A stretch of DNA of 64,000 bases from Minwuia sp. (GTDB lineage Bacteria; Pseudomonadota; Alphaproteobacteria; Minwuiales; Minwuiaceae). The translations under genes were made by a program, and so were the position numbers. A model generated the notes under the pieces. The model ran no database searches, had not been told where the DNA came from, and saw only the letters and a program-made list of their open reading frames with translations. Location of the stretch: assembly GCA_029210175.1 (NCBI GenBank), contig JARGPL010000032.1:62001-126000 (forward strand), given 5' to 3'. Of the stretch, positions 1 through 64,000 are shown piece after piece; position 1 is the stretch's first letter, and each line of letters begins with the position of its first letter.

Positions 1-1
1 G

Positions 2-679
2 GCCGGGCGCGCATTCTGCGCCGGATACGATCTGAAGGAATATGCCGAGGGCGACCGGGAGAATGCCTACACCCAGTCGATGCCCTGGGACCCCATGATC
101 GACTACAAGCTGATGAAGGCCAATACGGACGCCTTCACCACGCTCTGGCGCTGCTACAAGCCGACGATTGCCAAGGTGCATGGCTTTGCCGTGGCCGGGG
201 GCAGTGACATCGCGCTCTGCTGTGATCTTATCGTCATGGCCGATGATGCAAAGATCGGGTATCCGCCGACCCGGGTCTGGGGCTGCCCGTCCACCGGCAT
301 GTGGGTGCACCGGCTTGGCGCGCAGCAGGCCAAGCGCATGCTGTTCACCGGCGACCTGATTGACGGGGCGGAGGCGGTGCGGATCGGCCTGGCGCTGGAG
401 GCTGTGCCCGCAGACGAACTGGATGCGCGCGTCGCGGCCCTGGCGGCCCGCATGTCCGGCGTGCCGAAGAATCAGCTGATGATGCAGAAGCTGATGATCA
501 ATCAGGCCATCGATGCGCAGGGCATGCCGAACACGCAGATGGTTGCCACCCTGTTCGACGGCATCACCCGCCACAGCCCGGAAGGCCTCTGGTTCAAGGA
601 ACTCAGCGAACGGGTTGGTTTCCAGGATGCCGTGAAGAAGCGCGATTCCGGCGACCTGCTCGGCCCGGGCAGCAATTGA
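2..679 (+). CDS. Crotonase / enoyl-CoA hydratase family protein (5' truncated)
   Basis: The reading frame is open from base 2, so the gene begins outside the window and 225 residues of the C-terminal part are seen. The oxyanion-hole motif CAGYDL lies at the very start and the second motif HGFAVAGGSD follows, both typical of the crotonase fold that binds acyl-CoA thioesters. The two glutamates used for water addition in classical hydratases (in GGGCE and in GQPE) are replaced here by Asp (GGSD) and Thr (GYPPT). The substrate and even the reaction are therefore uncertain; isomerase, hydrolase or other crotonase chemistry is possible. It is followed after 22 bases by an exporter gene on the same strand. 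Confidence 0.85.
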   Translation, partial: AGRAFCAGYDLKEYAEGDRENAYTQSMPWDPMIDYKLMKANTDAFTTLWRCYKPTIAKVHGFAVAGGSDIALCCDLIVMADDAKIGYPPTRVWGCPSTGMWVHRLGAQQAKRMLFTGDLIDGAEAVRIGLALEAVPADELDARVAALAARMSGVPKNQLMMQKLMINQAIDAQGMPNTQMVATLFDGITRHSPEGLWFKELSERVGFQDAVKKRDSGDLLGPGSN

Positions 680-701
680 CCGGCGGCCAGAGACCGACCG
701 C

Positions 702-1472
702 ATGATCACGGATCCGATATTCTACGCGGTGGCGATACCGGCCCTGATGCTGGTCGGCATTTCCAAGGGCGGGTTCGGGTCGGGTATCGGTATTGTCGCG
801 GCCCCCGCGATCTCGCTGGTGGTGCCACCGCTGACCGCCATCGGCATCATGCTGCCGCTGCTCTGCCTGATGGACCTGTTCGGTGTCTGGAGCTATCGGC
901 GGTCATGGAGCCGACCGATGATGCTCTACCTGTTGCCGGGCGCCATCCTGGGCATTGGTGTTGCCACCCTGACTGCCGGGTTGGTGGACGAACACATGAT
1001 CCGGGTGCTGGTCGGCCTGATCGCCGTGCTGTTTGCCGTGAACCACTGGCTGCAGCGCTGGTGCGGCGGTGGCAGGGTTGTCGAACCCCGCGCGGAAAAC
1101 CGGATCCGGGGCCTGTTGTGGGCAGCGGCGTCCGGTTTCACCAGCTTTGTCGGCCATGCCGGTGGCCCCCCGTTGCAGGTCTATCTGCTGCCGCTGCGTC
1201 TCGACAAGACGATGTTTGTCGGCACCACGGTGATCTTCTTCATGATCGTCAACTACGCCAAGCTGGTGCCCTATGCCTGGCTCGGCATGCTGAACCAGAC
1301 CAATCTGATGACTGCGCTGGTTCTGGCACCGGTTGCGCCCATCGCCATGTGGTCAGGCATCTGGCTGCACGACAAGGTGCCGGAGAAACCGTTCTATGCG
1401 TTGTGTTATGCCTTCGTCTTCGTGGTTGGTCTGAAGCTGTTGTTCGATGGGGTCAGCGGTTGGCTGGGGTGA
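702..1472 (+). CDS. TauE/SafE family sulfite/organic anion exporter-like membrane protein
   Basis: This 256-residue protein is almost entirely hydrophobic, with about seven or eight membrane segments. The N-terminal segment contains GISKGGFGSG and the second half contains SFVGHAGGPPLQVYLLP, the paired glycine-rich signatures of the TauE/SafE (DUF81) family, which arose by internal duplication. Family members export sulfite, sulfoacetate or other small organic anions through the inner membrane, but the substrate cannot be read from sequence. The gene follows the crotonase by 22 bases and may be cotranscribed with it. No strong ribosome binding site is obvious, so the ATG was chosen because it precedes the first membrane helix directly. 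Confidence 0.85.
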   Translation: MITDPIFYAVAIPALMLVGISKGGFGSGIGIVAAPAISLVVPPLTAIGIMLPLLCLMDLFGVWSYRRSWSRPMMLYLLPGAILGIGVATLTAGLVDEHMIRVLVGLIAVLFAVNHWLQRWCGGGRVVEPRAENRIRGLLWAAASGFTSFVGHAGGPPLQVYLLPLRLDKTMFVGTTVIFFMIVNYAKLVPYAWLGMLNQTNLMTALVLAPVAPIAMWSGIWLHDKVPEKPFYALCYAFVFVVGLKLLFDGVSGWLG

Positions 1473-1519
1473 CAGTTCGCGGTCTGGCCACCAGGTGCAG
1501 CAGCGGCTAATTCCGGGGC

Positions 1520-2722
1520 ATGTTGCTCAATGCTGTCATCGTCCTGACCGTGGTTGGCGCGGCGCTGCTGCTCTGGTCGCCGCGAATCCGCCGTTCCGTG
1601 ACCTGGCGGGCCATGACCACGCCGCTCGCCTCCATCATCGGCAGCGGATTTCTGGTTCTGGGACCGGTGCTGGATTCGCAGTATGGCAAGTACGCGCCGC
1701 TGATCATGGCAGTACTCTGTGTGGGCGCATACTTCTACGGGGCCGCCATCCGCTACAACATGGTGACGATCGATGGGGGTGATGCCCGTGACCATCCGAT
1801 GGTGCATCGTCTCGATGTCATGTCGTCATGGTCGCTTGGCTTCGCCTACATCGTTTCCGTGGCCTATTACCTGAACCTGTTCGGCGCATTCGGCGTCAGC
1901 CTGACCCCGGTGCATGACCCGCTGAACGCCCGGCTTCTGACCTCGGCCATGTTTGCCGTCATTCTGTTCGTGGGCTGGACCCGTGGGTTCAAGTCACTGG
2001 AAAGCATGGAGTACGTGTCCGTCGCCACGAAGCTGGCCATCATCGCCGGTTTGCTGGTCGGGCTGGCAGCATACTTCGGTGAGCGTGCGGTTGCCGGAAC
2101 GCTGGTCTTCAATGCACCGGTGCTGACGGGCTGGTCGGCGATCACCCTGGCATTTGGCCTGATCGTGACCGTGCAGGGCTTCGAGACTTCCCGCTATCTG
2201 GGACAGAACTATGACCGGCGCACGCTGCTGCGGTCGATGAAATGGTCGCAGTGGATCTCCACGGGCATCTACATGAGCTATGTCCTGCTGCTCGCCTATG
2301 TCTTCGATCGTGGAGACCTGCGACTGAGCGAGACGGCGATCGTCGACATGATGGTGGTTGTTGCCCCCATCCTGCCGGTGCTGCTGGTCGCCGCAGCACT
2401 TGCGGCCCAGTTCAGCGCTGCCGTCGCGGATACCAGCGGTTCCGGTGGCCTTGTCGCGGAATTGTCGGCCAACCGGCTGAGCCCGCGTGTCGCCTATGCC
2501 ATTCTGGGGTGCGTCGGGTTGCTGCTGACCTGGGCGGCGAACATCTTCGAGATCATCAGCTATGCGTCCCGCGCCTTTGCGGTCTACTACACGCTGCAGG
2601 CCCTGATCGCGGCGCTTACGGCATGGCGCAAGAACGCCATATGGCATTGCATCGGCTTCGCGATCCTGGCCTTCCTCGGTGTGCTGATCGTGGTCTTCGG
2701 CCAGCCTGTCGAAGCCGGATAG
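1520..2722 (+). CDS. Polytopic membrane protein, APC-superfamily-like permease
   Basis: The 400-residue product has about eleven or twelve hydrophobic segments. Segment two carries TPLASIIGSGFLVLGPVL, which resembles the unwound first helix (GxGxF/L) of amino acid-polyamine-organocation transporters, and later segments include FGLIVTVQGFETSRYLGQ, a place where such carriers have conserved Gly/Phe/Glu residues. This supports a LeuT-fold permease of the inner membrane. I do not recognise the specific subfamily and the substrate is unknown. It is convergent with recJ, only 22 bases away, with no clear terminator between them. Confidence 0.65.
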   Translation: MLLNAVIVLTVVGAALLLWSPRIRRSVTWRAMTTPLASIIGSGFLVLGPVLDSQYGKYAPLIMAVLCVGAYFYGAAIRYNMVTIDGGDARDHPMVHRLDVMSSWSLGFAYIVSVAYYLNLFGAFGVSLTPVHDPLNARLLTSAMFAVILFVGWTRGFKSLESMEYVSVATKLAIIAGLLVGLAAYFGERAVAGTLVFNAPVLTGWSAITLAFGLIVTVQGFETSRYLGQNYDRRTLLRSMKWSQWISTGIYMSYVLLLAYVFDRGDLRLSETAIVDMMVVVAPILPVLLVAAALAAQFSAAVADTSGSGGLVAELSANRLSPRVAYAILGCVGLLLTWAANIFEIISYASRAFAVYYTLQALIAALTAWRKNAIWHCIGFAILAFLGVLIVVFGQPVEAG

Positions 2723-2744
2723 AGCGTTTGTCCGTCCAGTGCTC

Positions 2745-4538
2745 TCAATCCACTGTCGCCGCGTCGTCGATGATGAACTGCGCCCGCGCCGCGCCTTGCC
2801 AGTGATCGACGCGCAGGTGTCCGGCGAGGTGCATGGTGCCGCCCTTGCGCCCGTGGCCGAGCAGCGCTGCGCCGAGCGGCCCATCAGTGCAGCGAAACGC
2901 GATGCCTGTTGCGCGACCGCCGGTGCGGCCTGACAGGATCACCCGGACATGGTTCTCGCCGACGATGTCCGCCTTGACCAGCTTTGCATCGGTCACCGCG
3001 ACGCGTGGCTCACGGTTACCGGCACCAAACGGGCCTGCGCGTTGCAGGGTCTCCGCCAGTTCGATGTTCAGGCCCTGGACACTGACCGCGCCGTCGATCA
3101 TCAGCGCCCTCTCGGCCTGCGCCCTGGCCACCTGTCCGGCCAGCCGTTCCTCAAGCAGGTCGCCAAGGGCATCCAGCTTGTCGGCGGCGATGGTGATCCC
3201 GGCCGCCATGCTGTGTCCGCCGCCGTTGATCAGCAGGCCTGACTGGCGCGCCGCAGTGATGGCCGCGCCGAGATCGACACCGGTGATGGACCGGCCCGAC
3301 CCCTTGCCCTGATCGCCTTCCAGCGCAACGACCAGGCTGGGCCGCCCGGTGCGATCCTTCAGCCGGCTGGCGACAATACCGATGACACCGGGGTGCCAGC
3401 CTTCCGCCGCGACGATGGTGACCGCGCGGTTGTCCTGCGTGTCGATCATCGCCAGGGCTTCTTCCAGCACGTTGGCTTCGATGCGCTTGCGTTCGTCATT
3501 CAGGCGATCCAGTTCCATGGCGATGCCCACGGCCTCTTCGCGGTCGTCGGTGGTCAGCAGGCGCGCACCCAGATCCGCCTTTCCCACCCGTCCACCGGCA
3601 TTGATCCGCGGTCCAAGCAGAAAGCCCGCATGATAGGTGCCGGGCGGGCCGTTGACCCGCGCCACATCGGAAAGCGTGGTCAGGCCCAGGCTTTGCCGCT
3701 TGCCCATGACCTTCAGCCCCTGCGCCACCAGCGCCCGGTTCAGGCCCACCAGCGGAACCACGTCGCAGACCGTGCCCAGGGCCACGATGTCCAGCAGGCC
3801 CATCAGGTCCGGCGTCCTGCGATCCGTGAACCAGCCAGCGCGCTTCAGTTCCCGGTTCACGGCGACGGCGAGCAGGAACGCGACACCGACGGCGGCCAGA
3901 TAGCCATGGTCGCTGTCGCAGTCGGTGCGGTTTGGATTGACGACCGCAGCAGCGCGGGGCAGGCGGCTCTCCGCCAGATGATGGTCGATGACGGCGACCT
4001 CGATGCCTTCATCAGCCGCCATTTCCAGAACATCGAAGGCCGAGATGCCGCAATCGACCGTCAGGATCAGGGCCGCGCCACCGGCGTGCAGCTTGCGCAA
4101 GGCCGCGATGTTGGGGCCATACCCCTCCACCATGCGGTCGGGGATGTAGTAGCTGGCGATACCACCCGCTGCCTGCAGGTATCGGACAAGCAAGGCCGCC
4201 GACGTCGCCCCGTCCACATCGTAATCGCCGAAGACGGCGATGGGGTGCTGTTGCTGAACGCACGTGGCGATCAGGGCGGCGGTCTTGTCCATGTCGGCGA
4301 ACCGCGATGGATCGGGCAGCAGATCCTTCAGGCGCGGTTCAAGATACCCGGGGGCTTCGTCAGCGGTGATCCCACGACTGACCAGCAGGCTGGCGACAAT
4401 TTCGGGCAGGCCGAGTTGTTGCGCCATCGCACGGGCCAGCCGTTCATTGGCCGGTGTGACAGAAGACTGCCAACGACGCCCGCTGACCGAACGGCCGATT
4501 CCGAGGAATGTCTGTTCGGATGTGGCGTCTGCCGACAA
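2745..4538 (-). CDS. recJ: Single-stranded-DNA-specific exonuclease RecJ
   Basis: RecJ is the 5'-3' single-strand exonuclease of RecFOR recombination and mismatch repair. The 597-residue protein has the DHH-family metal motifs in order: DYDVDG at about residue 105, VDCG near 161, DHH at 185-187, and a C-terminal DHHA1 region with NGGGHSMAAG. Length matches the family. The start taken is a TTG; the residues right after it (FLGIGRSVSGRRW) look like genuine RecJ N-terminus, and no in-frame ATG precedes them after the glpX stop. It is the last gene of a minus-strand operon, 5 bases after glpX. Confidence 0.95.
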   Translation of the reverse strand: MSADATSEQTFLGIGRSVSGRRWQSSVTPANERLARAMAQQLGLPEIVASLLVSRGITADEAPGYLEPRLKDLLPDPSRFADMDKTAALIATCVQQQHPIAVFGDYDVDGATSAALLVRYLQAAGGIASYYIPDRMVEGYGPNIAALRKLHAGGAALILTVDCGISAFDVLEMAADEGIEVAVIDHHLAESRLPRAAAVVNPNRTDCDSDHGYLAAVGVAFLLAVAVNRELKRAGWFTDRRTPDLMGLLDIVALGTVCDVVPLVGLNRALVAQGLKVMGKRQSLGLTTLSDVARVNGPPGTYHAGFLLGPRINAGGRVGKADLGARLLTTDDREEAVGIAMELDRLNDERKRIEANVLEEALAMIDTQDNRAVTIVAAEGWHPGVIGIVASRLKDRTGRPSLVVALEGDQGKGSGRSITGVDLGAAITAARQSGLLINGGGHSMAAGITIAADKLDALGDLLEERLAGQVARAQAERALMIDGAVSVQGLNIELAETLQRAGPFGAGNREPRVAVTDAKLVKADIVGENHVRVILSGRTGGRATGIAFRCTDGPLGAALLGHGRKGGTMHLAGHLRVDHWQGAARAQFIIDDAATVD

Positions 4539-4543
4539 GTGCT

Positions 4544-5506
4544 CTAACCGGCGATCCGGGTCCGGCCTTCGATCCGGCGGATGGTGCCGGTGCGGGACCG
4601 CATGACGATGGAATCGGTGATGATCTGGCCACTGGTACGCCGCACGCCACGCAACATGCCGCCCGTGGTCACGCCGGTTGCGGTGAAGATGACGTCGCCC
4701 GCTGCAAGCTCTTCCAGTTCGTACTTGCGGTTCAGATCGGTAATGCCGAGACGCTCGGCCCGACCGCGCTCATCGCTGTTGCGGAACACCAGACGTCCCT
4801 GCATCTGACCACCGACACAGCGCAGCGCGGCTGCGGCCAGCACGCCTTCGGGTGCGCCACCGGTGCCGATATAGAGGTCGACAGCGGTTTCCTGTTCGGC
4901 CGTCGCGATGACACCGGCAACGTCTCCGTCAGGGATCAACTGGATACGGGCACCAGCAGCACGGGATTCACGAATGATCTCCCCGTGGCGCGGGCGGTCC
5001 AGGATGCAGACAGTCAGATCGGAAATGGCGCAGCCCTTGGCTTCCGCCAGGCGACCGAGGTTCTCGGAAACCGCGAGGTCCAGATCGACAATACCTTCAG
5101 GCAGGCCGCCGCCAACCGCGATCTTGTCCATGTAGACATCAGGCGAATTCAGCAGCTTGCCCTTCTCCGACAGTGCCATGACAGCGAGGGACCCGGGAGC
5201 GGCCTTGGCGGTGATCGTCGTGCCTTCCAGCGGGTCGAGCGCAATGTCGATCTCCGGGCCGGTGCCGAGGCCGACTTCCTCTCCGATGAAAAGCATCGGT
5301 GCTTCATCGCGTTCACCTTCGCCGATGACCACGGTACCCCGGATGGACAGCCCGTTCAGCGCGGTGCGAATGGCGTCAACAGCGGCCAGGTCGGCAGCCT
5401 TTTCGTTGCCCATTCCGATCCAGTTGTAGGCGGCGATGGCGCCGGCCTCTGTCACGCGGACCGCTTCCAGTGTCAGATTGCGGTCGAGTTTCCCCGTGTC
5501 AGGCAT
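4544..5506 (-). CDS. glpX: Class II fructose-1,6-bisphosphatase
   Basis: GlpX hydrolyses fructose 1,6-bisphosphate to fructose 6-phosphate in gluconeogenesis and the Calvin or pentose pathways, using divalent metal. The 320-residue protein shows the family metal and phosphate motifs GEGERDEAPM (62-71) and DPLEGTT (91-97), followed by the YMDK and ILDRPRH segments typical of GlpX. It lies between hom and recJ on the minus strand, 53 bases after hom and 5 bases before recJ, an arrangement familiar from Rhodospirillales. The ATG start gives the usual family length. Confidence 0.95.
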   Translation of the reverse strand: MPDTGKLDRNLTLEAVRVTEAGAIAAYNWIGMGNEKAADLAAVDAIRTALNGLSIRGTVVIGEGERDEAPMLFIGEEVGLGTGPEIDIALDPLEGTTITAKAAPGSLAVMALSEKGKLLNSPDVYMDKIAVGGGLPEGIVDLDLAVSENLGRLAEAKGCAISDLTVCILDRPRHGEIIRESRAAGARIQLIPDGDVAGVIATAEQETAVDLYIGTGGAPEGVLAAAALRCVGGQMQGRLVFRNSDERGRAERLGITDLNRKYELEELAAGDVIFTATGVTTGGMLRGVRRTSGQIITDSIVMRSRTGTIRRIEGRTRIAG

Positions 5507-5559
5507 TTGCGTTCTTCCCTTCAGGCAGTTTGTGGTGCCGTTGTTCTGTTGTCGGACGC

Positions 5560-6852
5560 TTACAGGTCCTTGATGCGGATCATATGCGGATTCTGCAAGA
5601 TGCAGTCCATACCTTCGATTTGTTTCAGTGCGGCGAGCACGCGGGATTCCGGTGCATCATGACAGATCACAACGATGGGTGCGGTCCCGCCTTCCGGTTT
5701 GCCACGCTGCAGCAATGACTCGATGGAGATCGCATGGTCGCGCAGCACAGCCGCCAGATCTGCGATGACACCCGGGCGATCCTCCACCTTCAGACTGATG
5801 TAGAAACGTCCGTGTGGCTCATCACTGCCGCCATCCTGGCGGGCGCGCAAGGCACTGGCCGGAATGCCGAAGACCGGGCTGAAGCGACCTGTCGCCACAT
5901 CGATCAGGTCACTTGCAACGGCAGAGGCTGTCGCGCCGCCGCCCGCGCCCGGGCCTTCGAGAACCGTGCGGCCAACGAAGTCCCCTTCGACCACCACGGC
6001 GTTGTTCACGCCTTCGACCTTGGAAATCGGGTCGTCCAGCGACACCAGGAACGGATGCACACGCTCCGTCACCGTGTCGCCGATGCGTTCCGCCACGCCG
6101 AGCAGTTTCAGCCTGAAGCCGAACTCATCCGCATAGGCGATGTCGATGGGGGAGATGGTGCTGATTCCCTCCACCGTCACACGGGAAAAATCGACCTGCT
6201 GGCCGAAGGCGATGGCTGAAAGCAGCGCCAGCTTGTGCGCGGCGTCGATGCCTTCGACGTCGAACGTGGGGTCCGCCTCCGCATAGCCCAGCGCCTGCGC
6301 CTCTGCCAGAACGTCGGCAAAATCGCGTCCCGTGCTGCGCATTTCGGAAAGGATGAAGTTGCAGGTGCCGTTCAGGATGCCATAGACGCGCTGGATGTCA
6401 TTGCCTGCCAGGCCTTCCTTCAGCGCCTTGATGATGGGGATGCCACCGGCAACGGCGGCCTCATACCCCAGCGCAACGCCGTGTTCTTCTGCCAGCACGC
6501 CCAGTTCGTTGCCATGTTCGGCCAGCAACGCCTTGTTGGCGGTGACGACCGGGCGGCCATTCTTCAGCGCATTGGTCACCAGATCCCGTGCCGGACCTTC
6601 CGACCCGCCCATCAGTTCGACGACAACATCCACATTCCCGGCGGTCGCAAGATCGCGGGCGTCGTCGAACCAGGTCATGCCGGAAAGGTCGATGCCACGA
6701 TCCCGCGACCGGTCACGCGCCGACACCGCTGTCACAACCAGTCGCTGCCCGGCGCGGGCGGTGATCGTCGTTTCGTGGCGCGCGAGCAACTCTATGAGTG
6801 ACGCCCCGACGGTGCCAAGGCCCGCCACACCGATCCGCACTGTCCCGGTCAC
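5560..6852 (-). CDS. hom: Homoserine dehydrogenase
   Basis: The enzyme reduces aspartate 4-semialdehyde to homoserine with NAD(P)H, the branch leading to threonine and methionine. The NAD-binding motif GVAGLGTVG is at the N-terminus, the catalytic domain follows, and the last about 80 residues form an ACT domain (ISLKVEDRPGVIADLAAVL) that usually senses threonine. I chose the GTG at 6852 (430 residues) because a GGGAG ribosome binding site lies 9 bases upstream of it; an ATG at 6894 in frame would add 14 residues with no similarity to the family. It follows the aminotransferase gene in the same operon. Confidence 0.94.
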   Translation of the reverse strand: MTGTVRIGVAGLGTVGASLIELLARHETTITARAGQRLVVTAVSARDRSRDRGIDLSGMTWFDDARDLATAGNVDVVVELMGGSEGPARDLVTNALKNGRPVVTANKALLAEHGNELGVLAEEHGVALGYEAAVAGGIPIIKALKEGLAGNDIQRVYGILNGTCNFILSEMRSTGRDFADVLAEAQALGYAEADPTFDVEGIDAAHKLALLSAIAFGQQVDFSRVTVEGISTISPIDIAYADEFGFRLKLLGVAERIGDTVTERVHPFLVSLDDPISKVEGVNNAVVVEGDFVGRTVLEGPGAGGGATASAVASDLIDVATGRFSPVFGIPASALRARQDGGSDEPHGRFYISLKVEDRPGVIADLAAVLRDHAISIESLLQRGKPEGGTAPIVVICHDAPESRVLAALKQIEGMDCILQNPHMIRIKDL

Positions 6853-6964
6853 GATGATGTTCTCCCGCCAGAAATTCCCAATGCGCGATCGCATCACGAC
6901 CGTGGATGATCACGCACCGGCCCGGCGCTGCTGCCGTCGGCAACAAGCCAGACCGTCTGGCTGT

Positions 6965-8179
6965 CTATTCGGCTTCGTCGAGGGGGCCGTCAACCATCTT
7001 TTCGTCGCGACCGAGGAAGCGGCGCAGATTCCGGGCCGCCTGGCGGATGCGCTGTTCGTTCTCGACCAGGCCGATCCGGACGTGGTCATCGCCGTATTCG
7101 CCGAACCCGATGCCGGGCGCGACAGCAATATCTGCCTCCTGCAGCAACAGCTTGGAGAACTCGACGCTGCCCAGATGCTTGAACTGATCGGGGATCGGTG
7201 CCCAGGCGAACATGGTTGCCGCAGGGGAGGGGATGTCCCACCCGGCCTGGGCGAATGTGCTGATCAGGACATCGCGGCGGGACTGATAGACCGCCCGGAT
7301 CTCATCGACACAGTCCTGTGGGCCGTTCAGTGCTGCTGCTGCAGCGACCTGGATCGGCGTGAACGCACCATAGTCGAGGTAGGACTTGATGCGCGTCAGG
7401 GCAGCGATCAGTTCCTGATTTCCCGTGGCGAAACCAATGCGCCAGCCGGGCATCGAGTATGTCTTGCTCAACGATGTGAACTCGACCGCCCGTTCCCGTG
7501 CGCCCGGCACCTGCAGGATCGACGGCGGCGGATTGCCGTCGAAGTAGATTTCCGAATAGGCCAGATCGGACAGGATGTAGAGGCCGCGTTTGCGGGCGAA
7601 ATCGACCACTTCCCGATAGAAATCCAGATCGACGACCATGGCGGTGGGGTTCGACGGAAAGTTCAGGACCAGCAGGGTCGGGGCCGGGATGCAGTGCTTC
7701 ATGGCCCGTTCGAGACTGGTCATGAAGTCATGTCCGGGGCCGACCGGGAAATGCCGGATCACTGCACCTGCGATGATGAAGCCATAGGGGTGGATCGGGT
7801 ATGACGGGTTGGGGGACAGGATGACATCGCCCGGCGTCGTGATCGCCATGGCCAGATGGGCCAGACCTTCCTTGGATCCCAGGGTGACGATGGTCTCCGT
7901 CTCCGGATCCACGGATACGCCGAAGCGCCGCTCATAATAGGCGGACACTGCCCGCCGCAGGCCGGGAATGCCCTTGGACGCGGAATAGCGGTGGGTCTTG
8001 GGATTTCGCGCCGTCTCCACCAGCTTCTCGACGATGTGTTCCGGCGTCGGCTGGTCAGGGTTGCCCATGCCGAAGTCGATGATGTCGCGACCCTCTGCCC
8101 GTGCCTCCGCCTTCAGGCGATTGACCTCATTGAAGACATAGGGGGGCAGACGCTTGATCAGATGAAAATCAACCTGCAT
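6965..8179 (-). CDS. Class I/II PLP-dependent aminotransferase (AlaC / LL-DAP aminotransferase type)
   Basis: This 404-residue enzyme belongs to fold-type I aminotransferases. The PLP lysine is Lys239 in SLSKTYSMPGWRIGF; Asn177 in NFPSNPT, Asp205 and Tyr208 in SDLAYSE are the other cofactor-binding positions. The N-terminus (IDFGMGNPDQPTPEHIV) is characteristic of the AlaC alanine/glutamate aminotransferases often annotated as LL-diaminopimelate aminotransferase. It precedes hom in the same orientation, which fits a role in amino acid synthesis of the aspartate or alanine family. Exact substrate cannot be settled from sequence. A GGAGG lies about 14 bases upstream of the ATG. Confidence 0.88.
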   Translation of the reverse strand: MQVDFHLIKRLPPYVFNEVNRLKAEARAEGRDIIDFGMGNPDQPTPEHIVEKLVETARNPKTHRYSASKGIPGLRRAVSAYYERRFGVSVDPETETIVTLGSKEGLAHLAMAITTPGDVILSPNPSYPIHPYGFIIAGAVIRHFPVGPGHDFMTSLERAMKHCIPAPTLLVLNFPSNPTAMVVDLDFYREVVDFARKRGLYILSDLAYSEIYFDGNPPPSILQVPGARERAVEFTSLSKTYSMPGWRIGFATGNQELIAALTRIKSYLDYGAFTPIQVAAAAALNGPQDCVDEIRAVYQSRRDVLISTFAQAGWDIPSPAATMFAWAPIPDQFKHLGSVEFSKLLLQEADIAVAPGIGFGEYGDDHVRIGLVENEQRIRQAARNLRRFLGRDEKMVDGPLDEAE

Positions 8180-8272
8180 GGCAAAATGTAACCTCCGCCG
8201 TCTTCAGTGACAGCCGAATGGGCCGGAAAAAGGGGCAAGCTCCGGCGGAAATGGGGCAGGACGGATCGTGGG

Positions 8273-9790
8273 CTATTCGAGGAAGATCTCGGCGCGCCGG
8301 TTGCCGGTCTCACCGCTCGGCATCGCCTCATTGAACCTGGGCTGATTGTCGCCCACCGCTTCGACGATGATCCGCTCATACGGTACACCGAAGGCGGCAA
8401 TGCGGTCGGCCACGGCATTGGCGCGATCTGCAGAAATCCGCAGGTTGGCCAGCAGATGCTGGGACACCGGCTGTTCGCCGGTGCGGCTGGAAGCGTGGCC
8501 GACGACCCGGACGCTGGCGTTGCTGTTGCGCGCAGCTGTCGCGATCTGCCGGATCACCGCATCGTCCCGGGCGCTGAGGCGTGCTGAATTGTGACCGAAG
8601 GGAATGACCGCAGCAGCGCCGCTGCCTGTGTTCAGGTTACCACCGGTCGAAGCTGTGCGGGTTGCTGATGGTTGGTAGACACCCTCACCGGAGATGATCA
8701 CCGGGCCGCTGTCTGCGCTGCTGCCATACCCGCCGCCGTTGACCACAACAGTCGAGCCAGCGCTGCGCGGGGCAGCGCCGATCGCCTGCTGATACGTCTG
8801 CGGGGCGTTCAGCGACTGCAGGTAGGTCTGCTGGATCACGGGTGACACGCTGTTGGGGAACTGGCCAGGGGCCACGGCGCCTGCGCCGGAACCTTCGCCA
8901 CCGGCGGCCAGAGGTTCGATCCCTGCGGCCCGCAACTGGTCACGATATGTGCGGTCGAGCGTTGTTTCCGGTGCTGCCGCAGGCGCGGTAATGCGCGCAG
9001 GCGCTGTCGGCGATGCCAGGGCGGTCGTGCTGGTGGTGCCCGGGCGGACGTCGGTGCGGGTCGCAACGGCGGTCGGCGCCGGGTCCACTGTCGGCGTGAC
9101 AGGGTCGCGCAGGCTGATGTTGGATGACGGCTGTACGCTGGTCCGCCGCGCCACAACCGATCCGTCGCTGTTGAAAGACGGTGGCTGCTGGCCGCGCGTC
9201 ATGGCGGCGATCATCGGCGTGGGGGAATTCGCCACGACGTCGCTTGCCGGGGCGCTGGTGCCCGACGTCCGGGGGGTAGGTGCCGGGGCAACCGCAACGC
9301 GGGTCTGCTGCGTGACGGTCGGAGTGGCAACACGTGGCTCTGCCGGTTGAGCGGCCTCGACACGGGGTGCCTGAACCAGCGGGGCCTGAATCTGCGGGGC
9401 CTGGACCTGCGGGGCGCGCACACGAGGTGTCTCGACGACCGGAGCCTCGACGCGTGTGACCTGAATTTCCGGGCGTGCAGCTGCGGCGCGGCGCACATCC
9501 TCTGCCTCGGCAGCGCTGTCGCGGGTCACGGCGGCGACCTCACGGGCTGCGCTGTGGCGCACGTTCTTGGTGTCGGCGGCAAGCCCGGTGTCCGGCGCAG
9601 GCGGAATGGCCGGTGCGGCACCAGCCCGGGTCACAGGCTGCGGCACGGGGCCGTAATCACTGGAGAACGGATCAGCCCAGTCGGGCACGGAACAACCGCC
9701 AAACAGGACAGGTGCCATCAGCAATGCTGCGATCCTGATCCGTCGGCCCGTCAGGCCGCGCCCGGTGCGCATCGAGGATTTGTCCATCAT
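8273..9790 (-). CDS. OmpA-family outer membrane lipoprotein with Pro/Ala-rich linker
   Basis: The product (505 residues from the ATG at 9790, which has a GGAG six bases upstream; an in-frame GTG lies 15 bases further upstream) begins with a signal peptide ending in LFGGC, a lipobox-like sequence with Cys33 as the lipidated residue. A long low-complexity linker follows, including a run of short near-repeats of the type VQAPQIQAPLVQAPRV. The last about 120 residues are an OmpA peptidoglycan-binding domain (IPFGHNSARLSARDDAVI, RISADRANAVADRIAAFGV, GETGNRRAEIFLE). It probably tethers the outer membrane to peptidoglycan. The specific family is not recognised. It is divergent from phaC. Confidence 0.85.
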   Translation of the reverse strand: MMDKSSMRTGRGLTGRRIRIAALLMAPVLFGGCSVPDWADPFSSDYGPVPQPVTRAGAAPAIPPAPDTGLAADTKNVRHSAAREVAAVTRDSAAEAEDVRRAAAARPEIQVTRVEAPVVETPRVRAPQVQAPQIQAPLVQAPRVEAAQPAEPRVATPTVTQQTRVAVAPAPTPRTSGTSAPASDVVANSPTPMIAAMTRGQQPPSFNSDGSVVARRTSVQPSSNISLRDPVTPTVDPAPTAVATRTDVRPGTTSTTALASPTAPARITAPAAAPETTLDRTYRDQLRAAGIEPLAAGGEGSGAGAVAPGQFPNSVSPVIQQTYLQSLNAPQTYQQAIGAAPRSAGSTVVVNGGGYGSSADSGPVIISGEGVYQPSATRTASTGGNLNTGSGAAAVIPFGHNSARLSARDDAVIRQIATAARNSNASVRVVGHASSRTGEQPVSQHLLANLRISADRANAVADRIAAFGVPYERIIVEAVGDNQPRFNEAMPSGETGNRRAEIFLE

Positions 9791-9910
9791 GTTCGGCTCC
9801 GACACTTGATTGCCCTGGGGACCAGATAGAGGTGATTCGCTAATTTAGCCGCAGATGCAAGCCTTGTCTGCCGTGATTGCGCAACACGCCGAGAGTGATT
9901 CATTGGAAAA

Positions 9911-9945
9911 ATGCTGCGATGCGGCATTTTATTGCAGTGCACAAT
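9911..9945. promoter_or_regulatory. TGC-rich palindromic element upstream of phaC (possible PhaR operator)
   Basis: In the divergent gap between the OmpA lipoprotein and phaC there is a cluster of TGC/GCA half sites: ATGC and GCAT flank 9911-9927, and TTGCAGTGCACAA follows at 9932-9944. PhaR, the PHA-responsive repressor of alphaproteobacteria, is known to bind TGC-rich sequences near phasin and synthase genes. The match is by eye only and no phaR gene is in the window. Confidence 0.4.
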
Positions 9946-10060
9946 AGGCCCTCGACGGAGACCTGACGTTGCGTTAAGTGTAGGCTCAGATTTGCTGATC
10001 TTCGGACGGAGCTGCGTGAAGTGGCCGTGACGCCGAGCATGCCAGGAGGAGGAAAAGACG

Positions 10061-11866
10061 ATGGCAGACAAGAATCCGGAAGACATGCCGGTGCCTGATC
10101 CGGTGGAATTTTCCCAGAACATGGCGAAGGTCGCGGAACAGAGTCAGCGCCTGGTTACCGAGTTTCTGGAGAAACAGAAGGGCGCTGCACCCGGCCCGGT
10201 CGATCCGCTGAACGTCGGCGAGGCGTTCATGGAAATGACCCGCAGCATGATGGCCAACCCGGAAAAGATGGTTCAGGCGCAGATGGACCTCTGGCAGAGC
10301 TATGTCCAGCTCTGGCAGAGCACGGCGCAGCGCATGCTTGGTCACACGAATGACGCCGCCCCGCCGCCGGACGCCGCCAAGAAGCGCGACAAGCGGTTCA
10401 AGGATGAGGAGTGGGACGAGAACGAGATTTTCAGCTTCATCAAGGAATCGTACCTGCTGACGTCCTCATGGATGACGGAGACCGTGGGCAAGGTCGAGGG
10501 CATGGATGACAAGACGTCCAAGAAGGTCGATTTCTACACCCGGCAGTTCGTCGATGCCCTGTCCCCGTCGAACTTCCTGATGACCAACCCGGTGGTGCTG
10601 AAGGAAACACTGGCGACCAGCGGGCAGAATCTGGTCAACGGACTTGAAAACGTTCTGAAGGATCTGGAGCGTGGCAAGGGCAAGCTGAACATCTCCATGA
10701 CCGACATGGATGCCTTCGAGGTCGGGCGCAATGTCGCCACGACGCCGGGCAAGGTGGTCATGCAGACAGATCTGATGCAGCTGATCCAGTACGAGCCGGT
10801 GACCAAGCAGGTGCACCAGCGCCCGCTGCTGATCAGCCCGCCATGGATCAACAAGTTCTACATCCTCGACCTGCAGCCGAAGAATTCATTCATCAAGTGG
10901 TGCACGGAACAGGGGCTGACGGTTTTCGTCATGTCCTGGGTCAACCCCGACGAGAAGCTGTCCGACAAGACCTTCGAGGATTACATGAACGAAGGCATCC
11001 TGGCCGCCCTCGACGGGATCGAGCAGGCAACAGGGGAGCGCGAGGTCACCGCCATCGGTTATTGCCTGGGCGGCACGCTGATGGCGACGACACTCGCCTA
11101 CATGGGTGCCATCGGCGATGACCGGATCAAGGCCTGTACCTTCTTCACCGCCCAGGTCGAGTTCTCGGAACCCGGTGAACTGGGCGTGTTCATCGATGAC
11201 GAGCAGATCACGCACCTGGAACAGGTAATGGAGGAAAAGGGCTATCTGGACGGAGCGGAGATGGCCAGCAGCTTCAACATGCTGCGGGCCAACGACCTGA
11301 TCTGGTCCTTTGTCGTGAACAACTACCTGATGGGCAAGGATCCGTTCCCGTTCGATCTGCTGTTCTGGAACTCCGACGCGACCCGCATGCCGCCGAAGAT
11401 GCACAGTTTCTATCTGCGCGAGATGTATCAGAACAACAAGCTGGTGCAGCCGGGCGCGATCCAGATGAATGGTGTCGGCATCGACCTGTCGAACGTCAAC
11501 ATCCCGGTCTACATGCAGGCGGGCAAGGACGACCACATCGCCCCCTACAAGTCTGTATTCAAGGCAACCAGGTATTTCAGCGGCAATACCCGCTTCATGC
11601 TGGCTGGTTCCGGCCACATCGCAGGGGTCGTGAACCCGCCGGAGCCGCAGAAGTACCAGTACTGGACCAACGACAAGCGCAAGAAGTACGACAATCCCGA
11701 TGACTGGCTTGCCGATGCCACGGAAACGCCGGGCAGCTGGTGGCCCGACTGGATCAAGTGGATGCGGAAGCATTCGGGCAAGAAGGTCGCTGCGCGCGTT
11801 CCGGGTGACGGAAAGCTGGAGGTGCTGGAAGACGCGCCCGGCAGCTACGTCAAGGTGCGTTCCTGA
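10061..11866 (+). CDS. phaC: Class I poly(R)-hydroxyalkanoic acid synthase
   Basis: PhaC polymerises (R)-3-hydroxyacyl-CoA into polyhydroxyalkanoate granules in the cytoplasm. The 601-residue length fits class I enzymes. The lipase-like box GYCLGG places the catalytic cysteine at Cys335; the general base pair is Asp491 (in GKDDHIAP) and His519 (in GSGHIAGVVNPP). The N-terminal domain of about 200 residues is typical of the class. A strong AGGAGGAGG ribosome binding site lies 8 bases before the ATG. No phaA, phaB or phasin gene is adjacent, but a 3-hydroxybutyrate dehydrogenase gene occurs elsewhere in the window. Confidence 0.96.
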   Translation: MADKNPEDMPVPDPVEFSQNMAKVAEQSQRLVTEFLEKQKGAAPGPVDPLNVGEAFMEMTRSMMANPEKMVQAQMDLWQSYVQLWQSTAQRMLGHTNDAAPPPDAAKKRDKRFKDEEWDENEIFSFIKESYLLTSSWMTETVGKVEGMDDKTSKKVDFYTRQFVDALSPSNFLMTNPVVLKETLATSGQNLVNGLENVLKDLERGKGKLNISMTDMDAFEVGRNVATTPGKVVMQTDLMQLIQYEPVTKQVHQRPLLISPPWINKFYILDLQPKNSFIKWCTEQGLTVFVMSWVNPDEKLSDKTFEDYMNEGILAALDGIEQATGEREVTAIGYCLGGTLMATTLAYMGAIGDDRIKACTFFTAQVEFSEPGELGVFIDDEQITHLEQVMEEKGYLDGAEMASSFNMLRANDLIWSFVVNNYLMGKDPFPFDLLFWNSDATRMPPKMHSFYLREMYQNNKLVQPGAIQMNGVGIDLSNVNIPVYMQAGKDDHIAPYKSVFKATRYFSGNTRFMLAGSGHIAGVVNPPEPQKYQYWTNDKRKKYDNPDDWLADATETPGSWWPDWIKWMRKHSGKKVAARVPGDGKLEVLEDAPGSYVKVRS

Positions 11867-11892
11867 CCGCCTGACGTCACGCTTCATCGGAT

Positions 11893-11929
11893 GAGACTGC
11901 AGGGCGCGGTTTTCCGCCCTTGCGGTCTC
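11893..11929 (+). terminator. Strong hairpin downstream of phaC
   Basis: Bases 11893-11901 pair with 11921-11929 and 11902-11906 pair with 11915-11919, with one bulged T and an 8-base loop, giving a stem of about 14 pairs. It lies 27 bases after the phaC stop. There is no T-tract after it, so it may stabilise the 3' end rather than act alone as an intrinsic terminator. Confidence 0.55.
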
Positions 11930-12000
11930 GTCGCATTTGCGCAATAACCCGCGCCTTGGCGTCCTGCCCGGCAGTCATGAAGGCTGTGCGGGTGTTCGAG

Positions 12001-12028
12001 CCACCGGGCCTTTCGGGACCCCCGGTGG
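12001..12028 (+). promoter_or_regulatory. Leader hairpin of the rpsF operon (candidate S6:S18 autoregulatory site)
   Basis: CCACCGGG at 12001-12008 pairs perfectly with CCCGGTGG at 12021-12028, about 30 bases before the rpsF start. The 12-base interior can close a second small helix (CC with GG), leaving an ACC bulge on the 3' side. A conserved bulged hairpin that binds the S6:S18 complex is known in rpsF leaders of many bacteria. Assignment here is by position and shape only; I could not align it to the published motif. Confidence 0.45.
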
Positions 12029-12056
12029 TGGGCGCTGATCAACCCGGAAGGATGCA

Positions 12057-12512
12057 ATGGCAACCTACGAAACTGTCATGATTGCTCGGCCCGATATTTC
12101 GGCCCAGCAGGTGGAACAGCTCAATGAGCATTTCACCGGCCTGATCAAGGAAAACGGTGGCGAAGTCAAGAAGACCGAATACTGGGGTCTTCGCAGCCTC
12201 TCCTATCGCATGAAGAAGAGCCGCAAGGGGCACTATGTCCTGCACAATCTGGATGCTCCGGCACCGGCGGTGCAGGAAATGGAACGCCAGATGCGCCTGC
12301 ATGACGACGTCCTGCGCTACATGACCGTCAAGGTCGAGGAACTCGAGGAAGGTCCGTCCGTGCAGATGCAGAGCCGTGGTGGCGGACGCGACGGTCGCCG
12401 TGGTGGTGGTCGCCCGGGGGACCGGGATCGCGGACCGCGCCGTGAAGGCGGCGATGACCGTGGCCCGCGCCGTGAAGGCGGTGGCGAACGTCGCGAAAGG
12501 GAGGCCAGCTGA
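12057..12512 (+). CDS. rpsF: 30S ribosomal protein S6
   Basis: S6 binds the central domain of 16S rRNA as a pair with S18. The first about 100 residues are the ferredoxin-like S6 domain ([19 protein letters not shown] at the start, then [20 protein letters not shown]). The last about 45 residues form a highly charged Arg/Gly/Glu/Asp tail with the repeated unit RGPRREGG, longer than the E. coli protein but common in alphaproteobacteria. A GGAAGGA ribosome binding site precedes the ATG. The stop codon overlaps the start of rpsR by one base. Confidence 0.97.
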
Positions 12513-12787
12513 TGCAGACCACAACCGAACACAAGGGCGTTGTCCGCTCTGCCGTGAAGGGCGCCCGTCGTCCGTTCTTCCGTCGTCGCAAGACCTGCCC
12601 GTTCACGGGTGAGGGTGCACCGAAGATCGATTACAAGGACGTGCGGCTGCTGCAGCGGTACCTGTCTGAGCGCGGCAAGATCGTGCCCAGCCGGATCACC
12701 GCCGTGTCCGCCAAGAAGCAGCGTGAACTGGCCCGTGCCATCAAGCGCGCCCGCTTCCTCGCCCTGCTGCCCTACGTCCAGGACTGA
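12512..12787 (+). CDS. rpsR: 30S ribosomal protein S18
   Basis: S18 is the partner of S6 on the 30S platform. The 91-residue protein contains the family core [19 protein letters not shown] and the C-terminal [20 protein letters not shown] helix region followed by [12 protein letters not shown]. It starts in a TGATG overlap with rpsF, so the two are translationally coupled, and is followed 31 bases later by rplI. It contains a single Cys near the N-terminus and so is not a four-cysteine zinc-binding (C+) paralogue. Confidence 0.97.
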
Positions 12788-12818
12788 CGCAACCCTATTA
12801 GAGGAAGGAGACAGACTG

Positions 12819-13457
12819 ATGAAAGTCATTCTTCTCGAACGGGTCGAAAAGCTCGGCCAGATGGGTGACGTTGTCACCGTCAAGAACGGCTTCGCCCGCA
12901 ACTATCTGCTGCCCCAGGGCAAGGCAGAACGTGCCACTGCCCATGCGATGACGGCTTTCGAGTCCCGTCGTTCGCAGCTGGAAGCGCAGAACCTTCAGCT
13001 CAAGTCTGAAGCTGAGGATCTGGCTGGTCGCATGACGGAAGTTTCCGTGGTGCTGATCCGGCAGTCGTCGGACAGCGGTCAGCTATACGGCTCCGTCAAT
13101 ACCCGCGACATCGCCAATTCGGTAACCGAAGCGGGCTTCACCATCGACCGCAGGCAGGTCGAACTCAGCCGTCCGATCAAGACGCTGGGCCTGCATGAGG
13201 TTCTGGTGCGCCTGCACCCGGAAGTCACCCTGACGGTCGAGGCCAACGTGGCCCGATCAGAGGACGAGGCCGCCGCGCAGGCCCGTGGTGTCGACGTGCT
13301 GAACGCCGAAGAAGTCGATGAAGACGTGCTGGACCTCGAAGAAGCTGAAGAGCTGTTCGAGGAAGGTGCCGCCACCGCCGAAGAACTGGTGGAAGCGATC
13401 ACCGGCCAGAAGATGGAAGACCTCGACCCGTCAGAATCCGATCAGCCCGAAACCTGA
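12819..13457 (+). CDS. rplI: 50S ribosomal protein L9
   Basis: L9 binds 23S rRNA with its N-terminal domain. The sequence MKVILLERVEKLGQMGDVV at the start is the classical L9 N-terminus and fixes the ATG at 12819, preceded by GAGGAAGGAG; the frame is open further upstream but that part overlaps rpsR and is not coding. The 212-residue product is longer than the about 150 residues of E. coli L9 because of a very acidic Glu/Asp-rich C-terminal tail, a feature of alphaproteobacterial L9. It is the last gene of the rpsF operon. Confidence 0.96.
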   Translation: MKVILLERVEKLGQMGDVVTVKNGFARNYLLPQGKAERATAHAMTAFESRRSQLEAQNLQLKSEAEDLAGRMTEVSVVLIRQSSDSGQLYGSVNTRDIANSVTEAGFTIDRRQVELSRPIKTLGLHEVLVRLHPEVTLTVEANVARSEDEAAAQARGVDVLNAEEVDEDVLDLEEAEELFEEGAATAEELVEAITGQKMEDLDPSESDQPET

Positions 13458-13491
13458 TCCACTGACGCGTCAGGCGATGACGTGACTGCGG

Positions 13492-13528
13492 GGGGAGGAG
13501 AACCATCTGGTTTTCCTCCCCTTTGCGT
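13492..13528 (+). terminator. Rho-independent terminator of the rpsF-rpsR-rplI operon
   Basis: Bases 13492-13504 (GGGGAGGAGAACC) pair over 13 positions with 13509-13521, with a 4-base loop ATCT and one G-T pair, followed by TTTGCGTT. It lies 34 bases after the rplI stop, the expected place for the operon terminator. Confidence 0.85.
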
Positions 13529-13675
13529 TGCTGGGCATTGCGTCTGACCAACGGGCTGGGCGGGTCCTGCAAGGTGACGGATGCTCGCCGACCGGGTGGT
13601 GATCACAGTCGCGACGCCCCGGTAACATTACATTGTGCCTGCTGCCGACCTGGCTTTGTCTCGGGGACGATCAAC

Positions 13676-14164
13676 GTGGCCATACGCTACCGCATTCTGG
13701 AACAGTTGGACCTTGTCTATGCCCAGTATTCGCGCGTTCTGACAGAGTCAGACATCAAGGCGAACTTCGCCGCCTACATGGCGGACACGGCTTTCCGCCT
13801 CGGGCGACCGGAACTCATCGATCTCTCCCGTGTCACCCGTATCGACGCGTCCTTCTACGGTTTTCTGGATGTTCTGAGCGTGGTCAATGAGGAACAGGCA
13901 CCGATGGCCGCGGGTCAGGGTACGTTGACGGTCATCCTTGCCCCGGATGACGAGAAATTCGGCATGGCGCGGATGTATCAGCTGGCTGCCGGCACGCAGT
14001 CCGGCATTCGGGTGGAGGTCTTTCGCAAGGAGGACGCTGCCCTTGCCGCGCTCGGTCGCCCCGAAACCACCATCCGTGAGTTCCTTGCCGCTGCCGGCAT
14101 TGCGGACTGGGCAGACATCCGAGCCGGGCAGGCCAGCGCTGGCGATCCGAGGAGGACCCGATGA
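13676..14164 (+). CDS. Small STAS-like protein of unknown function
   Basis: The likely start is the GTG at 13676, which gives a 162-residue protein beginning VAIRYRILEQLDLVYAQYSR; the longer frame upstream reads as non-coding. The central LIDLSRVTRIDASFYGFLDV resembles the beta-strand/loop/helix of SpoIIAA-like STAS folds, and similar small proteins are frequent in Rhodobacterales and Rhodospirillales genomes. No catalytic motif is visible. It overlaps the next gene in an ATGA, so the pair is translationally coupled. The function is not known and the STAS similarity is my inference from pattern. Confidence 0.7.
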   Translation: MAIRYRILEQLDLVYAQYSRVLTESDIKANFAAYMADTAFRLGRPELIDLSRVTRIDASFYGFLDVLSVVNEEQAPMAAGQGTLTVILAPDDEKFGMARMYQLAAGTQSGIRVEVFRKEDAALAALGRPETTIREFLAAAGIADWADIRAGQASAGDPRRTR

Positions 14165-15006
14165 CCCGACGCCGCTTCATCCAGTGTGACGTGTTCACGG
14201 ATCAACCAACGAAGGGCAACGGCCTCGCCGTGGTCCTTGATGCCGATGGCCTGACGGACGCCGCCATGCAGGACTTCGCCACCTGGACCAATCTGGCGGA
14301 GACGACATTCATCCTGACGCCCACGGTTGCCGGGGCCGACTATCGCGTGCGCATCTTCACGCCGACGCGGGAAATGCCGTTTGCCGGGCATCCGACCCTG
14401 GGAAGTTGCGCGGCCTGGCTGCGGTGCGGCGGGCAGGCGGCAGAACCGGGCATTATCCACCAGGAATGCGGCGTAGGTGTCGTGGATGTTGATCTGCGCG
14501 GCGAAATCCCGGCCTTCGTTGCGCCCCCGACCCGGATCATGCCGATGGAGGCTGCACTGCGACAGGCCATCCTGAACCGGCTTGAGATCGCACCCGAGCG
14601 CGTTCTTGCGTCTGCACAGCTGGAAAATGGCCCACTCTGGCAGGTTCTGGAACTGGCCGGTGCGGACGATGTGCTGGCCGTGGAGGCGATGCGCGTCCGT
14701 TGGCCCGAATTCAAGGCGATCGGATTGATCGGCGCCCACCCGGCGAGTTGCGGCATTGATTTTGAAGTCCGCATGCTCGCGCCTTCCAGCGGCATGAGCG
14801 AGGACCCGATCACCGGATCGCTGAATGCCGCCATTGCGCATTGGTTCAACGGCCTCGGGCGGCTTGATGGGCCGCTGCTGATGTCCCAGGGCAGCACCAT
14901 TGGCCGTTTTGGCAGGGTTCACGTCCGCCCTGATCCAGCAGAACCCGGCCGCATCCTGATCGGCGGCAACACGCTGATCCTCATCGAAGGCACTGTCGAC
15001 CTCTGA
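14161..15006 (+). CDS. PhzF family isomerase-like protein
   Basis: The 281-residue protein has the PhzF signature order: QCDVFTDQPTKGNGLAVVLD at the N-terminus, the catalytic glutamate in TNLAETTFIL, the FTPTREMPFAGHPTLG motif, and the second-half repeat EDPITGSLNAAIAHW. PhzF proteins are diaminopimelate epimerase-fold isomerases; only a few make phenazine and most have unknown substrates. No other phenazine genes are here, so I do not propose that pathway. Its ATG overlaps the stop of the small upstream STAS-like gene. Confidence 0.9.
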   Translation: MTRRRFIQCDVFTDQPTKGNGLAVVLDADGLTDAAMQDFATWTNLAETTFILTPTVAGADYRVRIFTPTREMPFAGHPTLGSCAAWLRCGGQAAEPGIIHQECGVGVVDVDLRGEIPAFVAPPTRIMPMEAALRQAILNRLEIAPERVLASAQLENGPLWQVLELAGADDVLAVEAMRVRWPEFKAIGLIGAHPASCGIDFEVRMLAPSSGMSEDPITGSLNAAIAHWFNGLGRLDGPLLMSQGSTIGRFGRVHVRPDPAEPGRILIGGNTLILIEGTVDL

Positions 15007-15196
15007 CTTTTCGCCTCTGATGTTCGGCTTCTGGCGATTGTCACGACCTCCGCTGCAGCGGCTGCTTTCGACTTATACCCGGCATCGAACCTTCTGCATG
15101 ACCGGCGATGCCAGCCGGCCCAAAGATAACTGACTGTTGCAGTAACGGTGCGACCTTGGTTAATCTTTGCCTGAAAACCTTTCAGGAGTCCGGTGT

Positions 15197-16459
15197 GTGA
15201 ACGCGCTCGCACGCAGATATCTGGGGCGGTTGATCCGGATCGGTGAGCTGACGGTCATTGATCACAAGGGCGATGCAACCGTGTTCCGGGGGGACCGACC
15301 GGGTCCCAAGGCAACGATCCGGCTGCATGACCGGAAGCTGGCATTCGAAATGGCGATCCGGCCCCGACTTGCAGTAGGGGAAGCCTACATGGATGGTCGG
15401 CTGACCGTCGATGAGGGCACGCTGTACGATTTTCTCGATCTCGCCATCTCCAACCTGGCCCTGCTGAACCACCAGGAAACCCGCACCGGCCGCCTCGTCC
15501 GGCGCGCGGCGACAACCCTGGACCATTACAATCCCATCGGGCGTGCGCAGCAGAATGTGGCGCACCACTATGACCTGTCCGATGAGCTCTTCGATCTGTT
15601 CCTCGATGCTGACCGGCAATATTCCTGCGCCTATTACCGCAGTCCCAACGACTCGCTGGAAGAAGCGCAGGACCAGAAGAAGCGCCACATCGCCGCCAAG
15701 CTGATGCTGCGGCCGGGCCAGCGGGTGCTGGACATCGGCTGCGGCTGGGGGGGCATGGCGCTCTATCTGGCGACAGTCGAGGATGTTGAGGTCACGGGAG
15801 TCACTTTGTCGAAGGAGCAGCATGCCGTCGCCACCCGACGCGCCCGCGAAGCAGGCCTTGATGACCGCGTGACCTTCAAGCTGCAGGACTATCGGCTGGA
15901 GGAAGGTCCCTATGACCGCGTTGTCTCAGTCGGCATGTTCGAGCACGTGGGCCACCTGCACTATCGCGAATTCTTCTCCAAGGTGCATGACCTGCTGACG
16001 CCTGACGGTATTGCCCTGCTGCATACCATCGGCTGTGCCGACCCGCCGGGTCCGGTCGCGTCCTGGATACGCAAGTACATCTTTCCCGGGGGCTACCTGC
16101 CCAGTCTGAGCGAGATGCTGCCGCATCTGGAACAGCTTGGCCTGTGGCTGAATGATTTCGAAAGCCTGCGGACGCACTACGCCGAGACCCTGAAGGACTG
16201 GAATGACCGGTTTCAGGTCCACCGGACGCATGTGCGCGACAATCTGTATGACGAGCGTTTCTGCCGGATGTGGGAGTTCTATCTGCAATCCTGCGAGGTG
16301 AATTTCCGCAAGTCCTGGCTGACCGTGTTCCAGTTGCAGATGAGCCGTTCGATGCACGCTGTGCCCTATACCCGTGACTACATGTTCGACTGGGAGCGGC
16401 AGTCCCCGCCGGCAACGCCGATCGCGCCGCCCAACCGACAGGTGCCGGGGGCGGATTGA
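15197..16459 (+). CDS. cfa: Cyclopropane-fatty-acyl-phospholipid synthase
   Basis: The enzyme transfers a methylene group from S-adenosylmethionine to unsaturated acyl chains of membrane phospholipids. The GTG at 15197 is preferred because an AGGAG lies 8 bases upstream; a TTG 30 bases earlier is in frame but without a site. From this start the protein has 420 residues. The SAM motif VLDIGCGWGG is at 177-186, and the family motifs HYDLSDELFDLFLD, QYSCAYY and SVGMFEHVG are present. The phospholipase D family gene downstream may share its transcript. Confidence 0.95.
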   Translation: MNALARRYLGRLIRIGELTVIDHKGDATVFRGDRPGPKATIRLHDRKLAFEMAIRPRLAVGEAYMDGRLTVDEGTLYDFLDLAISNLALLNHQETRTGRLVRRAATTLDHYNPIGRAQQNVAHHYDLSDELFDLFLDADRQYSCAYYRSPNDSLEEAQDQKKRHIAAKLMLRPGQRVLDIGCGWGGMALYLATVEDVEVTGVTLSKEQHAVATRRAREAGLDDRVTFKLQDYRLEEGPYDRVVSVGMFEHVGHLHYREFFSKVHDLLTPDGIALLHTIGCADPPGPVASWIRKYIFPGGYLPSLSEMLPHLEQLGLWLNDFESLRTHYAETLKDWNDRFQVHRTHVRDNLYDERFCRMWEFYLQSCEVNFRKSWLTVFQLQMSRSMHAVPYTRDYMFDWERQSPPATPIAPPNRQVPGAD

Positions 16460-16516
16460 CTCCTGCGGGTTGGGCCGCACTGTAGGTGGTGCTGTTTCCC
16501 CTTTTCCGGAGCATCC

Positions 16517-17899
16517 ATGGCACGCTGCGGCATCCCCCTTGTCTCATCCGGCAGCTACCCCGCACGGGCAGGCAATCGGATCCGGCCCTGGATTGATGGG
16601 GAGCCTGCGTTCCGGCGGATATGTCAGGCCATCGGTGACGCGCAGGCGAGCGTCTGGGTAGCAGTGACCTTCATGTGGCCGGAATTCCGCATGCCCGATG
16701 ATCAGGGTAGCGGGCTGGATTTGCTGCAACGCGCCGCCAGCCGCGGACTGGATGTCCGGCTGATTTTCTGGCGACCGGATACGGACTTGCCGGGGCATCG
16801 CCGGAATGCGTTCTGGGGATCCGCAGCACACCTCCGGCAACTGGCAACAGACAGTCCCGACGTCTCGGTACGCTGGGACCGGGCGCATCCGGGGTTCTGC
16901 CAGCATCAGAAGATCTGGCTGATCGATGCCGATGAAGATGCCACTGCGACCAGCTTTGTGGGTGGCATCAACATGAACCCGCACTCGCTGGTGTCTCCGG
17001 GGCACCATGGCGCGGGGCAGAACCACGATGCCTATGTCGAGCTTGCTGGCCCCGGCCTGGTGGATGTGCACCACAACTTCGTGCAGCGCTGGAATGAGGC
17101 GAGCGAGCGCGACGATCCGGACGGTATGGCTGGCCCGAACGGCGCCCTGGACATGGCGTTCCCGGCTCGCATCCCTTCGCCCAGGGGTGACGCCGTGGCC
17201 GAAGTGCAGCGCACGACCCATGCCGGACGCTATGGCGATGGCCACCCGACACCGGGCGGGGCATCGTTCGATATCGCGGCGGGGGAACAAACCAACCTGC
17301 GGCAGTATTGTGCGGCGATGGATGCTGCGCGCCACGGCATCTATATCGAGAACCAGTATCTGGACGTACCGGACATCATCGCGGCGCTGGAGGGTGCCTT
17401 GAGTCGCGGGGTCGAGGTGGTGGTCGTGATGCCGCTCGTCCCGGACCTGTCCGCCACGATCCGCGCGGCACCGGAACGCCCGGCCTTGCTGGCGGCCCGG
17501 GCGCGCCTGGCGTCATATCCGAATTTCTGCCTCAGCGGCATTGCGGGGCGCGACATGAGCGGGCGAAGGGTTTCGGTGCATGTGCACGCGAAGCTGATGC
17601 TGATCGATGATGCCTGGGCCACGGTCGGATCATGCAACCTGCATCGCTATTCGCTGTTCGGGAACGGCGAACTGAATGTCGCGTTCCACGATCCTTCCAC
17701 CGTTCGGGACATGCGGATCGAGCTTTTCCAGGAGCATCTGGACACCGACACGTCAGCCTTGGATGACAAGGCCGCGTTGCGTCTGTTTCGGCACGTCGCG
17801 CTGGCAAACAGGAATCGCCACCAAACGGGCAATGCCGACTGGCAGGGCCTCGCCATCGCCATGAATGTTGCGACATACGGGGATGTGGCGCAGTTCTGA
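16517..17899 (+). CDS. Phospholipase D / cardiolipin synthase-like protein
   Basis: Two HKD motifs are visible, HQKIWLID at about 130-137 and HAKLMLID at about 357-364, each followed by the GG/GS-x-N element (GGINMN and GSCNL). This defines the phospholipase D superfamily, which cleaves or swaps phosphodiester head groups. The protein has 460 residues and no obvious signal peptide or membrane helix, which argues against a classical membrane-anchored cardiolipin synthase. It follows the cyclopropane synthase by 57 bases with a GGAG ribosome binding site, so a lipid-related role is plausible, but substrate is unknown. Confidence 0.88.
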   Translation: MARCGIPLVSSGSYPARAGNRIRPWIDGEPAFRRICQAIGDAQASVWVAVTFMWPEFRMPDDQGSGLDLLQRAASRGLDVRLIFWRPDTDLPGHRRNAFWGSAAHLRQLATDSPDVSVRWDRAHPGFCQHQKIWLIDADEDATATSFVGGINMNPHSLVSPGHHGAGQNHDAYVELAGPGLVDVHHNFVQRWNEASERDDPDGMAGPNGALDMAFPARIPSPRGDAVAEVQRTTHAGRYGDGHPTPGGASFDIAAGEQTNLRQYCAAMDAARHGIYIENQYLDVPDIIAALEGALSRGVEVVVVMPLVPDLSATIRAAPERPALLAARARLASYPNFCLSGIAGRDMSGRRVSVHVHAKLMLIDDAWATVGSCNLHRYSLFGNGELNVAFHDPSTVRDMRIELFQEHLDTDTSALDDKAALRLFRHVALANRNRHQTGNADWQGLAIAMNVATYGDVAQF

Positions 17900-17912
17900 A
17901 GGTGTCGCGCGC

Positions 17913-19340
<1,428 letters not shown>

Positions 19341-19409
19341 GTGATCTACCGGGCCTTCAGACTGCATTCCCTGGCGGCATGCTTGGTGCGCCGTCATTAT
19401 GTTCCAATA

Positions 19410-19424
19410 TGGGACATGAATTGC
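19410..19424 (+). promoter_or_regulatory. Sigma-54-like -24/-12 promoter
   Basis: TGGGACA at 19410-19416 and TTGC at 19421-19424 are separated by exactly four bases, matching the consensus TGGCACG-N4-TTGC at 9 of 11 defined positions. It points toward the epimerase gene, whose start is about 110 bases downstream, and sits next to the divergent NtrC-type regulator gene. The same stretch is part of an imperfect dyad TGTTCC-N5-GGGACA (19400-19416). Confidence 0.5.
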
Positions 19425-19533
19425 GGCAGAGCAAGACAATCCTGCTGAAAAGACAGGTGAAAACCGCGCCGCTGGAATCTATGGTGCGCCGCAGTAGGGC
19501 TATTGGTTCAGCTATTCGGGCGGTGAGCAGGCG

Positions 19534-20517
19534 ATGACCATTCTGGTGACGGGCGCGGCGGGTTTCATTGGGTACCACGTGTCGCAGCGTTTGCTGGCAC
19601 GTGGTGACCAGGTGATCGGCGTCGACAATCTGAACGACTACTACGACGTCAATCTGAAGCAGGACCGGCTGGCAAAGCTGCAGGCGCAGGCAGGGTTCAG
19701 CCTGCGCCAGGTCGATATTTCCGACTTCGAGGCGTTGAAGGTATCCCTGTCCGACATCGGGCTGATCAGCGGCATCGTGCATCTGGCTGCCCAGGCAGGG
19801 GTTCGCTATTCCCTGACCAATCCGCATGCCTACCTGCAGGCCAATCTGGCCGGACATCTGAACATGCTGGAGATCGCGCGCCACAAGGACGGGCTGGATC
19901 ACATGGTCTATGCCAGTTCGTCGTCGGTATACGGCGGCAACAAGGACCTGCCGTTCTCCGTCGATGACCGGGTTGATCATCCCGTGTCCCTCTATGCGGC
20001 CACCAAGAAGGCCGATGAACTGATGAGCCATTGTTACGCCCACCTCTACCGGGTGCCGCAGACGGGCTTGCGCTTCTTCACCGTTTACGGTCCCTGGGGG
20101 CGGCCTGACATGGCCATGTGGCTGTTCACCAAGGCGATCCTGGCGGGGGAGCCGATCCGCGTCTTCAACAACGGCGAGATGCAGCGGGACTTCACCTACA
20201 TCGACGACATTGTCACCGGTGTGGTCGCGTCCCTGGACAATCCGCCGGCGGATGGTGGAGAGGGCGCGCCGCCTTATCGCATCTACAATATCGGCAACCA
20301 CAAGGCCGAGCCCCTGATGCGCATGATCGGGCTGATCGAGGATGCGCTGGGGCGGAAGGCCGAGAAGATCATGGAACCCATGCAGCCCGGTGATGTTCCT
20401 GCCACATATGCGGATATCGAGGCCATTCGCCGGGATATTGGGTTTGAACCGTCGACACCAATCGATGTGGGCATTCCCGCCTTCATCGACTGGTATCGCA
20501 GCTATCACGGAGTTTGA
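19534..20517 (+). CDS. NAD-dependent epimerase, UDP-glucuronate 4-epimerase type
   Basis: This 327-residue extended SDR begins with the Rossmann motif TGAAGFIG (6-13) and has the catalytic Tyr154/Lys158 in YAATKK, with the upstream serine in YASSSSVYG. The segment GVDNLNDYYDVNLKQDRL is diagnostic of UDP-glucuronate 4-epimerases of capsule and lipopolysaccharide synthesis, which make UDP-galacturonate. It is the first gene of a plus-strand run; its stop overlaps the ATG of the first thioesterase gene (TGATG), an unexpected pairing. A sigma-54-like promoter lies upstream. Confidence 0.88.
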   Translation: MTILVTGAAGFIGYHVSQRLLARGDQVIGVDNLNDYYDVNLKQDRLAKLQAQAGFSLRQVDISDFEALKVSLSDIGLISGIVHLAAQAGVRYSLTNPHAYLQANLAGHLNMLEIARHKDGLDHMVYASSSSVYGGNKDLPFSVDDRVDHPVSLYAATKKADELMSHCYAHLYRVPQTGLRFFTVYGPWGRPDMAMWLFTKAILAGEPIRVFNNGEMQRDFTYIDDIVTGVVASLDNPPADGGEGAPPYRIYNIGNHKAEPLMRMIGLIEDALGRKAEKIMEPMQPGDVPATYADIEAIRRDIGFEPSTPIDVGIPAFIDWYRSYHGV

Positions 20518-20987
20518 TGCCGATGGATATAGACCCGAATTCGCTCACCTGGGCAGACAAGCTTGGCTTGATGCTCGCGAACGGGCATGGCCAGTCGAAG
20601 GCCCTTGGCCTGTCTATGGAGAGCTGCACGCGTGACCGCTCGGTTCTGCGTCTGCCCTGGCAGGAGAAGCTGGTGGGCGACCCGGCAACCCGTGTGCTGC
20701 ATGGTGGCGTGATCACCACCTTGATCGATTCCGCCTGCGGCTTCGCGCTGATGGGCCATCTGGAGCAACTGGGCGACATCGCGACGCTGGATCTGCGCAT
20801 TGACTACCTGCAGCCGGCCGCACCGGATCTGGATGTATTCGCCGGGGCGGAGGTCTACAAGCTGACGTCATCCATCGCGTTCCTGCGCGCCAGTGCGTAT
20901 CAGACCGATGGTGACCCGATAGCGACTGCCGTTGCCACCTTCATGCTGGGCGCCAACGCCCCGAAATACCAAGCGAAACGAGGCTGA
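20517..20987 (+). CDS. Hot-dog fold thioesterase (PaaI type), first of three
   Basis: The product of about 156 residues contains the hot-dog motif VLHGGVITTLIDSACGFALM and the later DLRIDYLQPAAP strand, the signature of PaaI/YdiI-type acyl-CoA thioesterases, in which the aspartate on the central helix assists catalysis. The ATG at 20517 overlaps the epimerase stop; a second ATG at 20523 is also possible. Substrate unknown. It is one of three related genes in tandem, suggesting duplication followed by divergence or a mixed oligomer. Confidence 0.85.
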   Translation: MPMDIDPNSLTWADKLGLMLANGHGQSKALGLSMESCTRDRSVLRLPWQEKLVGDPATRVLHGGVITTLIDSACGFALMGHLEQLGDIATLDLRIDYLQPAAPDLDVFAGAEVYKLTSSIAFLRASAYQTDGDPIATAVATFMLGANAPKYQAKRG

Positions 20988-20991
20988 GCCG

Positions 20992-21441
20992 ATGTCTGCA
21001 ACAATCGTTGATGCGGTCAAGGCCGCGCGGGAATCCGGCGACTATCAGGCGGTGCTGGAAAGCATTCCCTACATGAAGTTCCTGGGTCTGGTCGTGGAGG
21101 CGGATGAGAACGGACCGATCTGCCGGATGCCGGGCAGTGACCACATCATCGGCAACCCGGTGCTGCCCGCGATCCATGGCGGTGTCGTCGGTGCGTTTCT
21201 GGAGTCCACGGCGATCATGCACATCATGTGGTCGCGCGAGAGCCTGCATGTGCCGAAGATCATCAACCTGACCGTTGAATACCTGCGCTCGGCCCGGGTG
21301 GTGGATACCTATGCGCAGGCGGTGATCACGAAGCAGGGCAGGCGCATCGCGAACATGCGCGTGGAGGCCTGGCAGGCGGACCGGGCCAAGCCTGTTGCGG
21401 CTGCGCATGCGCATTTCCTGCTGCCGCGCGAGGACGCCTGA
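20992..21441 (+). CDS. Hot-dog fold thioesterase, second of three
   Basis: The 149-residue protein has the hot-dog elements AIHGGVVGAFLESTAIMHIM and LTVEYLRSARVVDTYAQAVI. In this copy the catalytic helix carries Glu-Ser where the neighbours have Ile-Asp, so the acidic residue is one position away from the usual aspartate. The ATG at 20992 lies 4 bases after the previous stop; the frame upstream overlaps the previous gene and is not coding. It may act on a different acyl-CoA or together with the neighbouring paralogues. Confidence 0.85.
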   Translation: MSATIVDAVKAARESGDYQAVLESIPYMKFLGLVVEADENGPICRMPGSDHIIGNPVLPAIHGGVVGAFLESTAIMHIMWSRESLHVPKIINLTVEYLRSARVVDTYAQAVITKQGRRIANMRVEAWQADRAKPVAAAHAHFLLPREDA

Positions 21442-21935
21442 TGGCGGCGCCCCTGGTCAAGCCACGCCCGGAATGGCAGCGCTTTCCCAAGGCCACCCTG
21501 AAGAGCATGAACGACATGGAAGTCGCCATCCCCCAGATCCGGGCGTTGGGCATTCATATCGAAAGCATGGACGGCCCGGTGATCGTGTCGCGCCTGCCCT
21601 ACAATCCCGATCTTGTCGGTGATCCGGAAACCGGCGTGCTGCATGGCGGCGTCATCACCACGCAGATCGACAACCTGTGTGCCGTGGCACTGTATTCGGC
21701 CATCGGCCACGCTGTCCCGTGCGTGACCATCGATCTCAGGGTGGAATACCTGAAGCCGGCTGCACCGGGTCTGGATGTCTTCGCCCGTGCCGAATGCCGC
21801 AAGGTGACCAGCCAGCTGGCGTTCATCTCCGCCACCGCCTGGTGCACGGACGAAAGCGATCCGATTGCCTTCGCAAGCTGTACTTACATGATGCTGCCGG
21901 AACGTGAATCGACAGCCATCAAGAGCCCAACCTGA
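21441..21935 (+). CDS. Hot-dog fold thioesterase (PaaI type), third of three
   Basis: This 164-residue paralogue contains VLHGGVITTQIDNLCAVALY and DLRVEYLKPAAPGLDVFARA, closely like the first copy of the trio. Its start overlaps the stop of the second copy by one base (TGATG), so the three are translationally linked. It is followed after 30 bases by the peptidase gene. A cytoplasmic acyl-CoA thioesterase role is likely; the substrate is not known. Confidence 0.85.
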   Translation: MAAPLVKPRPEWQRFPKATLKSMNDMEVAIPQIRALGIHIESMDGPVIVSRLPYNPDLVGDPETGVLHGGVITTQIDNLCAVALYSAIGHAVPCVTIDLRVEYLKPAAPGLDVFARAECRKVTSQLAFISATAWCTDESDPIAFASCTYMMLPERESTAIKSPT

Positions 21936-21965
21936 CCAGCACCGATCAGCCGCGGAGTACGCCCG

Positions 21966-23744
21966 ATGAATGACATGAGCACGCCCATGGCTCTGCCGGT
22001 CTGGGACCTGAATGACCTCTACGCGGGGACGACCGATCCGAAGATCGAAGACGACTGCAAATGGCTCGAAGGCCAGGCGAAGGCGTTTCGTGACGACTGG
22101 TCAGGGCGGATTGCGACCCTGTCAGGCGACGAACTGGCTGACGCGATCGCGACCTACGAAAAGATGTCGGACCGGACCGGACGACTGATGGCCTTCGCCT
22201 ATCTGACCTATGCGACCGACATGTCGGATGGCGAGCGGACGCGGTTCTTCCAGGGCATTCAGGAACGCATCAATGGTCTGACAGCACAGACGCTGTTCTT
22301 TTCCATCGAGATCAATCATCTGGAAGATGGACTGCTGGACGGGCTCTACAAGGTGTCGGACAGGCTGGCGCACTATCGCCCCTGGCTGCGTGACCTGCGT
22401 ACCATGCGTGATCACATGCTCTCCGATGAGCTGGAGCGGATGCTGCACGAACGCTCCATCACCGCGCGCAGTGCCTGGACGCGGCTGTTCGATGATACCA
22501 TCGCCCGCATGCGGTTCACCATCGGCGGCAAGGAAATGCCGTCGCAGGATGCCCTGAACCTGCTCAGCGACCGCGATGGTGCGAAACGCGCGGAGGCGGC
22601 GGCAGAACTGGCCCGTGTCTTCGGCCAGCACATCGAGACGTTCTCCCTGATCATGAACACCCTGATCCGCGACAAGCAGATCGAGGATGACTGGCGTCGG
22701 ATCGAGAAGCCGGAGAATGGCCGCCACATGGTCAACCAGGTGGAACCGGAAGTGGTTCAGGCCCTGCGTGACGCCGTGTTCGACAGCTTTCCCCGCATCT
22801 CTCATCGCTATTACAAGCTGAAGGCGAAGTGGCTGGGCATGGACCGGATGGAGCATTGGGATCGCAATGCGGCGCTGCCGGACAGTGATGACACGGCCAT
22901 TGCCTGGGACGATGGCGTCAAGACCGTGCTGGACGCCTATGCCGGCTTTTCCGGTGACATGGCAGACATCGGGCGGCGGTTCTTCGACAATGCCTGGATC
23001 GATGCCGGGCCGCGTCCGGGCAAGTCACCGGGTGCCTTTGCGCATCCGGTGGTGCCGAGCGCGCATCCCTATCTGCTGCTGAACTATCAGGGCAAGGTTC
23101 GTGACGTGATGACCCTGGCGCATGAACTGGGCCACGGCGTACACCAGGTGATGGCCGGCGAACAGGGGGCGCTGATGTGCGACACGCCGCTGACGCTGGC
23201 CGAAACAGCCAGCGTGTTCGGCGAGATGCTGACGTTCCGCAAGCTGCTTGATGAGGCGAAGGACCCGGCGCAGCGCCGCCTGATGCTCGCGTCCAAGACC
23301 GAGGACATGATCAACACTGTCGTGCGCCAGACGGCGTTCTATGAATTCGAACTGCGTCTGCATCGCCAGCGTCGCGACGGCGAGTTGTCAGCAGAAGACA
23401 TCGGCCAGGTCTGGCTGGACGTGCAGCGTGAAAGCCTGGGGCCAGCGTTCGATCTGCGCGATGACTATGCGACCTACTGGTGCTACGTCGGGCACTTCGT
23501 GCATGTGCCGTTCTATGTCTATGCCTATGCCTTCGGCGACTGTCTGGTGAACGCCCTCTACGCGGAATATCAGCGCGCACCGGATGGCTTTGCGGACAAG
23601 TACATGCAGATGCTTTCGGCTGGTGGCACGCTGCGCCACAAGGATCTGCTGGCACCGTTCGGGCTGGATGCCACGGACCCGCAGTTCTGGGGACGCGGCC
23701 TGTCGGTCATCGAAGGTTTCATCGACGAACTGGAACAGATGTAG
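21966..23744 (+). CDS. pepF: M3 family oligoendopeptidase F
   Basis: PepF is a cytoplasmic zinc metallopeptidase that trims oligopeptides. The zinc motif HELGH is at 386-390 within LAHELGHGVHQVM, and the third ligand glutamate lies in LTLAETASVFGEML about 25 residues later, as in the M3 family. The length of 592 residues fits. The N-terminal WDLNDLYAGTTDPKIEDD is typical of the family. It is the last gene of the run that starts with the epimerase. Confidence 0.93.
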   Translation: MNDMSTPMALPVWDLNDLYAGTTDPKIEDDCKWLEGQAKAFRDDWSGRIATLSGDELADAIATYEKMSDRTGRLMAFAYLTYATDMSDGERTRFFQGIQERINGLTAQTLFFSIEINHLEDGLLDGLYKVSDRLAHYRPWLRDLRTMRDHMLSDELERMLHERSITARSAWTRLFDDTIARMRFTIGGKEMPSQDALNLLSDRDGAKRAEAAAELARVFGQHIETFSLIMNTLIRDKQIEDDWRRIEKPENGRHMVNQVEPEVVQALRDAVFDSFPRISHRYYKLKAKWLGMDRMEHWDRNAALPDSDDTAIAWDDGVKTVLDAYAGFSGDMADIGRRFFDNAWIDAGPRPGKSPGAFAHPVVPSAHPYLLLNYQGKVRDVMTLAHELGHGVHQVMAGEQGALMCDTPLTLAETASVFGEMLTFRKLLDEAKDPAQRRLMLASKTEDMINTVVRQTAFYEFELRLHRQRRDGELSAEDIGQVWLDVQRESLGPAFDLRDDYATYWCYVGHFVHVPFYVYAYAFGDCLVNALYAEYQRAPDGFADKYMQMLSAGGTLRHKDLLAPFGLDATDPQFWGRGLSVIEGFIDELEQM

Positions 23745-23787
23745 TCACGCGACCGGCTTTGCAATTCGACAAACGACGGGCGGACCA

Positions 23788-23808
23788 CGGGCATGCTGCC
23801 CGACGTTT
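23788..23808 (+). terminator. Possible terminator after pepF
   Basis: CGGGCA (23788-23793) pairs with TGCCCG (23797-23802) around a 3-base loop, followed by ACGTTTTG. The stem is short but GC-rich and lies 43 bases after the pepF stop in a 179-base gap. Confidence 0.45.
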
Positions 23809-23923
23809 TGGAGAAACCGCAAGCGCACGACTATCCAAGATGCTGTTGTGCCAACTACTATCACGGGCAGTCAGTTCCGGGTCGGCATGACGTCGGCGCA
23901 TTCTGCACATCGGGGAGGATGTC

Positions 23924-24697
23924 ATGGGTGAGTTCGTCCAGACGGAGATTGACGGTCATGTCCTGACCGTGACCATCAACAGGCCGGAGCGGATGAACGC
24001 CGTGCATCCGCCTGCCAACGCCGAACTCGGCGCCGTGTTCGACATGTTCGAGGTCAATGACGACCTCTGGGTCGCCATCATCACCGGTGCGGGCGATCGG
24101 GCGTTCTGCGCCGGCAACGACCTTGTCTACCAGGCCGAAGGCAATCCGAAATGGTATCCGCCGATGGGGTTTGGCGGGCTGACCAGCCGCTATGAGCGTA
24201 GCAAGCCGGTGATTGCGGCGGTGAATGGCGTCGCCATGGGCGGCGGGTTCGAGATCGCGCTGGCCTGCGACCTGGTCATCGCATCCGAGAACGCGCGCTT
24301 TGCCCTGCCGGAACCAAAGGTCGGACTGGCTGCGCTGGCCGGTGGCCTGCATCGCCTGCCGCGCCAGATTGGTCTGAAACAGGCCATGGGCATGATCCTG
24401 ACCGGTCGCCATGTCCTGGCTGCAGAGGGCAAGGAACTGGGCTTTGTCAATGAAGTGGTGGCGCAGGGCGAGGCGCTGGACGCGGCCCGACGCTGGGCGG
24501 CGATGATTCTGGAATGCTCGCCGGTGTCCATTCGCACTTCGCTGGATGTCGTCCGGCGCGGGCTGGAGGAAGCGGACGTCTGGGACGCCAACCTGGTCGA
24601 GTATGGCTCCGTTGCCACGCTGCGGTCATCGGAAGACATGATCGAAGGCCCGAAGGCATTCGCCGAGAAGCGCAAGCCGAACTGGAAGGGGCGGTGA
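23924..24697 (+). CDS. Enoyl-CoA hydratase/isomerase (carnitinyl-CoA dehydratase-like)
   Basis: The 257-residue crotonase keeps both catalytic glutamates, in GGGFEIAL and in ALPEPKVGL, and the oxyanion motifs AFCAGNDL and NGVAMGGG. It should hydrate an enoyl-CoA in fatty acid or related acyl-CoA degradation. A GGGAGG ribosome binding site precedes the ATG. It ends in a GTGA overlap with the acyl-CoA dehydrogenase gene, so the two probably act in one pathway. Confidence 0.93.
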   Translation: MGEFVQTEIDGHVLTVTINRPERMNAVHPPANAELGAVFDMFEVNDDLWVAIITGAGDRAFCAGNDLVYQAEGNPKWYPPMGFGGLTSRYERSKPVIAAVNGVAMGGGFEIALACDLVIASENARFALPEPKVGLAALAGGLHRLPRQIGLKQAMGMILTGRHVLAAEGKELGFVNEVVAQGEALDAARRWAAMILECSPVSIRTSLDVVRRGLEEADVWDANLVEYGSVATLRSSEDMIEGPKAFAEKRKPNWKGR

Positions 24698-25785
24698 GCC
24701 GGGCGGACACCCTCCACACCTTCGCCGTCGAGAACATCCGACCTGCCGCAGACACCCTGATCCGTCAGGATGGCTTTCCGCACGACATCTGGCAGGCGCT
24801 GGGTGACGCAGGCCACCTCGGCTATGGTCTGCCAGACTGGGGTGGCACGGCAGTGGACCGGGGCACCCTGTTCGACCTGGGCCAGGCGCTGGCGGATGGG
24901 GCGGAGGTGATCGGTTTCGCCACGTCATGGATGACCCACCACATGGTGGCGACAGGTGTCATCGCACCCTTTGCCACCGGAGATCAGGCGGCGAAGATCC
25001 TGCCCCGCGTCGCGCGCGGCGACCTGTCGTGCTGCATCGCCATATCCGAACCGGGTGCAGGGGCACACCCGAAGCACCTGAAGACGCGGGCCGAGAAGAC
25101 CTCTTCCGGCTGGCGCCTGACGGGCGAGAAGGCCTGGCTGACCAACGGCCCCATTGCGGGACTCTTCGTTGTCGTCGCGATCGTATCGGAAGATGCGGGT
25201 CGCAAGCGTTTCGGTGCGTTCCTGGTGCCGGAAGATGCACCCGGTCTGGTGCGCACCGACACGATCCACATCGATTTCGCCAAGCCGTCCGGCCATTGCG
25301 GCATCCGCATGGACGGGGTCGAGCTGCCCGATGATGCGTATCTGGCGGGGGCCGGTGATGCGGTGGAGACGGTGCTGAAGCGCTTCCGCCGGATCGAGGA
25401 CGCTCAGGGTCTTGCCCTGTCCGCAGGCGGCATGGGTGTCGAGATTCGCCATCTAAGCACCATTCTGCCCGCCGATCAGGCTCTGGCGCTGGCAGGTCTG
25501 GCCGCCGATCGGGAACTGTTTCGCAGTGCCGCGCGGACCCTCGTCATCGACAGTGACGGTGACCCGGCAAGCCCGGAACACGAGGCGCGGCTGCTGGCGC
25601 TCCGGGCCTTTGCCCGCGGCTTTCAGGCCCGGGTGCGGGAATTGCTGACGTCGGCCATGCAGGATGATGGGTTCCTCAAGCTGTTGAGCCGGGATATGAC
25701 GGAGCTAGGACGTGTGGCCGAACGGGTCGATCAGGCGAAACTCGCCAGATCGGGTGCGGCCTTGTTGCAGGGGAGTAGGGCGTGA
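24694..25785 (+). CDS. Acyl-CoA dehydrogenase family protein
   Basis: From the GTG at 24694, which overlaps the hydratase stop, the protein has 363 residues. The middle domain shows the flavin-binding strand CCIAISEPGAGAHPKHLKT and GWRLTGEKAWLTNGPIAGLF, standard for acyl-CoA dehydrogenases. The C-terminal helical domain is shorter and more divergent than usual and I could not identify the catalytic base, so it may be an atypical member. The frame extends upstream of the GTG but that part lies inside the hydratase gene. It also overlaps the next gene (GTGA). Confidence 0.85.
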   Translation: MSRADTLHTFAVENIRPAADTLIRQDGFPHDIWQALGDAGHLGYGLPDWGGTAVDRGTLFDLGQALADGAEVIGFATSWMTHHMVATGVIAPFATGDQAAKILPRVARGDLSCCIAISEPGAGAHPKHLKTRAEKTSSGWRLTGEKAWLTNGPIAGLFVVVAIVSEDAGRKRFGAFLVPEDAPGLVRTDTIHIDFAKPSGHCGIRMDGVELPDDAYLAGAGDAVETVLKRFRRIEDAQGLALSAGGMGVEIRHLSTILPADQALALAGLAADRELFRSAARTLVIDSDGDPASPEHEARLLALRAFARGFQARVRELLTSAMQDDGFLKLLSRDMTELGRVAERVDQAKLARSGAALLQGSRA

Positions 25786-26726
25786 CAGCCAAATGGCAGG
25801 ACAAGCTGGCCAATCCGGGCCTGATCGAAGAGGCCTTTGCGGGCCGGGGTTACATTTCCAATGAGCGTATCGCGACCTCGGTCTTCCTGGCGCAGCACCT
25901 CAGGAAACCGATTCTGGTCGAAGGCCCGCCGGGCGTCGGCAAGACCGAACTGGCCATCGCCACGTCGGAAATGCTGGAACTGCCGCTGATCCGGTTGCAG
26001 TGCTACGAGGGGCTGGATGAAGCCAAGGCACTGTACGAATGGAAGTACGGCAAGCAGCTGCTCTATACCCAGGTCCTGAAGGAAAAGCTGGGCGAGCTGA
26101 TGGAGGACGCCAAGACGCTGAACGAGTCCATGGAAAAGCTGCATGGGTTCAGCGATGTCTTCTTCAGTGAGGAGTTCCTGGAGCCGCGTCCGTTGCTGAA
26201 GGCGTTGCAGGCGGAGAATGGTGCCGTCCTGCTGATCGATGAGATCGACAAGTCGGATTACGAGTTCGAGGCCTATCTGCTGGAACTGCTGTCTGCCTAT
26301 CAGATCAGCGTGCCGGAAATCGGGGTCATCAAGGCCAAGGTGCCGCCGATTGTCTTCCTGACATCGAACAACACCCGTGAGATGGGGGATGCCCTGAAGC
26401 GGCGTTGCCTGCATCTGTTCATTCCGTTCCCCGATGAGCGGACGGAGCGCAGGATCGTCGCCGCACGCGTCCCCGAAGTGGCGGAATCGCTGCGCAAGCA
26501 GATCGTTGCCTTCGTTCAGGGACTGCGCGAAGAGGAACTGAAGAAGGTTCCCGCGATCAGTGAAACCATCGACTGGGCACGCACGCTGCTACTGCTCAAC
26601 GTGTCGGAACTGGATACCGAGACGGTGCGCAAGACCATCAACGTTCTGCTGAAGTTCCAGGAGGACGTGGAGATGGTCGAACGCCAGCTCTACAAGCTGG
26701 TTTCCGACGCCAAGAAGACGGTATGA
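25782..26726 (+). CDS. MoxR-type AAA+ ATPase
   Basis: The 314-residue protein carries Walker A GPPGVGKTE, Walker B VLLIDEIDKSD and the sensor-1 FLTSNNTREM, in the MoxR order. MoxR ATPases act as chaperones that insert cofactors or mature enzyme complexes, normally with a von Willebrand factor A domain partner such as CoxE. That partner is absent: the next gene is an unrelated hydrolase. The GTG start overlaps the acyl-CoA dehydrogenase stop, so the natural guess is maturation of that enzyme or of a complex elsewhere. Confidence 0.9.
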   Translation: MTAKWQDKLANPGLIEEAFAGRGYISNERIATSVFLAQHLRKPILVEGPPGVGKTELAIATSEMLELPLIRLQCYEGLDEAKALYEWKYGKQLLYTQVLKEKLGELMEDAKTLNESMEKLHGFSDVFFSEEFLEPRPLLKALQAENGAVLLIDEIDKSDYEFEAYLLELLSAYQISVPEIGVIKAKVPPIVFLTSNNTREMGDALKRRCLHLFIPFPDERTERRIVAARVPEVAESLRKQIVAFVQGLREEELKKVPAISETIDWARTLLLLNVSELDTETVRKTINVLLKFQEDVEMVERQLYKLVSDAKKTV

Positions 26727-26764
26727 CGTCGATCAGCCCGCGCATCGTGACGGCTTGCTAATTC

Positions 26765-26781
26765 TACATTCGAGGTATGTA
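26765..26781. promoter_or_regulatory. Inverted repeat TACAT-N7-ATGTA upstream of the MBL-fold gene
   Basis: A perfect 5-base inverted repeat with a 7-base spacer lies 36 bases before the start codon, in a 90-base gap. Dyads of this size are typical operators of winged-helix regulators, including ArsR-type sulfide sensors that control persulfide dioxygenases. No regulator gene is adjacent. Confidence 0.35.
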
Positions 26782-26785
26782 ATAC

Positions 26786-26809
26786 CCCCCACCCGTTTTG
26801 TGGTGGGGG
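26786..26809 (+). promoter_or_regulatory. Hairpin that pairs with the ribosome binding site of the MBL-fold gene
   Basis: CCCCCACC (26786-26793) pairs perfectly with GGTGGGGG (26802-26809) around an 8-base loop. The right arm contains most of the Shine-Dalgarno sequence GGGGGAG, 7 bases before the ATG at 26817. If formed in mRNA it would hide the ribosome binding site. There is no T-tract, so it is not a standard terminator. Confidence 0.5.
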
Positions 26810-26816
26810 AGATTGC

Positions 26817-27701
26817 ATGACCACGCCGACCGTCGAAGGTTTCTACGATACCGATACGAACACCCTGACCTATCTGGTGCATGATCCGGCAACCCGTGAT
26901 GCCGTGATCATCGACCCGGTGATGGCCTTTGACCCCGTCACGGTTCAACTGGACCCGAAACCGGCGATGGTTGTGATGCACCGCGCACGGGTCCTGGGGC
27001 TGCGGGTCGTGATGGTGCTTGAAACACATCTGCATGCCGACCACGTCAGCGCGGCACCCTGGGTGGGGACGGCACTGGACGCGCCGGTCGGCATTGGTGC
27101 GGGTGTTTCACGCAGCCAGAAGATCTTCGCTGACCTGTTCGATGCGGAACCCGAATTCAGGACAGATGGATCACAGTTCGACCGCCTGTTCGAAGACGGT
27201 GAAACATTCCAGATGGGGGAGATCACGGTCCGGATCATGGCAACGCCCGGCCATACACCGGGGTGTGTGACCTATGTCATCGGCGATGCGGCCTTTGTCG
27301 GGGATTGCCTGTTCATGCCCGATTTCGGATCTGCCCGATGTGATTTCCCTGGGGGGGATGCGCGCGCGCTGTACCGCAGTGTCAGCCGCATTCTCGACCT
27401 GCCGCCCGACACGCGCCTTTTCACCGCGCATGACTATCAGCCCGGCGGGCGGGAACTGCGCTTCGAAGCATCTGTCGCGGAACAACGGGCAAGCAACCTG
27501 CACATGCGCGACGGAGTTGATGAGGATGCCTTCGTTGCTATGCGCCGGACCCGGGATGCGGGACTGTCGACCCCGCGCCTGATGCTGCCGTCGGTTCAGC
27601 TCAACATGCGCGCGGGCGGTCTGCCGCCGCCAGCCGCGAACGGTCGCCGTTACCTGCGGCTGCCTCTGGCTGTCACGCCACCGCCGGAAGGCGCGATCTG
27701 A
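26817..27701 (+). CDS. MBL-fold metallo-hydrolase, persulfide dioxygenase-like
   Basis: The 294-residue protein has the metallo-beta-lactamase motif THLHADH (His71, His73, Asp75, His76), then GHTPGCVTYVIGD, the aspartate in GDCLF and the final HDY. The segment DFGSARCDFPGGDARALYRS matches the ETHE1/Blh group of iron-dependent persulfide dioxygenases, which oxidise glutathione persulfide to sulfite during sulfide detoxification. It stands alone between the MoxR gene and the aldolase. A TauE/SafE exporter and a rhodanese occur elsewhere in the window but are not linked. Confidence 0.85.
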   Translation: MTTPTVEGFYDTDTNTLTYLVHDPATRDAVIIDPVMAFDPVTVQLDPKPAMVVMHRARVLGLRVVMVLETHLHADHVSAAPWVGTALDAPVGIGAGVSRSQKIFADLFDAEPEFRTDGSQFDRLFEDGETFQMGEITVRIMATPGHTPGCVTYVIGDAAFVGDCLFMPDFGSARCDFPGGDARALYRSVSRILDLPPDTRLFTAHDYQPGGRELRFEASVAEQRASNLHMRDGVDEDAFVAMRRTRDAGLSTPRLMLPSVQLNMRAGGLPPPAANGRRYLRLPLAVTPPPEGAI

Positions 27702-27938
27702 CCGCAATACTTCAACCGATGTCATTGACGGGTCGGCGGCTGGCTGTCTGGCGGCATCGTCCCTCACCGGGCTTCCTGACCGACAGCGGCAAGGTCGGGA
27801 AAATGATCTGAGGTTCATGCGTGGTGTGTGGCTCCTTTGCACCCGGGAGGGGGCGCGGTTATCATGCGGCAAAGGTACAGGCGAGGCTTGCCGGACACGG
27901 CTTGTGGCAGCCATCACCCCAACGGGAGGAACCGACCA

Positions 27939-28715
27939 ATGACCGCGACCGTAACCAGACATCCCAGCGCACGACCCGAAGGCATGACGGCAGAGGAATG
28001 GCAGGCACGGCTCGACCTCGCCGCCTGTTACCGCCTGATTCACATGTTCGGCATGGATGACCTGATCTACACCCATATCTCCGCGCGGGTGCCGGGACCG
28101 GACGAGCACTTCCTGATCAACGGTTTCGGCCTGCTGTATGAGGAAATCACGGCATCCAACCTGGTGAAGGTGGATATCGAGGGCAACATCCTCTCCGACA
28201 GCGAGTGGGGCATCAACCCGGCAGGTTTCGTGATTCACAGCTGCATTCATCGCGAACTGCCGGAAATCGCCTGTGTGCTGCACACGCACACGGTCGCCGG
28301 GACGGGCGTTTCGGCGCAGGAAGGTGGCCTGCTGCCCCTGACCCAGACGTCGATGCTGTTCTCGGGTGCCGTCGCCTATCACGACTATGAAGGTGTGGCA
28401 CTGCGGGAGGAAGAACAGGCGCGCATGCTGGCCGACATGGGCGACAAGCGGATCATGATGCTGCGCAATCATGGCCTGCTCACCATTGGTGAGACGGTGC
28501 AGGAAGCGTTCCTGCTGATGTACTACATGGAACAGGCCTGTCGGATGCAGGTCGCTGCCCAGTCCGGTGGCGGCAAGCTGACCATTCCGCCTGTCGATGT
28601 TCAGAATTATGTGCGGGAAGCCGTATCTGGTGGCTTTGGCGCGGGCCTTGGCCAGCGTGAGTTCGCCGCCCTGATCCGCCGCCTCGACCGCCAGGATACG
28701 AGCTGGCGCGAATGA
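27939..28715 (+). CDS. Class II aldolase/adducin family protein
   Basis: From the ATG at 27939, preceded by GGGAGGA, the protein has 258 residues. Zinc ligands of the class II aldolase fold are seen as HTH in VLHTHTVAGTG and His in RNHGLLTIGE, and the substrate loop is in THISARVPGPDEHFLING. The family includes fuculose phosphate aldolases and decarboxylases, but many members have no known reaction, so no substrate is assigned. It overlaps the next gene (ATGA) and heads a three-gene coupled run with two secreted proteins. Confidence 0.85.
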   Translation: MTATVTRHPSARPEGMTAEEWQARLDLAACYRLIHMFGMDDLIYTHISARVPGPDEHFLINGFGLLYEEITASNLVKVDIEGNILSDSEWGINPAGFVIHSCIHRELPEIACVLHTHTVAGTGVSAQEGGLLPLTQTSMLFSGAVAYHDYEGVALREEEQARMLADMGDKRIMMLRNHGLLTIGETVQEAFLLMYYMEQACRMQVAAQSGGGKLTIPPVDVQNYVREAVSGGFGAGLGQREFAALIRRLDRQDTSWRE

Positions 28716-29716
28716 TGACGGGGGTGCTGGTCCCTGCGATCCGCGGCGGTCTGGTTGGTGCGGTGGCCCTGACGGTTGGCCTCTGGTCGGTTGCCGGGCT
28801 GGCGCAGGACAATCGTGGTGAGGTCTTTGGTGATCACACGGTCGCCGAGAACACGCGATCCGGTGGCGGTCGGGCCGCGTCCGATGACGGCAAGGACAAG
28901 CTGCTCGACGACCTGCGGACCCTGGTGGATGAGGCAGAAAAGGCGCGTGCTGCTGATCCGCGGTTCATCCGTGATCTGCGCAGCCTGATGGAACGCCATG
29001 ACCAGCCGAAGTTCGAGTTGCTGGTCAAGGATACTTTCGAGGACGGGGATTTCACCCGCGTGCCCAAGTGGCAGGTGACACAGGGCGAATTCCGTATCGG
29101 GCGCTATGGCGGGCTGGTGTCGGAGGTCGTGGCAGCGCGCGCTTCTGTGCCGCAGAACAATGACAACAACGGGCGCGGCAACAGCGATGCGGAAGCCGTG
29201 GTCCGTCTGTTCGGACAGATCCTGGGCGCACAGACCGGCAATCAGGATCAGCAGGGCACTGCGGCGGCGCAGACAGAAGAGAAGCCGGAACCGGCGCTGA
29301 TCTATCTGGTTCAGCCCATGAGCAATGCTTTTGACGTGCTGGCGCGGCTGGAAAGTGATCCGGAAGCCGGCGGCACGCTCGAACTGGGCGTCTTCCAGGG
29401 CCAGAAGGGGCGTTCGGGCTACCGCATTGTCTTTGGTTCCAGGGGGGAGGCGCAGCTGATCCGCGTCGGGCGTGACGTGAAGGTTCTGGCGCGGGCAGCG
29501 TTCAGGATGCCAGGACTGGTCGATGGCTGGCGCAACCCGGGCTATGTCGTGGCGTGGCGGCGGGACCAGCGTGGTCGCATGCTGGTGGTGGTCGACGACA
29601 AGACGCTGTTCGATGTGACCGATACGGCCTTCCGTGACACTTTCGATGGCCTGAGATTGCGCAATGTTCGCGGGCGTCATGCCCTTCAGGCGGTGGAGGT
29701 TTACGGACACAAATGA
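28712..29716 (+). CDS. Secreted protein of unknown function
   Basis: The 334-residue product has an N-terminal signal sequence with probable cleavage after GLA in SVAGLAQDN. After an Asp/Lys/Arg-rich helical region it reads VKDTFEDGDFTRVPKWQVTQ and GYRIVFGSRGEAQLIRV, a strand-rich pattern that recalls concanavalin-like sandwich domains of sugar-binding or DUF1080-like proteins. A Gln/Asn/Thr-rich linker lies in the middle. I do not recognise the family. Both ends overlap neighbours by ATGA: the aldolase upstream and the protease downstream. A periplasmic or outer surface role is inferred. Confidence 0.75.
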   Translation: MMTGVLVPAIRGGLVGAVALTVGLWSVAGLAQDNRGEVFGDHTVAENTRSGGGRAASDDGKDKLLDDLRTLVDEAEKARAADPRFIRDLRSLMERHDQPKFELLVKDTFEDGDFTRVPKWQVTQGEFRIGRYGGLVSEVVAARASVPQNNDNNGRGNSDAEAVVRLFGQILGAQTGNQDQQGTAAAQTEEKPEPALIYLVQPMSNAFDVLARLESDPEAGGTLELGVFQGQKGRSGYRIVFGSRGEAQLIRVGRDVKVLARAAFRMPGLVDGWRNPGYVVAWRRDQRGRMLVVVDDKTLFDVTDTAFRDTFDGLRLRNVRGRHALQAVEVYGHK

Positions 29717-31020
29717 TCCGTGGGGTTCACTGTGGTGGCCTGAAGGGCCGGGTTCGGTCTCTGACCGGCGCAGCGATGCTGGCCAGTGGGGTGATCCTCG
29801 CCAGCGTGCTGGCGCCGTCCGCTGGCCAGGCTTCCAAACCACTGGACCTGCGGGATCTTTCCGTCGATGTGCAACGGTCTCTGATGGCAGCCTGCGGCAT
29901 CGATGATGGCCGCATCCTGCAACGCCACGTGCCGTGCCTCAGCCACCATTCCGCAGCGTGGCGGCGACTGGTGTTCCAGCCCGATCTCTCGCTCTATTCC
30001 CCCGGTGAACAGAAGCGCCTGCGCGAAGGCTGCAGCGACACCGTTGAACGGGGGCCAGCGCCATGGGGCCGCTGCATCGAACTGGAGATGGTGCGCCTGA
30101 AAGTACCGGTCACCTATCCCGACCTTTCGTCACTGGACGATGCGGAGACCATGGAGACCCGGGACGCCTGCAGTTCGGCCGGGGATGTCAGTTCCCACCG
30201 GGAGGCTGCGTGTCAGACGCGCTGGCTGGACCGGCTGACCGCGTTACGCGAGAAGCAGGAAGCGGCGCGGGCCAGCAAGACCACCGTAACGGAGCCTGTC
30301 CAGGTCGCCGCCGCCGAAGCAGATGCCGAGGTGCCATCTGTCGAGGCCCAGCCGATGACCGGTGGCCTGATCGGGTTTGGACACCTGGATCCCGAGAGCG
30401 ATTTCTGGCCGGACTGGGGTGGCGGCGCACAATATCGGCCCGCCGGTACAGACGGCACGCCATTGCGTGGGGACGAGATCTTCGAGCGGGCGTCACCGGC
30501 CGTATTCGTCATTCTGGCCGCCGCGAACGAGGCGGATTTCAGGGCCGCCCGCCATGTCCGGCAGGGTTCTGCCGTGGCGATATCAGAGGACCGGCTGGCC
30601 ACCAACTGCCACACGGTGAAGGACGCTGGAATCCTTGTGCTGCTGCAGGGCAAGACGCACGGTCCGGCGGAACTGGTGCACGCAGATCCATCTTCGGATC
30701 GCTGCATCCTGCGATCTCTGGAACTGACCCTGCAGCCCGTGGTCGGTGTCCGTGATTTCAGTGACATGAAGATCGGGGAGCCGGTTTTCGCCATCGCCGC
30801 GCCGCGCGGGCTGCAGCAGTCGATGCAGGATGGCATCGTCTCCCAGTTGCGCGCCAACGCCGGGGTGAACCTGATCCAGACCTCGGCCTACGCCGCCCCC
30901 GGTTCCTCCGGTGGCGGGCTGTTCGACCAGCATGGCAATCTGGTCGGCATCACCAACTTCGTGGTTGGCAATGACGACCGGCTGCACTTTGCCATCGCGG
31001 CGGACGAGTTCTGGAAATGA
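29713..31020 (+). CDS. Secreted trypsin-like serine protease
   Basis: The 435-residue protein has an N-terminal signal sequence, then a Cys-rich region with about eight cysteines (such as CGIDDG, VPCLSHH, GCSDTV, GRCIEL), a linker, and a C-terminal chymotrypsin-fold domain. The probable triad is His300 (TNCHTVKD), Asp329 (SDRCIL) and Ser399 (APGSSGGGLFDQ). There is no PDZ domain, so it is not a DegP type. It overlaps the upstream secreted protein gene, which may encode its partner or substrate. The Cys-rich region is not recognised. Confidence 0.85.
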   Translation: MIRGVHCGGLKGRVRSLTGAAMLASGVILASVLAPSAGQASKPLDLRDLSVDVQRSLMAACGIDDGRILQRHVPCLSHHSAAWRRLVFQPDLSLYSPGEQKRLREGCSDTVERGPAPWGRCIELEMVRLKVPVTYPDLSSLDDAETMETRDACSSAGDVSSHREAACQTRWLDRLTALREKQEAARASKTTVTEPVQVAAAEADAEVPSVEAQPMTGGLIGFGHLDPESDFWPDWGGGAQYRPAGTDGTPLRGDEIFERASPAVFVILAAANEADFRAARHVRQGSAVAISEDRLATNCHTVKDAGILVLLQGKTHGPAELVHADPSSDRCILRSLELTLQPVVGVRDFSDMKIGEPVFAIAAPRGLQQSMQDGIVSQLRANAGVNLIQTSAYAAPGSSGGGLFDQHGNLVGITNFVVGNDDRLHFAIAADEFWK

Positions 31021-31036
31021 GGCCCTTCGGCATGTC

Positions 31037-31717
31037 CTACCAGGGCATTTCCTTGCCGTCGTAGTCGTAGAAATGACCGGAGCTGGCATCGGTCACGCCT
31101 TCTGTCACGGCGATCAGGCCCGCCGCGCTCTCCGCCGGTGTCACAGGTGCCTGCGCGCCGCCCATGTCGGTCGAGACCCAGCCCGGATGCGTCGAGATCA
31201 CCCGGATACCGCGGGATTTCCATTCGATGGCGAGGCAGTTCATCACCTGATTGAGGGCGGCCTTCGATGAGCGGTAGATGAAGCGGTCGCTGGACGTGGT
31301 CAGCTTGATCGACCCCATCTGGCTCGACAGCATGACGATGGTCCGGTGGTCGCTGGCCGCGACATTGTCGACAAGCGCTTCCGACACCCGATAGGGGGCA
31401 AAGACGTTGACTTCCATCGCCTGGCGCCAGCCGTCGATGTCCATGTCGCCGACCGCCTGGCGATCCGGGCCGATGATGCCGGCGTTGTTGATCAGGGCAT
31501 CAATGGGGCGGTCGCCGAGGGCCGCTTTCAGGCGCTTGATCGCCTCCAGATCGGTGACCTCCAGCGGATGGGCCTCGGCCCCCTTGGCGACCAGATCGTC
31601 CAGGTCGCTGACGGTGCGGGCGCAGGCAATGACATTCGCGCCCTTTTCAAGGTATTGCAGCACCATCTGGCGACCGATGCCGCGACCGGCACCGGTGATC
31701 AGAACTGTCTTGGTCAT
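31037..31717 (-). CDS. SDR family oxidoreductase
   Basis: The 226-residue protein has the cofactor motif TGAGRGIGRQ, NNAGI, and the active-site pair in YRSSK. Asp/Arg pattern after the second strand (IACARTVSDL) suggests NADP. It is a classical short-chain dehydrogenase with unknown substrate, possibly a carbonyl reductase of the C-factor type. The true start is ATG 31717, overlapping the stop of the upstream transporter gene (ATGA); the open frame further upstream lies inside that gene. It is convergent with the serine protease. Confidence 0.9.
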   Translation of the reverse strand: MTKTVLITGAGRGIGRQMVLQYLEKGANVIACARTVSDLDDLVAKGAEAHPLEVTDLEAIKRLKAALGDRPIDALINNAGIIGPDRQAVGDMDIDGWRQAMEVNVFAPYRVSEALVDNVAASDHRTIVMLSSQMGSIKLTTSSDRFIYRSSKAALNQVMNCLAIEWKSRGIRVISTHPGWVSTDMGGAQAPVTPAESAAGLIAVTEGVTDASSGHFYDYDGKEMPW

Positions 31718-32682
31718 GTGACGTTTCCCTTGTTTCTGCGATCCGCGCGCGCCACCAGGCGGCGATAGACCGGGGTGAGCAGGACGGGCAAGGTGTACAT
31801 CGGTGCCTGCCCGACTGCAAAATACATGATGGTGTCGGGGTCTGCCTTGTCCGCCAGCGTGACCAGCACCAGACCCATGTTGCAGTTGCCGCTCATCAGC
31901 CCGACGGACAGGGCGATGCGGGGTCCCAGATGCCAGAACAGGGCCGCCCCGGCAATCTGAAGGGCGATGTTGAAGGCAAAGGCGTGCAGGGTCGTGGTCA
32001 GCACATGGACCGGCATGTCCAGCGCCATTTCGGTCACGCCATCGAACACGCCAACGACGAAGCAGGTCATGGCCAGCACCGCGGCGCCATCCAGGTGCGG
32101 GCGCATCGCCACGAGACTTACCGGGCCGATCAGGCGTCGCAGGATCCAGGCAAGGCCGAAGGCCACCGTGACCAGTGCCGCCAGCCGGAACATGAACGTG
32201 GTCAGCGAAATCTCCAGCGCCAGATCCAGCAGGTTCAGCGCCATCGGTGGCAGGATGAACGGGGTCAGCCACATGGCCGCAACGGTGGTGACAATGACCA
32301 CGGCACCATCGAGACCGAGGAAGATCGCGATGGCGGCAGCTGAAACGATGGGCGGCGCGGCGGCCATCAGCACCATGCCGGCCAGCACGCCCTCGGTCAG
32401 TCCGGCATCCTTCAGGATCAGCCAGGTCAGGACCGGTGAGACAACAATCATCCACAGGCAGAGCAGCGCCATCAGTTTCCAGCGCCGCGCATAGGCGCCC
32501 AGGTCGGCCCAGTCGATCCGCATCAGTGCGATGACCAGCGGCAGCACGATGAAGGCAGCCAGGTAAGGCCGAACCAGCGAACTCAGGGGCGGGATCGCGA
32601 AACCCAGCACCACGGCAAAGGCCAGAAACCGCGTGGCGTGGCGGCCCAGAAAGGCGAGAGGGGACAGCAGGGCGGCAATCAT
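31714..32682 (-). CDS. Bile acid:sodium symporter (BASS) family transporter
   Basis: The 322-residue protein has about ten membrane segments. The glycine/asparagine-containing motif LMSGNCNMGLVLVTLA near residue 270 and the helix-breaking AAAPPIVSAAAIA near 110 match the two crossover regions that bind sodium and substrate in BASS transporters. Members carry pantoate, pyruvate, bile acids or other organic anions; this substrate is not known. It is coupled to the downstream SDR gene, so the SDR may act on the transported compound. Confidence 0.78.
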   Translation of the reverse strand: MIAALLSPLAFLGRHATRFLAFAVVLGFAIPPLSSLVRPYLAAFIVLPLVIALMRIDWADLGAYARRWKLMALLCLWMIVVSPVLTWLILKDAGLTEGVLAGMVLMAAAPPIVSAAAIAIFLGLDGAVVIVTTVAAMWLTPFILPPMALNLLDLALEISLTTFMFRLAALVTVAFGLAWILRRLIGPVSLVAMRPHLDGAAVLAMTCFVVGVFDGVTEMALDMPVHVLTTTLHAFAFNIALQIAGAALFWHLGPRIALSVGLMSGNCNMGLVLVTLADKADPDTIMYFAVGQAPMYTLPVLLTPVYRRLVARADRRNKGNVT

Positions 32683-32809
32683 GAACTGCGGGTCATCCCT
32701 GCGGTTGGCACTGGCACACGGTCAAATGACGTGCACGCCACAACATCCCCTCTGCCGCAGCGTCACACAAGGGGTCTGTTGCCTGCGACAGCATCAGGCA
32801 GCGTCGCTG

Positions 32810-33814
32810 TTACCCCTTGTCGTCGGGCGTCTTGCGGAAGCGGGCGCAGGGGTCCTTGTCGTCCAGACGCGGCGTGAAGATGATGGCGTCGAATGCACCG
32901 GGTTCGAAGCCGACGATGTAATCGCGGGGGTCTTCCTCCCCCGCCACGACCTCGAACATGGCAATGGCGGCCATGCGCGCCCGAGGGGCCAGAGCCGCGA
33001 GGTATCGGGGCACGCCCCGGTCCTTGCGGACATGGCCACTGCCGGCGATCAGCACGGCCCCTGCACCGTCCGTGGATGCGGCCATGCCAAGCGCCAGCGC
33101 GGCGTCACGCAGCCGCTGTACCCTGGCTATTCCGGCCAGTGCCTTGTCCTTGCCGTCCAGCATGCCGCAGTGGCTGTCGACCAGTTCCTGTTTCAGGGCC
33201 TCACGATCGGCATCGGTCCAGCGGGCAGTCTCCATCAGATAGGTGACCGACGCGGGGACGGCCTTGCTGTCTCCGCCCGTGGCAGAGGCCATCAGGTTTC
33301 GGGCGGAGATATTGCCAGCGATCTGCGGCAGGCCCAGTTCCATCGCGACGTCCGCGATCGGCTGGTATTCCGACCAGGCTGGCCACCCGGTTTCATCCCA
33401 GTTCACCGCGTTGCCCATACCGGCTGCGGTAGCCCCCGGACGGGCCAGATAGGACTGCAGCGCATCCTGCTGTTCTGTCGTGATCATTTCCCAGACAACC
33501 GTCCTTGGCTGCATTGCCTCACCGCGCTTGCCTTCGGTCGCCCAGCGCAGCAGGCGTGCCTGCAACAGGTGATGGTCGGGGTTGTTGTGCTTTTCACCCA
33601 GCAGCACGTGGTCTGCCTTGGAGACCAGGAAACGCAGGTCGCGCTCCGTACCCAGGGCATCTCGGCTGTGGACCCATATGCGCCCGACGAGTGGATGATC
33701 GGCCTGCAGCGATGTTGTCCAGGTATCGGGGATCAGGCGATCTGCGGCCTGCGCCATCGCAGGGGACATGACTGCCAGCGTCGCAGCAATTGCGGTCATC
33801 AACAGGTGGCGCAT
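32810..33814 (-). CDS. ChaN-like haem-binding uptake protein (Cofac_haem_bdg_2)
   Basis: The 334-residue product starts with a signal peptide ending in MAQA|AD, so it is exported but is not an obvious lipoprotein. The family motifs are LLGEKHNNPDHHLLQARLL (about 70-90), the segment WDETGWPAWSEYQPIAD and the late LIAGSGHVRKDRGVPRYL. In Campylobacter, ChaN is an iron-regulated protein that holds two haem groups; the GExH pattern is shared with TraB/Tiki proteins. The ATG overlaps the TPR gene stop (TGATG). It is the last gene of an operon starting with a ferritin-like gene. Confidence 0.85.
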   Translation of the reverse strand: MRHLLMTAIAATLAVMSPAMAQAADRLIPDTWTTSLQADHPLVGRIWVHSRDALGTERDLRFLVSKADHVLLGEKHNNPDHHLLQARLLRWATEGKRGEAMQPRTVVWEMITTEQQDALQSYLARPGATAAGMGNAVNWDETGWPAWSEYQPIADVAMELGLPQIAGNISARNLMASATGGDSKAVPASVTYLMETARWTDADREALKQELVDSHCGMLDGKDKALAGIARVQRLRDAALALGMAASTDGAGAVLIAGSGHVRKDRGVPRYLAALAPRARMAAIAMFEVVAGEEDPRDYIVGFEPGAFDAIIFTPRLDDKDPCARFRKTPDDKG

Positions 33815-34365
33815 CAATTCATCGCTCCCCTCGTATTGCCCAACTGGCTCAGCATGTTCTTCACCTGTGCCAGATGCGGATTGATCCTCAACGCAGCTTC
33901 GAACGCAATCCGCGCTGACTGCGTGTCGTCGTGTTGCAGGCAGATCTGGCCAAACCCGGACAGGGCGCCGAAGTGGCGCGGCTCCCGCAGCAACGTCTGC
34001 TGAATATCCAGCAGGCTCTGTTCGTGGCGACCGGCGATATAGTGCAGTGTCGCACGCTTGTTCCAGGCTTCGGCCCAGTCGGGCTGTCGGGCGCACAGGT
34101 CATCCAGCAGGGAAATAGCGCTTTCGTGCTCACCTGATGCGATCGCCGTGATGGATTTCTGCATGATCGCGGCGGGCTCTGCATCGGTATGCTCACACCA
34201 TACCGCCCAGATCAGGTCCTCTATCTCGAAAGGCAGGTTGGCGCTGGCCGGATCGGCCAGATCGCGGAACAGGGCATTTAGCCGTTTCGGCTGTGAAGGG
34301 TGTGGTTTCCGATCAGCGGTGCCGACCACCACTTCCAGTGTTCGATGCAGGGCGGCAGCGATCAT
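33814..34365 (-). CDS. TPR repeat protein
   Basis: The 183-residue protein has no signal peptide. Its second half contains two to three tetratricopeptide repeats: AISLLDDLCARQPDWAEAWN, LLDIQQTLLREPRHFGALSG and SARIAFEAALRINPHLAQVK. The N-terminal third (LFRDLADPASANLPFEIEDL) is the widespread segment that precedes TPRs in alphaproteobacterial proteins of this kind. It should mediate protein contacts in the cytoplasm. It overlaps the MFS gene upstream by one base and the ChaN-like gene downstream by one base. Confidence 0.85.
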   Translation of the reverse strand: MIAAALHRTLEVVVGTADRKPHPSQPKRLNALFRDLADPASANLPFEIEDLIWAVWCEHTDAEPAAIMQKSITAIASGEHESAISLLDDLCARQPDWAEAWNKRATLHYIAGRHEQSLLDIQQTLLREPRHFGALSGFGQICLQHDDTQSARIAFEAALRINPHLAQVKNMLSQLGNTRGAMN

Positions 34366-35699
34366 CAGTTATCCTCCGCCTGGACTTCATCGAGTCCGAG
34401 CGCGACGAACCCGCCAACAAGTGACATGGCCGCGAACACGCCGATGGCTGTGGCCACACCCTGGGATTCTGCCAGCAGGCCGATGGCTGCGGTGGCGAGC
34501 AACAGCACGCCGATGAGCGTATTGGCGAGTGCCGTGTAAGCCGCCCTGTCATCCGCTGGTGCCATGTCCACCAGATGCGTTGACCGTCCCAGGCGAACGC
34601 CCTGATAGGCGAGGGTCAGGACGAACAGCAAGGGCGCCAGCAGGAAACTGCTGTTCTGATCCAGCAGCGCGAGATCGTGCAGCAGCACCGTCGCGATCAG
34701 GGTTGCAGCGCCAAGGAACCCGGCAAAGGCCAGCACCTTGCGGCTGGACCTGTCCGATAGTCGCCCCCAGACATAGCCGCCAAGAATGGAAGCGAGCGCG
34801 GCGGCGATGACGAAGAGGCCGAGGTCCGCCAGCCCGTTGCGACCATTTTCGCCGGCCAGAGCCAGCATGTAAGGCGGTGCCAGGGCTGTCGCGATCAGCA
34901 GTCCGCGTGCGGCAATGAAGCGACGCAACTGTGGCCGGTCGAACAACAGCCGGAACTGCTTCATGGCAACGCTGAAGGCATTGCCGCCGCCTTCGGTCGC
35001 GCCCCGGGCCTCCACCAATGTGGTGAAGCAGGCACCGGCAATGATCCAGGCACCGCCGGCAAGCAGCATGACGAAGGCAATTGTTGCGATCGTCTGGTCC
35101 AGAAGGTGCAGGCTCAAGGCCAGCCCGAACAGCAGCACGACGCAGGATGCAAGGCTGCCTGCTGTTCCGGTTGCCGTGCCGCGCGTGGATTTCGAGACAG
35201 TCTTGCCCAGAACATCCTTGTAGCTGACCGAACAGGCGCTGCGGGCGGTCGCCATGACAGCCAGCAGGCCGACGATCATCCAGCCCGCTGTCGCGCCTTC
35301 CAGCATCAGCGCGGTCAGCGCCATGCCGATGACGGCCAGCCCCTGAATGATGCTGCCCGTGGCCCAGACCCATTTCCTGACCGGCAGGGAACGGATGCCG
35401 CCTGCGATGAAAAGCTGCGGCAGCAGGGCACCGGCCTCGCGCACTGGCACGAGTACCCCGACGAGCCCGGCCGGCGCGCCCAGCGCTGTGATCAGCCAGG
35501 CCAGCACCAGCTTCGGGTCGACCAGCCCGTCCCCGACCTTGGTCAGGGACAGGCTGACGACATGCGTCATGAAGTTGCGCGGTTGCTCATCGCAGGCTGC
35601 ATCGGGGATATCGCGACACACGCGGCCCTCGTCATCCCCGGTGAGGATGCCGTAGGCGCGGCGAACCGGCGTCAGTTCATTGATGTCGGGGGTGTTCAA
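34365..35699 (-). CDS. MFS transporter with conserved cytoplasmic N-terminal segment
   Basis: The 444-residue protein has about twelve membrane helices and the MFS loop motif GRLSDRSSRKVLA between helices 8 and 9. It starts at a TTG that overlaps the stop of the ferritin-like gene (TTGA). The start is supported because the first 43 residues contain RVCRDIPDAACDEQPRNF, a segment I recall as conserved at the N-terminus of this MFS subfamily, with Cys28 and Cys36. Substrate unknown; the operon context with iron-related genes suggests a metal, haem or siderophore-like cargo, which is an inference. Confidence 0.85.
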   Translation of the reverse strand: MNTPDINELTPVRRAYGILTGDDEGRVCRDIPDAACDEQPRNFMTHVVSLSLTKVGDGLVDPKLVLAWLITALGAPAGLVGVLVPVREAGALLPQLFIAGGIRSLPVRKWVWATGSIIQGLAVIGMALTALMLEGATAGWMIVGLLAVMATARSACSVSYKDVLGKTVSKSTRGTATGTAGSLASCVVLLFGLALSLHLLDQTIATIAFVMLLAGGAWIIAGACFTTLVEARGATEGGGNAFSVAMKQFRLLFDRPQLRRFIAARGLLIATALAPPYMLALAGENGRNGLADLGLFVIAAALASILGGYVWGRLSDRSSRKVLAFAGFLGAATLIATVLLHDLALLDQNSSFLLAPLLFVLTLAYQGVRLGRSTHLVDMAPADDRAAYTALANTLIGVLLLATAAIGLLAESQGVATAIGVFAAMSLVGGFVALGLDEVQAEDN

Positions 35700-35983
35700 T
35701 GGTCAGCGACGTCGCCGTCCTTGAACAGGAACTTGCGCAACTGTCCATCGAAGTCACTGCTGTTGCGGCGCAACCATTCCAGAACCATCGCCGCGTGCTC
35801 GATCTCCTCGCGCATGTTGTGCAGCAGGATTTCCTTCAGATCGGCATCGTCACAATCGTCGGCACGCTGACGATACCAGTCGACGGCTTCAAGTTCCTCC
35901 ATCAGGGACGTTATGGCCTGATGCATGTGGATGGTTTCCTTGCTCAACCGCTCCCGCGGGGCATGCAGATTGTCACTTGCCAT
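35696..35983 (-). CDS. Encapsulated-ferritin-like (EncFtn) ferroxidase lacking a targeting tail
   Basis: The ATG at 35983, with AGGAGA upstream, gives a 95-residue protein. The first helix contains MEELEAVDWY (Glu29, Glu30, Glu32, Trp36, Tyr37) and the second REEIEHAAMVLEWLRR (Glu60, His63). These match Glu31, Glu32, Glu34, Trp38, Tyr39, Glu62 and His65 of the Rhodospirillum rubrum EncFtn, with identical spacing. EncFtn proteins oxidise Fe(II) as decamers and are normally packed into encapsulin shells by a C-terminal peptide. Here the protein ends at FLFKDGDVADH, before that peptide, and no encapsulin gene is in the window. It is the first gene of a coupled four-gene operon. Confidence 0.88.
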   Translation of the reverse strand: MASDNLHAPRERLSKETIHMHQAITSLMEELEAVDWYRQRADDCDDADLKEILLHNMREEIEHAAMVLEWLRRNSSDFDGQLRKFLFKDGDVADH

Positions 35984-36182
35984 GGTCTTCTCCTGTTGTT
36001 TGTTTCTGTCGCAAGGGTGCAACGCCGATGCGGCAGGATCGTTGCGCACTTTACGCCATCACCGGATGACCGGATCAGGCAGTGGCGTCGCACCTGCCAG
36101 ATGGTCCCGTCATGGCTCTTGCGGTTCGGGCCGGGGCACGCATCATGGTGTGATCACGGAAACCGGATCGGGAAAGAGCATC

Positions 36183-36965
36183 ATGTTGCAGGGAAAGGTG
36201 GCGCTGGTCACCGGGTCCACATCGGGCATCGGCCTCGGCTGCGCGGAAGCGCTGGCCGCTGCGGGTGCCAGGGTCATGCTGCACGGCAGTCGTGATGCTG
36301 CCTCGGCTGAGGCGTTGCGCACGGATCTGGCATCGCGGCACGGGGTGGATGTCGGCTATCGGCAGGCGGATGCAGCAGACGGGAAGGCCGTTCGCGATCT
36401 GGTCGCGGCGACCGAGGCGGCCTTCGGACGGCTGGATATTCTGGTCAACAATGCCGGTATCCAGCACGTGGCCCCGATCGAGGAGTTTCCGCTGGAGAAG
36501 TGGGATCAGATCATCGCCATCAACCTGTCCGCCGTGTTCCACGGCAGCCGCGCCGCCATTCCGGGCATGAAGGCCCGCGGCTGGGGACGGATCATCAACA
36601 TTGCGTCGGCGCACAGCCTGGTCGCGAGTCCGTTCAAGTCTGCCTACGTTTCTGCCAAGCATGGTGTCCTGGGCTTCACCAGAACGGCGGCGCTGGAAGT
36701 GGCGCAGCATGGCATCACGGTCAATGCGATCTGCCCCGGCTATGTGCTGACGCCGCTGGTGGAGAAGCAGATTCCCGATACGGCAAAGGCGCGCGGCATT
36801 ACCGAGGAACAGGTGAAGCGGGATGTGTTGCTGGCAGCGCAACCGACCAAGGAGTTCGCGACCGTCGAGCAGATCGGTGACCTGACGGTCTTCCTGTCAA
36901 CGAACAGCGGTGCCGCGATCACCGGCACGGCACTGCCGATGGACGGTGGCTGGACAGCGCAGTAA
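36183..36965 (+). CDS. bdhA: 3-hydroxybutyrate dehydrogenase
   Basis: This SDR interconverts (R)-3-hydroxybutyrate and acetoacetate with NAD, a step in reuse of stored PHB. From ATG 36183 the protein has 260 residues, with TGSTSGIGLG at the N-terminus, NNAGIQHVAPIEEFPLEKWD, and the catalytic YVSAKHG. The segments IQHVAPIEEFP and ICPGYVLTPLVEKQIPD are diagnostic of this subfamily rather than a generic SDR. It is divergent from the ferritin-like gene with a 199-base gap and not linked to phaC. Confidence 0.93.
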   Translation: MLQGKVALVTGSTSGIGLGCAEALAAAGARVMLHGSRDAASAEALRTDLASRHGVDVGYRQADAADGKAVRDLVAATEAAFGRLDILVNNAGIQHVAPIEEFPLEKWDQIIAINLSAVFHGSRAAIPGMKARGWGRIINIASAHSLVASPFKSAYVSAKHGVLGFTRTAALEVAQHGITVNAICPGYVLTPLVEKQIPDTAKARGITEEQVKRDVLLAAQPTKEFATVEQIGDLTVFLSTNSGAAITGTALPMDGGWTAQ

Positions 36966-37016
36966 GGCAGCGCGCGACAAGGTGGCATCTGCACCGGCTT
37001 CCCGGTCGGCCATTGC

Positions 37017-37748
37017 TCAGCCGGCGGAGATTTCCGTGTTGATGGATACCAGACCGGCCATGTTCTTGCGGCGGGCCTTTTCGGCATACATGGCCGTGTC
37101 GGCTTCGTGCATCACGCGGCCCAATTCGGTGTCCGGGCCATAGCAATGGATGCCGATGGAGGCGGTGGAGCGGATCTGCTGGCCCAGTTCGGTGCGAATG
37201 CACAGATCGTCGAGCAGACGCTGCAAGCGGCGCGCATTCTTCAGACCGTTGCTGAGCGTGGTGCGTGACAGCACGACGACGAATTCATCACCGCCGACGC
37301 GGGCCACCAGGTCGTTGGCGCGGACGTTGTCGCTCAAGACCTTCGCAACTTCCTGCAGCACCAGATCGCCCACATGATGCCCGTGGGTATCGTTCACCTG
37401 TTTGAAGCGGTCCAGGTCTATGAAGCAGATGACGCCCTCTTCGTTGTAGCGCTGGGCGGTGCCCAGCAGGGCAGACATGGATTCCTCGAAGCCACGACGG
37501 TTGAGCAGGCTGGTCAGTGAATCGGTGCGGGTCATCTCTTCCAGCGTACGGATCTGCTGTCGCTGCTGTGCAAGCTGCTGCTCGGCGTTGGCTGCAAAAT
37601 CCAGCAGCCGTTCCAGCAATTGCAGCCCGTCGCCATTGAAGTCGGGACTGGACTGGCCGTAACGGCTCAACACTTCGTCTGCCAACCGGCCCACGTAGGG
37701 GGCGGTGCGCAGGCTCGGCAGGGGGTCGTTCAGGGTCGCGAGGCTCAT
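37017..37748 (-). CDS. Diguanylate cyclase (GGDEF domain)
   Basis: The 243-residue protein has an N-terminal region with a predicted coiled coil at about 44-72 and a complete GGDEF domain. The active-site GGDEF is at 152-156, the metal aspartate at Asp111 (FIDLDRFK), and the inhibitory I-site RxxD (RAND, 143-146) is placed exactly five residues before it. It should make cyclic di-GMP with product inhibition. There is no membrane segment or sensor domain, so dimerisation through the coiled coil may control it. It is convergent with bdhA. Confidence 0.93.
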   Translation of the reverse strand: MSLATLNDPLPSLRTAPYVGRLADEVLSRYGQSSPDFNGDGLQLLERLLDFAANAEQQLAQQRQQIRTLEEMTRTDSLTSLLNRRGFEESMSALLGTAQRYNEEGVICFIDLDRFKQVNDTHGHHVGDLVLQEVAKVLSDNVRANDLVARVGGDEFVVVLSRTTLSNGLKNARRLQRLLDDLCIRTELGQQIRSTASIGIHCYGPDTELGRVMHEADTAMYAEKARRKNMAGLVSINTEISAG

Positions 37749-37884
37749 GACCGGGTTCTCCTGATCAGGTGGACTGATGCTTGGCTGTCCCTGTCAACGC
37801 AACCGCTGTGCCAGAATGAAAGATATTTGAAATCAATGGGTTGAAAATTCGGACTGCTCAGCCCGGCAAGATCTTCCGCCCCGA

Positions 37885-38847
37885 TCAGAGCGGTGTTGGG
37901 CAAGGCTTGCCCTGGAAGAACGCATCCAGATTGTCCAGGCAGCAGAACCCCATGGCGTCGCGAGTTTCCACCGTCGCGCTGCCCAGGTGCGGCATCAGGA
38001 AGACGTTCTCCAGTTCGCGGTATCGGGGGTCAAGCTTCGGCTCGTTGGCGAAGACATCCAGACCGGCAGCTGACAGCTTGCCCGCCTGCAGGGCCGCGAT
38101 CAGGTCGTCGTCGCTGATGATGTCACCGCGCGCCGTGTTCACGATGACGGCACCGTCCGGCATGGCCGCGATCAGGTCGGCGTTGACCATGCCCCTTGTT
38201 TCATTCGTGCTGGGGCAGCTGATCGACAGGAAATCCGAGACCGCAAAAAGGTCGGCTGCCGACGCATGATAGTGCGCCCCCCGCTCTTCATCCGCCGTCA
38301 GCCGGGTCCGGTTATGATAATGGATGTCCATGCCGAAACCGCGCGCTGCATCAGCGATGGTCTGACCGATGCCACCCATGCCCAGGATGCCCAGCCGCGC
38401 GCCGCTGACCTGCTTGCCGAGCAGCATGGTGGACGTCCAACTGGACCATTTGCCTGTCCTGACCAGCGTCTGGCCTTCGTGCGCCCGCCGCGCTGCGCCC
38501 AGCAGGCAGAGCATCGCAACCTCTGCCACGGCGTCGTCGAGCACCTTTGGTGTGTTGCTGAGAGTCAGGCCGTGCGCCTTGGCCGCAGCCACATCGATGT
38601 GTTCGTAGCCGACGGAGTAAGTGGCGATCATCCGCACGCTGTCGGGCAGGGCAGACAGAAGGTCTGGCGTGATCCGTTCGGAACCGCAGATCAGCAGTGC
38701 GTCCATGCCTTCGGCAGCGCGGACCAGGTCTTCGGTTCCCATGATCCGGTCCTCCGGATTCAGGGTCGCGTCATAGTCGCGGTTGATCCGCGCCGTCACA
38801 TTGTCGGGCATGTGGCGGGTGACCAGCAGGCGGGGCTTCTTGGACAT
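37885..38847 (-). CDS. D-2-hydroxyacid dehydrogenase (glyoxylate/hydroxypyruvate reductase type)
   Basis: The 320-residue enzyme has the NAD-binding motif GILGMGGIGQ, the catalytic arginine in NTARGDIISDD, the glutamate in FANEPKLDP and the histidine in PHLGSATVETRDAMG. These define the D-isomer-specific 2-hydroxyacid dehydrogenase family; the closest pattern is glyoxylate/glycerate dehydrogenase (GyaR). The exact substrate is not certain. It is divergent from eipB with a 75-base gap that must hold both promoters. Confidence 0.92.
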   Translation of the reverse strand: MSKKPRLLVTRHMPDNVTARINRDYDATLNPEDRIMGTEDLVRAAEGMDALLICGSERITPDLLSALPDSVRMIATYSVGYEHIDVAAAKAHGLTLSNTPKVLDDAVAEVAMLCLLGAARRAHEGQTLVRTGKWSSWTSTMLLGKQVSGARLGILGMGGIGQTIADAARGFGMDIHYHNRTRLTADEERGAHYHASAADLFAVSDFLSISCPSTNETRGMVNADLIAAMPDGAVIVNTARGDIISDDDLIAALQAGKLSAAGLDVFANEPKLDPRYRELENVFLMPHLGSATVETRDAMGFCCLDNLDAFFQGKPCPTPL

Positions 38848-38922
38848 CGTGGCTCCGTTCGGCTTGTGTTTGGGTCTTGCACGTCTACGTTATGGAGATC
38901 ATTCAAAGGACGTGAGCCCCCG

Positions 38923-39732
38923 ATGTCATCCCTGTTTCGTCTGCCGCTGCTGCTGGCCATTCTCATTGCGGGCTTCGCTGCGCCTGTTCTGGCACAGAAC
39001 TTCACCCCCCATCGCGCGATCTATGATCTGGATGTGATGGACAAGCCAAAGGCGACGACGTTTTCCCAGGTCGACGGGCGCATGGTCTACGAGTTCGATG
39101 CGACCTGCGATGGCCTGATCTATTCGCACCGCATGCTGATGAACCTGGTGACCCAGCAGGGCCAGACCATTCGTTCGGAAGCAGTGGTCAGCTTTCTCGA
39201 AAGCAAGGACGGGCGCAGCATGCGGTTTTCCGTGCGGGAGAGCTACAACGGGCAGGTGACATCCCACAGGGAAGGCACCGTGAAGCGCAGCGCGATTGGT
39301 GAGCTGGCCACGGTCACGTTCTCCCGCAACGAAGGCGAGGACAAGGACACGGCACCGGACACCCTGCCGCGCGGCACCCTGTTCCCCCTGGGCCACAGCC
39401 TCGACATGGTCCGCGCCGCGACGGCAGGCGAAATCTTCCACAACGCCCGGACGTTCGATGGGGACGATGTTTCCTACGTCGATACCTTCATTTCCGCTGA
39501 CAGGGGGGATCGGGAAACCATCCTGCCCGAGGCCATGAAACAGACCGAGGCCTGGATCATGCGGGTGGCGTTCTACCGTCCCGATGCCATCGATTCCGCG
39601 CCCTATTACGAAAGCCAGATGCGCATGTTCGCGAACGGTGTTTCAGGCAGCTTCACCCTGGAAACGGACAATCTTTCCGCCATCGCCCGCCTGAGCGAGG
39701 TGGAACTGCGCGAGAAGCCGATTTGCGACTGA
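38923..39732 (+). CDS. eipB: Cell envelope integrity protein, EipB family (DUF1849)
   Basis: From ATG 38923 the protein has 269 residues with a signal peptide cleaved after VLA in PVLAQNF. The mature start PHRAIYDLDV and the strand-rich body match EipB, a periplasmic beta-spiral protein of Brucella needed for envelope stability. Cys62 and Cys268, near the two ends of the mature chain, correspond to the conserved disulfide pair of the family. The frame is open far upstream but that part lies opposite the divergent dehydrogenase gene and is not coding. Confidence 0.88.
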   Translation: MSSLFRLPLLLAILIAGFAAPVLAQNFTPHRAIYDLDVMDKPKATTFSQVDGRMVYEFDATCDGLIYSHRMLMNLVTQQGQTIRSEAVVSFLESKDGRSMRFSVRESYNGQVTSHREGTVKRSAIGELATVTFSRNEGEDKDTAPDTLPRGTLFPLGHSLDMVRAATAGEIFHNARTFDGDDVSYVDTFISADRGDRETILPEAMKQTEAWIMRVAFYRPDAIDSAPYYESQMRMFANGVSGSFTLETDNLSAIARLSEVELREKPICD

Positions 39733-39766
39733 ACGTATCGCTGCAACACCTCATCTTGCTTTCCCC

Positions 39767-39785
39767 TTCCCCCTCGACGGGGGAA
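39767..39785. terminator. Palindromic hairpin between eipB and comM
   Basis: TTCCCCC (39767-39773) pairs with GGGGGAA (39779-39785) around TCGAC. It sits in a 109-base convergent gap and is flanked by further C-rich and G-rich runs (CTTTCCCC before, GGGCAGGGGGTGA after). It may serve both convergent genes. Its composition also resembles dispersed palindromic repeats of alphaproteobacteria. Confidence 0.5.
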
Positions 39786-39841
39786 TGCCGGGCAGGGGGT
39801 GAACGTCGGAGCCGATCTTGGCGGTGACTCTTCCAAAGCGC

Positions 39842-41356
39842 TCAATTCAGCCCCGCCCTGCGGCGGTATCCCAAGGCCTCTGCAATATGGGGCCGGCGGA
39901 GATCGGCTGATCCCTCAAGGTCGGCGATGGTGCGGGCGACGCGCAACACGCGAGTATAACCGCGTGCCGACAGCTTCAGCCGTTCGGCGGCGTCAGTCAG
40001 CAACTTCTGACCGCTGGCATCCGGCGTGGCGATGCTGATCAGCGCTTCACCATCCACCTCCGCATTCGTGACAGGCCCCAGACCAAGTGCCGCGTGCCGG
40101 GCGGCCTGTCGGTCTCGGGCGACGGCTATCCTGACCGCGATCTCTGCCGAGCCTTCAGCCGGGGGCGGCAGGCTGAGGTCGGCAGCCGAAACGGCGGGCA
40201 CGTCGATCGACAGGTCGATTCGATCCATCAATGGCCCGGAGATCTTCGACTGGTAGTCGATGGCGCATCTGGGCGCGCGAGAACAGGCGCGCTCCGGATC
40301 GTCCAGGTGACCACAGCGGCACGGATTCATGGCCGCAACCAGTTGAACACGCGCCGGATAGGTGACATGCGCGTTGGCGCGCGCAACCACGGCCTCCGCC
40401 GTCTCCAGCGGTTGACGCAGCGCCTCCAGCGCCGCGCGCGGAAACTCCGGCAGTTCATCCAGGAACAGCACCCCCCGATGGGCCAGTGAGATCTCGCCGG
40501 GCCGAACCTTCAGCCCGCCGCCGACAAGCGCCGGGGTGGACGTCGAATGATGCGGATTGCGGAATGGGCGACGACGGCTCAACCGGCCATCTGTCAGTTC
40601 CCCCGCCAGGCTGCGGATCATGGAGACTTCCAGCGCTTCCGCCGGTGACAGCGGCGGCAGCAGCCCCGGCATGCGGGCGGCCAGCATGGACTTGCCGGAC
40701 CCCGGCGGCCCCAGCATCAGCAGGTTGTGGCCCCCGGCAGCCGCGATTTCCAGCGCCCGCTTGGCGCTCTCCTGGCCCTTCACATCGCGCAGATCGGGAC
40801 CGAACACGTCCTGGTCGACCGGCCCCGGCTCGGGCGGCGACAGGACCTGGGTGCCCTTGAAGTGGTTGATCACGGCCAGCAGGTCTGGCGCGGCAATGAT
40901 CGACAGGTCGCCTGCCCATGCCGCCTCACCACCACACAGGGCGGGACAGATCAGACCCTGATCACGCTCCGCCGCGGCGACACCTGCGGGCAGGACACCG
41001 GCAACGGCTGCGATCTGGCCATCCAGCGCCAGTTCCCCCAGCGCGATATGCCCGGCCATTTCCTCCGGCGGCAGCACCCCGACGGCGGCCAGCAGCGCAA
41101 GCGCGATCGGCAGGTCATAGTGGCTGCCTTCCTTGGGCAGGTCAGCGGGGGACAGATTGACCGTGATCCGCTTTGGCGGCAGGCCAAGCCCGATGGCATC
41201 CAGCGCCGCCCTGACCCGCTCCCGACTCTCCGCCACCGCCTTGTCGGGCAGGCCGACAATGGTGAATGCCGGCATCTGCGCCGACACCTGCACCTGCACA
41301 TCGACGATCTGCGCCCGGAAGCCCTGAAAGGCGACGGTTGAAATTCTCGCGACCAT
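39842..41356 (-). CDS. comM: YifB/ComM family Mg chelatase-like AAA+ ATPase
   Basis: The 504-residue protein has an N-terminal Lon-protease-like fold (VDVQVQVSAQMPAFTIVGLP, SPADLPKEGSHYDLPIAL), Walker A GPPGSGKSML, Walker B GVLFLDELPEF and the C-terminal Mg-chelatase segment. ComM is a hexameric helicase that promotes branch migration of incoming DNA during natural transformation; it is present in most Proteobacteria whether or not they are known to be competent. A zinc-like Cys cluster CRCGHLDDPERAC is present in the insertion. The gene is 35 bases after an SDR gene. Confidence 0.93.
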   Translation of the reverse strand: MVARISTVAFQGFRAQIVDVQVQVSAQMPAFTIVGLPDKAVAESRERVRAALDAIGLGLPPKRITVNLSPADLPKEGSHYDLPIALALLAAVGVLPPEEMAGHIALGELALDGQIAAVAGVLPAGVAAAERDQGLICPALCGGEAAWAGDLSIIAAPDLLAVINHFKGTQVLSPPEPGPVDQDVFGPDLRDVKGQESAKRALEIAAAGGHNLLMLGPPGSGKSMLAARMPGLLPPLSPAEALEVSMIRSLAGELTDGRLSRRRPFRNPHHSTSTPALVGGGLKVRPGEISLAHRGVLFLDELPEFPRAALEALRQPLETAEAVVARANAHVTYPARVQLVAAMNPCRCGHLDDPERACSRAPRCAIDYQSKISGPLMDRIDLSIDVPAVSAADLSLPPPAEGSAEIAVRIAVARDRQAARHAALGLGPVTNAEVDGEALISIATPDASGQKLLTDAAERLKLSARGYTRVLRVARTIADLEGSADLRRPHIAEALGYRRRAGLN

Positions 41357-41391
41357 GCACGGACGTTAGACCAGCGTGATCCCGTTGTCCC

Positions 41392-42132
41392 CTAGTAGGT
41401 TGCGCGACCCCCCGAGATGTCGATGACCTGACCGGTGGTGAAGGAACAGTCCGCCGACGACAGCCAGGCGATCAGGGCGGCGATCTCTGCCGGTTCCACG
41501 AAGCGGCCCATGGGGATCTTCGACAGCATGTAGTTGATATGCTCCTCCGACATCTGGTCGAAGATGGCGGTGCGGGCGGCGGCGGGGGTGACGCAGTTCA
41601 CCATCACGTCCAGATCGGCCATTTCCTTGCCCAGACTCTTGGTCAGGGCAATGACGCCCGCCTTGGACGCGGAATAGGCGGAGGCATTGGGGTTGCCTTC
41701 CTTGCCGGCGATCGATGCGACATTGACGATGCGGCCATAGCCGCTGTCGCGCATCAGCGGGCTGACGGCCCGGCAGCATTGCCAGACACCGGTCAGATTG
41801 ATCTCGATGATCTGGCGCCACTCTTCAGGGGTGTAGTCCCAGACCGTCCGGTTGGCCCCGGCAATCCCGGCATTGTTGACCAGGATGTCGATGCCGCCGA
41901 GCGCCTTGACGGTCGCCGCCACCGCCGCGTCCACATCCGTGGCGCTCGTGACATCGACGGTGACGCAGGTCGCCCCGATTGCCTGCGCCGTGGCCTCCGC
42001 CAGTGCCGTGTCCCGGTCCCAGATGGCGACGCTCGCGCCGGAGGCGATGAAACGTTCGGAGACGGCGCGCCCGATGCCCTGGGCGCCCCCGGTCACGACG
42101 GCCCTGCGCCCCTTGAGATCGATGGTGTTCAT
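41392..42132 (-). CDS. SDR family oxidoreductase
   Basis: A 246-residue classical short-chain dehydrogenase with VTGGAQGIGRAV, the aspartate in AIWDRD that favours NAD, NNAGIAG, and the active-site YSASK. The pattern is like 3-oxoacyl-ACP reductases and sugar or alcohol dehydrogenases; the substrate is unknown. It is divergent from the aldehyde dehydrogenase gene with a 255-base gap, and the two may serve the same catabolic route. Confidence 0.9.
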   Translation of the reverse strand: MNTIDLKGRRAVVTGGAQGIGRAVSERFIASGASVAIWDRDTALAEATAQAIGATCVTVDVTSATDVDAAVAATVKALGGIDILVNNAGIAGANRTVWDYTPEEWRQIIEINLTGVWQCCRAVSPLMRDSGYGRIVNVASIAGKEGNPNASAYSASKAGVIALTKSLGKEMADLDVMVNCVTPAAARTAIFDQMSEEHINYMLSKIPMGRFVEPAEIAALIAWLSSADCSFTTGQVIDISGGRATY

Positions 42133-42325
42133 GCTGTCTTCCCCCCGGATGGCCTGTCAGTGTTTTTTCAAGAGTGCGGCCTGGCGGGCCAGAAAGCCAG
42201 TCCATGTGGCTGGGCCTGCGCCCCCGCTGCAACCTGTGACCGCCGCCGCGTCCGACCGACACCGCACCATGAGGGGTCTATGATTCTGCAGTCTGGTCGT
42301 AGACAATCCAGGAAGCCTTGCGATG

Positions 42326-42345
42326 TCACCGGTAGGGGCCGGTGA
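42326..42345. promoter_or_regulatory. Inverted repeat TCACCGG-N6-CCGGTGA upstream of the aldehyde dehydrogenase gene
   Basis: A perfect 7-base inverted repeat with a 6-base spacer lies about 43 bases before the aldehyde dehydrogenase start, flanked by the direct repeat GATGTC on both sides. It is placed where an operator or a leader hairpin could act. The regulator is not known. Confidence 0.4.
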
Positions 42346-42387
42346 TGTCAGCAGAAGAGAGAGCCAATTCTTGAGGGGGTCCTGACC

Positions 42388-43839
42388 ATGTCTGATTTGC
42401 CGCGCGTCCCGTTGCTGGTGCCCGGAGCCAACAGTTCCGCAAGCGATGTCGTTGTGTCCGCCCCATGGGATGGTGCACCGATCGCCAGCGTCGCCCGTTC
42501 CGACAGTGCGACCGTGGAAAAGGCCCTGGCCAACGCCCATGCGCTTTACCGCAACCGGGACGCCTGGATCCCGATGCGCGAACGGGTGCAGATCCTGACC
42601 CGTGCCATGGGCATCATGCGTGACCGCCGCGAATCCATGGCGGTGGAGGCGGCGCGCGAAGGCGGCAAGCCGCTGGCCGATTCCCTGGTGGAAGTGGATC
42701 GGGCCATCGATTCCGTGCACATCTGCATCGACGAACTCCGCAGCCGCGCCGGTGAAGTCATTCCCATGGGCATCACCGAAAGCTCCAAGAACCGGGTTGC
42801 CTTTACCCGCCAGGAGCCGATCGGTGTCGTGGTTGCGGTCAGTGCCTTCAACCATCCGCTGAACCTGATTGCGCATCAGGTGGCCCCGGCTGTTGCCACC
42901 GGCTGCCCCGTGATCGTGAAACCTGCCGACAAGACCGCGCTGTCGTGCCTGCATTTCGTGCAGATCCTGCATGAAGCCGGGCTGCCCGCCGACTGGGCGC
43001 AGGCCGTGGTCACCGCCGACCGCAAGGATGCGACGGCGCTGGTCACCGACCCGCGTGTCGGCTTCTTCAGCTTCATCGGCTCGGCCAAGGTGGGTTGGGC
43101 GCTGCGTTCACAACTGGCCCCCGGCACCCGCTGCGCCCTGGAACATGGTGGTGCAGCCCCGGTCATCCTGACCGAGACGGCCGATCTGGACCGTGCCGTA
43201 CCGTCGCTGGCCAAGGGCGGGTTCTACCACGCCGGTCAGGTCTGCGTTTCGGTGCAGCGCATCTTCGCCCATGAGTCCGTCTGCCGGACCTTTGCCGACC
43301 GTCTGGCCGACGCCGCATCGGCGATGGTGGTCGGTGACCCGACCGAGATGGGCACCGAAGTCGGCCCACTGATCACGCCGGGTGAGGTGGACAGGGTGCA
43401 TGAATGGGTGGAAGAAGCCCGCGCCGGTGGCGGCGAGGTGCTGTGTGGCGGCGAAAAGCTGACCGACACGGCCTACAAGCCGACCGTGATCCTGAACCCG
43501 CCTGCGGATGCCAGGGTCTCCACCATGGAGATCTTTGGCCCCGTCGTCTGCGTCTACAGCCACACCGACATGGACGAGGCGATCGAGCGGGCGAATTCGC
43601 TGCCGTTCTCCTTCCAGGCGGCGGTCTTCGGGCAGGACATCGACCGGATCATGCGTGCCACCAGCCGCCTTGATGCGGCAGCGGTCATGGTCAATGACCA
43701 CACGGCATTCCGGGTCGACTGGATGCCGTTTGCGGGCCTGAAGCTTTCCGGTCACGGGGTTGGCGGTGTGCCGCATTCCATGCATGAGATGTCGGTGCGC
43801 AAGATGACAGTGATCAATTCGCCGGAAATCCGCGACTGA
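42388..43839 (+). CDS. NAD(P)-dependent aldehyde dehydrogenase family protein
   Basis: The 483-residue enzyme contains the catalytic Cys286 (HAGQVCVSVQRIF) and Glu252 (LEHGGAAPVIL) and the cofactor segment VVAVSAFNHPLNLIAHQVAP. It oxidises an aldehyde to an acid or acyl product. The pattern resembles lactaldehyde/glyceraldehyde-3-phosphate dehydrogenase-like members (GapN-like, YneI), but the substrate is not clear. A GAGGGGG ribosome binding site precedes the ATG. It is divergent from an SDR gene. Confidence 0.93.
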   Translation: MSDLPRVPLLVPGANSSASDVVVSAPWDGAPIASVARSDSATVEKALANAHALYRNRDAWIPMRERVQILTRAMGIMRDRRESMAVEAAREGGKPLADSLVEVDRAIDSVHICIDELRSRAGEVIPMGITESSKNRVAFTRQEPIGVVVAVSAFNHPLNLIAHQVAPAVATGCPVIVKPADKTALSCLHFVQILHEAGLPADWAQAVVTADRKDATALVTDPRVGFFSFIGSAKVGWALRSQLAPGTRCALEHGGAAPVILTETADLDRAVPSLAKGGFYHAGQVCVSVQRIFAHESVCRTFADRLADAASAMVVGDPTEMGTEVGPLITPGEVDRVHEWVEEARAGGGEVLCGGEKLTDTAYKPTVILNPPADARVSTMEIFGPVVCVYSHTDMDEAIERANSLPFSFQAAVFGQDIDRIMRATSRLDAAAVMVNDHTAFRVDWMPFAGLKLSGHGVGGVPHSMHEMSVRKMTVINSPEIRD

Positions 43840-43876
43840 TCGATACCGGTTGGCGGACGCCAGCATCAGCCGCCGC

Positions 43877-43921
43877 CCATCCATCCACCTGCGGGATCAT
43901 CCCGAACGGGTGGCCGGATGG
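43877..43921 (+). other. Nested stem-loop between the aldehyde dehydrogenase and rhodanese genes
   Basis: CCATCC (43877-43882) pairs with GGATGG (43916-43921), CCACC with GGTGG inside it, and CGGGA with TCCCG at the tip. The whole structure covers about 45 bases in a 138-base gap. No T-tract follows. It could end the upstream transcript or form a leader of the rhodanese mRNA. Confidence 0.4.
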
Positions 43922-43977
43922 GGCGAGGGCCGGTGCAGGTGTCTCCGACAATCCGATTCCAAGGGGAGATAGAGAAG

Positions 43978-44370
43978 ATGGCAACAACAGTGAAGCAGAT
44001 GGTCGCCCAGGCCATGGCCAAGGTGGAGACGATCAGCGTCGAGGATGCGAAGGCCCTGGTTGGTCGCGACGACGTGACCATCGTGGATATCCGCGACGTG
44101 CGCGAACTCTGGCGCGAGGGCAAGATTCCCGGCGCCTATCATGCTCCGCGCGGCATGCTGGAATTCTGGGTCGATCCGGAAAGCCCCTATGCCAAGGACG
44201 TGTTCCAGTCCGGCAAGCGCATTGTCTTTTATTGTGCCGCCGGATGGCGCTCAGCGCTGGCCACGGAAACCGTGATGGAACTGGGGCTGAAGAACACTTG
44301 CCATATCGATGGCGGCTTCGGTGACTGGAAGAAGGCAGAGTACGAGATCGAGGCTGTCGAGAAGAAATAG
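43978..44370 (+). CDS. Rhodanese-like domain protein
   Basis: A single-domain rhodanese of 130 residues with the active-site cysteine at Cys86 in the loop CAAGWRS, and the upstream TIVDIRDVRELWREGKIPGA typical of the fold. The first about 20 residues form a short helical extension. Such proteins move sulfane sulfur from thiosulfate or persulfides to acceptors. The start at 43978 follows GGGGAGA. The longer open frame upstream is not conserved in character. It is between an aldehyde dehydrogenase and an SDR gene on the same strand. Confidence 0.9.
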   Translation: MATTVKQMVAQAMAKVETISVEDAKALVGRDDVTIVDIRDVRELWREGKIPGAYHAPRGMLEFWVDPESPYAKDVFQSGKRIVFYCAAGWRSALATETVMELGLKNTCHIDGGFGDWKKAEYEIEAVEKK

Positions 44371-44448
44371 GCTGCCAAGCTGAACGGTCGCCGTTTTCCG
44401 AGCGGCGGCCGATTTCTGGCCAAACTGCAGTTCCGGGGAGGGAACAAC

Positions 44449-45234
44449 ATGACACAGGCAATAGATCTGTCCGGACGCGTGGCGCTGGTCACCGGTGCCG
44501 GGTCCGGCATCGGTCGCCAGGCGGCGGAAACCCTGGCCAGTGCCGGGGCTGCTGTCGCCTGCACCGACATCAATCTGGCAGGTGCCCAGGAAACCGTCGC
44601 CCTGATCGAGGCGGCGGGTGGGCGCGCCATCGCCATCACCCACGATGTGGTGGAAGAGGACCAGTGGGAGGCGGCGGTCAGGACCACCGTCGACACGCTG
44701 GGCGGCCTGCACATCATGGTCAACAATGCAGGTATCGAACTGGTGAAGAACATCCCCGACATTTCCGTGTCGGATTTCCGCCGGGTGATGGACATCAATG
44801 TCATGGGCGTGTTTCTGGGCATCAAGTGCTGCACTGCGGCCATGGCTGCATCCGGATCCGGGTCGATCATCAACCTGTCGTCGGTGGCGGGTCTGATCGG
44901 CGCGCCGCGTCAGGCAGCCTATTGTGCCTCCAAGGGTGCGGTGCGGCTGATGACCAAGGCAACGGCACTGGAACTGGCCGGTGCGGGGCATCCGATCCGG
45001 GTCAATTCGGTCCATCCGGGCATCATCGAGACACCGATGATGGAAGACCTGATGACCGGCGTACCGGAAGAACAACGCGCCCAGCGGATCGCCCTGATGA
45101 CCTCACGCCATCCCATCGGGCGGCTGGGTCAGGCAAGCGACATCGCCAACGCGATCCTGTACCTCGCGTCCGACCTGTCCAGCTTCATGACCGGTTCGGA
45201 AGTCGTGGTGGATGGCGGCCTGACGGCGAACTGA
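44449..45234 (+). CDS. SDR family oxidoreductase
   Basis: A 261-residue short-chain dehydrogenase with VTGAGSGIGRQ, the NAD-favouring aspartate in ACTDINL, NNAGIE and the active-site YCASK. The C-terminal SVHPGIIETPMM is like 3-alpha(or 20-beta)-hydroxysteroid or cyclopentanol dehydrogenases, but the substrate cannot be fixed. A GGGGAGGG ribosome binding site precedes the ATG. It is convergent with the phytanoyl-CoA dioxygenase family gene. Confidence 0.92.
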   Translation: MTQAIDLSGRVALVTGAGSGIGRQAAETLASAGAAVACTDINLAGAQETVALIEAAGGRAIAITHDVVEEDQWEAAVRTTVDTLGGLHIMVNNAGIELVKNIPDISVSDFRRVMDINVMGVFLGIKCCTAAMAASGSGSIINLSSVAGLIGAPRQAAYCASKGAVRLMTKATALELAGAGHPIRVNSVHPGIIETPMMEDLMTGVPEEQRAQRIALMTSRHPIGRLGQASDIANAILYLASDLSSFMTGSEVVVDGGLTAN

Positions 45235-45339
45235 CCGGCCACTGTTGCGCGAAAGCATGGACCCCGGGTCTTGCAGTGGGGGCGGCAACCTGCGCTGTCA
45301 GTCGCCCGGAAGCTGTGCGACCCAGCGTCTGAAACAGCC

Positions 45340-46221
45340 TCAGGCCGCGTTGTCCTTGTCTTTCTGCTGCACGTCGAAGATCGATACATAGCCCTTCGAC
45401 CAATCGGGCGGCATCAGGCAGGGACGGGGGTCGAAGCGTGCCCACTTGGCCCTTTCCCCCCGGACGATGCTGTTCGACAGCGGCCTGTTGGCCACGATGC
45501 TGGGTTCCAGTGTCAAGGCGTCGGCGGCGGAATAGGTATGCAGCAGCAACGGTCGCACACGGGTGGACCGGTTCGGTTCCGAGCCATGCACCATGCGGCA
45601 GTTGTGGACGGTGACGGATCCGCGCGGTCCTTTCAGCCAGGCCACGTCCTGCAGTGGCACCCGCCCGATATCATCGTCGGCGATGTATCCGGTCCATGCG
45701 CCATCCTTGCCATAAAGGTCGAACAGTTCCGCGTCGTGGCTCTTCGGGATGACACCCATTGGCCCCATCTCGTCATCCACATCTGACATGTACAGGCCGA
45801 TGGTCAGGGGAGAGTAGTTGGTATGCGGCCAGAACTGGATGTCCTGATGCCACTTGACCTCTTCACCACCACCGGACCATTTGAAATTCAGCTTCGAGTG
45901 GTGGAACTTCACGTCCGGCCCCAGCAGGTCGGCAGCCAGGTCCACGATCGGTCCGTTGAAAGCGAATTCCTTGTAGACCGGGTCATGTTCGACAGGTTGG
46001 GACAGGCGGCGCAGGCGCGGGTTGTCGGCTGAGTGGTCCGGTTCCACATCGAACTTGATGTTCGACTTGGTGACCGTGCGGCTTTCCTCGACAAACCGGT
46101 TGGTGACGTCCCAGAGCCGGTCCATCCAGGCGTCGGACACGAACTTCTCCAGCAGCAGATAACCGTTCTCATCATAGAACGCCTTCTGCTCCGCCGTGAT
46201 TGTCTTCGGTTCTTCAGCCAT
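45340..46221 (-). CDS. Phytanoyl-CoA dioxygenase (PhyH) family protein
   Basis: This 293-residue Fe(II)/2-oxoglutarate oxygenase has the metal facial triad His125, Asp127 (VKWHQDIQF) and His212 (RMVHGSEPNRS), and the family N-terminus FYDENGYLLLEKF. Its substrate may be a small hydroxylatable metabolite or natural product; the family is broad. It starts 2 bases after the stop of the LLM enzyme gene, so both are probably in one operon. The frame further upstream lies inside that gene. Confidence 0.9.
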   Translation of the reverse strand: MAEEPKTITAEQKAFYDENGYLLLEKFVSDAWMDRLWDVTNRFVEESRTVTKSNIKFDVEPDHSADNPRLRRLSQPVEHDPVYKEFAFNGPIVDLAADLLGPDVKFHHSKLNFKWSGGGEEVKWHQDIQFWPHTNYSPLTIGLYMSDVDDEMGPMGVIPKSHDAELFDLYGKDGAWTGYIADDDIGRVPLQDVAWLKGPRGSVTVHNCRMVHGSEPNRSTRVRPLLLHTYSAADALTLEPSIVANRPLSNSIVRGERAKWARFDPRPCLMPPDWSKGYVSIFDVQQKDKDNAA

Positions 46222-46223
46222 GC

Positions 46224-47075
46224 TCAGCTCTCCAGCTCGTCCATCAATTTCGCATAGCGGTCCAGGACACCTTCCACCCGGTCGGGCACAGACGTCGGCA
46301 CACCGATGACGGAACGCGCAATGCCCACGTCCCGGTACCGTTTCAGCAGGTCTTCGTTCACCCCGACCTGGGCAAAGATCGACAGTTCGATCTCCGCCGG
46401 GTCCCGGCCCGCCTCCTCCGCCCGGCGATGCAGGTCGGCAATGGCGGATGGCATGTCTTCCAGCAGCACATTGATCGGCATCCAGCCGTCGCAGTAATCC
46501 ACCACACGCTGGCGACCGGAACCGGTGGCGGAACCCAGAATGATCGGCGGGTGGGGTTTCTGCACCGGCTTGGGGTAGGACCAGCATTCCTCGAACTTCA
46601 CGAATTCACCGTCGTAAGCGGCGGTTTCCTGCGTCCAGAGGGCCTTCATCGCGGCAACCTTTTCGCGCATGACCTTCCAGCGCCGGTTGAATGGCGTGCC
46701 ATGCTGCTCCATCTCCTCCGCGTTCCAGCCGCCGCCGATGCCCAGCAGGACGCGCCCGTTGGAGATCACGTCCAGGGTGGCGACTTCCTTGGCGAGGGTG
46801 ATGGCGTCGCGCTGGATGATCAGCGAAATACCGGTGCCGAGCTTCAGCGTTCTGGTCACGGCGGCTGCCGCGCCCAGGGAAACGAAGGGGTCCATCATGT
46901 GGTAATACGGCTTTGGCAGATCACCGCCGCCGGGGAATGGAGATCGCCGCGACGTCGGAATGTTGGTGTGTTCGGGAAACCAGACCGAGTCGTAGCCCCG
47001 TTCCTCCAGCATCACGGCCAGCGCATCGGGGCGTATCGAATATTCGGTATTGTAGCAGAATGTGCCGAGTTTCAT
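46224..47075 (-). CDS. LLM class flavin-dependent oxidoreductase (F420-type)
   Basis: The 283-residue TIM-barrel protein starts MKLGTFCYNTEYSI and shows VWFPEHTNIPTSRRSPFPGG, LGTGISLIIQRDAITLAKEVATLD-like strands split by short loops, and GIGGGWNAEEM, all signatures of the TIGR03619 F420-dependent LLM subfamily. Whether the cofactor is F420 or FMN in this host is not shown. The start was placed at 47075 where the barrel begins. It precedes the PhyH family gene in a two-gene operon and is divergent from ctaA. Confidence 0.88.
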   Translation of the reverse strand: MKLGTFCYNTEYSIRPDALAVMLEERGYDSVWFPEHTNIPTSRRSPFPGGGDLPKPYYHMMDPFVSLGAAAAVTRTLKLGTGISLIIQRDAITLAKEVATLDVISNGRVLLGIGGGWNAEEMEQHGTPFNRRWKVMREKVAAMKALWTQETAAYDGEFVKFEECWSYPKPVQKPHPPIILGSATGSGRQRVVDYCDGWMPINVLLEDMPSAIADLHRRAEEAGRDPAEIELSIFAQVGVNEDLLKRYRDVGIARSVIGVPTSVPDRVEGVLDRYAKLMDELES

Positions 47076-47214
47076 CTGATCAGGCCTCCCCACCCGAAGT
47101 CTTCGTTGATGATCGCAGCATGCGACCTGCCCCATGGGCAAGCTAATCCTCAACCTGCGAGTCTGCGGCAATCGGCGCGTCGTTCGGGGCGCCGGGCTGT
47201 CCTATCTCCGTCCC

Positions 47215-48282
47215 ATGAACACAATGCAGATACCTGATCGATCCCGACGGGCCGTTGCCACCTGGTTGTTCATGGTGGCGGCGCTGGTTTTCATCATGGT
47301 CGTGGTGGGCGGTATCACGCGGCTGACCGAGTCGGGGCTGTCGATGACCGACTGGCACCCCGTGACCGGCTGGCTGCCGCCCATCGGTGAGGCCGCGTGG
47401 CTGGCCGAGTTCGAGAAATACAAGGCGTTTCCCGAATATCAGAAGATCAATCGGGGCATGAGCCTGGAAGACTTCCAGATGATCTTCGCCTGGGAGTACG
47501 GGCATCGCCTGCTGGGGCGGATCATCGGCCTGGCGTTCTTCCTGCCGATGGCCTTCTTCATGATCAGCGGCGCGATCCGCCGCCGTGAGATCCCCTGGTT
47601 CCTGTTCCTGCTGGTGGCTGGTGGATCACAGGGCGCGCTCGGCTGGTTCATGGTGCAAAGCGGTCTGGTGGACCGACCGGACGTCAGCCAGTACCGGCTT
47701 GCCGCGCATCTGACGCTGGCGTTCGTGATCTATGCCTTGCTGCTGCTGACCGCCTGGCGGGTCAGGGAAGGCAACTCCGGGCGCGCCGCTGTTGTGGCCA
47801 TGCGTGGTCCGGCAACCGTTCTGGCCGGGCTGGTCCTGCTGCAGATCGTCATCGGGGCCTTTGTGGCCGGTATCAACGCCGGCCACATATACAACACCTG
47901 GCCGATGATGGACGGGGCGCTGATACCGGACGCGCTGTTTGCAACCAGTCCTGCCTGGCTGGCGCTGTTCGAAGATCACCTGACGGTGCAGTTCATGCAC
48001 CGTCTCGGGGCCTATCTGCTGATCATCGTGGCCGTTCTTGTCATGCTGCGCGGGCGACGCATCGGCGGACGGGTCAAGCCGGCTGCCATGGGGACACTGC
48101 ACGCCATCCTGCTGCAGGTCCTGCTGGGCATCGCGACACTGGTCATGGTGGTGCCGGTCTGGATCGGGGCGCTGCATCAGGCAACGGCGCTGGTCGTCTG
48201 GACGGCGGCACTGTGGCTGGCACGGCTGGCCTGGTCGGGGGCACGCAGCGGCGCGTCGGAGGCCGCGGTCCCCGCCGATTGA
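47215..48282 (+). CDS. ctaA: Heme A synthase (CtaA/COX15)
   Basis: CtaA oxidises the C8 methyl of heme O to make heme A for cytochrome aa3 oxidase. The 355-residue membrane protein has about eight helices and the conserved histidine segments SMTDWHPVTG, WEYGHRLLGRIIG, RLAAHLTLAF, QFMHRLGAYLL and ALHQATA. It lacks the extracytoplasmic cysteine pair of Bacillus CtaA, as in the alphaproteobacterial/mitochondrial type. The ATG at 47215 begins just before the first helix; an earlier in-frame TTG or ATG would add a non-family tail. Confidence 0.95.
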   Translation: MNTMQIPDRSRRAVATWLFMVAALVFIMVVVGGITRLTESGLSMTDWHPVTGWLPPIGEAAWLAEFEKYKAFPEYQKINRGMSLEDFQMIFAWEYGHRLLGRIIGLAFFLPMAFFMISGAIRRREIPWFLFLLVAGGSQGALGWFMVQSGLVDRPDVSQYRLAAHLTLAFVIYALLLLTAWRVREGNSGRAAVVAMRGPATVLAGLVLLQIVIGAFVAGINAGHIYNTWPMMDGALIPDALFATSPAWLALFEDHLTVQFMHRLGAYLLIIVAVLVMLRGRRIGGRVKPAAMGTLHAILLQVLLGIATLVMVVPVWIGALHQATALVVWTAALWLARLAWSGARSGASEAAVPAD

Positions 48283-48296
48283 ACCACGCACAGAAA

Positions 48297-48323
48297 AAGG
48301 GCGGCCCATTCAGGACCGCCCTT
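48297..48323 (-). terminator. Intrinsic terminator between ctaA and the small secreted protein gene
   Basis: AAGGGCGG (48297-48304) pairs with CCGCCCTT (48316-48323). Read on the minus strand the stem is followed by a run of five T, so it is a good terminator for the minus-strand small gene ending at 48355. It may also stop the convergent ctaA transcript. Confidence 0.75.
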
Positions 48324-48354
48324 CCTCGTCAATTCAGATGCGTCGTGCCTGCTA

Positions 48355-48663
48355 TCAGTTGCTGGCGACAGCGCCGTCCCGGGATTCGAAGCAACCGGAG
48401 CGCTTGTCTTCCTCGGCGTTCAGCTCGGTGCGGATTTCGGCACGGACGGCCTTGCAGGCTTCCAGGCTGTCGAAGGTCCCGAAATAGACATCCACATCGC
48501 TCTTCAGTTCGGCGCTCCAGTTGCGCGCCTTGTACTGGATGCGGCGGGTGTCATAGGCAGTCAGCGCGGAATCCGGCGCCGTGGAGACATCGACCTTGGT
48601 GATCGGGGCTTCGTCTGCGGGGATGCTCAGGCCGGTCGCGGCTGCGATCAGAAGGTAGTACAT
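48355..48663 (-). CDS. Small secreted protein of unknown function
   Basis: The 102-residue product starts MYYLLIAAATGLSIPADEAP, a short hydrophobic leader that may be a signal peptide. The remainder is hydrophilic and contains TYD-like IQYKARNWSAELKSD, DVYFGTFDSLEACKAV and CFESRDGA, with two cysteines about 24 residues apart that could form a disulfide. I do not recognise a family. It has its own terminator and a long upstream gap, so it is probably monocistronic. Confidence 0.65.
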   Translation of the reverse strand: MYYLLIAAATGLSIPADEAPITKVDVSTAPDSALTAYDTRRIQYKARNWSAELKSDVDVYFGTFDSLEACKAVRAEIRTELNAEEDKRSGCFESRDGAVASN

Positions 48664-49095
48664 GGCTGTTCTCCTCACTCAGTGTCGTGCCGTCTGGCGG
48701 CGGTGATGAATTCGAGATGAGACCTCGCAGATTTCGTACCAACTCTCGTATCACGGGTTTTTTCGTCCTGATCGGGGTCTGTAATCATCATGTTTCATGG
48801 CGTTTTCGAGAATTCAACACATTGACATATATATGAATTATATGGATTTCCTGAGGGCTGGAGCAGTCCTCTCAGAGCAGGCGAGCCTTTTCCGGTTCGG
48901 TTGTATGTTGACCCGGCAAGAACTGCAGGGATTGCAATTTGCAAGACGCATGGTTTGCCTTGAACGGTCGAATCTGCCGGGCTGTCACGATTTGCACCGC
49001 TGGCATGCGCCGGGTGTGCGTGGTGCCAGTCAGTCTGGCGTGCGCAAATCCTGTCCGATATAAAGCCGGCTGGGGATATTGATGGAGAAGCGGAC
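48664..49095. other. 432-base divergent intergenic region upstream of methylmalonyl-CoA mutase
   Basis: This is the longest gene-free stretch in the window. It is AT-richer than its surroundings around 48780-48850, with TTGACA at 48822-48827 followed by an ATATATGAATTATAT stretch but no well-spaced -10. A cluster of TTGCAA motifs lies at 48932-48944. I see no convincing gene in it; two overlapping frames on opposite strands lack protein-like character. Confidence 0.6.
48932..48944. promoter_or_regulatory. TTGCAA-type repeat upstream of methylmalonyl-CoA mutase (possible PccR/ScfR site)
   Basis: Two TTGCAA half sites stand side by side at 48932-48937 and 48939-48944, with a related CTGCAG at 48923-48928. 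Regulators of the short-chain acyl-CoA (ScfR/PccR) family bind TTTGCAA-type sites at propionate genes in alphaproteobacteria. The spacing here differs from the two-site arrangement I recall for PccR, so the match is tentative. Confidence 0.35.
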
Positions 49096-51249
49096 ATGAC
49101 GAACGGCAAGGACAAGACAGTCGCCGACTGGGAGGCAGCCGCCGCAAAGGAACTGCGCGGAAAGTCAGTGGATGATCTTGTCTGGCAAACGCCGGAGGGT
49201 ATTCCCGTCAAACCGCTCTACACCGCCGAAGACACGGCTGGCCTGGACCATCTTGGCAGCCTGCCCGGCTTTGACCCCTATGTACGCGGCGTGCGCGCCA
49301 CCATGTACGCCAACCGCCCCTGGACCATCCGCCAGTACGCCGGGTTTTCCACGGCCGAGGAGTCCAACGCGTTTTATCGCCGGAACCTGGCGGCGGGGCA
49401 GCAGGGGCTGTCGGTTGCCTTCGACCTGGCGACCCACCGTGGCTATGACAGCGACCATCCGCGCGTCATGGGGGACGTGGGCAAGGCCGGCGTCGCGATC
49501 GATTCCGTTGAGGACATGAAGATCCTGTTCCGCGACATCCCGCTGGATCAGGTGTCCGTATCGATGACCATGAATGGTGCCGTGCTGCCGACACTGGCCG
49601 GTTACATCGTGGCCGCCGAGGAACAGGGTGTCGGGCCGGAGAAGCTTTCGGGGACCATTCAGAACGACATCCTGAAGGAGTTCATGGTCCGCAATACCTA
49701 TATCTACCCCCCGGAACCGTCGATGCGGATCGTGGCCGACATCATCGATTACACTGCCAACCACATGCCCAAGTTCAACTCCATCTCCATCTCCGGCTAT
49801 CACATGCAGGAAGCCGGGGCGACGCAGGTACAGGAACTGGCCTTCACGCTGGCGGATGGCCTGGAATATGTCCGTACAGCAGTTGACCGCGGGCTGGATA
49901 TCGACCGGTTCGCACCGCGCCTCAGCTTCTTCTTCTGCATCGGCATGAACTTCTTCATGGAAGTGGCCAAGCTGCGCGCGGCGCGGCTGCTCTGGCATCG
50001 GATCGTCAGCCAGTTCGACCCGAAGGATGCGCGCTCCACCATGCTGCGCACCCATTGCCAGACATCCGGTGTCAGCCTGACGGAACAGGACCCCTACAAT
50101 AACGTCATCCGGACAACGGTCGAGGCGATGGCGGCTGTCATGGGCGGCACGCAGAGCCTGCACACCAATGCGCTGGATGAAGCCATTGCCCTGCCGACGG
50201 AGTTCTCGGCCCGGATCGCCCGCAACACGCAGCTGGTGCTGCAGGAAGAAACCGGGATTCCGAATGTCATCGATCCGCTCGGCGGGTCCTATTACGTCGA
50301 GGCGCTCACCGCCAAGCTGGCAGAGGATGCCTGGACCCTGATTCAGGAGATCGAGGAACAGGGCGGCATGACCAAGGCCGTGGCCGAAGGCACGCCAAAG
50401 CTGATGATCGAGGAATCGGCGACCCGCCGTCAGGCCCGCGTCGACCGGGGCGAGGACGTGATCGTTGGTGTCAACAAGTACAAGCCGTCCAGTGCGACCG
50501 CGACGGAAGTGCTGGATATCGACACCACCAAGGTCCGCGATGGCCAGGTGGCGTTGCTGAAGAAGATCCGGGATTCCCGTGATCAGGCGGCTTGCGATGC
50601 CGCCCTGGCGCGGCTGACGGAAGGTGCGGCAGGGGACGGCAACCTGCTTGCCCTTTGCGTCGATGCGGCACGCGCCCGGGCCACCGTGGGGGAGATTTCG
50701 GACGCGATGGAAAAGGTCTTTGGCCGCCACCGTGCCGAGATCCGCTCTGTTTCCGGGGTCTACGCCAAGGCCTACGAAGGCGATGAGGGCTTTGCCAAGA
50801 TCCAGTCCGATATCGATGCCTTTGTGGAGGCGGAAGGCCGCCGCCCCCGCATGCTGGTGGTGAAGATGGGGCAGGATGGCCACGACCGTGGTGCCAAGGT
50901 CATTGCCACGGCCTTCGCCGACATCGGCTTTGACGTCGACGTCGGCCCCCTGTTCCAGACACCGGAAGAGGTCGCGCGCGACGCGGTGGAGAACGACGTG
51001 CATGTCATCGGCGTGTCTTCCCTCGCCGCCGGTCACAAGGCGCTGGTCCCGGCCCTGATCCAGGCGCTGAAGGATCAGGATGCGGAGGACATTCTGGTCA
51101 TCTGCGGCGGGGTCATTCCGTCGGGCGACTATGACTGGCTGAAGCAGGCCGGGGTGTCGGGCATCTATGGTCCGGGCACGCATATCCCGGCTGCCGCGGC
51201 GGAAATCCTCGAACTGGTCTCCAACGCGAAACGCAACGCCGCTGCGTGA
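49096..51249 (+). CDS. scpA: Methylmalonyl-CoA mutase (single-chain, adenosylcobalamin-dependent)
   Basis: The enzyme isomerises (R)-methylmalonyl-CoA and succinyl-CoA, completing propionyl-CoA assimilation. The 717-residue chain has the substrate barrel ([35 protein letters not shown]) and a C-terminal B12 domain with DGHDRG (594-599), where His596 is the cobalt ligand. The single full-length chain is the ScpA/homodimeric type, although its length also fits the large subunit MutB. Its chaperone MeaB, propionyl-CoA carboxylase and epimerase are not in the window. Two short unknown genes follow. Confidence 0.96.
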
Positions 51250-51316
51250 GGGCATGGGCGCGCGAACCGGAGACCGATGTGAGTGAGGTAGCGATTGCCT
51301 GTACTGGGCTGGCCCG

Positions 51317-51817
51317 GTGAATTCTGACGTCGTCACGCTGTTGCCAGCTTCCACTTCAGCATCATGCGTCGAGGATGGTGATGAGGCCGGTTCGCGTACG
51401 GTTGTGGTGCCGGTGCTGCAACGCACTGGCGCATATGCTCTTTCGCTGCTTTGCGGGTTCTATCCAACGGTAATTCAAGGCAACACTTGCCATGAATTCG
51501 CTTTCTCGATCATCGTTGATCAATCTGACGCAGAGCTGCCCTCTTTCGAGACGCAGGACCGCAAGAGTCTGTTGCGGTTTCTGCCGCCAGAATTTCGTCA
51601 ACCGTTGCTGGACACGGTGCTTGTATGTGTGCGGCACCTGATTGCGGATGTTGCACCCATCCGAATATTCCGTGTGACAAAGACGCGGAACATGCCCTCC
51701 AAGGCCATGCGCAAGCATGATCTGATAACAAGTGTGATGCAATCAAACGGCTATACGGTCATCGATGACGGACTGGACAGGGCCGGTCGCCGATACTGGA
51801 TGCTGCAACGACTTTGA
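51317..51817 (+). CDS. Hypothetical protein in a lower-GC stretch
   Basis: The GTG at 51317 opens a 166-residue frame with visibly lower GC than the neighbouring genes. The N-terminal half (VVPVLQRTGAYALSLLCGF, CHEFAFSIIVDQSDAEL) and the C-terminal half (APIRIFRVTKTRNMPSKAMR, SNGYTVIDDGLDRAGRRYWM) read like a folded cytoplasmic protein. The C-terminal pattern of a lysine/proline loop, a helix and a GxxxW end suggests a real family, but I do not recognise it. No good ribosome binding site is seen. A small basic protein gene follows 54 bases later. Confidence 0.5.
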   Translation: MNSDVVTLLPASTSASCVEDGDEAGSRTVVVPVLQRTGAYALSLLCGFYPTVIQGNTCHEFAFSIIVDQSDAELPSFETQDRKSLLRFLPPEFRQPLLDTVLVCVRHLIADVAPIRIFRVTKTRNMPSKAMRKHDLITSVMQSNGYTVIDDGLDRAGRRYWMLQRL

Positions 51818-51871
51818 TATTCAATTGGGTTTGCGCTATATCATGCAGATGTTTCGCGAAAGGTTGTGATC

Positions 51872-52045
51872 ATGTCGGCGCGGGAAAAGAAGGTGGAAAG
51901 TGGCAAGCTCGATTACGTCAGTAAACGAGTGTTCGCTGGTGTTCGTATTCTGAACAAGGATGCTGCCCAGCGCCATCGCAATCGCGTCAAACGCGCCACG
52001 CCGCCCGTTGCCAAGCGAAGGCGCATCGAATCGAATGATGCGTGA
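51872..52045 (+). CDS. Small highly basic protein (57 residues), unknown
   Basis: An ATG at 51872 opens a frame for a 57-residue protein, MSAREKKVESGKLDYVSKRV onward, ending KRRRIESNDA. It has 17 Lys/Arg and 6 acidic residues, with basic runs such as RHRNRVKR and AKRRR, so nucleic acid contact is plausible. A GAAAGG lies about 14 bases upstream. A perfect hairpin follows 60 bases after the stop. No family is recognised, and a short frame can be chance, so confidence is moderate. Confidence 0.5.
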   Translation: MSAREKKVESGKLDYVSKRVFAGVRILNKDAAQRHRNRVKRATPPVAKRRRIESNDA

Positions 52046-52104
52046 CCGCATACGGGTCCGACGGCGGCAAGCGATCGTCACCAGCGCCACTTGTGTAGAT
52101 TGAT

Positions 52105-52127
52105 CAATCGGGATCGCATCCCGATTG
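52105..52127 (+). terminator. Perfect hairpin after the small basic protein gene
   Basis: CAATCGGGAT (52105-52114) pairs perfectly with ATCCCGATTG (52118-52127) around a CGC loop; TTTT occurs 9 bases later (CCAGCACACTTTT). It is placed between the small unknown gene and the ABC permease gene and probably ends the former transcript. Confidence 0.55.
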
Positions 52128-52166
52128 CCAGCACACTTTTCCGAATTCAATTTCCGGACCTGTTCC

Positions 52167-52958
52167 ATGTATCCTGAACCCCGCCACGTCGGCCTGATCA
52201 ACTGGATTGGTCTCTGGACCCTTTATGCGAAGGAAGTGCAGCGCTTCGTGAAGGTGGCGGGGCAGACGGTGCTGGCGCCGATCATTACCACCCTGCTTTT
52301 CCTGGCGATCTTCAAGCTGGCATTGGGGGAGGGACGCCTGCCTGTCGGCGGCGTGCCGTTCGATGTATTTCTGGCGCCGGGCCTGGTGATGATGGCTGTG
52401 ACCCAGAACGCGTTTGCCAACAGTTCGTCGGCGATCCTGATTTCAAAGATCCAGGGCAACATCGTCGATGTGCTGATGCCGCCCCTCAGTCCGCTGGAAC
52501 TGCTTGTGGCCTTCGTCGGTGCCTCCGTCACGCGTGGTCTGGCGGTGGCGGTCTGTGTCACTGTCGCCATGATGCCGTTCGTTGACCTGCCGTTCTGGTC
52601 GCTCGGCTGGGCCTTCCTGTTCGCACTGCTGGCATCCACCATGATGGGGCTGATCGGTGTGCTGACCGGCTTGTGGGCTGACAAGTTCGATCACATGGCG
52701 TTCATCACCAACTTCGTCGTCACACCACTTGCATTTCTGTCGGGCACATTCTATTCGATCGACCGTCTGCCCGAATTCGCCCAGGGAATAGCTTTCGTGA
52801 ACCCGTTCTTCTATGCCATCGACGGCTTCCGCCATGCCATCACCGGGCAGGGTGACGTGTCGCTTGTGCTCGGGGCGGCGGTTCTGGGTGTGATTGACCT
52901 CGTGCTGGCTGTCTGGGCCCTGCACCTGTTCCGACGAGGCTACAACCTCAAGGCTTGA
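52167..52958 (+). CDS. ABC-2 type transporter permease
   Basis: The 263-residue inner-membrane protein has six hydrophobic segments and the ABC-2 signature region FITNFVVTPLAFLSGTFYSI followed by FVNPFFYAIDGFRHAI, as in COG0842 permeases (NodJ/YadH type). These export drugs, polysaccharides or other lipophilic compounds together with an ATPase. No ATPase gene is adjacent, so the partner must be elsewhere. The ATG at 52167 begins a short cytoplasmic N-terminus; the open frame 14 codons upstream overlaps the region after the hairpin. Confidence 0.88.
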   Translation: MYPEPRHVGLINWIGLWTLYAKEVQRFVKVAGQTVLAPIITTLLFLAIFKLALGEGRLPVGGVPFDVFLAPGLVMMAVTQNAFANSSSAILISKIQGNIVDVLMPPLSPLELLVAFVGASVTRGLAVAVCVTVAMMPFVDLPFWSLGWAFLFALLASTMMGLIGVLTGLWADKFDHMAFITNFVVTPLAFLSGTFYSIDRLPEFAQGIAFVNPFFYAIDGFRHAITGQGDVSLVLGAAVLGVIDLVLAVWALHLFRRGYNLKA

Positions 52959-53104
52959 CCACCGGGTGCCTGCCCGATAAATCGTCCTCCTTTCCGTCGG
53001 GTCACCATTGATCCGGCGATGGGGGACATTCCAGACTTCATCCAATGATTGACTATACGGAGCAGTTGTCCTGTTCCCCTGATCCGAGCCCTATGGAGGC
53101 CGCC

Positions 53105-54292
53105 ATGATCGATGTCGTGATGCCGACTTATGCAAGAACCCCCGTTTCGTTTGAACGCGGTGAGGGTGCGTATCTGTACGCGACGGACGGGCGACGCTTT
53201 CTCGACTTCGGGTCCGGCATCGCGGTCAGTCTGCTGGGGCACAGCCATCCGGCGCTGGTGAAGGCGGTACAGGAACAGGCCGCAAAGCTGTGGCACGTTT
53301 CGAACCTGTACGAAGTGCCGGAACAGAAGGCGCTGGCGAAGAAGCTGACCGACAACAGCTTTGCCGACACGGTCTTTTTCTGCAATTCGGGCGCGGAGGC
53401 GCTGGAAGGCACGATCAAGACCGCACGCAAGTACCATTCCGCCAACGGGTCACCGGAACGCTATCGGGTGATCACGTTCGATGGCGCATTCCACGGTCGC
53501 ACCCTGGCCACCATGGCAGCAGGCGGGCAGGAAAAGATCCTGAACGGCTTCGGCCCGGTGACGGATGGCTTCGACCAGGTGCCATTCGGCGATCTGGCCG
53601 CGACCAAGGCCGCCATCGGACCGGAAACCGCCGCGATTCTGGTGGAGCCGATCCAGGGCGAAGGCGGGGTGCGGGTGGCGGAACGCGCGTTCCTGCAGGG
53701 TCTGCGGAAGCTGTGTGACGACGCCGGAATCCTGTTGCTGATGGACGAGGTCCAGTGCGGCATGGGGCGGACGGGCAAGCTGTTCGCGCATCAGTGGACG
53801 GATATTGCACCGGACGTCATGGGCGTTGCCAAGGGCATAGGCGGCGGCTTCCCGCTGGGCGCCTTCATGGCCACGGCAGAGGCGGCGAAGGGCATGGTCG
53901 CGGGCAGCCACGGCACCACCTATGGCGGCAATCTGATGGCCATGGCTGCGGGCAATGCGGTTGCCGACACCGTGCTTGCGGATGGCTTTCTGGACAATGT
54001 CCAGCAGGTTGCCAACCGCATGAAACAGGGGCTGGCGTCCGTCAGCGACCGTTTTCCGCAGGTCTTCAAGGGCGTGCGCGGCACTGGCCTGATGCTGGGG
54101 CTGGAATGCGTCATGGTGAACGGCGATGTCGTTGCGGCATTGCGGGAGCATGGCCTGCTGACGGTTCCGGCCGGGGACAATGTTGTCCGTATCCTGCCGC
54201 CGCTGGTGATTGGCGACGCAGAGATCGATGAGGGGCTGGGCATGATCGAAGCCGCCGCCACCGCGCTGACCGAGAAGGCCGCAGCAGGATGA
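53105..54292 (+). CDS. argD: Acetylornithine aminotransferase
   Basis: ArgD transfers the amino group of glutamate to N-acetylglutamate semialdehyde in arginine synthesis. The 395-residue PLP enzyme begins [18 protein letters not shown], a typical ArgD N-terminus, and has the PLP lysine at Lys243 ([14 protein letters not shown]), the [12 protein letters not shown] motif and [12 protein letters not shown]. The ATG at 53105 was chosen over one 60 bases upstream for this reason. Its stop overlaps the ATG of argF, forming an arginine operon. Confidence 0.95.
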
Positions 54293-55236
54293 GCGCCGCA
54301 GGGATGATTCCTCCTGTGCGCCATTTCCTGAACATCGCGGACCTGTCAGCGGATGTCCTGCAGGGCATCATGCAGGGCGCCCGCACCCGCAAGGACGCGC
54401 GTGCCGGATGGCCGAAGGGCAAGGTCGATGAAGACCGCCCGCTGGATGGCCACCTGCTGGCGCTGGTGTTCGAGAAGCCGTCGACGCGCACCCGCGTGTC
54501 CTTCGACGCCGCGATGCGCCAACTCGGGGGGCAGACAACCATCCTGAACGCCGGTGAGCTGCAGCTTGGCCGCGGCGAGACCATCGGCGATACGGCAAAG
54601 GTCCTGTCGGCCTATACCGACGGCATCATGATGCGCACCTTCGAACAGGCAAAGCTGGATGAACTGGCCGCGCAGGCGTCTGTTCCGGTCATCAATGGCC
54701 TGACGGATTCCGGTCACCCCTGCCAGCTGATGGCGGACGTGCTGACACTTGAGGAACAGCGAGGCGGTGTTGCCGGGCAGACGATCGCCTGGTCCGGTGA
54801 TGGCAACAACATGGCCAATTCCTGGATCGAGGGCGCGGCGCGCTTTGGCTATCGCCTGCGTCTTGCCTGTCCGCAGGGCCTTGAGCCGGATGCCCGTATC
54901 ATGCGCCAGGCACAGGCCGATGGTGCCGACATCACCCTGACGGATGATCCGCAGGCTGCGGTGGAAGGTGCCGACTGTGTGGTCGCCGATACCTGGGTAT
55001 CCATGGGGGATGCGGACGCTGCAGACCGCCACAACCTGCTGCGGCCCTATCAGGTCGACAAGGCGCTGATGGCGCTTGCCACCAGGGATGCGGTGTTCAT
55101 GCATTGCCTGCCGGCGCACCGGGGTGAGGAAGTGACGGCGGAGGTCATCGACGGGCCGCAGTCCGTGGTCTTCGCGCAGGCGGCCAATCGCGTACACGCG
55201 CAGAAGGGCGTGCTGCTCTGGTGCCTCGGCCAATGA
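54289..55236 (+). CDS. argF: Ornithine carbamoyltransferase
   Basis: ArgF joins carbamoyl phosphate and ornithine to citrulline. The 315-residue protein contains the carbamoyl phosphate motif STRTR at 65-69 and the ornithine motif [11 protein letters not shown] starting at His272, plus the signature [14 protein letters not shown]. Length is normal. It overlaps argD upstream (ATGA) and hslO downstream (ATGA). Confidence 0.96.
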
Positions 55237-56156
55237 ACCAGCCCAATCCCGCCGGTGAGCCCGGGGTGGGCACCAATGCCCCGACGGACGATCTGATCCA
55301 GCCGTTCCACCTCAACGGCAGGGAAGTCAGGGGCCGCCTGATCCGTCTGGGTTCGGTCGCTCATGCCGCCCTGACCCGCCACGACCTGCCGCCAGCCGCT
55401 GCATCCCTGTTGGGGGAGGCCATGGCCCTTACCGCCATGATGGCGAGCGCCATGAAGTTCGACGGCATCTTCACCCTGCAGGTGGAAGGCAATGGCCCGG
55501 CGCGCATGCTGGTCGCGGACTACCGCAACCATGGTGACCTGCGCGGCTATGTCCGGCTTTCGGACAGTTTCGATGCGGTCACGGATACGACGTCCGACGG
55601 CCTGCTGGGCAAGGGGGTGCTGGCCCTGACCGTGGACCGTGAAGGCGAGCACCAGCGCTATCAGGGTACGGTCGAACTGGAAGGCGACAATCTGGCGAGT
55701 TCCGCCGAACATTACTTCAGCCAGTCGGACCAGGTGCCGAGCCTGTTTCGCCTGTTCGCAGGTCATGGCCCGGATGGCAACTGGCGGGTCGGTGGCCTGA
55801 TGCTGCAGTCCCTGCCCAAGGACCCCGATGAGGACAAGGCGCAGGAAGACTGGTTGCTGGCCGAGACCCTGGCCGCGACAGTGAAGCCGCAGGAGTTGCT
55901 TGACCCCACGCTTTCCCCCGCCGAACTGCTCTATCGGCTGTTCCACGAGGATGGTGTCTGGCTGCATGACGCCATGCCGATGCGTGACCAATGCACCTGC
56001 TCCGCCGAGCGCATTGGCGAGGTTGTCCGTTCCTTTCCCGCCGATGAGGTGCGGGAACTGGCTGTCGATTCGGGAACCGTGTCGGTGGACTGTCAGTTCT
56101 GTGGCCGGTCGTATAGCCTGCCCCTCAGCGACCTGATTCAGGACATCCCCGAATAG
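55233..56156 (+). CDS. hslO: Redox-regulated chaperone Hsp33
   Basis: Hsp33 is a holdase activated by oxidation through release of zinc. The 307-residue protein has the C-terminal zinc ligands in the CxC-x30-CxxC arrangement: Cys254, Cys256 (CTC) and Cys287, Cys290 (CQFC). The N-terminal domain contains LGEAMALTAMMASAMKFDG, characteristic of the family. The gene starts within the argF stop (ATGA). Coupling of argD-argF-hslO is common in alphaproteobacteria. Confidence 0.95.
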   Translation: MNQPNPAGEPGVGTNAPTDDLIQPFHLNGREVRGRLIRLGSVAHAALTRHDLPPAAASLLGEAMALTAMMASAMKFDGIFTLQVEGNGPARMLVADYRNHGDLRGYVRLSDSFDAVTDTTSDGLLGKGVLALTVDREGEHQRYQGTVELEGDNLASSAEHYFSQSDQVPSLFRLFAGHGPDGNWRVGGLMLQSLPKDPDEDKAQEDWLLAETLAATVKPQELLDPTLSPAELLYRLFHEDGVWLHDAMPMRDQCTCSAERIGEVVRSFPADEVRELAVDSGTVSVDCQFCGRSYSLPLSDLIQDIPE

Positions 56157-56203
56157 GGTCTTCGACGTCGTTGAGTAGATTGCTGAACAAGGGAACTGGC
56201 TGA

Positions 56204-56797
56204 ATGAAACTTTCACGCCGCCATCTGCTGGCAACCGCGCCCGCACTGTTTTTGCTCGGGTGCGACAGCATGGCTATCCTGCCAGACGGACCCCGGGTGC
56301 CGGAAATATCGTTCCGCCACCTGCCCGCGATCAAGTTTGCAGTCGCGACAATAGAGGTCGAACAGACGTTCGTGCCGTCCGCCCAGCCACCGCATATCGA
56401 ACAGCAGCTGCCCGTCACCCCGGCGCAGGTCGCCCGCAACTGGTCCCGTGACCGGCTGCAGGCAGCTGGCACAGAGGGTATTGCCAGGGTCAACATCATT
56501 GATGCGAGCGTCCGGGACGTGGCGCTGAAGACGGATACATCCGTGACCGGCCTGCTGAAGACGCAGCAGGAAAGCCGTCTGGAGGGGCGTGTCGAAATCC
56601 GCATCGACATCACCAACCCCAAGGGCACAGGCTTCACCACCGCGATCGCGACCCGCAGCCAGACCTTGCCTGAAGGCCTGACCCTGGATCAGCGCGAGCA
56701 GATGCAGATCGATTTTGTCGAGGCGCTGGGTCAGGATATGAACCGTCGGCTGGAGACGGAAATCCGGTTCAACCTGACATCATTCGTCATTCCGTGA
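56204..56797 (+). CDS. Putative lipoprotein of unknown function
   Basis: The 197-residue protein begins with a twin-arginine-like MKLSRRHLLATAPALFLLGC signal with lipidated Cys20. The residue after it is Asp21, which in enterobacteria signals retention in the inner membrane. The rest (VRPEISFR-like beta strands, FAVATIEVEQTFVP, VARNWSRDRLQAAGTEGIAR, GRVEIRIDITNPKG) looks like a small alpha/beta domain that I recall as widespread in Rhodospirillales next to hslO, but it has no known function. Confidence 0.75.
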   Translation: MKLSRRHLLATAPALFLLGCDSMAILPDGPRVPEISFRHLPAIKFAVATIEVEQTFVPSAQPPHIEQQLPVTPAQVARNWSRDRLQAAGTEGIARVNIIDASVRDVALKTDTSVTGLLKTQQESRLEGRVEIRIDITNPKGTGFTTAIATRSQTLPEGLTLDQREQMQIDFVEALGQDMNRRLETEIRFNLTSFVIP

Positions 56798-56809
56798 GGG
56801 AGCGCGCAC

Positions 56810-57202
56810 ATGCACAAGGAAGTCATCAAGCACCCCGTGCTGCAGCAGATGATCGACAAGGGCAATGTGCCCCTGTCCCTGGCCACCAGGGGTGCCGGAA
56901 TGGTGTTCGTGTCCGGGCTGCCGCCGGTCGATCTGAAGACCGGTGAACTGGTCCGGGGCGATATCGAAGCGCAGACGCGCGCGTCGCTGAACGCCGTCAA
57001 GGCGGTTCTGGGAGAGGCCGGTTCATCATTGGACAAGGTGCTGAAGTGCACGGTCTTCGCGGTCAATGCAGGCCAGTTCGACCGGGTGAACGCGATCTAT
57101 GCCGAATTCTTTCCCAAGGACCCGCCAGCGCGCACCTTCGTGACAGTCGGGTCCTGGCCCTGGCCGTTTGATATCGAGATCGAAGCTGTCGCACTCACCT
57201 GA
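56810..57202 (+). CDS. RidA family protein (enamine/imine deaminase type)
   Basis: The 130-residue protein has the RidA (YjgF/UK114) fold pattern: VFVSGLPPVDLKTGELV, TRASLNAVKAVLGEAGSSLD and the late FFPKDPPARTFVTVG, in which the arginine before TFV is the residue that binds the carboxylate of enamine intermediates. RidA destroys reactive 2-aminoacrylate formed by PLP enzymes, though side families exist. It starts after a GGGAGCG and is followed by the LLM gene after 41 bases. Confidence 0.9.
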   Translation: MHKEVIKHPVLQQMIDKGNVPLSLATRGAGMVFVSGLPPVDLKTGELVRGDIEAQTRASLNAVKAVLGEAGSSLDKVLKCTVFAVNAGQFDRVNAIYAEFFPKDPPARTFVTVGSWPWPFDIEIEAVALT

Positions 57203-57243
57203 CCGGCAGACATACCGAGCGAAACATGTCGAGGAGATCGAAC

Positions 57244-58248
57244 ATGGCCCCCAGACAACGCATTGCTGTCACCGTCCCCGCTGGCCCGCGCCTGCAGGAC
57301 ACCGTGGACCGGCTGACCTGGGCGCAGGACAACGGCTATGACGATGCCTGGTTTGCCGACGGCGGTGCACCGGACGCCCTGACGTCTGTCGCCGCACTGG
57401 GGCCGCGCTTCGAGAAGCTGCGGTTCGGGATCGCCGTGACGCCGGTGTTTTCGCGCACGCCCGCGGTACTTGCGGCGACGGCGGGCACCATCGGTCAGGC
57501 CATGCCGGGCCGCTTCGTCATGGGCCTCGGGTCCTCCAGCCAGCCGATGATGGTGGGCTGGCACGGGCAGGTGTTCGAGAAACCGCTGACCCGGGTCAAG
57601 GAAACGGCGCAGCTTGTCCGATCCATGCTGGCGGGGGAGAAGTCGGCGTTTGACGGCAAGACCGTGCAGAGCAAGGGCTATCGTCAGGCACCGCTGGACC
57701 AGCCGGTGCCGATCTATCTCGCCGCCCTGCGCGCCAACATGATCGAGATGGCAGCCGAAGTCGGTGACGGGGTGATCTTCAACCTCTGGCCGAAGAAGGC
57801 CCTGCCGAAGATGATCGAACATGTCCACATCGGCGCCGCCCGGGGCGGGCGCGATGGCAGCGAGGTGGAGGTCGTGAACCGCCACATGGTGCTGGTGACG
57901 GACGACAAGGCGGCAGGCCGGGAACGGTTCCGCCAGAACTTCGCGCCCTATTATGCCACGCCGGTCTACAACAAGTTCCTGGCCTGGGCGGGATATGAGG
58001 ATGAGGCCGCGCAGATCCGCGAAGGCTGGGCCGCGAAGGACCGCGCCAAGACCACCGGCGCGCTGGTCGACGACCTGATCGATGACATCGCCATCATCGG
58101 CACCGCCGACGAATGCCGCGAACGGCTGCGCTGGGCTGCCGATACCGGCATCCACACCCACATCATCGCGCCCCTCAGCCCGGACCCCAAGGATGCGGTC
58201 CGCTGCTTCGAGGCCTTCCGGCCTGAGGTCTTCTCGCTGGCGGCGTGA
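57244..58248 (+). CDS. LLM class flavin-dependent oxidoreductase
   Basis: From the ATG at 57244, which has AGGAG 8 bases upstream, the protein has 334 residues; an ATG 18 bases earlier has no site. It shows the LLM barrel signatures AQDNGYDDAWFADGG, GQAMPGRFVMGLGSSSQPMM and PIYLAALRANMIEMAAEVGD. These fit F420-dependent or FMN-dependent members such as methylenetetrahydromethanopterin reductase-like enzymes. Substrate is unknown. It follows the RidA gene and is convergent with the glutamine-synthetase-like gene. Confidence 0.88.
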   Translation: MAPRQRIAVTVPAGPRLQDTVDRLTWAQDNGYDDAWFADGGAPDALTSVAALGPRFEKLRFGIAVTPVFSRTPAVLAATAGTIGQAMPGRFVMGLGSSSQPMMVGWHGQVFEKPLTRVKETAQLVRSMLAGEKSAFDGKTVQSKGYRQAPLDQPVPIYLAALRANMIEMAAEVGDGVIFNLWPKKALPKMIEHVHIGAARGGRDGSEVEVVNRHMVLVTDDKAAGRERFRQNFAPYYATPVYNKFLAWAGYEDEAAQIREGWAAKDRAKTTGALVDDLIDDIAIIGTADECRERLRWAADTGIHTHIIAPLSPDPKDAVRCFEAFRPEVFSLAA

Positions 58249-58281
58249 CGACTGCGCCGGTGCCCAGCCGGGGGCGGCGGC

Positions 58282-59628
58282 TCACACGTGCAGCAGCAGG
58301 TGTTCGCGTTCCCAGGCGCTGATGACGCGGTTGAAGGCTTCCATCTCGGTTTCCTTCACGTCGATCAGCGCGGCGACGAAATCCTCATGCAGGACTTCGC
58401 GCAGGGGCGCGGCGTAGCGCAGGCGCTGGATGGCTTCCGACAGGAATCGCGGCAGGCTCAGTTTGCGCTCCGATGCATCCACCGTCAGGGGTTCGCTGGG
58501 TTCCAGCTTGTCCATCATCCCCAGGTAACCGCAGGCCAGGGAACCTGCGATGGCAAGGTAGGGATTGGCGTCGGCGCTGGGCACCCGGTTTTCCACCCTG
58601 CGGCTGGACGCGCCTGATCGTGGAATGCGCAGGCCGGTGGTTCGGTTGTCATGGCCCCAGTGCGTATTGACGGTCGATCCCCATTCATTGACCAGCCGCC
58701 GGTATGAATTGACGTTCGGCGCCAGCAGCGGCATGGCGGCGGGCAGATATTTCTGCAGGCCCGCGATGTGGTTCAGCAGCAGCGCGCTGTCCTTCCCGTC
58801 GGGTTGGGCGAACAGGTTCTCCCCCGTCTTCAGGTCATGCACGCTCTGGTGCAGGTGCATGGCGCTGCCGGGTTCGTTCTGGTGCGGCTTGGCCATGAAC
58901 GTGGCGTAGAGGTCGTGGCGCATCGCGGCCTGGCGGACCGTGCGCTTGAACAGGAACGCCTGATCGGCGATGGCGATCGGGTCGCCATGGTCGATATTGA
59001 CCTCCACCTGCGCCAGGCCTTCCTCGTGAATGACCGTGTCGATCTCGATCTGCTGTGCCTCGCAGAAATCGTAGATATCGTCGAAGATCGGGTCGAATTC
59101 GTTGACGGCATCGATGCTGTAGGGCTGGCGACCGGTCTCGGCCCGGCCGGACCGGCCTATCGGTGCTTTCAGGGGATAGTCCGGATCCGGGTTCTTCGCG
59201 ATGAAGTAGAATTCCAGTTCCGGTGCAACCTCGACCCGCCAGCCCTGATCGGCATAAAGCTTCACGATCCGGCGCAGCAGCCCGCGCGGGGAAAAGATCA
59301 CGGGTTCCCCGTCCATCTTGATGGCGTCGCAGATCACCTGGGCCGTTGGCTCGTCATACCAGGGCAGGACACGCAGCGACGACAGGTCCGGCACCAGCAC
59401 CATGTCGGGGTCGCGCGGATCCAGCATGCGGCTTTCCAGCCAGTCGCCGGAAACCGTCTGCAGGAACACGGCCTCCGGCAGGCGCAATGATCCGTCCTTC
59501 ACAGCCTTCAGAAAGCGCACGACAGGCAGTACCTTGCCGCGTGGCACGCCGGTGATGTCGACGATCAGGCATTCGACCTCTTCGATATGGCGCGCCTTCA
59601 GCCATTCGACGGCTTCTTCGATGTTCAT
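58282..59628 (-). CDS. Glutamine synthetase family protein (gamma-glutamylpolyamine synthetase-like)
   Basis: The 448-residue protein has the GS beta-grasp N-terminus (VECLIVDITGVPRGK), the metal/glutamate segment VAPELEFYF, and the catalytic MAKPHQNEPGSAMHLHQSV and VNSYRRLVNE motifs. The chemistry is ATP-dependent attachment of glutamate to an amine. It differs from GlnA in sequence and is coupled to a gamma-glutamyl hydrolase gene, so a PuuA-like role in polyamine or other amine use is likely. It is the last gene of a four-gene coupled minus-strand run. Confidence 0.88.
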   Translation of the reverse strand: MNIEEAVEWLKARHIEEVECLIVDITGVPRGKVLPVVRFLKAVKDGSLRLPEAVFLQTVSGDWLESRMLDPRDPDMVLVPDLSSLRVLPWYDEPTAQVICDAIKMDGEPVIFSPRGLLRRIVKLYADQGWRVEVAPELEFYFIAKNPDPDYPLKAPIGRSGRAETGRQPYSIDAVNEFDPIFDDIYDFCEAQQIEIDTVIHEEGLAQVEVNIDHGDPIAIADQAFLFKRTVRQAAMRHDLYATFMAKPHQNEPGSAMHLHQSVHDLKTGENLFAQPDGKDSALLLNHIAGLQKYLPAAMPLLAPNVNSYRRLVNEWGSTVNTHWGHDNRTTGLRIPRSGASSRRVENRVPSADANPYLAIAGSLACGYLGMMDKLEPSEPLTVDASERKLSLPRFLSEAIQRLRYAAPLREVLHEDFVAALIDVKETEMEAFNRVISAWEREHLLLHV

Positions 59629-60386
59629 GTGGTCCGGCCTTTGAGGAACGCGATACAGGCCGCGCCAAAGGCGCGGAAGATCGCTTCATGCAGCGGATAC
59701 GCACCCGGTTGTACCTCCGCATGCCACTGCACTGCCAGCATCCATCCGGGGGTGGTGCTGTGGGTCACGGCCTCAATCGTGCCGTCGGGGGCCGTCGCCT
59801 CGACCACCAGCCCGTCGGCCAACCTGTCGATGCCCTGACCGTGCAGGCTGTTGATCTGCACTTCCGTCGCACCGCCAGCCAGGTCATGCAGCATTCCGCC
59901 GGGGCGGAGCGCAATGCCGTGTCTGGGCACGACCTGTTCAGCGAAAGGCTTGTCGCGGGGGCGGCGGTGGTCAAAGCGCCCCGGGACATCCTTCAGATGC
60001 TGATGCAGGCTGCCCCCCAGGGCCACATTCACTTCCTGAATACCCCGACATATCCCGAGCAGGGGCACACCTGCGTCCAATGCGGCGCGGGTCAGCGTGA
60101 TGGCACTGGCATCACGGGCGGGATCGCGGGCGCCGCTTTCCGGTTCTTCCGCCTGGCCGAACAGATGCGGCTGAATGTTGGCAGCACCGCCTGTCAGCAC
60201 AATGCCATCCAGCCGGTGCAGCAGGCTGATCACCTGATCGGCATCCTCTGACCCCGGGATCATCACAGCCTCGGCCCCGGCGAAGCCGCGCACCGCATCG
60301 ATATAGGTCGTTGCGGTGCCATGCAGCGGCAGGGGCACCGTTTCGAGTTCGCGCCGAGAGCTCAGGATGCCGACAAGCGGTTTCAC
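59625..60386 (-). CDS. Gamma-glutamyl-gamma-aminobutyrate hydrolase family protein (PuuD-like)
   Basis: The 253-residue class I glutamine amidotransferase-type hydrolase has the nucleophile cysteine in LLGICRGIQEVNV and the His/Glu pair in VQWHAEVQP, with LTGGAANIQPHLF as the oxyanion segment. PuuD releases GABA from gamma-glutamyl-GABA in the gamma-glutamylated putrescine pathway. Pairing with a GS-like gene by an ATGA overlap fits this, but the oxidase and aldehyde dehydrogenase of that pathway are not adjacent. Confidence 0.88.
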   Translation of the reverse strand: MKPLVGILSSRRELETVPLPLHGTATTYIDAVRGFAGAEAVMIPGSEDADQVISLLHRLDGIVLTGGAANIQPHLFGQAEEPESGARDPARDASAITLTRAALDAGVPLLGICRGIQEVNVALGGSLHQHLKDVPGRFDHRRPRDKPFAEQVVPRHGIALRPGGMLHDLAGGATEVQINSLHGQGIDRLADGLVVEATAPDGTIEAVTHSTTPGWMLAVQWHAEVQPGAYPLHEAIFRAFGAACIAFLKGRTT

Positions 60387-61012
60387 CGGTCCGTTTCCCA
60401 GGGGGGCACGGGCCTTTCGAACCGGAAGCTGTTGGATGGCAGGTCGATGTTGATGTCCAGATCGGCGAGGGCCACAGCAGTTTCCTGCCCTTGAGCGTCC
60501 GTGATCCGCCAGCCAAGCAGGCGATAAGGTGCCTTGGCGAACTGCAGGGTAATGGTGCCCTGCTCCGGATTCTCGGGGTCCCGCAGGCGGAAACTGATCT
60601 CGCTGTTGCCGTCGCGCACCTGATCAATGTCGGCCTCTGCCATCAGGTCGAGCTCCGTGCGCACCAGGTAGGCCAATGGCGTGTCGAAGAGAGGCCACTG
60701 ACTCAGTTGCCCGACATCGTAATCCACGAAGGAAACGAGGACGCCATCTGACACCAGCAGTACCTTCGACGGCGGCGCATAGTCGAAACGGATCAGGCCA
60801 GGGCGTTTCAGCAGCATCACGCCTTCGGCCTGGCCACCCCCGCCCACCTGAACGAACCGGGCTTTCAGGGTCGTGACGGACTCCAGCCAGCGCTCAGCCT
60901 TCTGCACGGTCGCGATCTCGCTGTCGGTGAGCGCATGCACTGGCAGGCTGCCGACAATGGCAGCGAACGCGAATACCAGCCCAAAGATCAGATTTCTCAT
61001 GCTTTTTGCCAT
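60383..61012 (-). CDS. lolA: Outer membrane lipoprotein carrier protein LolA
   Basis: LolA ferries lipoproteins from the LolCDE complex across the periplasm. The 209-residue protein begins with a signal peptide cleaved after VHA in LPVHALTD, followed by VQKAERWLESVTTLKARFVQ and GVMLLKRPGLIRFDYAPPSK, the classical LolA unclosed-barrel strands. Its ATG overlaps the SDHAF4 gene stop by one base, and its stop overlaps the hydrolase gene start. The OmpA-type and other lipoproteins in this window would be its cargo type. Confidence 0.92.
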   Translation of the reverse strand: MAKSMRNLIFGLVFAFAAIVGSLPVHALTDSEIATVQKAERWLESVTTLKARFVQVGGGGQAEGVMLLKRPGLIRFDYAPPSKVLLVSDGVLVSFVDYDVGQLSQWPLFDTPLAYLVRTELDLMAEADIDQVRDGNSEISFRLRDPENPEQGTITLQFAKAPYRLLGWRITDAQGQETAVALADLDINIDLPSNSFRFERPVPPWETDR

Positions 61013-61221
61013 CAGAAGTCGCTGATGATGCCCTTCTTTTCCCAGTCACCGTAACGGGTTGGCTCTGGTCCATTGCGACCGTCGCGCTCCCCCGGTGCCT
61101 GATCGAGCTTGTGGGCCGCTGCGCGCCTGCGCAGTTTGCCTGCTTCGGTTTCCTCAAAGGCCTCGGTGGTCTCGTCAGATGCGTTTTCGCTCTGGTTCGC
61201 GTTGCGATCCTTGTCGGTCAT
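61012..61221 (-). CDS. Succinate dehydrogenase assembly factor 4-like protein (DUF1674)
   Basis: The 69-residue protein ends with GPEPTRYGDWEKKGIISDF, the conserved C-terminus of DUF1674/SDHAF4, a small factor that helps attach FAD-bound SdhA during complex II assembly. The N-terminal half is a disordered acidic/basic region, as usual. The start at 61221 was chosen by family length. It is the first gene of a minus-strand run with lolA and two gamma-glutamyl metabolism genes and is divergent from htpX with a 161-base gap. Confidence 0.92.
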   Translation of the reverse strand: MTDKDRNANQSENASDETTEAFEETEAGKLRRRAAAHKLDQAPGERDGRNGPEPTRYGDWEKKGIISDF

Positions 61222-61382
61222 CGCGATTCTCCGCTCATTCGTTTGCATGAACCCATCTGGCCCGACCGGCCTCGCTGCCGTCCAGCCATGTCCGCTTGAA
61301 GGGGGGCACGTCTTTCCTAGATAACAGTTGGCGCCGCGCATGCAATGGTTCCCACCCCATGAAACGAGGAAGATGACACCCC

Positions 61383-62348
61383 ATGAACTATGCCCGTACC
61401 GGAATGCTTCTGGCCGCAATGACGGCTGTATTCCTGGTTGCCGGTTGGCTGATCGGTGGGTCCGGTGGTGTCATCATCGCGCTTGTCGTGGCTTTCGGCA
61501 TGAACATGTTCTCGTTCTGGAATGCCGACAAGCTGATCCTGCGCATGTACGGCGCCAGGGAGGTGAACCGGCAATCGGCACCTGAATTCCATGGCCTGGT
61601 CGAGGAGCTTGCCCGCAACGCCAATCTGCCGATGCCAAAGGTCTACATCATGCAGAATGACCAACCGAACGCGTTCGCAACCGGACGCAGCCCGCAACGC
61701 GCCGCTGTGGCGGCCACAACCGGCCTGATGCAGCGGCTGAACCGTCAGGAAATCGCGGGCGTCATGGCGCACGAACTGGCGCATGTGCAGAACCGCGATA
61801 CCCTGACCATGACTGTCACCGCAACCATCGCCGGTGCCATCGGCATGCTGGCGAACTTTGCCATGTTCGCCGGGCTGTTCGGCCGATCTGACAGTCGCAG
61901 CCCCCTGGGGGGCATCGGTACGCTGCTGGTTGCGCTGCTGGCCCCGATGGCTGCCGCGCTGGTGCAGATGGCGATCAGCCGCAGCCGGGAGTATGTTGCG
62001 GATCGCCGTGGCGCGGAAATCTGTGGTAACCCCCTGTGGCTGGCCAGCGCCCTGCAGAAGCTGGAGGCGGGCAGCCAGATCGACAATCACAAGGCGGAGG
62101 CCAACCCGGCGACCGCACACCTGTTCATCATAAATCCGCTGCATACACGAAAGACCGATAACCTGTTTTCCACCCACCCCTCGACTGCCAACCGGGTCGC
62201 GGCGCTGAAGCAGATGGCCGCCGAGATGGCGCCTGCATCGCGTATCCCGGACCCTGACCGCCATGCGCGGCCATCATCCGGTACGCGCCCCACCGGTTCG
62301 GTACCCGTGACCGAACAGCCGCCGCGCCGCCGTGGTCCCTGGAAGTGA
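61383..62348 (+). CDS. htpX: M48 membrane zinc metalloprotease HtpX
   Basis: HtpX degrades damaged membrane proteins at the inner membrane. The 321-residue protein has two N-terminal helices ([17 protein letters not shown] and the next), the zinc motif HELAH at 130-134 ([12 protein letters not shown]), two further helices, and the third ligand Glu in [13 protein letters not shown]. The C-terminus is proline/arginine-rich. A GAGGAAG ribosome binding site precedes the start. The stop overlaps rsmB (GTGA). Confidence 0.95.
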
Positions 62349-63658
62349 CCGACCGGGCCGCTGAGGCGACAGGGACGACACTGCCGTCAGCCCGTCAGGC
62401 AGCCATTGAGCTGTTGTCGCGCATTCTTGACCGGGGCCAGGGCCTGGATGAGGTGCTGGACGATGTGGTGCGCGGGATGGAACCGCGGGAGCGACGCTTC
62501 GCGCATACCATCGTGCTGGCCAGCCTGCGCCACAAGGGATCCATCGAACAGCATCTGAAGCATCTGCTGGATCGGCCGCTGCCGAAGTCCGGGCGACAGG
62601 CGGAACTGATCCTGTTGTCAGGCATCGCGCAGATCATCTTCCTGCAGAGTCCGGCACATGCCGTCGTCAATGAACAGGTCGCCATGCTGCCCGAAGGCAG
62701 CAAGTTCCGGGGGGTCGTCAATGCGATCCTGCGCAAGGTCGACCGGCAGGGCGCGGCGCGGCTGGTGCGCATCGACATGGCACGGCGGGATACGCCCCTG
62801 TGGCTCTGGAAACGCTGGGCGGCACATCTGGGCCGCGCCAACGCAAATGCCCTGGCGGCGGCGCATCGCGATGACAGCCCGACACCACTCGACCTGACTG
62901 TCGCGGGTGATGCCGAAGAATGGGCGCGGACGCTGGAGGGCGAATTGTTGCCCACCGGCAGCGTGCGCCTGCGCAGCCATGCCGGTGTGCCCGACATGCC
63001 GGGGTACCTTGAAGGCGCATGGTGGGTGCAGGACACGGCGGCGACCCTGCCGGTGCGCCTGTTCGGTGACCTGACGGGCAAGACACTGCTGGATGCCTGT
63101 GCGGCCCCGGGGGGAAAGACCGCTCAGGCCATAGCGCTTGGCGCATCGGTGACGGCGCTCGACCGGTCCGGACGTCGGCTGGAGGTGCTGGAACGGAACC
63201 TGAGCCGTTTGCGCATGCAGGCGACTGTGGTCAGGGGCGACCTGCGGCTGTTCAAGTCGGAAGCTGGCTTCGATGCGGTACTGCTGGATGCACCGTGTTC
63301 CGCCACCGGCACCATCCGCCGCCACCCTGAAATCGCCTGGACCCGCAAGGAAGAGGATATTCAGGGCATCGCGGAACAGCAGCGTCACATGATCCGCAAT
63401 GCCGCCGCACTGGTGCGCCCGGGCGGCAAGCTGGTCTACTGCACCTGTTCGCTGGAACCGGAAGAGGGCGAGGCACAGGCCGATTGGCTTTATGATACCC
63501 TGCCTGAATTCAGCCGTCTGCCGGTCGATCTGGCAGCCCTGGGTCTGCCAGCCGAAGCGCTGACTCCTGCAGGCGATCTGAGGACGCATTCAGGGCTGAT
63601 GAAGGATGCCGGCGGAATGGATGGTTTCTTCGCCACAGTCGCAACAAGGACAGCCTGA
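62345..63658 (+). CDS. rsmB: 16S rRNA (cytosine967-C5)-methyltransferase RsmB
   Basis: RsmB methylates C967 of 16S rRNA with SAM. The 437-residue protein has an N-terminal NusB-like RNA-binding domain ([20 protein letters not shown]) and a Rossmann methyltransferase domain with [13 protein letters not shown] and the two catalytic cysteines Cys318 ([15 protein letters not shown]) and Cys368 ([10 protein letters not shown]). The GTG start overlaps the htpX stop. rpe follows after 87 bases, as in related genomes. Confidence 0.93.
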
Positions 63659-63745
63659 TCAAATAGCCGTTTTTCTGGTCGTTCAGGGGGAAGGATACCG
63701 TTTGCCGCCGTTGCCGGGGGCGGGCGAAGCTGGTAGGGGAATACC

Positions 63746-64000
63746 ATGACCTCAGCAATCATATCGCCGTCGATCCTGTCCGCCGACTTCGCCAGACTGG
63801 GTGAGGAAGTACGGGCCATCGATGCTGCAGGCGCCGACTGGATTCATGTCGACGTCATGGACGGGCATTTCGTGCCCAATATCACCATCGGACCGAATGT
63901 CGTGGCCGCCCTGCGCCCGCACACGGAAAAGCCCTTCGACGTGCATCTGATGATCTCGCCGGTCGACGCCTATGTGCAGGCATTCGTGGATGCCGGTGCG
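63746..64000 (+). CDS. rpe: Ribulose-phosphate 3-epimerase (3' truncated)
   Basis: The gene runs off the window end after 85 codons. The visible N-terminus contains [16 protein letters not shown] with the catalytic-site serine, and the metal-binding [17 protein letters not shown] and FDVHLMI motifs, which are diagnostic of Rpe. The enzyme interconverts ribulose 5-phosphate and xylulose 5-phosphate in the pentose phosphate pathway. The ATG at 63746 follows a GTAGGGGAA. Confidence 0.95.

Follow-up and report, generated by a model that had tools for sequence, protein, structure and literature searches.

Why do the genes of a ferritin-like ferroxidase, an MFS transporter, a TPR protein and an exported ChaN-domain protein overlap one another without a break on one strand of a contig of the marine bacterium Minwuia, and do they form a single system for handling iron and haem, as the original prediction held? 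The question arises in a window of 64,000 nucleotides (the whole stretch of DNA analysed here), in which the following features concern us.

35696-35983, minus strand: EncFtn-like ferroxidase (s-FLP / Non-EncFtn), 95 aa (PF22277, 2.8e-39)
34365-35699, minus strand: MFS transporter of a subfamily without a name, 444 aa, TTG start (MFS_1, 1.3e-19)
33814-34365, minus strand: TPR protein, 183 aa, predicted cytosolic (TPR_2, 1.3e-9, and other TPR models)
32810-33814, minus strand: ChaN-domain exported protein, 334 aa from the ATG at 33814 (PF04187, 1e-39)
35984-36182: intergenic region of 199 bases, common to the EncFtn gene and the divergent 3-hydroxybutyrate dehydrogenase gene
36183-36965, plus strand: 3-hydroxybutyrate dehydrogenase gene, divergent from the EncFtn gene
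31714-32682, minus strand: downstream membrane protein, after a 127-bp gap; adjoining in four Minwuia species

The four overlapping minus-strand genes are as first described, with coordinates, junctions and all four Pfam-backed labels in agreement, and the alphaproteobacterial placement was correct, the relatives being Minwuia sp. and M. thermotolerans. The downstream membrane protein, for which no Pfam family was found at E<=0.01, is probably outside the module.

The four-gene run within and outside Minwuia

At the EncFtn/MFS junction, ATTGA, the stop codon TGA (35698-35696) overlaps the start codon TTG (35699-35697), and the MFS/TPR and TPR/ChaN junctions both read TGATG with one base in common, 34365 and 33814, respectively. 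As read from the ORFs, this TTG is the sole standard start codon to precede the conserved motif at the N-terminus of the MFS protein. For the ChaN protein, the ATG at 33814 is the likeliest start and gives a clean signal peptide (MRHLLMTAIAATLAVMSPAMAQA).

Three Minwuia relatives, with MFS identities of 80-82%, hold all four genes in the same order with overlapping or abutting junctions; because order and junctions are kept in these three relatives, the arrangement is not a matter of chance. A fourth relative (MFS 83%) shows EncFtn-MFS and then the contig end. Counting the present one, five Minwuia genomes have the ATTGA junction, and the four of them with TPR and ChaN on the contig also show overlap or abutment at the junctions of those genes. 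Two further species, G003 and G007 (MFS 64-65% identical), have the order EncFtn-MFS-(DUF3012)-ChaN; here a gene for a DUF3012 lipoprotein replaces TPR and fills the gap between MFS and ChaN, no TPR remnant was found in that gap, and the ChaN homologue carries the lipobox LLAAC. TPR is kept at 80-82% in the three relatives and is absent in these two. In seven Minwuia species EncFtn immediately precedes MFS on the same strand, and the full four-gene set with the ATTGA overlap is limited to one Minwuia clade. Outside the genus, no ChaN gene was found near EncFtn or MFS in 385 alphaproteobacterial genomes, and the EncFtn or MFS loci retrieved gave no TPR match. The proposal that the four genes act as one system therefore does not extend beyond Minwuia, the genus to which the ChaN and TPR linkages are confined and in two species of which TPR is swapped; the EncFtn-MFS core is what survives comparison with other genomes.

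The haem part of the original prediction fared no better. The ChaN protein scores 137 bits with PF04187 (cut-off 27.7) and matches C. jejuni 2g5g at 2.3e-9, but a haem role has no support other than this domain and fold label; members of the fold differ greatly in function (PMC7979712) and include esterases and toxins. It might be imagined that the exported ChaN protein receives haem or iron, that the MFS protein imports it, and that EncFtn then takes up the released iron for storage or oxidation. ChaN and PhuW relatives are indeed tied to haem uptake (PMC7412671, PMC7979712), and hemB stands beside EncFtn in one gammaproteobacterial genome, G446. However, ChaN is linked to EncFtn-MFS only in Minwuia, the operon is without a haem transporter, no ORF longer than 504 aa is present as a candidate TonB-dependent receptor between 28 and 40 kb of the window, and the wider neighbours described below are oxidative-stress genes, not uptake genes; we consider such an import route improbable. 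As to regulation, two blocks in the 199-base intergenic region are conserved in Minwuia, and the Fur, Irr (ICE) or RirA (IRO) sites for which a search in this region had been advised were not recognisable, there being no convincing match upstream of EncFtn.

A short EncFtn in a genome without encapsulin

The ferroxidase matches PF22277 with 133 bits against a curated cut-off of 27 and has relatives in PDB (5n5f, 5da5, 3k6c). With TIGR04535, the model for encapsulin-associated EncFtn, it scores 112 bits, below the cut-off of 125, because its tail is missing, the alignment reaching 2-89 of 114. When aligned with the Rhodospirillum rubrum (Rru) protein at an offset of two residues, E30, Y37, E60 and H63 fall on the Rru ferroxidase residues E32, Y39, E62 and H65. 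The entry-site residues E29 and E32 likewise fall on Rru E31 and E34, and W36 matches too. Judged by this alignment, the set of ferroxidase ligands is complete; the roles of E31, E32, E34 and E62 in the Rru protein have been described (PMC5012862).

The C-terminus (...LFKDGDVADH) lacks a targeting peptide of the GSLxIGSL-like kind, and no encapsulin (PF04454) was found in this Minwuia genome, which is 99.99% complete and has one EncFtn. Six encapsulin-linked EncFtns read at full length (L072, L073, L142-L145) have 123-136 aa with an extension ending IGSL-like, for example GSLGIGSL or GSLRIGSL, versus 93-104 residues in s-FLPs, and the targeting tail is likewise missing from all other encapsulin-free s-FLPs examined. 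With its 95 aa and no targeting tail, the Minwuia EncFtn is, by sequence, a member of the s-FLP / Non-EncFtn group (PMC11202242, PMC5012862), the role of which these reviews leave open. The short form is commoner than the encapsulated form in the alphaproteobacteria sampled: a strong EncFtn match is present in 63 of the 385 genomes and encapsulin in 14, all 14 being among the 63, and 49 of the 63 are without encapsulin. Each of the two species with DUF3012, G003 and G007, has two EncFtns, the tailed one beside encapsulin and the tail-less one beside MFS, and within these genomes the MFS coupling is limited to the tail-less EncFtn.

The EncFtn-MFS pair and its neighbours in other lineages

The MFS protein is one of a coherent subfamily (27 alphaproteobacterial sequences, 33-83% identity) that extends to many Gammaproteobacteria and, beyond them, to a few MAGs from other phyla. 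No NCBIfam match was found for it, nor any match of the MFS profile to PDB sequences. Its cytosolic N-terminal tail carries the motif RVCRDIPDAAC (subfamily form CRDIPxSAC / R-x-C-x-D-I-x(4)-C), in which R26, C28, D30, I31 and C36 do not vary among 28 homologues. The AlphaFold model has a standard MFS fold (pLDDT 87, pTM 0.87). A substrate assignment from this structure was abandoned; the matches were generic, a tie among carriers of drugs, sugar-phosphates, lipids, monocarboxylates and nucleosides, and ferroportin appeared only at Foldseek rank 36. The Cys motif was also considered as a marker of EncFtn-bearing genomes and set aside as a weak one; EncFtn is present in 0 of 9 genomes with motif-less MFS versus 29 of 67 with motif-bearing MFS (hand count, p 0.01), the motif-less proteins cluster in a few clades, and many EncFtn-free genomes have the motif.

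Outside Minwuia, a same-strand EncFtn gene immediately upstream of MFS was found in G036 and G400, both of one alphaproteobacterial family, and in two gammaproteobacterial genomes, the MAG G446 (L205, JAUIAI010000016.1) at 39 bp and G710 (L307) at 180 bp. In G446, hemB is located upstream of EncFtn. The tree of the MFS proteins, with placements that are partly well supported, has EncFtn-linked members in four separate places: the Minwuia clade, the G036/G400 clade, L205 and L307. Two divergent MFS genes near EncFtn were not counted as linked, with a LysR-type HTH gene intervening in G390 and another gene in G425. Assuming random gene order and ~3,500 genes per genome, ~0.004 same-strand adjacencies would be expected versus four seen in the 30 non-Minwuia genomes holding both genes, and adjacency in three or more lineages has P ~1e-8 by a simple binomial that ignores ascertainment. 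Co-occurrence agrees in direction, with EncFtn present in 17 of 26 MFS genomes among the 385 alphaproteobacteria (p 1.4e-6 without Minwuia, not corrected for phylogeny). Of at least 573 MFS loci in the genome collection, the scan retained the 80 best, so that infrequent linkages may have escaped it; neighbouring genes come from a simple ORF heuristic, with Pfam or NCBIfam checks limited to the cases stated, and several of the compared genomes are MAGs. Either EncFtn and MFS have been linked repeatedly, or an old linkage has often been broken. This recurrence at four or more separate points of the MFS tree is what makes very unlikely, in our estimate, an operon of convenience, that is, tight packing with no common role that was fixed by descent in the genus, in spite of what such an account would explain: the genus-limited TPR and ChaN, the replaceable TPR, and the ordinary neighbours in other lineages.

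At the same time, EncFtn and MFS each have a life apart from the other. All but a handful of the ~100 MFS homologues examined outside Minwuia are apart from EncFtn, their neighbours often being housekeeping genes, and EncFtn is absent from 38 of 50 genomes with an MFS homologue; the MFS protein thus has a function without EncFtn. Most s-FLPs likewise are not adjacent to MFS.

The two alphaproteobacterial genomes with the pair offer a wider context. In G400, EF-G2-Dps-ZIP-EncFtn-MFS-MsrP, where ZIP is a transporter of divalent metals, lie on one strand with gaps of ~50-135 bp, and in G036 the series is EF-G2, HpcD-like, Dps, ZIP, EncFtn, MFS and MsrP with looser spacing, including 1.6 kb from ZIP to EncFtn. 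In seven further genomes of the same order, which we label 'Kiloniellales-like' and of which Pelagibius marinus appears to be a member, EncFtn is followed by MsrP at 117-261 bp without MFS, and in G347 MsrP is upstream of EncFtn. Most EncFtn-MsrP genomes also have a LysR regulator and a thioredoxin-reductase-like gene close by, and four genomes have MFS-MsrP but no EncFtn with it. MsrP, a repair enzyme for oxidised methionine in the periplasm, was identified with NF003767 at ~420 bits against a cut-off of 207 (L091, L238, L089). Across alphaproteobacteria generally, no conserved s-FLP neighbours were found beyond the MFS/MsrP/Dps/ZIP neighbourhoods reported here, and our literature search found no description of EncFtn with an MFS partner or with MsrP. 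Such neighbours speak for a connection with iron and oxidative stress and not with haem uptake. Together with the ferroxidase residues and the distant recurrence of EncFtn-MFS, the Dps/ZIP/MsrP run in two genomes upholds the iron part of the original prediction, and an assignment of EncFtn-MFS to iron and oxidative stress is moderately supported.

The same observations can be read with less emphasis on iron. The MFS protein might be a general stress or metabolite transporter (for a drug, a peptide or an organic acid) with which EncFtn shares its regulation by oxidative stress but no iron substrate. Its wide distribution without EncFtn, often alone, its place beside MsrP without EncFtn in f135 and f107 genomes and beside a glutathione-reductase-like gene in L080 (by sequence reading), and the mixture of drug, sugar-phosphate and lipid carriers among the fold matches would all fit such a role, but the ATTGA coupling in Minwuia and the repeated adjacency with EncFtn in separated lineages would not be expected from it. 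We regard this reading as a serious though lesser possibility.

A proposed iron-detoxification module and known systems

EncFtns are reported to hold no mineral core on their own (PMC7762939). A capsule-less EncFtn would thus need some other sink for oxidised iron, and a co-translated carrier would be a natural one; from this we arrive at a model of a ferroxidase coupled to MFS export. We propose, with a confidence that is about evenly balanced, that the EncFtn-MFS core is a two-part iron-detoxification module lowering free Fe2+ in oxidative stress, a split analogue of MbfA. EncFtn, by homology to other EncFtns, would oxidise or sequester excess cytosolic Fe2+, and the co-translated MFS protein might transport iron, chelated iron or some related compound through the inner membrane, with export the likeliest direction, perhaps keeping labile iron and Fenton damage low during oxidative stress. 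The Minwuia operon would then have gained the TPR protein (or the DUF3012 lipoprotein) and the exported ChaN-domain protein, the latter probably a periplasmic or outer-membrane accessory. Physical contact, docking to the MFS N-terminal tail, and regulation are further elements that we infer. A partner taking the oxidised iron would be the missing piece for EncFtns without encapsulin, and the EncFtn-MFS pair, together with the EncFtn-MsrP/Dps/ZIP neighbourhood, offers a concrete set of partners for s-FLPs as well as a possible role for a widely distributed MFS subfamily annotated just as 'MFS transporter'.

The closest likeness to the s-FLP half is Nitrosomonas europaea NE0167 (PDB 3k6c), also of 95 aa, with the EncFtn fold, the ferroxidase residues and no targeting peptide; unlike it, the Minwuia EncFtn has a transporter partner in a co-translated operon. 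The R. rubrum EncFtn-encapsulin store (Rru_A0973/0974) has a homologous ferroxidase, whereas Minwuia has no encapsulin gene and its EncFtn no cargo-loading peptide. ChaN and PhuW, which bind haem in uptake, share the PF04187 domain and export with the Minwuia ChaN protein, which in contrast has no receptor partner nearby and for which haem binding is putative. Among iron exporters, MbfA (ferritin-like plus VIT) and IceT (MFS) are known, IceT being the sole MFS for which PMC7762939 gives a reported iron-exporting activity. The Salmonella iron-citrate exporter IceT would resemble the Minwuia protein as an MFS carrier proposed to move iron; it has no ferritin-like partner, however, and the likeness would be one of function. 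MbfA of Bradyrhizobium and Agrobacterium would be an analogue in its way of working, with a non-cage ferritin-like ferroxidase, a membrane carrier, an alphaproteobacterial host and a link to oxidative stress. The Minwuia pair differs from it in being two polypeptides, with another ferritin-like family, with MFS in place of VIT and with transport that is predicted, and is not a member: the MbfA model NF045676 gives only E 0.18, and ferritin-like and VIT1 domains do not occur in one chain. A more specific version of our proposal, in which s-FLP and MFS protein together make up an exporter, the s-FLP serving as its ferroxidase half and passing iron to the CRDIPxSAC tail for export by the MFS protein, is in our view unlikely. 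If it were true, s-FLPs would gain a function, and an unrelated, split counterpart would be added to MbfA.

Variable and flanking genes of the Minwuia operon

In two Minwuia species the position of the TPR gene is taken by a gene for a small DUF3012 (PF11216) lipoprotein, which lies between the MFS transporter and ChaN genes:

L070, 7938-8123: DUF3012 lipoprotein gene
L071, 9319-9504: DUF3012 lipoprotein gene

Downstream of the operon lies a further gene, whose position 3' of the operon is kept in four Minwuia genomes, and a Pfam search of its product returned no match at E<=0.01:

window, 31714-32682: membrane protein

Other neighbours of EncFtn and MFS

In G390, a LysR-type HTH gene (L246 5626-5997; HTH_1, 123 aa), ModE-like as judged from its sequence, adjoins MFS and is divergent from EncFtn. 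A second ferritin-like gene (DUF2202/Ferritin; L114 5674-6111) stands immediately 3' of the short EncFtn-like gene (s-FLP) in G123. In the gammaproteobacterial MAG G446, hemB (ALAD, 7.3e-137; L260 5999-7111) directly precedes EncFtn-MFS. MFS is directly preceded by a gene read from sequence as aconitase-like in five Kangiella genomes (L157, L164, L165, L171, L176), with a second MFS gene following the pair at L157; this placement is perhaps a hint of iron/citrate.

EncFtn, MsrP and an iron/oxidative-stress gene run

Two genomes of one alphaproteobacterial family carry the run EF-G2-Dps-ZIP-EncFtn-MFS-MsrP:

L253 (G400), 2521-9041: entire run, all on one strand
L091 (G036), 1570-10274: entire run, all on one strand

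MsrP is also found directly downstream of EncFtn (s-FLP) in seven genomes (L251, L254-L259) that belong to the same taxonomic order as G036. Most of them also have, close to the pair, a gene for a LysR regulator and one that is thioredoxin-reductase-like. The run in G400 and G036 is a compact island for iron/oxidative stress.
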